This document shows positions 1 through 22,297 of a stretch of 22,297 nucleotides of DNA, piece by piece; within the stretch, counting starts at the first letter, position 1; each line of letters opens with the position of its first letter. The stretch spans positions 1 to 22,297 of the IMG/VR virus record IMGVR_UViG_3300036770_001801. One strand, given 5' to 3'. The DNA is from a virus. The position numbers and the translations under genes are program-made. The notes under the pieces were generated by a model that had not been told where the DNA came from, made no database searches, and worked only from the letters and a program-made list of their open reading frames with translations.

Positions 1-878
1 AGCCCGGTTCCGTTGACATAACGCTGGCGTTGGCCATGAACAAGTTGCGAGTTCGTCCCATAGACGCGCTTCATCGTGTCGATGTCGAGGACATCGGTGG
101 TGCCGCTCCGCCAGCTATAGAGACGGCCGAGGTCCCAATCAGGCACCCAGCTACGATCGGTAGCATTTGGAAGAGGATCGCTCTCGTTGACATGTGCCTT
201 GAGATTCGGGGTGTTATCAGCGATACGCTTCGTCACCTCAAATGTAAGCTGCGGGACGCGGTTCCCGTAATCCTCAAGCGGCAAACGCTCGAAGACAACA
301 TAGGCGATGCCGCGATGCGCGGAGACATTCCCGACGCCCTTGTCTGCCTCGATCAGCGAGTCGGGCATCTGCTCTTCGTCGCCCCGATAGACGCGCATTC
401 GGATGTTCTTCTTTTTCTTCTTTTTCGACTGAGCGATAACCAGAAGAATGTCGGCGAACGAATCTCCAGTGAAACGAGTTGCGCCACTCGTCACGTCATA
501 GATGATTTTACCATCTGCCCAGACACGCAAAATTTCGTCGATCGGCCCCTTGCACAGAGCGACGGCAAAGGTGCAGTCATAGGTATAGGTCGTCTGTTTC
601 GGGCCGCCCTTGCCGCCCGACTTGTGCTTGGTTTCCTTGAGACCGGTGGACCAGATCATGTTTGATCCGACGCGAACGGTTCCGTAGATTTCCGGAATCG
701 CTGCACCGTAGGTCGAGGCGGTGACCTTGAGATCGGTAAGCCGTGGTCCCTTGATTGTCGGACCAAACAGCGACGCGCCGATCATGCCACCAAGAGTAGC
801 ACCGATCTGGGCACCCAGCGGTCCACCGATGACAAAACCGATGGCTCCGCCGACCACAGTTGTGATTAGCTGACCCAT
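1..878 (-). CDS. Phage tail tip protein, J-like (partial; 3' end outside window)
   Basis: An open frame starts at ATG 876-878 and runs off the left edge without a stop (292 codons seen). It overlaps the upstream peptidase gene by one base (TAATG), so the two are probably translationally coupled. The N-terminus (residues about 6-42) is hydrophobic and Gly/Ala-rich. Next comes a stretch reading IPEIYGTVRVGSNMIWSTG, typical of the large central tail-tip or host-contact proteins of siphoviruses and GTAs, and later MPDSLIEADKGVG, also typical. Position after the hub and NlpC genes fits a tip attachment or fibre-hub role in receptor contact. Six consecutive lysines lie near codons 151-156. The family assignment is by motif and gene order; the C-terminal part that would specify the subfamily is not in the window. 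Confidence 0.85.
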   Translation of the reverse strand, partial: MGQLITTVVGGAIGFVIGGPLGAQIGATLGGMIGASLFGPTIKGPRLTDLKVTASTYGAAIPEIYGTVRVGSNMIWSTGLKETKHKSGGKGGPKQTTYTYDCTFAVALCKGPIDEILRVWADGKIIYDVTSGATRFTGDSFADILLVIAQSKKKKKKNIRMRVYRGDEEQMPDSLIEADKGVGNVSAHRGIAYVVFERLPLEDYGNRVPQLTFEVTKRIADNTPNLKAHVNESDPLPNATDRSWVPDWDLGRLYSWRSGTTDVLDIDTMKRVYGTNSQLVHGQRQRYVNGTG

Positions 879-1291
879 TAGACGATGCCCTCGATTGCCC
901 GCACCTCGACCAGCTTCTTCGGCCAGTCATGGATGAAACCTTCTTCCAGCACCTTTCCCAGCGCTGAATAGGCATGAATGAGAGTCAGTTGTCCGTCGCG
1001 CTCAGCGAAAATCCCGACATGACAAGGCTGCGTGCCGTCGCGGAAGATACCAAATGTGCCCGGCTCCGGCTTTGCGACCGCCAGCGAGTTTTCGCGGATG
1101 TGAGTCACGAACAATGCCGGGTTTGGTGACCGGCGATAACCCGGCATATCCGGAAGTTCGATCCCAATATCCAAAGCTGCCATCAAGAGCAGGCCAACGC
1201 AATCCACCCCGGCTCGATTACGGCCTTGGTGAACCCAGCGGGTGCCGATCCAGCTACGCGCGGCGGCGATGAAGTCGTCCTTACTGTGCAT
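878..1291 (-). CDS. NlpC/P60-family tail peptidase
   Basis: This 137-aa protein resembles the phage/GTA NlpC/P60 cysteine peptidases that cut the peptide part of peptidoglycan as the tail tip engages the cell. The likely catalytic Cys31 is in GVDCVGLL near the N-terminal end of a helix, the likely catalytic His91 is in PCHVGIF, and His106 in LIHAYSA is a candidate third polar residue. The length is normal for a single-domain member. The start overlaps the end of the hub gene by 11 bases, and the stop overlaps the tip-protein start, so hub, peptidase and tip are one compact translational unit. No signal peptide is visible, as expected for a virion component. Confidence 0.88.
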   Translation of the reverse strand: MHSKDDFIAAARSWIGTRWVHQGRNRAGVDCVGLLLMAALDIGIELPDMPGYRRSPNPALFVTHIRENSLAVAKPEPGTFGIFRDGTQPCHVGIFAERDGQLTLIHAYSALGKVLEEGFIHDWPKKLVEVRAIEGIV

Positions 1292-2135
1292 CAGGGTATT
1301 GCATCAATTCGTCGTTGCCCGGCACGTAATCTTCGGCGCGGCGGTTCACGACATTGTTGTAGAATTTGCAGCGAGCCAGCGAACGATCGCAGCCGGGGGC
1401 GACTTTAAGCAGCGTCGCTGCGGTGATCGGATAGCTCGCGCCCTCGAACAAGGTGATGGTGCGGGTGCCGGCATTGTAGGCGATGATCTCGATGGTGCGC
1501 CCGGCATTCTCACCGTCGATGAACCGGACCGTGCCGTAATCGAGACCCTGCGCTGGAACGACGAACCCCACAGGCAAGACGATCTTGTCGCGAGTCAGGG
1601 AATCTACATCGACCGACGTGTCGATTTCATAATCGGTGATGTTGAGCTTGCAACGGGCATCACAGAAGTCCGCACGGCATTCGGCAGTGAAAACTTCAAT
1701 GAAGTTGTGGGAGAGTGCCTGTGCAAGCCCCCGAATTTCGGTCTGGAATTGTCCGTTGCCCAACAAAGTCACTTCGCCGAACCAACCGCGCCGAACCTTG
1801 AGGGCTCCTTGCGAAGGGTCAGCCCAATTCACCACGAAAATGTAGACATTGGCGCGATTAAACAAACCGGAGCGGAGTTCTTGATCGGTGATCTTTTCCG
1901 AATCGAGAACGCCGGCCACTTCGAGATTATCGACCGAGAAATCGGCTCCTGATTTGATCGCGGTGCGGTCGTAGCTCGACTCCGCTTCGTAGGTATTTGT
2001 CTCGAACACGATGTCGCGATCGTGGTCCGTAAAAAAGAACTCGCGCCCGTCCTGACGGATAATCCGCCAACAGGAAGCGAGTGTCGTCACCTCCTGATCG
2101 AGGTGATTGGAAAGGGCTGTGGAAATTGACTTCAC
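1281..2135 (-). CDS. DUF2163 / BR0599-type baseplate hub protein
   Basis: This 284-aa protein has the hallmarks of the DUF2163 family, the hub protein of GTA-like tail tips. Its N-terminus carries CWRIIRQDGREFFFTDHDRD and its C-terminus GCDRSLARCKF followed by VPGND. Cysteines cluster at residues 153, 158, 162, 249 and 256. In the RcGTA hub and in lambda gpL, Cys residues near the C-terminal domain bind an iron-sulfur cluster, so the same is likely here (inference). The start is GTG (2133-2135), three bases after the TAA of the distal tail gene. No good ribosome-binding site precedes it, so translational coupling is likely. Confidence 0.9.
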   Translation of the reverse strand: MKSISTALSNHLDQEVTTLASCWRIIRQDGREFFFTDHDRDIVFETNTYEAESSYDRTAIKSGADFSVDNLEVAGVLDSEKITDQELRSGLFNRANVYIFVVNWADPSQGALKVRRGWFGEVTLLGNGQFQTEIRGLAQALSHNFIEVFTAECRADFCDARCKLNITDYEIDTSVDVDSLTRDKIVLPVGFVVPAQGLDYGTVRFIDGENAGRTIEIIAYNAGTRTITLFEGASYPITAATLLKVAPGCDRSLARCKFYNNVVNRRAEDYVPGNDELMQYPDAQ

Positions 2136-2138
2136 GGT

Positions 2139-2738
2139 TTAGCGGGGTTTCAATTCAATGAGGGGGATGGACGGCCACGACATGAGTTCCCAGTCATCGT
2201 GAGCGATCTTGATTTCGTCAGTATCGAACCGGACGGGGACATCGAACTCGCATTCGACTTCGATCGTCTGGCCGATGTAGCTGGTCGTATTCACGATGCC
2301 GGTCGTGATGTTGAGGAGAGCAGCGTTGATCGGAACATTGTCGGCCCAAAGGCTCACAGTGTCCGGAACGATCTTGAGGATGGGACGATCGTAAAAATGT
2401 GCTGTCAGGGGCTCGTAGCGTTTGTAGACCTGCGTCTGGTTGGTGGTGGCGACGCCGATCGACTGGCGCGCGAGGAAAAAATCCATCCAGTCCTTGAACC
2501 GGAAACCATACGCTTTACCACGGCGTGCCATGAAGAACTCCAGCACGTCTTCCATTTGCTCTCGTTCTTTGATACCATAAGCGACATCGTAAACGGCGCG
2601 AGCCAGTGACCACTCGATGTTGCGCTGTTCGTGGCCCGAGGCCAGATCGATCACCGAAGTCTTGAAACCGGGGCCGCCCGAGCTTCCATAGGAGATGTCT
2701 TCCGGGAATCGGACATCATGGAATTGAGCAATTTGCAT
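2139..2738 (-). CDS. DUF2460 distal tail protein
   Basis: This 199-aa protein matches the DUF2460 family (GTA gp12-like distal tail protein), which caps the end of the tail tube and carries the hub. The signature is visible near the N-terminus: FPEDISYGSSGGPGFKTSV, then EWSLARAVYDVAYGIK, then FFMARRGKAYGFRFKDWMDF. The length is normal for the family. A GAGG about 10 bases upstream serves ATG 2738. The start lies inside the tail of a small upstream membrane ORF, and a promoter-like repeat element lies 30-75 bases upstream, so this gene may receive extra transcription. Confidence 0.9.
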   Translation of the reverse strand: MQIAQFHDVRFPEDISYGSSGGPGFKTSVIDLASGHEQRNIEWSLARAVYDVAYGIKEREQMEDVLEFFMARRGKAYGFRFKDWMDFFLARQSIGVATTNQTQVYKRYEPLTAHFYDRPILKIVPDTVSLWADNVPINAALLNITTGIVNTTSYIGQTIEVECEFDVPVRFDTDEIKIAHDDWELMSWPSIPLIELKPR

Positions 2739-2925
2739 ATTGGAGGGACCTCAGAAGAAGGCTCACCGTGTAGTCAAAATGTCGGTGAATGTCAAGTGAA
2801 ATTATCGGATGACCGTAAGCCATCAGGGCCCCGGCCGCAGCGGAATACAAGAGAAAGGGGTAGGCGACAGGGGCCGCGCGTAGGAGAAAGAAGGCAAGGA
2901 CAATGGCTCCGATAATCCGTAGCAC
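2716..2925 (-). CDS. Small membrane protein, function unknown
   Basis: A 69-aa frame with a GTG start sits directly after the tape measure stop. A strong Shine-Dalgarno run (AGAGGAG) overlaps the end of that gene and lies 8 bases before the GTG, which supports translation. The first 38 residues are hydrophobic and could form one or two membrane segments with a short Arg-containing turn around residue 16. The C-terminal half is encoded by a stretch that also carries the promoter-like repeat element and overlaps the next gene by 23 bases, so it may be less constrained. The position next to tail genes and the small hydrophobic character would also fit a holin-like protein, but nothing shows lysis activity. 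Confidence 0.5.
   Translation of the reverse strand: MLRIIGAIVLAFFLLRAAPVAYPFLLYSAAAGALMAYGHPIISLDIHRHFDYTVSLLLRSLQYANCSIP
2767..2812 (-). promoter_or_regulatory. Promoter-like repeat element D (tandem copy) upstream of the distal tail gene
   Basis: On the minus strand the right half (2790-2812) reads TCATCCGATAATTT, then CACTTGACA, ending in a perfect -35 hexamer TTGACA at 2790-2795. It matches the element at promoter A at 17 of 23 bases. Directly next to it (2767-2789) is a second, degenerate copy containing CACCGACATTTTGACT. The -10 at 17-base spacing is poor (TACACG, 2767-2772), so activity may need an activator, or the site may only bind a regulator. It lies inside the small membrane ORF. 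Confidence 0.5.
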
Positions 2926-2941
2926 TGTCCTTGCTCCTCTC

Positions 2942-5900
2942 TTAGTTATTCCGCGCGTAAGCTCGGTTGGCCTGCATGTGCATGTCCGCAGCCATCTGCT
3001 GCTTGCTCCGCTTGAAGCCGTCGTAGTTGGCGTTGGTGAAGTTGAAGTTCTGGTTCACAACTGTCGCTCCGCGACCACCTCCGCCCGACATTTCAACCGG
3101 GACCTTACGGCCACGCGACAGTGGAATGACAGCTTCATTGTCATGCAGGATCGCCGGGATGCCGCTCGTATTGTGCGTGCCTTCCGCGAAGTGCGGCGCA
3201 TTCGCAAACACGGCCGGGTTGACCGAAGCACGGCCGACCGGGGAGTTCGAGAAACCCCCTTCCTTGAAGATACCCGGCATCGATCCAATGAGATCGAGCG
3301 ACGCGCCTTGGATACCACCACCGCCGCCGCCAAAGAGTCCGCCAAACAGCTTGCCGAAGATGCCGCCAAGGCCACCACCGCCACCTGCACCGCCCTGCGC
3401 CGACATCATCTTGGTCAGCATCATCGACAGGAACATCGCACCGATCTGAGCGATCGGGCTCTTGAACGTGCTGGCGAAAGCCATGCCGATCATCGGCATC
3501 ATGCTCTGGAAGGTCGAACCGAACGTCGTCGCCGTCTGTGTCGCCACATCGTTGACGGTCTTTTCGACGCCGACGACGCCATTATCGTTGGCTGCACCAC
3601 CGATTCCGCCTCCCGGACGGTAGACGCTCGGCGAACCGTCGCCGCCCACTCCGACCTGTGCGCCTCGGCTATTCGTATATTCTCCGTTGAGGTTGATACC
3701 GAACGCACCCGACGTGATCTGCCCATTCGGGCCGACCATCTGAACCCACATCGCGTTTGTCGGGTTCGAGCCGAGCGGAGTCGTGGTGCTGGGGCCGTAT
3801 TTCCCGATACCGATCGCGCCGAACAGCGAGCCCATCAGCGACGGAGCGCCGCTGTTGAGATCACCTGCCGAGAAGACGTTCTCCATGAGCGTCTTGACGA
3901 TCTGCTGCGACGAGAAGCGCACGATACCCTGTTGGATCGTATCGAAGATCGCGCCGAACGAGAACTTGCCCGTGGTGCCCAGCGAGAAAAGCTGGTCTTC
4001 AAGGCTCTGGAGGACGTTCTTGTCCAGTTCGTTGATCGCCGCACCGGCGTCCTTCACCTCGTTGATGTAAGAACGGATGCCGTTGTTGTCGAAGAACTCC
4101 TTGTTGCGCTGCAACTGATCCGCGAGGTCCTGACGCAGACGGATTTCATGTTCCAGACCAGCGATCGTTTCGGCGGTCAATTCACCGCCTTCGCTGCGGA
4201 ACTTCTTCACCGCATCGGTCAGCTTGTCGAAGATTTCGCCTTCGCGTTCGGTCAACTGGAGACGAACCATCTCCTGATCCATATCGAACAGCGTCTCGCC
4301 GCCGAACGTCTTGGAACGCTCAGCCATCTTCGCCGCGTATTCAACGGCGCGACCCATCTTGAGAACTTCTTCTGCTGCTGTTTCCGCAGTGAGACCGTTC
4401 TTCTTGAGGGCCTGATCCAGAGTCGGGCTCTTGCCGGCGAGATCGAGGATCGCGTCCGCAAGGTTGGTCGCGGCCATGTCGCCGCCTTCGATACCTTCGC
4501 GAAACTCTCCGAGCCACGTCGAGAAAGCGTCGTTCGGGAGGATGGCCTGAGCGATCGGGGTCAGCTTCGAGAGCAGGTCGCTATACTTGCTGAGGGCTGG
4601 CAGGGCGTCGCCAAAGGCGCTGCGGAGGTCCATCGACGACTTGTCGCGGAAATCCATAGCCTTGACGGTCGCTTCCTTCTGAGCCGTCTCGTAGGCCGCC
4701 TGCGTCGCGATCAGCAGATCGATGATCTGACCCACGTCCTTCTTGTAGCGGGTCTTGAGGTCTGCCATGACCGGGCCAGCGAGATTGCCCGGCTCACCCA
4801 TCGCCTTGACAAGCGACTCCACCGACACTTCACCATCAGCGGAGTCCGTTTTCAAATTCGCAATGAAGTTCGCATAACCCTTGTCGTTGAGCAGGATATG
4901 CGCCTGATCGGTCAGGGTCTTGACGAAATCGCGATAAAGGCCGCCCAGCGGATCGACCTCATCGAACTTGCCCATCAACTGATCGACAAGGTTTTCGATG
5001 CGGTTCGCGGCTGCTTCGGGGCTCTCACCCTTCTTGCCCTTTTTACCCTTACCGCCATCTTCGGTCGCGACGCCCGGCTTCTCGGGTGGCTTATAGTCGA
5101 GATCGACGAGCGACTTCGGCTTCGGTTTGGGCTTCGGCTTCGGCGGTCCAGCCATTCCGGCACGTCCACGCGCGCCTTGCTCGTTGAGCCAGCCCGAGAC
5201 GGCGTTGAAGCCGCGTCCGGTGTTCGCGTAAAATTTGTTGAAATCAGCGCCGCTAACTTCGTAACCAGCGAAGGCCTCCTTGATGCCGTTCATGGTAGCC
5301 GAGCCGTTGAGAACGCCCATTGCCTTCGTGCCAGCGCCCGAGAAGTCACCCTTCAACATCGAGCTTACTGCGCTACCAATGCCGCTCAGGTTGTTGGCCA
5401 CGACGTTGACCAGCGCTCGCACGCCGGCTCCGATGCCCTCGAACGCGCGCTGGAAGACATACGCAAAGCCGACCGCAACTTTAGCCGCGAAGCTACCAAT
5501 GTCGCTCAGGTTGAAGCCGATCTTCTCAGCCAGCCAGCTTCCGAGGCCAGTGACGACCATGACCGTTGCGTCCCAAGCTCCTGCGAAGAAGTCGGTGACC
5601 TTCGACCACAGCTTTGAGATTGAATCGGTGACGTTCAGCCACATGCCGTAGATGATCTCGCCAGCCGAATATTGGACCTTGACCTGTCCCTCGGCCGACT
5701 CCGACGCCGCTTGAGCGCCTGCGCCCCATGCAACTGCAAGCCCGGTGCCGATCGCACCTGCAAGCTTACCAATGGCCGTGGCGGCCGGGCGCGCTGCCTG
5801 TCCAATACCAGTGATGCGAGCGATGAGGGTCTGGAGTCCACGGCCCGTTGCGGTGTTGCTCAATCCGCCGAGCGCGTTTGAGATGCCAGCGACCGCGCCC

Positions 5901-7873
5901 GCGATGTTCGCGTTGCGAATTTGCGCCAGTTGTGCCAGATACGCCGACAGATTTGTCGCGGCAAGCGCACGCGACGCGTAGACCATATCCCACATGAGCG
6001 GGATACCGACGCGAAGAGCGCCGGCAAGCTGGAAGATGGGAGTCACGAGGAAGCGGCCGATCTGGAGCGTGCCCGAGATCAGCATCCACTTACCGAGGAG
6101 CGAAAGCGTCGTGCCGAGCGGTCCCTTGATCGAATCCCAGTTCTCGCGGAGCCATGTGAAAGCATCCGAAAGCTTGTTGATCATCGGAACCAGCTTGTCG
6201 CTGATCGCCTGTGCGTAGCGCTCGATGTCGCCCGGCTCCATTGACGCATTGATGTTCTTCATCAAATCCGTGAAGGCTTGGCTTGCACCAGCTTCACCGA
6301 TCTTCTGGAACAGCGTGTTGACGTTGTTCCGGAGAATGGTCATCTGCGTCGAAGGACGATTCAAGGCCGCTTCCAGCGACGGACCGAAATCCTCCTTCAT
6401 GCGCTTGGCCATGTAAGCCAGCACCTTGTCGGCGTCGAGTGCCTTATTCTTGAGGCCCTTTTCGAGGCTCATGCCCAGCGACTCGGCATACTCGCCGGCA
6501 TAGGCCATCGCACCCGGAAGGTGTTCGTTCAACTGCTGGTTAAGTTCTTCGGCCGACAGGTAGCCCTTGTTGAGGACCTGCTGGACGGCGAGCCACACGT
6601 CGTTCTGGCGATCGGTCTTGGTGCCAAGCACCGTCATCGCGGTCGAGAAGCCCTCGAACGCGTGGCGCGTTTCATTGACCGACATACCGGCCTTCGATGC
6701 GGCGATCGAGACCTTGGCGAAGCCGGTCTCAGCCGTCAGCATGTCAACACCGAGACGCGTCGAAGTCTCGTTGACCCACTCAAGTTGCTCCGCGCCGAAC
6801 GCGACTTCCTTGTTGACGACGGCCATCTGCGCCTTGAAGGTCAGTGCGGCGTCTGAGGCCTTGAAGAAATTACGGCCGAGTTCCGCGATCGTCAGCGAGC
6901 CCAACAGCGAGCGCAGCGCCGAGCCGATCTGGAAGGTGCCTGAGAAAGCATTCTGGAGCCCCATCATCTGGAGCGAAGCGCCGCGCGCCTGAGCGCCGAC
7001 GTTGCCCAGCGAGCCGCCGAGTCCGCCGAGACCCCCACGAAGGCCACGCAGAGAATTATTCGCGGAAGCCGCAGCCGCCGCGATCTTGTTCAACGCTGCT
7101 GTGAGTTCGTTGGCGTTTGCAGGCACGCGAAGCTGGCCCAGTGCATTCATGAACCCTTGGAGGTTACGAATCTGAGCGGCCGAGGGTGCTTTGAAATTAC
7201 TGATTGCGCCAAGCGCGCTGAGAAACGGTCCCGAGCCACGGAGGCTGGAGAAGTTGAACTGACGCAGCGCTAGGGCGAGGTTTCCGATGTTGGAAACCTG
7301 TCCTGCCGATGGAGCCTTGAGGCGGCTCATGGCGATGGAGATGGACGCCAGTTCGTTGGCGATACCCGAGATGCCGGCGATCGACTTGAGTCGGTTCAAG
7401 GACGGCGCAGCCGCAGCCATCGCCTTGCCGAACTCGACGAGGCGCTTGGATTGAGCAGCAGACGGGGCTTGGAAGCCGGCGAGGGAAGTCTTGATGTTCC
7501 CAAGGGCCCGCATCGAGCGAGCGAGGCCGGAAATGTCCGGAACATTGGCGAGCGAAGCGAAAAACTTCTTGAGGTTCGCCGCTTGCGCCGGGGAAGGTGC
7601 CTTGAAACCACCAAGGGCTTGGGAAAGAGCCGTGATGCGCCGAGCAGCAGTCGGGTCGATCTTGACGTTACCGAACGCCTCCATCGACTTCTTGAAGTTG
7701 TTCAGCGCACCACGATTGTTAGCCGCCTTCGAGGCCGCGTTCATCGTCTTGGCGACGTGGGCCTCGAACTTATCCAGTGAGGCGAAGATACCATCGACAG
7801 CCGCTTTGTAGTCGCGAAAGCCTTTCGCAACGTCGCGGGTGTCAACGACAAACTTCATGCCATGGGTTTCCAT
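2942..7873 (-). CDS. Tail length tape measure protein
   Basis: This is the largest gene (1643 aa). It fills the tail tube lumen and sets tail length; at the usual ~1.5 Å per residue that is roughly 245 nm (inference). Residues 70-260 contain an imperfect repeat centred on FKAPSAAQ at about 90, 134, 185 and 227. Residues about 330-540 match the tape-measure N-terminal domain (ASKAGMSVNETRHAFEGFST; LNEHLPGAMAYAGEYAESLG). A KPKPKPKPK linker lies near 920. The C-terminus is Gly-rich with the common tape-measure ending HDNEAVIPLSRGRKVPVEM. The start may be ATG 7873 or ATG 7858; neither has a strong ribosome-binding site. The gene begins 6 bases after the chaperone extension stop, so coupling is likely. 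Confidence 0.95.
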   Translation of the reverse strand: METHGMKFVVDTRDVAKGFRDYKAAVDGIFASLDKFEAHVAKTMNAASKAANNRGALNNFKKSMEAFGNVKIDPTAARRITALSQALGGFKAPSPAQAANLKKFFASLANVPDISGLARSMRALGNIKTSLAGFQAPSAAQSKRLVEFGKAMAAAAPSLNRLKSIAGISGIANELASISIAMSRLKAPSAGQVSNIGNLALALRQFNFSSLRGSGPFLSALGAISNFKAPSAAQIRNLQGFMNALGQLRVPANANELTAALNKIAAAAASANNSLRGLRGGLGGLGGSLGNVGAQARGASLQMMGLQNAFSGTFQIGSALRSLLGSLTIAELGRNFFKASDAALTFKAQMAVVNKEVAFGAEQLEWVNETSTRLGVDMLTAETGFAKVSIAASKAGMSVNETRHAFEGFSTAMTVLGTKTDRQNDVWLAVQQVLNKGYLSAEELNQQLNEHLPGAMAYAGEYAESLGMSLEKGLKNKALDADKVLAYMAKRMKEDFGPSLEAALNRPSTQMTILRNNVNTLFQKIGEAGASQAFTDLMKNINASMEPGDIERYAQAISDKLVPMINKLSDAFTWLRENWDSIKGPLGTTLSLLGKWMLISGTLQIGRFLVTPIFQLAGALRVGIPLMWDMVYASRALAATNLSAYLAQLAQIRNANIAGAVAGISNALGGLSNTATGRGLQTLIARITGIGQAARPAATAIGKLAGAIGTGLAVAWGAGAQAASESAEGQVKVQYSAGEIIYGMWLNVTDSISKLWSKVTDFFAGAWDATVMVVTGLGSWLAEKIGFNLSDIGSFAAKVAVGFAYVFQRAFEGIGAGVRALVNVVANNLSGIGSAVSSMLKGDFSGAGTKAMGVLNGSATMNGIKEAFAGYEVSGADFNKFYANTGRGFNAVSGWLNEQGARGRAGMAGPPKPKPKPKPKSLVDLDYKPPEKPGVATEDGGKGKKGKKGESPEAAANRIENLVDQLMGKFDEVDPLGGLYRDFVKTLTDQAHILLNDKGYANFIANLKTDSADGEVSVESLVKAMGEPGNLAGPVMADLKTRYKKDVGQIIDLLIATQAAYETAQKEATVKAMDFRDKSSMDLRSAFGDALPALSKYSDLLSKLTPIAQAILPNDAFSTWLGEFREGIEGGDMAATNLADAILDLAGKSPTLDQALKKNGLTAETAAEEVLKMGRAVEYAAKMAERSKTFGGETLFDMDQEMVRLQLTEREGEIFDKLTDAVKKFRSEGGELTAETIAGLEHEIRLRQDLADQLQRNKEFFDNNGIRSYINEVKDAGAAINELDKNVLQSLEDQLFSLGTTGKFSFGAIFDTIQQGIVRFSSQQIVKTLMENVFSAGDLNSGAPSLMGSLFGAIGIGKYGPSTTTPLGSNPTNAMWVQMVGPNGQITSGAFGINLNGEYTNSRGAQVGVGGDGSPSVYRPGGGIGGAANDNGVVGVEKTVNDVATQTATTFGSTFQSMMPMIGMAFASTFKSPIAQIGAMFLSMMLTKMMSAQGGAGGGGGLGGIFGKLFGGLFGGGGGGIQGASLDLIGSMPGIFKEGGFSNSPVGRASVNPAVFANAPHFAEGTHNTSGIPAILHDNEAVIPLSRGRKVPVEMSGGGGRGATVVNQNFNFTNANYDGFKRSKQQMAADMHMQANRAYARNN

Positions 7874-7879
7874 GGGGCG

Positions 7880-8311
7880 TTAACTCACTGGTCTGCGGGG
7901 ATTACGGGTGCCGCCTCCTCGTGGTGGGGAGTGGCTTGGCGGAGGGCCGGGAGGTTTTGGTTTGGAGGGATTCTCCTTTTCCATCTTCTCGTGATGGAGC
8001 CTCATCCACTCATGGTCGAGACGGTCAATCAGCATGACCAAATTCTGCCGCTCGCTGGGCAGGAAGATGTTTTTGAGACGGCAATACGCCTCGATCTCGG
8101 AGTGGGGGATGGGGACTGCTGAGCCCATACCGGCGATCGGCCGGCGATAGTTGAGATCAATGAAGGCCTGCCAAATCCAGTGGAGGTGCCGATACAGGAC
8201 CGGCTCCTCCGCTAGGGTTTTGGACTTGATGCCCTTTTCTTCCTCGATCTGACGCAGCCAGTCCGACTTCTGGGAAATCGGGTTCTGCGACCAGATGAGG
8301 TAGCTGATCAG
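7880..8311 (-). CDS. Tail assembly chaperone, -1 frameshift extension (T part of G-T fusion)
   Basis: In the -1 frame relative to the upstream chaperone gene an open frame runs without stops from 8311 to 7880 (143 codons). An ATG occurs only 61 codons in (8128). The part before that ATG reads as ordinary coding protein (ISYLIWSQNPISQKSDWLRQ and so on) and has no ATG of its own, so it is best explained as the extension of a G-T fusion of about 277 aa. The G and GT proteins of lambda-like phages coat the tape measure and recruit tube subunits during tail assembly; GT is made in small amounts. The C-terminus is Pro-rich (PSKPKPPGPPPSHSPPRGGG). The stop is next to the tape measure start, the conserved gene order. 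Confidence 0.85.
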   Translation of the reverse strand: MISYLIWSQNPISQKSDWLRQIEEEKGIKSKTLAEEPVLYRHLHWIWQAFIDLNYRRPIAGMGSAVPIPHSEIEAYCRLKNIFLPSERQNLVMLIDRLDHEWMRLHHEKMEKENPSKPKPPGPPPSHSPPRGGGTRNPRRPVS

Positions 8312-8712
8312 TTTCCCGCGTCGTCTTCCACACGTTCGGCGCGGAATTGATCTTCCTCGGCGGCGATCTTGACGATGAGGGCGAAGAAGCGTTCCATCTT
8401 CGGATCGAGCAGGAGGGCTTCGGCGGCGGCCGGCGAGAACTTGATCTCTTTGCCTTCGCGGTCGGTCAGGCCCTTCCAGCCTTTGATGATGTTCTGCGAA
8501 TAGAACTTCGCGTTGAGCGTCTTGTTCTCTTCGTCGGTGAGATGGCCGCCAGCTTTCAGACGGACCGAATACGGTTCCATCAGCTTTTCAAGGGCGCGCT
8601 TGGAGGTTTCGCCCGTCAGCGGGCGGAGCGAGATCGATGCGGTATCCGACAGCGGGAAGCTCTTCGCTTCGTCGATGATCGGCTCCTGCTCGAAAGCTTC
8701 ATAAAGATTCAT
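8308..8712 (-). CDS. Tail assembly chaperone (G-like)
   Basis: This 134-aa protein sits between the tail tube and the tape measure, the standard place for the tail assembly chaperone. It begins MNLYEAFEQEPIIDEAKSF and has an acidic, mostly helical make-up ending in ERVEDDAGN. The size and position fit lambda gpG-like chaperones; it is not expected in the mature virion. An AAGGAA about 9 bases upstream serves ATG 8712. The last sense codons GGA AAC before the TGA form part of a slippery heptamer, and a continuation frame follows. Family identity is from context and the frameshift rather than from a specific motif. Confidence 0.85.
   Translation of the reverse strand: MNLYEAFEQEPIIDEAKSFPLSDTASISLRPLTGETSKRALEKLMEPYSVRLKAGGHLTDEENKTLNAKFYSQNIIKGWKGLTDREGKEIKFSPAAAEALLLDPKMERFFALIVKIAAEEDQFRAERVEDDAGN
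8311..8317 (-). promoter_or_regulatory. -1 programmed ribosomal frameshift site GGGAAAC
   Basis: The minus strand reads GCG GGA AAC TGA at the end of the chaperone gene. G GGA AAC is a canonical X XXY YYZ slippery heptamer, placed directly before the zero-frame stop. A -1 slip places the ribosome on CTG ATC AGC and opens 143 further codons. Lambda uses GGGAAAG for the same gene pair. No strong downstream stem is evident; a weak hairpin (CCGA/TCGG) lies about 25 bases downstream. Confidence 0.85.
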
Positions 8713-8739
8713 GGTCGGGTATTCCTTAGTCGGGTGGGT

Positions 8740-8768
8740 GGGACCGGGCTCCCGACAAGCCCGGCCCC
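8740..8768 (-). other. Intergenic hairpin between tail tube and chaperone genes
   Basis: A stem pairs CCGGGCT (8744-8750) with AGCCCGG (8758-8764), extended by GGG/CCC after one mismatch. It lacks a T-run on the minus strand, so it is not a standard intrinsic terminator. It could protect the 3' end of the tube message or slow transcription. Together with the hairpin at 8836-8870 it fills most of the 168-base gap. Confidence 0.5.
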
Positions 8769-8835
8769 GTTTCGCCAGCGAAAACTCATTGTCGGGGACA
8801 CTGGTAGGGCGGAGTCGAGGCCGCCCGATCTGGTG

Positions 8836-8870
8836 AGCCGGGCCGCATCGTTGAGAGGCGGGTCCCGGCT
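8836..8870 (-). other. Long hairpin directly after the tail tube gene
   Basis: Outer arms AGCCGGG (8836-8842) and CCCGGCT (8864-8870) enclose inner arms CCGC (8843-8846) and GCGG (8858-8861), giving an 11-pair stem with a small bulge. It begins 10 bases after the tail tube stop codon. No T-run follows on the minus strand, so stabilisation of the abundant tube mRNA or partial attenuation is more likely than full termination (inference). Confidence 0.5.
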
Positions 8871-8880
8871 GTATTCAGGA

Positions 8881-10677
8881 TTACAGGGCGGTGATCGGTT
8901 CGACCGACGAGAAGCGGTCGATCTGCATCATGCAGCGGGTGGCTGCGTCACGGAACGCCGAGAACTCCATCGTCTCCATGACATCCTGATCGATGCCACC
9001 CGGAGCAACCGGGTCCGACGAAACCTTGAACGCCGGGATGGTGAAGTAATAGGTGTTCTTGTCCACGTCGATGATCGGGAACGCGAGGCTCACGGTCTCG
9101 TGGTTGATGAAGCGATCATACATCTCGCCATCGGCGAAATAGGCTTCGATCGAGCCCGTCAGGTTCAGACGGCCGGCAGCAATACCGACCGGGAACTTCG
9201 AGCCGACCGCCTGCTGGTTACGCAGGTTGCCTTCGATCGAAAACTGGATCGAGCGGATGGCCGTGGCCTGCTCGACGCCGTTGACGCTCAGCGAGCCGAC
9301 GTTCGCGGTTGCCGAGACGACTTCCGTTGCCGGGGCGTCGAGGACCGTGTAGTTGGCCGGGTTGTCGAGCTTCGAGATCGACGAACGCTTCGTCTCGCGG
9401 CCCTGCAAGGTCGAGGAGCCGGTGACAATCGATCCTGCCGTGACTTCCATCGAGACGCCGCCCGTGCGGAGGCCGTCAACGACGAAGTGCTGGTCCACGT
9501 CGTGGAAGCTCGTTTCGATGACTGCCGATTGCGGCGTGATCTGCGACGAGGTGCCCGGATTGCGAAGGATCGCACCCTTGATCGTCACATTGTCGCCGGC
9601 TGCGAGAGTCGGCAGATCGCGATCGACCGTGATGGCATCATCGGTCAGCGACACGATCGTGTAGAAGCCACCGATTTCGAGCCCACCGGTGAAATCCACA
9701 ACCGCGAGGGTTGCATCGTCTTCGGTCAGCACGCCGCCGTCCTTGAGCAGGTTCGTGATGGTCACGACACCGGCTGCATTCGAGGCGGTGAGTTTCAAAG
9801 TGCCCGCGACACGCAGCGCGTTGATAGCGGCGGCGAGGTTCGCACCAGTCTCGGTGTCATCGACACCCACATCGAAATCCGTATCGGCAACGAGCGTGAC
9901 CGTTTCGACGCCATCCGAGATGGTGACCGAATCGTCGGCGAGAACCGTGGCCGCCGTGATGGTGCCGGTTTCATAACCGACACCTTCGACGAAGATGCGC
10001 TGACCGGCGACAAGTTGGCCGGCTGCGACTGCTGCCGTGAACTGGCCCGGCGTCGCCGAGTCGATGACGCGCGGCGTATCGTTGAAGCGGATCGAGGTGT
10101 TCTTGAGGATGATCACGTCGTTCGCGTCGGCGACCGTCGTGTAGTTCGAGCCGGTTTCGGCAACGAGCGTTGTCGTTGTGATCGTGATGGTCGTGTTACC
10201 ACCCGTGAAGCCGAGCGCGCTGATCTGAACATAGTCGTTGTTCGCCGGGTTGATGAAGCCCGAAGTCTTGAGGCGACGACCGACCGTGAAATAGGTGCGG
10301 AAGTCACCGCCGCCGATCGTGATCGTGTTGTTCGCCGTGATCGAGACGTGCTTGCCACGGAACACGTCCCAGCCCATCGGGCGCGACCAGAGGCCCATCA
10401 GAGCGCGCTGGAGGTCCATGTCGATCGTGCCTGCCGCGAACTCCCAGTTGATTTCGCCGCCCGACGTTGCCGCCGTTTCGATGACCGATGAGACCATACG
10501 GTCGTCACGGATTTCGTCCGAGACTGTGGTTTCCTTGGTCGCCGTGATCGACGACGAGGTGAAGCGGCGAGCGCGGGTGACGCCGGTCTCCGGGGCCTGC
10601 CCCCAGCAGTCGTCGGCTTCTGCAAGCTCGCGCAGGGAGGCGCGGTTGGAATCGGCAAGAAGTGGATTGCAGGCCAT
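8881..10677 (-). CDS. Tail tube (major tail) protein with inserted module
   Basis: This protein of about 598 aa is in the tail tube position between the tail terminator and the chaperone. It begins MACNPLLADSNRASLRELAE and contains INWEFAAGTIDMDLQRALMG and a C-terminal FRDAATRCMMQIDRFSSVEP, as in phage tail tube proteins of this type. ATG 10677 is chosen because GAGAGGG lies 5 bases upstream; an in-frame ATG at 10722 lacks such a site. Residues about 238-332 (9682-9966) form an inserted beta-rich module that recurs in the head protein at 13744-14478. The length is well above a simple tube protein (150-250 aa), consistent with inserted surface domains. Promoter A lies just upstream. Confidence 0.85.
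   Translation of the reverse strand: MACNPLLADSNRASLRELAEADDCWGQAPETGVTRARRFTSSSITATKETTVSDEIRDDRMVSSVIETAATSGGEINWEFAAGTIDMDLQRALMGLWSRPMGWDVFRGKHVSITANNTITIGGGDFRTYFTVGRRLKTSGFINPANNDYVQISALGFTGGNTTITITTTTLVAETGSNYTTVADANDVIILKNTSIRFNDTPRVIDSATPGQFTAAVAAGQLVAGQRIFVEGVGYETGTITAATVLADDSVTISDGVETVTLVADTDFDVGVDDTETGANLAAAINALRVAGTLKLTASNAAGVVTITNLLKDGGVLTEDDATLAVVDFTGGLEIGGFYTIVSLTDDAITVDRDLPTLAAGDNVTIKGAILRNPGTSSQITPQSAVIETSFHDVDQHFVVDGLRTGGVSMEVTAGSIVTGSSTLQGRETKRSSISKLDNPANYTVLDAPATEVVSATANVGSLSVNGVEQATAIRSIQFSIEGNLRNQQAVGSKFPVGIAAGRLNLTGSIEAYFADGEMYDRFINHETVSLAFPIIDVDKNTYYFTIPAFKVSSDPVAPGGIDQDVMETMEFSAFRDAATRCMMQIDRFSSVEPITAL
9682..9966 (-). repeat. Inserted protein module, copy 2 (tail tube)
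   Basis: This segment encodes about 95 aa with VADTDFDVGVDDTETGANLA and AAAIN, matching the module in head protein 2. It interrupts a region reading IFVEGVGYETG before it and LEIGGFYTIVSL after it; these two parts would join into a plausible continuous domain without it. The module probably projects from the tube surface. Confidence 0.8.
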
Positions 10678-10749
10678 GGTTACCCTCTCAAAGGCTGGTG
10701 CGTGGAAGCTGGAAGCCCCCAAGCGCTGGAGGGCGGAAAATGATGCAGT

Positions 10750-10795
10750 ATGGTAAACGAAAAAGGTTAATATGTCAAGCCAAAATGTCGGTGGA
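10750..10795 (-). promoter_or_regulatory. Promoter A upstream of the tail tube gene
   Basis: The minus strand has a perfect -35 TTGACA (10773-10778), a 17-base spacer and -10 TACCAT (10750-10755). The 17 bases before the -35 belong to a repeated element: TCCACCG, two bases, ATTTT, then GGC. It matches promoter B at 20 of 23 bases including the -35. The tail tube ATG is about 65 bases downstream of the predicted start of transcription. Confidence 0.7.
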
Positions 10796-10800
10796 CGGAA

Positions 10801-11241
10801 TTAAATGCTGACTTGAACATCCTCGACGCTAGTCCGAGTGTAAGGGACCCGGAAGGACGCAACCTCCCATCCAACCTTCGTTGTTGGCGTGAAACTTTCG
10901 ATCGTCTTGAACTCGTAAACCGACCCGGCTGAATCGCGCCCGACCTTGGACTGGAAGATCGACTTGAACAGGTCCTCGGCGTCGGTTCCCACTTTGGTGC
11001 CGGAGTCCTTTGGCATCCAGACGTTCATCTGGACGAAGCCCACATACTCGACGCGATTCTTTCCCTTACCGTGCCCTGCTTTGGTCACCGACTTACCGCC
11101 CGCGACGATGTGGAACTCTCCATAAGGCGCGTTCTTCGGGATGTTGAAGGTCTGGTTGGGGATCGAAAAAGGGAAAGCGAAATCATCTTTCCGAGCCTGA
11201 ATACGGCCGATCAGATATTTGCGTTCTGCTTCTTTGCTCAT
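10801..11241 (-). CDS. Tail terminator protein candidate (DUF4128-like)
   Basis: This 146-aa protein lies directly before the tail tube, where siphoviruses encode the tail terminator that stops tube growth and joins it to the neck. It is an alpha/beta protein with a short N-terminal helix, a strand-rich middle (EYVGFVQMNVWMPKDSG) and a helix (AEDLFKSIFQ), similar in plan to DUF4128 / gpU-like terminators. Its start overlaps the stop of the upstream gene by four bases (ATGA), so coupling is likely. The assignment rests on gene order and fold plan; no diagnostic motif is visible. Confidence 0.65.
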   Translation of the reverse strand: MSKEAERKYLIGRIQARKDDFAFPFSIPNQTFNIPKNAPYGEFHIVAGGKSVTKAGHGKGKNRVEYVGFVQMNVWMPKDSGTKVGTDAEDLFKSIFQSKVGRDSAGSVYEFKTIESFTPTTKVGWEVASFRVPYTRTSVEDVQVSI

Positions 11242-11732
11242 CGGAGCATTCCCTTGCTGGCGATCAGTGAGTTGAAATAGGCGGCAGTGATGCCGAACAT
11301 CCCGCTCGGCGAACGTGAACGAAGAGGTGGTCCCGGCAGCAGTCCCAGTTCCAGCCCCTCGATGTCCGGTGACAGGTTCGTCAGGTAGATGACGGTGAAA
11401 GGATTGACCGCGAGCCCGAGCGTTCCGAGACTGCGTGCAGCCGCCGCTTCGTTCGGCCCACGCCGAGGTTCCGAACCCAGCGACATGCTGTTCGTCGGTC
11501 CCGGTGGCCCGTTGTCGATCGCGTCGTAAACGATGCCGTTCGGCTGGCCGACCGACCAGATATAGTTCCGCACCGCTTGTCCGGTATTGACCGGAGTCAG
11601 TGCCTTGATATGGTCGTCGATGTCGCGGACCAGCGCGTCCAAGTTTTGGGTGAACTTGCGCTCGGCCTCTGCGATCGACGCCAAGGCAGCGGCGCGTGCC
11701 GCGTCCTTTCCGATGATCTCAGCGCGTGCCAT
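11238..11732 (-). CDS. HK97 gp10-like neck / tail completion protein
   Basis: This 164-aa protein contains TPVNTGQAVRNYIWSV at about residues 46-61, resembling the P-V-D-T-G-x-L-R motif of HK97 gp10-like head-tail connector and tail completion proteins. The N-terminal half is helical (AARAAALASIAEAERKF). It overlaps the upstream gene by one base (TAATG) and the downstream gene by four bases. It probably sits at the neck between head closure and tail terminator. The middle section is rich in Gly, Pro and Ser and may be a loop. Confidence 0.65.
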   Translation of the reverse strand: MARAEIIGKDAARAAALASIAEAERKFTQNLDALVRDIDDHIKALTPVNTGQAVRNYIWSVGQPNGIVYDAIDNGPPGPTNSMSLGSEPRRGPNEAAAARSLGTLGLAVNPFTVIYLTNLSPDIEGLELGLLPGPPLRSRSPSGMFGITAAYFNSLIASKGMLR

Positions 11733-12118
11733 TACGTCAGATAGATGAAGACGATGATAACCGCGTCACCCGGCACGCCGACTGTCTTGCGGACATCCCA
11801 TTCGAGACCGCCTCGGATCACCTTGTCAGTGTCCGGCTCCGGCGCGGCCGGCAGTTTGAGCCCCGGCACGATCAACTTGGCGTCGGTGACGATCACCTCT
11901 TGGTGGGCTTTCATGTCGTCCGAGCCCGGCTTGGCGACGATCACATCCTTGACGGGGACGTTGTTGAACACGTCGGCCTGCGTGTCAGTTTCCACGTCGT
12001 ATTCTCCAGCAGTCTGGAAGAACTTGAACGTGATCTCTTCGGTGAAGCCGCCCTTGCCGAAGATGTTCGTGAAGGATGAATCGATCTGCTTGGCGACAAT
12101 ATCTGCGAGGCGGGCCAT
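11732..12118 (-). CDS. Head closure / head-tail joining protein candidate
   Basis: This 128-aa protein begins MARLADIVAKQIDSSFTNIF and continues as a strand-rich domain (EITFKFFQTAGEYDVETDT; HQEVIVTDAKLIVPGL; DAVIIVFIYLT), consistent with the small beta-barrel head closure proteins found between the adaptor and gp10-like genes. It starts one base after the adaptor gene stop (TGAtATG) and ends in a TAATG overlap with the next gene. I see no diagnostic motif; the role is inferred from size, predicted fold and place. Confidence 0.5.
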   Translation of the reverse strand: MARLADIVAKQIDSSFTNIFGKGGFTEEITFKFFQTAGEYDVETDTQADVFNNVPVKDVIVAKPGSDDMKAHQEVIVTDAKLIVPGLKLPAAPEPDTDKVIRGGLEWDVRKTVGVPGDAVIIVFIYLT

Positions 12119-12119
12119 A

Positions 12120-12629
12120 TCAATATTTCACAATGAACTTGGGGCCTCCACGACCCATGGACACCCGACCGAGGCACCGCAGGATGTTGTCGATGCCGTT
12201 CGGGAATTTATATTCCGGCGCATAAGGGTCGAACTTGATGACCACCACGTCAGCCTGAATCATCGTGATCTTCGACGACGTATCCGCCGCTTCCGGGTCC
12301 CCGTCGATCAAATGGTTGGCGAGGATCGCGACGACTTCCTTGACCTGCTTCGGGACCAGATTGTCGTCGATGCAGTTTCCTTCGCAATCGCGTGTCCCGG
12401 TCCGGGGCCATGCGAGGCCCTGCGTCGCGTGTGTCTTCTTTCCGAACCACTTGACGCGGTAATCGACGATGTTCGTCGCCCAGATGATCAGATTGGCCTT
12501 CTGATCTTCATCGGTCAGGTTGTTCCACGCCGAACCGACACGATACGAGTTAATGTCGTCGATCTCTTCGACTGTGGCATAAGCGTTCGCGGTGACCACA
12601 CCGGTGCCGTCTTCAACAACAATGTCCAC
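12120..12629 (-). CDS. Head-tail adaptor (often annotated DnaT-like)
   Basis: This 169-aa protein begins (GTG)DIVVEDGTGVVTANAYATVEE, contains LIIWATNIVDYRVKWFGKKT and then GLAWPRTGT. This pattern is typical of phage proteins automatically labelled DnaT-like ssDNA-binding, but the position directly after the capsid genes points to the head-tail adaptor bound to the portal. The start is GTG 12629, with a strong GGAGG six bases upstream. A pair of Cys (DCEGNC) and a late LRCLGR may be structural. I regard the adaptor role as inference from gene order. Confidence 0.7.
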   Translation of the reverse strand: MDIVVEDGTGVVTANAYATVEEIDDINSYRVGSAWNNLTDEDQKANLIIWATNIVDYRVKWFGKKTHATQGLAWPRTGTRDCEGNCIDDNLVPKQVKEVVAILANHLIDGDPEAADTSSKITMIQADVVVIKFDPYAPEYKFPNGIDNILRCLGRVSMGRGGPKFIVKY

Positions 12630-12648
12630 GAGTTGCCTCCGTTAAGAA

Positions 12649-12685
12649 AAAAGCCCGGCAAGCAACTGTTGCCTGCCGAGCTTTT
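12649..12685 (-). terminator. Intrinsic terminator after the acidic protein gene
   Basis: On the minus strand AAAAGC, CGGCA and GC pair with GC, TGCCG and GCTTTT, with two mismatches, followed by TTTTTTC. It lies between the stop of the acidic protein gene (12708) and the start of the adaptor gene (12629). The adaptor Shine-Dalgarno follows immediately, so downstream genes need read-through or a promoter I cannot see. Confidence 0.75.
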
Positions 12686-12707
12686 GAATGAGCTTGAGTG
12701 CGAAGGA

Positions 12708-13184
12708 TTAGGCGTTGGCCAGTTCGATCGCCTTGGCGACGAGACCGTCGCGCTTCGAGAGGTGGTGCGGCTTGAAGTCCGGGAATGCCACGGCCAGATA
12801 GGCCACCACGTCTTCACGGCTTTCGAGATCAGCGAAGTCCTCTTCCGTCTTACGGACGGTCGGGGTGTTTTCCGAGGCATCTTCCTCTTCATCGCCGGCT
12901 TCTTCTTCGTCACCAGCTTCGTCGTCACCGGCGTCTGCCGGCGTCTCGGTCACCGTTTCGGTTTCGGTCGCGGCCGGGGTTTCGGCTTTGGTTTCGCCCA
13001 CTTCATTTGCGGGTTCCTTTTCGGTCGTCTCGGTCTTCTCGACGATCACGATCTTCTCGATCACATGCGGCGGCGAATAGGTCCAGCCGACATGGGTGAC
13101 CAGATCACGGGCGTTCGCCCGGCTGGTCTCGATCATTTCGCTGCCGTCCGGCGACCAGACGGTGATGAGGTTGGGGTTGGTCAT
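12708..13184 (-). CDS. Acidic protein of the head module, function unknown
   Basis: This 158-aa protein has a short N-terminal domain (NLITVWSPDGSEMIETSRANA), a long acidic, Glu/Thr/Ala-rich middle (residues about 50-112, with GDEEEAGDEEE) that should be disordered, and a C-terminal helical segment (SREDVVAYLAVAFPDFKPHHLSKRDGLVAKAIELA). GAGGAG about 8 bases upstream serves ATG 13184. It is flanked on both sides by terminators. Small acidic proteins next to capsid genes, such as lambda gpFI, help DNA packaging or head maturation. That is a guess from position and composition, not from homology. Confidence 0.75.
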   Translation of the reverse strand: MTNPNLITVWSPDGSEMIETSRANARDLVTHVGWTYSPPHVIEKIVIVEKTETTEKEPANEVGETKAETPAATETETVTETPADAGDDEAGDEEEAGDEEEDASENTPTVRKTEEDFADLESREDVVAYLAVAFPDFKPHHLSKRDGLVAKAIELANA

Positions 13185-13209
13185 AGCAATAACTCCTCTT
13201 GAGTCGGGA

Positions 13210-13243
13210 AAACCGGTGGTGGTGTTCGGACCACCACCGGTTT
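13210..13243 (-). terminator. Intrinsic terminator after head protein 1
   Basis: A perfect 14-bp stem pairs AAACCGGTGGTGGT (13210-13223) with its complement (13230-13243) around a 6-base loop. On the minus strand it is followed by TTCCCG, giving a T-run of about four with the stem end. It starts 14 bases after the stop of the 13257-13709 gene. The stem is nearly symmetric and could act weakly in both directions. Confidence 0.75.
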
Positions 13244-13256
13244 AGGTTCCGAGGGA

Positions 13257-13709
13257 TTAGCGGATGATCGCGCCGGCAATGAACGCCTTGAACGTGATGA
13301 TCGGCGTGGTGCCGGTCACATCAAGCTGGAGGCGCATGTGCGTCGCGTCGTCGAGCATCGCCTTCACGGTGTCGATGTCCACGAGGGCGGCCAACTGCTG
13401 GCCAGCCGCCGTTGCGGCCAGTCGGTGCGTGATGACCGTATCGCCGCCGAAGCCGGCTGCATCGCCGAACTGGAGCGAGAAGACATAGGTCTCGTCGCCG
13501 GTCGTCAGGTCGAGGTCTTCGACGTTGATGACGACTGCGAACGTCTGGTCGGCGAGTTCGCCTTCCGTGTTCCAATAGCCGTTCAGTTGGTCGAGGGCAT
13601 AAGCCGTCAGGTTGGTGTCGGCCGTCAGGGCCACACCGTCGTTTGCCGCGAGGGCGATCGACGGCGCTGCGTCATACATATACTTGAACTTGCTGTTCAT
13701 CTTCGCCAT
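13257..13709 (-). CDS. Head protein 1 (decoration candidate), paralog of the next gene upstream
   Basis: This 150-aa protein follows the capsid gene and its longer paralog. It begins MAKMNSKFKYMYDAAPSIAL and ends TFKAFIAGAIIR. It shares with the neighbour at 13744-14478 the N-terminus MNSKFKYM-DAAPS, ELADQTFA-V-NV, GDETY-F and a C-terminal I-GxI-R ending. TAGGAG nine bases upstream serves ATG 13709. Position and small beta-rich make-up suggest a head decoration or fibre protein (inference). Unlike its paralog it lacks the 95-aa inserted module. Confidence 0.75.
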   Translation of the reverse strand: MAKMNSKFKYMYDAAPSIALAANDGVALTADTNLTAYALDQLNGYWNTEGELADQTFAVVINVEDLDLTTGDETYVFSLQFGDAAGFGGDTVITHRLAATAAGQQLAALVDIDTVKAMLDDATHMRLQLDVTGTTPIITFKAFIAGAIIR

Positions 13710-13743
13710 GGGAAGAAACTCCTATTGGGGTATTGGGGGTGAC

Positions 13744-14478
13744 TTACCGGAGGATGCGGCCAGCAATCCACGAGTAAAGGGTGATCGACGGAGCGACGCC
13801 CGCCAGCGTCCCGACCAGACGAATGGCCGCCGTGTCGCTCTTCATGGCAATTGCCGTGTCGAGATCGACCGGGAAGACATATTGTCCAACACGGGAGATG
13901 TTGAGGAACCCCAACACCGCGTTCGAGCCAAAGCCGACCGGGCCGACTTGGACAGCGAAATTGTAGGTCTCATCACCACCGGTGAAATCGACCGTATCGA
14001 TGGTCGTGTCGGCGTCCGTAAGGGCCGCGTCCGGGTGATTATCGACGTTGGTGACAGTGACGACATCGGCCGCCGCGACAGCGGTCAGGTTGAGATCGCC
14101 TGCGTCGAAAAGATCGTTGATCGCTGCTGCCAGATTTTCGGCCGTCTCGTTGTCGTCCGCACCGACATCGAAGTCGGTATCGGCCGTCAGCGTGACCGGC
14201 GTGTTGACACCATCGTCGAGGGTCACAGCATCGGTGGCAACAACCGTATTGAGCGTGAAAGTGCCCGTGCTGGGCGAGGTTTCGATGTCGGTCACATTGA
14301 CGACGAGAGCGAATGTCTGATCCGCGAGTTCGTCCGAGGTCCAGTGACCTTCAAGCTTGTCAAGCGCGACAGCGGCGCTGTTAAACGAGGCAACCTGTGG
14401 GGTGCCGTTGCGTTCGATGAGACGCACGCTCGGAGCGGCGTCGAACATGTATTTGAACTTGGAGTTCATCTTGGCCAG
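13744..14478 (-). CDS. Head protein 2 (decoration candidate) with inserted module; probable CTG start
   Basis: This is a paralog of the gene at 13257-13709. Between shared flanks (VVNV... and GDETYNF) it carries about 96 extra residues (13975-14262) that are closely similar to a module in the tail tube protein. The first ATG (14469) lacks a nearby ribosome-binding site. Nine bases earlier CTG GCC AAG gives L-A-K-M-N-S-K-F-K-Y, exactly parallel to M-A-K-M-N-S-K-F-K-Y in the paralog, and GGAG lies 8 bases before the CTG. I therefore place the start at CTG 14478 (244 aa). A head surface role is inferred from position after the major capsid gene. Confidence 0.75.
   Translation of the reverse strand: MAKMNSKFKYMFDAAPSVRLIERNGTPQVASFNSAAVALDKLEGHWTSDELADQTFALVVNVTDIETSPSTGTFTLNTVVATDAVTLDDGVNTPVTLTADTDFDVGADDNETAENLAAAINDLFDAGDLNLTAVAAADVVTVTNVDNHPDAALTDADTTIDTVDFTGGDETYNFAVQVGPVGFGSNAVLGFLNISRVGQYVFPVDLDTAIAMKSDTAAIRLVGTLAGVAPSITLYSWIAGRILR
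13975..14262 (-). repeat. Inserted protein module, copy 1 (head protein 2)
   Basis: This segment encodes about 96 aa with the signature TADTDFDVGADDNETAENLA. It corresponds to the segment at 9682-9966 in the tail tube gene, with clear similarity at both protein and DNA level. Both copies start at T-G-T-x-T and end in VDFTGG. Similar Asp/Asn/Ala-rich beta modules with an ETAxNLAAAIN core recur in many phage surface proteins. Confidence 0.8.
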
Positions 14479-14529
14479 GGAACCGGCTCCGGGAAAAGGA
14501 AAGGGAAACGCGAGTCGGAGGCAAGGAAA

Positions 14530-14555
14530 GAGGGGCGGGTGTTACCCCACCCCTC
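14530..14555 (-). terminator. Intrinsic terminator after the major capsid gene
   Basis: GAGGGG and GGG pair with CCC and CCCCTC with one mismatch. On the minus strand the stem is followed by TTTCCTT, a weak T-run. It begins about eight bases after the capsid gene stop and lies before the start of head protein 2. It may end a fraction of capsid transcripts. Confidence 0.65.
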
Positions 14556-14562
14556 GTTAACC

Positions 14563-15489
14563 TTACTTCGTGACTGCGGCGTTCGTGATGCCCCAGATGC
14601 GGGCTGCGGCCTTGCCGTGCATGACGGCCATGGCGACCAGCCACTCGACGCGGGTGCGGTAAACCGGCTGCGCGTCGATCTCACCGAGGTCGCGGACCTC
14701 CATGATACCGTTCTGGAGGCCGACGATCTTGCCGTCGCCGAAGCTGACGACGTAGATCGACGAGGAGGCGTTGCCACCACCCGGACCAGCCTCGTTGAAG
14801 TCGATGATCTTCTCACCGGCTTCGTCGTCCTCGGTCACGAGGATCGGCAGATCGTTGTAGAAGCCGACACGGCGACCGAAGTCGTCCTTGTCCCATGCGA
14901 GGTCGCCGCCGACATCCTTGTCCTTCGCGGCCTGCGAAATCAGGTTCCGCATACGCTTCGACATGATGATGTGGGTCGGTGCGTCCACGCGGTCGATCGC
15001 TTCGTCCAGCGTCGCGAGGCTCAGGGCACCGTTGGCGCTCGGAGCCGACTCGTCGGCCGCGAGAAGCTGGTAGCCGACCACGCGCTTGCGGAGGCCGTCG
15101 AACGACACGCCGTCATCGCCGTCGCCGTTGATGAAAGCAGCCGTGATCTTGGCACCCATGGCCTTGACCTGCATCGCTTCCTGACGGGTGCGGACGCCGA
15201 TGCCGTGGGTCTTGACGAGGGCCGTGTCAACGTCGAGTTCGCCACCCGCGATGCGGAGCGTTTCGCTCTGCGGGTTCACGACGCCGATCGACGCGTCATA
15301 GCCTTGGTTGTAGCCACGGAACCCGACGCTCGGCAGCTTCGCTTCCTGAGCGTAGCTATACGAGTTGCCCGGAATGTCCATGAGCGGAAGCGCGGCCATG
15401 AGGTCCGTCGAGCCGGCGAACATCTCGATGATCGCCTGACGCTTGAGGTCCCCATCGACGAGCTTCGATGCTTCGTGAAGAGTCAGCAT
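14563..15489 (-). CDS. Major capsid protein
   Basis: This 308-aa protein follows the scaffold gene and is the expected HK97-fold major capsid protein. Visible features include an N-terminal helix (MLTLHEASKLVDGDLKRQAI), the mid region AAFINGDGDDGVSFDGLRKR, typical of capsid proteins whose gene order is portal-scaffold-capsid, then IIMSKRMRNLISQA and a C-terminal VYRTRVEWLVAMAVMHGKAAARIWG. GGAGAAA about five bases upstream serves ATG 15489. Length and motifs fit a full-length protein with no N-terminal delta domain, in line with a separate scaffold. A terminator precedes the gene and another follows it. Confidence 0.92.
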   Translation of the reverse strand: MLTLHEASKLVDGDLKRQAIIEMFAGSTDLMAALPLMDIPGNSYSYAQEAKLPSVGFRGYNQGYDASIGVVNPQSETLRIAGGELDVDTALVKTHGIGVRTRQEAMQVKAMGAKITAAFINGDGDDGVSFDGLRKRVVGYQLLAADESAPSANGALSLATLDEAIDRVDAPTHIIMSKRMRNLISQAAKDKDVGGDLAWDKDDFGRRVGFYNDLPILVTEDDEAGEKIIDFNEAGPGGGNASSSIYVVSFGDGKIVGLQNGIMEVRDLGEIDAQPVYRTRVEWLVAMAVMHGKAAARIWGITNAAVTK

Positions 15490-15550
15490 GAAAATTTCTC
15501 CAAATGAAGGTTAAGGTCGTCGGCCGCCACAAAGGGTTGGGGTTTTCCCG

Positions 15551-15583
15551 AAAAAACCCCGACCAGACGGCCATCTGCCGGGG
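15551..15583 (-). terminator. Intrinsic terminator between scaffold and capsid genes
   Basis: On the minus strand CCCCG pairs with CGGGG and CAGA with TCTG around a short loop (15557-15583), followed by TTTTTT (15551-15556), a strong intrinsic terminator. The 3' arm plus T-run can alternatively pair with AAAACCCC just downstream (hairpin 15539-15560). It lies 40 bases after the scaffold stop and about 60 bases before the capsid start. Confidence 0.8.
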
Positions 15584-15622
15584 TAAACTTGAGTAAGGAC
15601 AGCCGACGACGAACCTTCGCGA

Positions 15623-16408
15623 TTACCGCTTGCCAGCGGCCATCTTGTTGGCCAGTTCGAGGCGTTGCTGCGCGGACATTTCGCTGATCTGCTTCTGCGA
15701 GAAGCCGCCCAGCTTTTCTTCCTTGCCGCCGCCAGCGCCACCGCCGCCGTTGCCCTTGAAATAGTGCGGTGCTTCATCGCGGAGCTTGACCAGCCATTCA
15801 CTGACCGTCATCGGGCTCGCGCCATCAGCGCCGTAAATCACACTCTCGCCCTTCTTCGGGACCAGACCGTCTTCTTCCACCTTGAACAGGCGATAAGCAC
15901 GCTCCAGCACGTCCGGCAGGGCTTCGGCTCGAACACCGCTTTCCGGGACGATCACGGCAGCGGTGACATCCTTGTCGATCCGCGTGCGGTCGAGGCGCTG
16001 CTTGAGCGTCTGGACCTCGTTCGTGCGTTCGCCCAACTGGCGGTTCAGGGCCTTGTTGTTTTCCTCGAAACCGTCGCGAAGAACCTTGAGGCGGTCCTGA
16101 ACGGCGTTCTCGATCTGGTCGTCGGTCTTGAGTTCCCCGTCCTTCACCCGCTGGGCGATGGTGCGAAGTTCCTTCAACTCGTTCTCGAACTCGTTGAAGT
16201 CCTCACCGGCGATGTCCTTGACGCGAGCGAGGGTCGGAGTGACCGCTTCAAGCTGCTTGGACAGGTCGATGTTCTTGTTGCGGAACTCTTCGAGTTTCGC
16301 GTTGGCCACGACGTTGACGGTCACCGCACCGGTGTCGTCATCGACTTTGGCAAATTCTTTGAGACCTTCGGGCACCGCCTCGACGGAATCGAAATTGATA
16401 ACTGGCAT
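15623..16408 (-). CDS. Head scaffolding protein
   Basis: This 261-aa charged protein lies directly before the capsid gene, the position of scaffolding proteins that guide procapsid assembly and then leave. Residues about 35-150 are strongly helical with heptad-like spacing (KLEEFRNKNIDLSKQLEAV; LNRQLGERTNEVQTLKQRLD), indicating coiled coils. A Gly-rich linker (GNGGGGAGGG) precedes a basic helical C-terminus (MSAQQRLELANKMAAGKR) that could bind the capsid protein. GAGGAAC five bases upstream serves ATG 16408. No protease motif is visible, so maturation may not involve a head protease, or one lies elsewhere. Confidence 0.88.
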   Translation of the reverse strand: MPVINFDSVEAVPEGLKEFAKVDDDTGAVTVNVVANAKLEEFRNKNIDLSKQLEAVTPTLARVKDIAGEDFNEFENELKELRTIAQRVKDGELKTDDQIENAVQDRLKVLRDGFEENNKALNRQLGERTNEVQTLKQRLDRTRIDKDVTAAVIVPESGVRAEALPDVLERAYRLFKVEEDGLVPKKGESVIYGADGASPMTVSEWLVKLRDEAPHYFKGNGGGGAGGGKEEKLGGFSQKQISEMSAQQRLELANKMAAGKR

Positions 16409-16624
16409 TGAATGTTCCTCACCGAGGGACTGGAGAAAACGCGTCTCAGCGCGACCTCTAGGACCCTCCCAGAGGATTTATCGGACGCGACGTGTCGGAA
16501 CGTGGCGACTGAATGCCTTGGGGGATTAAGCTCGTAGCTGGTTCCCCCGGAACCTTATGTTGGAAAACGGAGAGCGCGAGTGATGCTGGACCCCAGCAAT
16601 GGCTCTATCCGAAAGATGGCGTAT
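16409..16624 (-). other. Leader of the scaffold-capsid transcript (no gene seen)
   Basis: About 210 bases separate the predicted start of promoter B from the scaffold ATG. I see no convincing ORF. Several hairpins are possible on the minus strand, including GGTTCC/GGAACC, CCTCT/AGAGG and CGCG/CGCG, so the leader may be structured. The function is unknown. Confidence 0.45.
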
Positions 16625-16670
16625 AGTTTAAGAGAAAACTTCTCTTATGTCAAGCGAAAATTACGGTGGA
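16625..16670 (-). promoter_or_regulatory. Promoter B with operator-like palindrome, upstream of the scaffold gene
   Basis: The minus strand has -35 TTGACA (16648-16653), a 17-base spacer and -10 TAAACT (16625-16630). The upstream bases TCCACCG, then ATTTT, then CGC match promoter A closely (20 of 23 including the -35). The spacer contains a perfect inverted repeat AAGAGAA-3 bases-TTCTCTT (16630-16646), which could bind a dimeric regulator between the two core hexamers. Confidence 0.7.
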
Positions 16671-16679
16671 GGACATTTT

Positions 16680-16847
16680 TTACCGACAACGTGGTCTCCG
16701 GACCTTTCTCCGGGCGGTTGCCAGTTCTTGTTGAATGACCTTCTCGATGTCTTCGGAGTCCTCTCCAAACATCGGAAGGTCATCCCCTTCCCACAATGAA
16801 TCGTATTGACTACGTTTTAGATAAACTTCGTAGTCGGTGTCGGACAT
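16680..16847 (-). CDS. Small protein coupled to the portal gene, function unknown
   Basis: A 55-aa frame starts at ATG 16847, overlapping the portal stop by one base (TAATG), so it is probably translated by re-initiation. It begins MSDTDYEVYLKRSQYDSLWE, has an acidic middle (GDDLPMFGEDSEDIE) and a basic C-terminus (ARRKVRRPRCR). It ends just before promoter B. The start overlap is the same arrangement used by several true gene pairs in this window, which supports it. I do not recognise a family. Confidence 0.65.
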   Translation of the reverse strand: MSDTDYEVYLKRSQYDSLWEGDDLPMFGEDSEDIEKVIQQELATARRKVRRPRCR

Positions 16848-18622
16848 TACTGGCCTCCGCCTCCACTCTGCGGCGGGTTATCCCGCTGCTGGGCCTGACG
16901 GGCGGCCTGTGGAACGGCCGGAATTTTCGGAGCTTCCTTGGCGACCTTCTCCGACGACTTTCGATCCTTCTCGTTTTCGAGAGCGTCGGCTTCGTTCTGG
17001 GTGTCCTGCAATTCCTGCTCGCCTTCGATTTCCACGTCGGCGAGATCGCGCTGGAGTTCGTCGTTGCGCTGGGTCTTGGCGTCCGGGAACCCATCCTGCC
17101 GGCTCTCGAAGTCCGGGTTGTTCGGGAACTGCTTGGCGTCTTCCAGCATCTTCGTGAACATTTCCAGCGTGACGTATTCCGGGATCACGTCCGCCTTGAG
17201 GAAATATTCGTAGATGATTTCGATCGGCAGCAGCCCTGCCTCATACATCATGGTGATGGCGCGGAACTCGCGTGCTGCGGCCTGATCGAGGAGGAAGTCC
17301 TGATTGACGCGGAACTCCAAATTGTCGTTCGGCTGCTCATTCTCCCATTCCGAGAGGATGATCATCAGGTCGGTGAAGTTCTCGTTGATGACGGTCGTGA
17401 CGTTGAGAAGCAGCGATTGCTCGTTGCGGTCCTTGATCTTGACCTGATTGTCCGACTGGCCTGCCGTCTTCGAGTCACCGAGGAGGCGACCACCAAGTGA
17501 TGCGACCTGAGTTTCCTTGGCCTCCAACGCCTTGAAGATATTATTCAGGCCTTGGCCGTTATACTCAAGGATGGATGCTTTCTCGCCAGTTCCGATTTCC
17601 CAGACGACGGACGGGCCGATGTGGTAGGTATCATCCTCCTGCCCACCCGACACGGTGTAAACCGGGTTGGCGGTGTAAAACAGGCCATGTTCGAGCGCCG
17701 CATAGGTCTTATAGTGCGACAGGTTCAGGGTGAGGATGTCGAGGACCGGGGGCTTCTCGACTTCCGACAGATTGGTCGTTGCGTTGAAGAAGCGGAACGG
17801 GATGCGATCCATCGGGACACCGAACACCATCGGCGTCGTGACCACGGGCTCTTCCGTCAGGTCGGCGTCCTCGCCATCACGAGTGTAGAACTCTTGCTGA
17901 TAGACGACGCGCTCATATTCCTCGCTATAGACGAGGCGCAGGATGCGATAACTGATAAAGAGCTTGCCGTAGGCCGCGTTCGGCACCGCTTTGGTGCCCT
18001 CGAACGTATACGGTCGGCGATCGGGCTTGAACTCGCGGAGCAGGATATACTCATACTCATCGCGACCATCGATTTCGGTCGTCGCCCAGTCAAGCAGGTT
18101 CTCGCAGGTGTAACCCGCCAGATAGGGCTTGCTGGTGCCAAAGTCAGACGCCGACTTATCGACGAGGATGCCGTAGCGTCCCACCGAAAGCATTTCCTGC
18201 GCCACGACCTTGGTGAAGATGTTGAGGGACAGTCCGTCCTTGCTGACGCGCTTGGTCAGGCTCTTGAGCTTGTCGCCGGCATTGAGCAGGCGCGGGTCAC
18301 GCCGAAAGATCGCACCGGTGAGGCCGGTGACGGTTCGGTAGACCATGTTGTAGAAAACGGCGCGATCGAGGTAGGCCGAATATTGCTCATCGTCCATGCC
18401 GTCCGGCATCGGAAGATAGTTCGTGCCCTGTGCTTTGATCGCGACTTCGCCGATCATGGCGTGACGGATGGCGGCCCAGATCAGTCGCCAGTTGTTGTAA
18501 TCCCAGTTGGTATAGGCCGGCGCGCGTTCCATCAACTCCTGCTTCGAGCGGATCGCGGCGTAGTGGGCCTGTTTCTGGTGGAAGCGCTTGACTTCCCCCT
18601 TCGTGGGAGGGGTGTGACTCAC
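16847..18622 (-). CDS. Portal protein (DUF4055-type)
   Basis: This protein of about 591 aa forms the dodecameric ring at the head vertex through which DNA passes. It resembles DUF4055 portal proteins: NNWRLIWAAIRHAMIGEVAIKA near the N-terminus, then LPMPDG, AVFYNMVYRTVTGLTGAIFRRD and IPFRFFNATTNLS. The C-terminus is charged and then Gly/Gln-rich, typical of flexible portal tails. GTG 18622 is chosen because an upstream GTG (18664) lies in a terminator-like hairpin; a modest GGAAAA precedes 18622. The first ATG would cut into the conserved region. It sits below promoter C and a long leader. Confidence 0.87.
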   Translation of the reverse strand: MSHTPPTKGEVKRFHQKQAHYAAIRSKQELMERAPAYTNWDYNNWRLIWAAIRHAMIGEVAIKAQGTNYLPMPDGMDDEQYSAYLDRAVFYNMVYRTVTGLTGAIFRRDPRLLNAGDKLKSLTKRVSKDGLSLNIFTKVVAQEMLSVGRYGILVDKSASDFGTSKPYLAGYTCENLLDWATTEIDGRDEYEYILLREFKPDRRPYTFEGTKAVPNAAYGKLFISYRILRLVYSEEYERVVYQQEFYTRDGEDADLTEEPVVTTPMVFGVPMDRIPFRFFNATTNLSEVEKPPVLDILTLNLSHYKTYAALEHGLFYTANPVYTVSGGQEDDTYHIGPSVVWEIGTGEKASILEYNGQGLNNIFKALEAKETQVASLGGRLLGDSKTAGQSDNQVKIKDRNEQSLLLNVTTVINENFTDLMIILSEWENEQPNDNLEFRVNQDFLLDQAAAREFRAITMMYEAGLLPIEIIYEYFLKADVIPEYVTLEMFTKMLEDAKQFPNNPDFESRQDGFPDAKTQRNDELQRDLADVEIEGEQELQDTQNEADALENEKDRKSSEKVAKEAPKIPAVPQAARQAQQRDNPPQSGGGGQ

Positions 18623-18633
18623 GGGGTTTTCCG

Positions 18634-18670
18634 AAAAAGGACCCGGTGGCGCGGAAGCAACCACCGGGTC
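18634..18670 (-). terminator. Terminator-like hairpin at the end of the portal leader
   Basis: A perfect 10-bp stem pairs GACCCGGTGG with CCACCGGGTC (18640-18649 and 18661-18670). On the minus strand it is followed by CTTTTT. It lies 12 bases before the chosen portal start codon and downstream of promoter C, so transcripts from that promoter meet it before reaching the portal gene. Confidence 0.75.
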
Positions 18671-19066
18671 AGGTCAGCAGCGGGCGACGGGAGTCGTGGC
18701 GCTGCTCAGGAGGAGACAGGCGTTTAACGGAGCCACCCGAACCATGGAGGTCAGAAACAGTCCACGCGCTTCTAGCGGATCAGCCTTGCGAGCCTACCTA
18801 CCACGCGTTGGAAAGGGCTTACCCATCGTGGGCCACCGAGGCCCGAGCTTGCCTGAAAGTGATCGTCGCGGTCGGTGGACTTCGCATACGCTGCGAGGTT
18901 GGCTCAGGGTTTCCACACCGATTTGATGCTTCGCTGAGTGAGTGTGACGGACGAACGCCCCACCCCAAAGTCCAGCACCAAATTCGTCTCGGGTTTCTTC
19001 CCGTCGCCCCGACCGTTTCAACCGAGAGCGAACGATCGACTCAGCGCTGGGCATATTGCCGATCGT
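18671..19066 (-). other. Long structured leader between promoter C and the portal gene
   Basis: About 400 bases lie here without a convincing gene: short frames exist on both strands, but none has a good start site or sensible protein composition. The minus strand can form several hairpins, for example TCGCA/TGCGA near 18890, GGGCC/GGCCC near 18832-18846 and CGGG/CCCG near 18992-19003. Placed between a good promoter and a terminator-like hairpin, it looks like an untranslated regulatory leader. No known riboswitch, tRNA or tmRNA pattern is recognised. Confidence 0.45.
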
Positions 19067-19071
19067 CTTTT

Positions 19072-19100
19072 AATCTAACACAGGTTCTTGATTTTGTCAA
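19072..19100 (-). promoter_or_regulatory. Promoter C upstream of the portal leader
   Basis: The minus strand has -35 TTGACA (19095-19100), a 17-base spacer and -10 TAGATT (19072-19077). As in A and B the -35 is preceded by GC, giving GCTTGACA, but the rest of the upstream repeat element is not clearly conserved. It lies about 37 bases after the stop of the spike-base-like gene. Confidence 0.65.
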
Positions 19101-19136
19101 GCGGCTGTGTCATAGACCGAAAATTTAGCTTTACTC

Positions 19137-19448
19137 TCAGGTCTTCACTTCATCACCTGTTTCGATGTCGGTGTAGCCGGCGATGATGAGTCCCCCGGTG
19201 GTGCCCGTCTCGTAGACGCGCTTGATGCGGAGCGGTTCGATCCAGACCGACTGCGGCGGAATGTCCAAGGTGATCTCATTGTCGAACATGGTCTTGACCT
19301 TGACCTCACCCCAACTATCCGAGGGATTGGCGATCCGCAGGGCTTTACAGCCCCACGCCATGTCGGTGAAATCGTCCAGCGAGATCAAAACGAGATTGTT
19401 GGCCGGGTCAGCGACGCCCGGCGTGTCTTTGCTATACGGATCAGCCAT
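19137..19448 (-). CDS. Small beta-rich protein resembling GTA spike-base protein
   Basis: This 103-aa protein has an N-terminal segment with small residues followed by CKALRIANPSDSWGEVKVKT and LRIKRVYETGTTGGLIIAGY. The layout (an ALRV-like strand, a valine-rich middle and a PLRIKRV-x-x-TGTT-x-x-x-I ending) resembles the small spike-base proteins of gene transfer agents that sit on head vertices. Its ATG overlaps the end of the desaturase gene by eight bases, with GGA about 11 bases upstream. The assignment is tentative because the similarity is short; another small virion protein is possible. Confidence 0.5.
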   Translation of the reverse strand: MADPYSKDTPGVADPANNLVLISLDDFTDMAWGCKALRIANPSDSWGEVKVKTMFDNEITLDIPPQSVWIEPLRIKRVYETGTTGGLIIAGYTDIETGDEVKT

Positions 19449-19998
19449 TCTCTTGGTCCTTTATCTTGAAGAAGTGTTCCAGTCGGTTCCAGACATCGAG
19501 ATGTTCGAGGACCGGGTTGCACCAGTCCGTCAGCACGCAGTAGTTCTTGTTCTGCGGCGGCAGGTGATGCTTGGCGTGACCGGGCACCGACTGGATGATC
19601 CCGATCTGCTGAAAAACGGAAAGCCACCCGGCAAACCGCCCCGGCTTGTGGGTCTTTGATCCACCCGGCCGTTTGTGTGCGAGGTAATGCACCTCATTCT
19701 GAAACGCGCCGCCGAGAAACGCGAAGAGGAGGACGGTCGAGAAACCGAAAACGGAGAGCCAGATGATGGCTATCACCGTTGCCGCAAGAAACGCTGTCGA
19801 GTTGCGACTGAGGAAGCCCTGCTCGGTGAATGCCATGGGCGCGACATGATGATGGCGGTTGGGCTCGAAGACGTGACGCTCCAGCCAAGCCCAGCGCGGC
19901 CGGCCGATGCGGTCCTCCCACCAATGGACGAGGCCACCGAGAAGATCGGCGAGCAGCCAACCGACGAGGGCGGCTCCGAGGAACGCGAAAATCGAGAT
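19441..19998 (-). CDS. CarF/TMEM189/FAD4-family membrane lipid desaturase, non-canonical start
   Basis: Reading in one frame across the window gives a protein of about 185 aa with the pattern of the Lipid_desat family (CarF and TMEM189 plasmanylethanolamine desaturases, plant FAD4): LLGGLVHWWED, then NRHHHVAPMAF, then HYLAHK, then PGHAKHHLPPQNKNYCVLTD and WCNPVLEHLDVWNRLE. The His residues (about 25, 49-51, 104, 108, 141, 144, 145) would bind a di-iron centre. Two hydrophobic regions (1-24 and about 67-99) fit membrane segments. The first ATG (19836) would lose the HHH motif; between the in-frame stop at 20017-20019 and that ATG there is no ATG, GTG or TTG. ATC 19998 has GAAGG 8 bases upstream and is my best start. 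Expected to act on membrane lipids; the substrate is unknown. Confidence 0.8.
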   Translation of the reverse strand: MSIFAFLGAALVGWLLADLLGGLVHWWEDRIGRPRWAWLERHVFEPNRHHHVAPMAFTEQGFLSRNSTAFLAATVIAIIWLSVFGFSTVLLFAFLGGAFQNEVHYLAHKRPGGSKTHKPGRFAGWLSVFQQIGIIQSVPGHAKHHLPPQNKNYCVLTDWCNPVLEHLDVWNRLEHFFKIKDQENG

Positions 19999-20121
19999 GG
20001 CTACTGCCTTCGTTGGTTATTGACACTGACCGCGAATCACGGCATACAGTGCGGACCGCTCTGCCGAGGACTTCTGGGTCGCACCAGTCCTCGCAACCCT
20101 GCCGACTTATCATCGGCGACG

Positions 20122-20159
20122 AAAAGGGATGGGTCCCTCCACTGGAGCCCATCCCTTTT
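20122..20159. terminator. Bidirectional intrinsic terminator
   Basis: A perfect 12-bp stem pairs AAAAGGGATGGG (20122-20133) with CCCATCCCTTTT (20148-20159). T-runs flank it on both strands. On the minus strand it ends PhoH transcription and separates that gene from the desaturase gene. Confidence 0.88.
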
Positions 20160-20241
20160 TACATTGACAGGCGGGTCGAATCATGAGACACAGATACCGC
20201 CATTGAATGGGCATCGAGACGGCACACACCGTTTCAAGGGG

Positions 20242-20271
20242 CGGCCGGGTTTGGCAATCATGGCCCGGCCG
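20242..20271. other. Hairpin downstream of phoH
   Basis: CGGCCGGG (20242-20249) pairs with CCCGGCCG (20264-20271). On the plus strand it is followed by TTTCCTCTT and on the minus strand by CCCCTTG, so it is a poor terminator for phoH. The stable terminator lies 80 bases further on. The rest of 20160-20313 shows no supported gene. Confidence 0.45.
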
Positions 20272-20313
20272 TTTCCTCTTGTGTCGTTCATCCGCCCGGA
20301 ACATCCTCCACCA

Positions 20314-21138
20314 TCACGCGGCCATTTCCACATCGTCATACAGGTCCAGCACCTCCTCGATCACCGGGTGACGCACCACGTCGTCCCGGCCGAGGTTCAC
20401 GATGCCGATACGCTCCCATCGCTGGTTGATCGGAGCATAAGCTGCGTCTTCCCTACCTTGGGTGATGAACCCCGGCAATTCACCCTGCTGGGCGGCGCGG
20501 TCGCGGAGTCGGCGAGTGATGTCGGCGAGGCCGCTTTCGGTGCCAAGCTCGCGGCGATCGAACTGTTCCGTGTCGCCTGTGATGATCATGCGGCTGTTCT
20601 CCCCGATGCGGGTCATCAGCATCTTCATCTGCTCGGGCGTCGCGTTCTGCATCTCGTCGGCGATGATCAGCGCGTTCTTGAACGTGCGGCCACGCATATA
20701 GGCGAGCGGCGCGATCTCGATCTCCTCGGACTGGATCATGCGCTGCACCTCGTGCGCCGAATAGGCTTCCATGAACACGTCGATGATCGGCCGGGTCCAC
20801 GGGGCCATCTTCTCGGTCAGTGAGCCCGGAAGGTATCCGAGATCGTCACCGGTGGCGACATTCGGGCGGGTGATCACGATCTTGGTGATGTCACCTCGCT
20901 GGAATTTCTCGATTGCGTCGCGGACGGCCATATAGGTCTTGCCGGTGCCGGCCGGGCCTACGGCGAAGAGAATGTCATGTCGTTGGCCGCGAAGTTTCTT
21001 GAGGTAGGCTTTCTGGTTGTTGGTGTTTGCCTTGAGAGGCGCAAGCGGCTTGATCTTGTTCTCAACGAGGGACATTCGATCCTCAGTCTGGGGATATTTG
21101 GAGGGGAAAAATTTCTGCTTGGTTGCAGCGCGGGCCAT
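20314..21138 (-). CDS. phoH: PhoH-like ATPase
   Basis: This 274-aa protein carries a Walker A motif GPAGTGKT (residues 61-68) and a Walker B motif IIADEMQN (about 158-165), with the PhoH-specific context ITRPNVATGDDLGYLPGSLTEKM and ITGDTEQFD. PhoH-like ATPases/RNA helicase-like proteins are common in phages; proposed roles are in RNA metabolism or phosphate stress, but the phage function is unsettled. The length is normal for the core domain. The first ATG (21138) gives MARAATKQKF; no strong ribosome-binding site precedes it, and ATG at residue 22 is an alternative. It ends before a strong bidirectional terminator. Confidence 0.93.
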   Translation of the reverse strand: MARAATKQKFFPSKYPQTEDRMSLVENKIKPLAPLKANTNNQKAYLKKLRGQRHDILFAVGPAGTGKTYMAVRDAIEKFQRGDITKIVITRPNVATGDDLGYLPGSLTEKMAPWTRPIIDVFMEAYSAHEVQRMIQSEEIEIAPLAYMRGRTFKNALIIADEMQNATPEQMKMLMTRIGENSRMIITGDTEQFDRRELGTESGLADITRRLRDRAAQQGELPGFITQGREDAAYAPINQRWERIGIVNLGRDDVVRHPVIEEVLDLYDDVEMAA

Positions 21139-21661
21139 ACACGATTGCTTTCATGCAAGGGTTGGAAGACCCATCACGCGGTTGGCGTGATCTATGCCCA
21201 TCCTCCTGCGGGCGTATTGGTTGGGGCGTCGTCGGCCGGGGTCCCTGTCGCCTTTGAATCAAAGGAACAAAAGGGGAACATCACAAAATTTTTATGAGCC
21301 TATTCACGTCTCGAAGGGCCGGGGGTCTATTTTCCGTGGGTCCCCCGAAGGCTTCTTGGGAAAATTTCGCCTCGGCATTACGCCGGGTGAGCCGTGATGC
21401 CATGACGATATGAGGTCGTGATGGCAGTGGATCGTGATGGTGTGATGACGCGGTGGAAAGGGGCGCGTGATGATGGAACATGAAGGTGTTCCATGGATGC
21501 GTATGGTATCACAACTCTACAGCAAAGTCCACAACTGTTTTATAATACGGGGACACCTAGAGGGCCCGAATGGTTAACGGGGGGTTAACCCTCTTGGGTC
21601 CCCTTACCTCCCCTGCCCGAAAAATTTTCGCGGATACCTTTCGTTTACCTTACCAGAACGC
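21139..21661. other. Gene-poor stretch with short repeats upstream of phoH
   Basis: No supported gene is seen in these 520 bases. On the plus strand GTGATG occurs five times within 80 bases (starts at 21394, 21418, 21434, 21442, 21467), four of them as CGTGATG. A perfect hairpin ATCACGC/GCGTGAT spans 21173-21191, 35 bases before the phoH start. Two GTTAAC palindromes lie at 21573-21589. An AT-rich TATAAT occurs at 21541 but has no fitting -35. The stretch may hold regulatory or replication signals. Confidence 0.45.
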
Positions 21662-21691
21662 AAAAAGGGCGAGCCTTTCGACTCGCCCTTT
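21662..21691 (-). terminator. Intrinsic terminator after the 73-aa gene
   Basis: AAAGGGCGAG (21664-21673) pairs with CTCGCCCTTT (21682-21691) around an 8-base loop. On the minus strand a run of five T follows. It lies 22 bases after the stop of the gene at 21714-21935. Confidence 0.88.
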
Positions 21692-21713
21692 GGATTGCTT
21701 TAGGCTTGACGTA

Positions 21714-21935
21714 TCAGACGGTATGTTTCGCCTGATGGGTGATGTTCGCAACGTGGCGGTCGCGAGCGCGGTTTTTGTTGCGGGCGCTCATTTCGACTTC
21801 GAGACGCTTGCCCGGATAGAGGGCGGCGGCGCGGCGCTTTGCGACCTTGAGCGAGGGCGCGGCCACAAAGCCCAGAAAAAAGCGGAAGTGAAAGACAGCA
21901 TAGGCGGTGTCGTTGCTGGCGATTGCGTTGGTCAT
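21714..21935 (-). CDS. Small basic protein, function unknown
   Basis: A 73-aa frame starting MTNAIASNDTAYAVFHFRFF. ATG 21935 is chosen over an ATG 19 codons earlier because AAGGAGA lies seven bases upstream. The C-terminal half is basic (KVAKRRAAALYPGKRL; SARNKNRARDRH). A strong terminator follows. I recognise no family; the composition would allow nucleic acid binding, but nothing shows this. Confidence 0.75.
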   Translation of the reverse strand: MTNAIASNDTAYAVFHFRFFLGFVAAPSLKVAKRRAAALYPGKRLEVEMSARNKNRARDRHVANITHQAKHTV

Positions 21936-21963
21936 TTCCGTGTCTCCTTCGTTTCGATGATTC

Positions 21964-21992
21964 GTTTTCTCACATTCAACTGATTCGGTCAA
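21964..21992 (-). promoter_or_regulatory. Weak promoter candidate for the 73-aa gene
   Basis: On the minus strand CGCTTGACC gives a -35-like hexamer (21987-21992), with the same GCTTGAC start as promoters A to C. The -10 at 17-base spacing (GAAAAC) is poor. It sits about 30 bases before the start codon of the downstream gene. Confidence 0.3.
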
Positions 21993-22015
21993 GCGATTCG
22001 TTCAATCAATCGAAT

Positions 22016-22174
22016 TTATTTTCTCTTTCGCATGGCATGTTGCATTTGAGCAACGCGATAGGCTTGCAATTCACCAAGGCCGGGAGTCGCGTCCATCAAT
22101 TCGCGGGCCTTGGCTTCAAGGTTGCGAGCGGTGAGGGCTTGCATGGCATAACGATGATCGAACGACTCAGGCAT
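22016..22174 (-). CDS. Small protein, function unknown
   Basis: A 52-aa frame begins MPESFDHRYAMQALTARNLE and ends AYRVAQMQHAMRKRK. GGAG seven bases upstream serves ATG 22174. The protein is predicted to be almost entirely helical (LEAKARELMDATPGLGELQ), with a basic end. Codon use looks like that of neighbouring genes. No family is recognised. Confidence 0.65.
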   Translation of the reverse strand: MPESFDHRYAMQALTARNLEAKARELMDATPGLGELQAYRVAQMQHAMRKRK

Positions 22175-22228
22175 TGGTTAGCTCCACTTGTGTTGTCCCC
22201 TGTCTAGGCGCAGCCTGTTAATTCCACG

Positions 22229-22244
22229 TAACCAGATATGGTTA
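22229..22244. promoter_or_regulatory. Operator-like inverted repeat upstream of the 52-aa gene
   Basis: TAACCA-GATA-TGGTTA is a perfect 6+6 inverted repeat, followed by a second GTTAAC context. It lies 55 bases upstream of the start at 22174 in a region that should hold the promoter. TGGTTAAC also occurs at 21571. It is a candidate regulator binding site. Confidence 0.35.
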
Positions 22245-22297
22245 ACAAATCGAACACAGATATTAACCACGTCCACAGGGCAGGGGTGGCAGGGCAG

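Follow-up and report, generated by a model that had tools for sequence, protein, structure and literature searches.

The analysed stretch of viral DNA (22,297 nucleotides, referred to here as the window) encodes a small integral-membrane enzyme of the Lipid_desat family (PF10520), which belongs to a clade dedicated to phages. The window virus infects sphingomonad-type bacteria. We propose that the protein is a phage membrane-lipid desaturase which would act late in infection and remodel the host envelope for efficient lysis, a reading to which we give a probability of about one half. A lysis purpose is the likeliest because close relatives are placed directly behind Rz1-type spanin genes and are translationally coupled to them.

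Family, fold and likely chemistry of the window protein

The initial annotation had recognised a frame at 19441-19998 carrying the motifs VHWWED, HHHVAP, HYLAHK, HAKHHLPP and NYC...NP, and all five are present as written, on the minus strand (Table 1). The plus strand reading of the same interval contains an internal stop. Its assignment of the frame to Lipid_desat also held in a search against Pfam, where the protein matched PF10520 far beyond chance (E-value 2.7e-31; 109.4 bits against a cut-off of 26.4). The same family was matched by all 45 aligned relatives, none of which (0/45) matched any PHROG family.

Table 1. Features of the window discussed in the text.
Feature	Position	Strand	Basis or remark
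Portal protein	16847..18664	-	phrog_145, E-value 5.5e-103
Promoter-like TTGACA-17-TAGATT	19072..19100	-	Conserved before the portal gene of six related phages
Spike base protein, RCAP_Rcc01079 family	19137..19448	-	NF048002, 37.6 bits (cut-off 28); phrog_12296
Lipid_desat (PF10520) gene	19441..19998	-	ATC read as start (19998-19996); open frame extends to 20016
NYCVLTDWCNP	19513..19545	-	Cys160 invariant; Asn167-Pro168 conserved
Motif 4, HAKHHLPP	19555..19578	-	His147, His150, His151 (H215, H218, H219 of mouse PEDS1)
Motif 3, HYLAH (HYLAHK from 19689)	19675..19689	-	His110, His114 (H187, H191 of mouse PEDS1)
Motif 2, HHHVAP	19837..19854	-	His56, His57 (H121, H122 of mouse PEDS1)
Asn53, clade signature	19858..19860	-	At the place of PEDS1/FAD4 F118; Asn in 32/34 viral and 10/10 prophage rows
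Motif 1, VHWWED	19912..19929	-	His31 (H96 of mouse PEDS1), Asp35 (D100, essential)
Start context of the desaturase	19996..20011	-	GAAGG (20011-20007), 8 nt before ATC (19998-19996); from sequence
Perfect 12-bp inverted repeat, AAAAGGGATGGG...CCCATCCCTTTT	20122..20159	.	14-nt loop, between phoH and desaturase; from sequence
phoH	20314..21138	-	PF02562, 240.7 bits

In mouse PEDS1, eight histidines and D100 are essential and the roles of individual residues have been described (PMC8960569). All eight catalytic histidines and the essential aspartate have counterparts in the window protein. Twelve columns (G28, H31, W32, D35, H56, H57, H110, H114, H147, H150, H151 and C160) are invariant across the alignment of 45 diverse relatives, nearly all of which are phage or prophage sequences. 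An AlphaFold2 prediction based on this alignment yielded a helical model (pLDDT 91.3, pTM 0.86) whose best match among solved structures was the di-metal hydroxylase Scs7p (Z 7.8 over 151 residues), with unrelated entries reaching a Z of 2.9 or less. We take the fold match as supportive but not decisive, given that Foldseek alone gave a poor E-value for Scs7p and that Z values in the middle range are often seen. In a viral structure library the top match of the model was a giant-virus protein annotated as Lipid_desat. Searching solved structures by sequence returned chance hits only. We regard the Lipid_desat family and fold of the protein as well supported, and it probably binds iron as a di-iron enzyme.

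The initial annotation had described the gene as CarF/TMEM189/FAD4-type, and the CarF/TMEM189 part of this label, a plasmanylethanolamine desaturase producing plasmalogens, does not stand. The window protein shares with CarF/TMEM189 (PEDS1) the Pfam family, the eight-histidine arrangement and the counterpart of Asp100, but the PEDS1-specific histidine (mouse H131) is a glutamine, with histidine found at this position in 0/34 viral and 0/10 prophage sequences, and Asn53 takes the place of F118, a residue that PEDS1 and FAD4 both conserve. The NCBIfam equivalog for CarF (NF045946) scores the protein at 59.5 bits against a cut-off of 500. In addition, alphaproteobacterial homologues fail to replace CarF in Myxococcus, as reviewed in PMC9131029, and plasmalogen synthesis by the window enzyme is very improbable. 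The plant enzyme FAD4, which desaturates the sn-2 acyl chain of phosphatidylglycerol, has the same Pfam family and eight-histidine set and likewise lacks H131, but going by its described residues it has the phenylalanine of PEDS1 where the window protein has Asn53. A lipid hydroxylase, in place of a desaturase, would agree with the best solved fold and with the match of 33 of the 45 relatives to FA_hydroxylase at an E-value of 1e-3 or better. However, the window protein scores only 18.2 bits against FA_hydroxylase (PF04116), under the curated cut-off of 31, whereas its Lipid_desat score is four times the respective cut-off. Hydroxylation is, on this comparison, an improbable reaction for the protein. 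The fatty acid 2-hydroxylase Scs7p (PDB 4zr0, 4zr1) is 13% identical to it and belongs to another Pfam family.

The classical phage desaturases (those of cyanophages, and vFAD) are of the PF00487 or stearoyl-CoA type, and the window protein had no match to PF00487 at an E-value of 0.1. The two kinds are alike in being phage-borne and in their proposed action, the classical ones (cyanophage and Arctic brine vFAD) having been put forward as desaturases of host lipids (PMC7300359, PMC8228385). Separately, we observed that two Planctomycetota Lipid_desat proteins (L210 and L215 in our locus numbering) appear to retain the equivalents of both F118 and H131; the papers that we consulted do not list this group among those with such a PEDS1-like signature.

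The desaturase gene and its surroundings in the window

The Lipid_desat frame spans 191 codons stop-to-stop, running open from 20016 down to its stop codon at 19441, and no ATG, GTG or TTG lies in the stretch from the preceding TAA to the first histidine motif. Judged from the sequence, the ATC at 19998-19996 is a plausible start and would be the sole one. Homologues start near the aligned place with ATG (Erythrobacter phage vB_EliS-L02, hereafter L02) or GTG (L068). The length of about 185 amino acids given by the initial annotation depends on an ATC start, and the missing usual start codon had been overlooked; the length, which it called short against the cellular enzymes, is normal for the viral clade and does not reflect truncation. 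The window copy may use a rare start, may carry a one-base assembly error or may have lost its start recently, and with no ATG, GTG or TTG before the first histidine motif its expression here is uncertain. A dying gene, in which ATG became ATC and no protein is made, would account for the missing start codon and for the ATG and GTG of the two homologues. We consider this quite unlikely, as all 12 family-invariant residues are intact, no stop interrupts the frame, GAAGG is correctly spaced before the ATC, and an assembly error in a single base is equally possible.

The placement of the gene between phoH and the portal gene, and its eight-base overlap with a small virion gene (the spike base gene, into which the desaturase stop extends), were described correctly by the initial annotation. 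On the phoH side, the inverted repeat at 20122..20159 is probably a bidirectional terminator, as predicted from the sequence. On the portal side, co-transcription of the desaturase and portal genes is not established because a promoter-like site, conserved in six of six related phages, lies between them. Related phages that lack the desaturase (XM05, Lacusarx and RXM) carry other cargo in the phoH-portal slot, and this cargo differs from phage to phage.

The region 19100-18665 on the minus strand corresponds to a non-coding leader of 200-420 nt that precedes the portal gene in six sphingomonad Cbk-like phages. These leaders share a TTGACA-(16-18)-TAnnnT element and the conserved blocks GTGGTAGG... 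and CCTGTCTCCTCC; this could be a leader RNA, and there was no match in Rfam. Elsewhere in the window, two tandem paralogues follow the major capsid gene (13257-13709 and 13744-14469, minus strand). The longer one has an inserted domain of about 100 amino acids that is 60% identical to a domain in a putative tail tube protein (8881-10722, minus strand), so that one domain is common to head-side and tail proteins in the window.

A phage clade and its relatives in sphingomonad prophages

Relatives of the window protein were present in only two of 50,697 phage records, L02 and an uncultured 595-kb phage, and three further queries against these records returned the same two. L02 is an isolated phage whose protein (UIS25202.1) is 54% identical to that of the window and is likewise encoded in the phoH-portal slot. 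It is annotated as a hypothetical protein and the L02 paper does not mention a desaturase. Compared with the window, L02 has an ATG start and an additional upstream gene for a 180-aa membrane-protein-like product. This gene of about 180 aa is conserved after phoH in L02 and L068 (L002:1798-2340 and L068:7328-7858, respectively), is absent from the window, and in L02 overlaps the start of the desaturase gene by four bases.

Scans of IMG/VR with a single protein or with two sequences found no relatives. DNA patterns based on motif spacing did find them, recovering at least 89 loci with an in-frame Lipid_desat-type frame, including the L02 record; at least about 80 of these came from one motif-spacing scan. 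A match to a terminase model was found in 10 of the 18 viral records examined, although several of these matches are weak. No relative of the window desaturase was found in plasmid records. The median dN/dS was 0.13 over 306 pairs from 65 viral genes within related clusters (the pairs are not independent), and purifying selection acts on the relatives in the phage clade.

In a maximum-likelihood tree, the window protein grouped with those of L068 and L02 (support 100/99). These three fall within a phage and prophage clade of 13 sequences (98/93), apart from the chromosomal Lipid_desat type of sphingomonads. The phage clade conserves the eight histidines and the essential aspartate of PF10520, has the signature PNxxHH with a near-invariant Asn53, and differs from the rest of the family in its short proteins (about 175-190 aa) and in having asparagine for the phenylalanine of PEDS1 and FAD4. 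Searches of the open-access literature, where absence is not proof, turned up neither a description of PF10520 in phages nor one of a desaturase linked to lysis, and two myxophage papers merely cite the CarF article. Phage desaturases and PF10520 are each known already, but the distinct phage clade and its lysis linkage did not appear in these sources.

The best 10 bacterial matches were all from Sphingomonadales and all were located among prophage genes. Each of these ten prophage-bearing genomes has a single Lipid_desat gene, which is of the phage type. Among 299 Sphingomonadaceae genomes, the phage type occurs in three and a different, longer chromosomal type in 15, and a profile search of 398 Sphingomonadales genomes found three. 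In the tree, this chromosomal type forms a clade separate from the phage type. The chromosomal subfamily (HMYMD...FKNHHPRPDALGRR; L223-L237 and L248), seen in 15 of the 299 Sphingomonadaceae genomes, is adjoined by a PlsC-like acyltransferase frame in L248.

Linkage to lysis genes and possible roles

Three viral contigs (L185, L162 and L015) carry, in order, a holin, an amidase or lysozyme, an Rz-like frame, an Rz1-like lipoprotein and the desaturase; for L185 and L162, a scan confirmed the holin (phrog_2359) and the endolysin. In the P2-like prophages L197, L198 and L203, Rz/Rz1-like frames lie directly before the desaturase and tail genes after it. The spanin assignment in these prophages was made from gene order and sequence pattern, and a phage lysozyme was confirmed in L198 and L203. 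The stop of the Rz1-like gene overlaps the desaturase start by 4 nt (ATGA or GTGA) in L197, L198, L203, L162 and L015. An Rz-like spanin gene is located directly downstream of the desaturase in L087. The PHROG matches of the Rz1-like genes are weak (E-values of 0.0019 to 0.033 in L162, L199 and L015).

Not every relative is lysis-linked, and several occupy other late-region slots. The window, L02 and L068 have the desaturase in the phoH-portal slot. In L200, L202, L205 and L206 the desaturase lies among morphogenesis genes, in L252 between terminase and portal, and in L199, L201 and L204 close to small TM proteins and to genes resembling Mu gp27. The small TM proteins beside the gene in the Mu-like prophages L199 and L204 look holin-like but were unconfirmed by PHROGs, and we leave them out of the lysis genes. 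In the large group of freshwater viruses, the desaturase is preceded by a gene of a TM/coiled-coil or TM/thioredoxin-like type with no firm lysis match, and we therefore claim lysis linkage for the sphingomonad-type relatives only.

Two further neighbours were seen among the viral loci. In L114, L121, L051 and L072, the desaturase is preceded by a gene for a thioredoxin-like protein that is anchored in the membrane and has motifs of the CPPC or CAPC type; this protein may be a redox partner of the desaturase. In L056 (2333-3726), the viral desaturase is directly followed by a patatin-like phospholipase-like frame (from sequence, with no PHROG match).

We infer that the window copy is translated and that this membrane enzyme, probably di-iron, would draw electrons from a host donor and, in the late phase of infection, desaturate a lipid of the host membrane in one of its acyl or alkyl chains. 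The remodelled envelope would then favour efficient lysis, through holin pore formation or spanin-driven membrane fusion. The weakest steps are the substrate, the lysis purpose and the expression of the window copy. The suggestion of the initial annotation that the gene is expressed late and affects lysis gains indirect support from the relatives located behind spanin genes, but any co-transcription with the portal gene is put in question by the promoter-like site of the latter. That site, the slots outside lysis regions, the weak PHROG matches of the Rz1-like genes, the pattern-based spanin assignment in the P2-like prophages and the missing canonical start in the window all count against this reading. 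More tentatively, the widespread phage lipid desaturase family as a whole could be an accessory lysis protein of phages of diderm hosts, made with or just after the spanins, in which case altered unsaturation of membrane lipids would allow the inner and outer membranes to rupture or fuse on schedule.

Cargo genes are, moreover, often inserted into lysis cassettes. The main rival explanation is accordingly that the desaturase is general auxiliary metabolic cargo, acting on host phospholipids for fluidity or lipid supply, and that its adjacency to spanin genes marks a favoured insertion slot with no specific part in lysis. The several unrelated late-region slots fit such a role, as does the phoH-portal slot with its phage-by-phage cargo, and phage desaturases of the classical family have been interpreted in this way (cited in PMC8228385 and PMC7300359). 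The 4-nt coupling to an Rz1-like gene is repeated across different phages and is more specific than a random slot would produce, and we find the cargo explanation doubtful. The enzyme might instead serve superinfection exclusion, with an outer-membrane or surface lipid altered in a way that blocks binding or injection by further phages. Prophage membrane enzymes are in principle capable of this and many of the copies are in prophages; these copies, however, sit within late morphogenesis or lysis operons and not as independent genes expressed in lysogeny, PADLOC gave no match for the window protein, and exclusion seems a remote prospect.

Phage desaturases have so far been of the classical type and explained as cargo that regulates fluidity. 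Lipid_desat is a different enzyme family, familiar from the chemistry of plasmalogens and of phosphatidylglycerol in plants. It has a separate phage clade that is absent from PHROGs, and in L02, its one carrier among isolated phages, the protein is labelled hypothetical. That the closest members are often adjacent to lysis genes points to chemical remodelling of host membranes by some phages at a late stage of infection. If the accessory lysis role is true, an enzymatic lipid-modifying step would join the holin-endolysin-spanin scheme. With the repeated spanin-type coupling, it becomes possible to ask directly, using a phage that can be cultured and prophages that have been induced, whether phages edit host lipids to control lysis.
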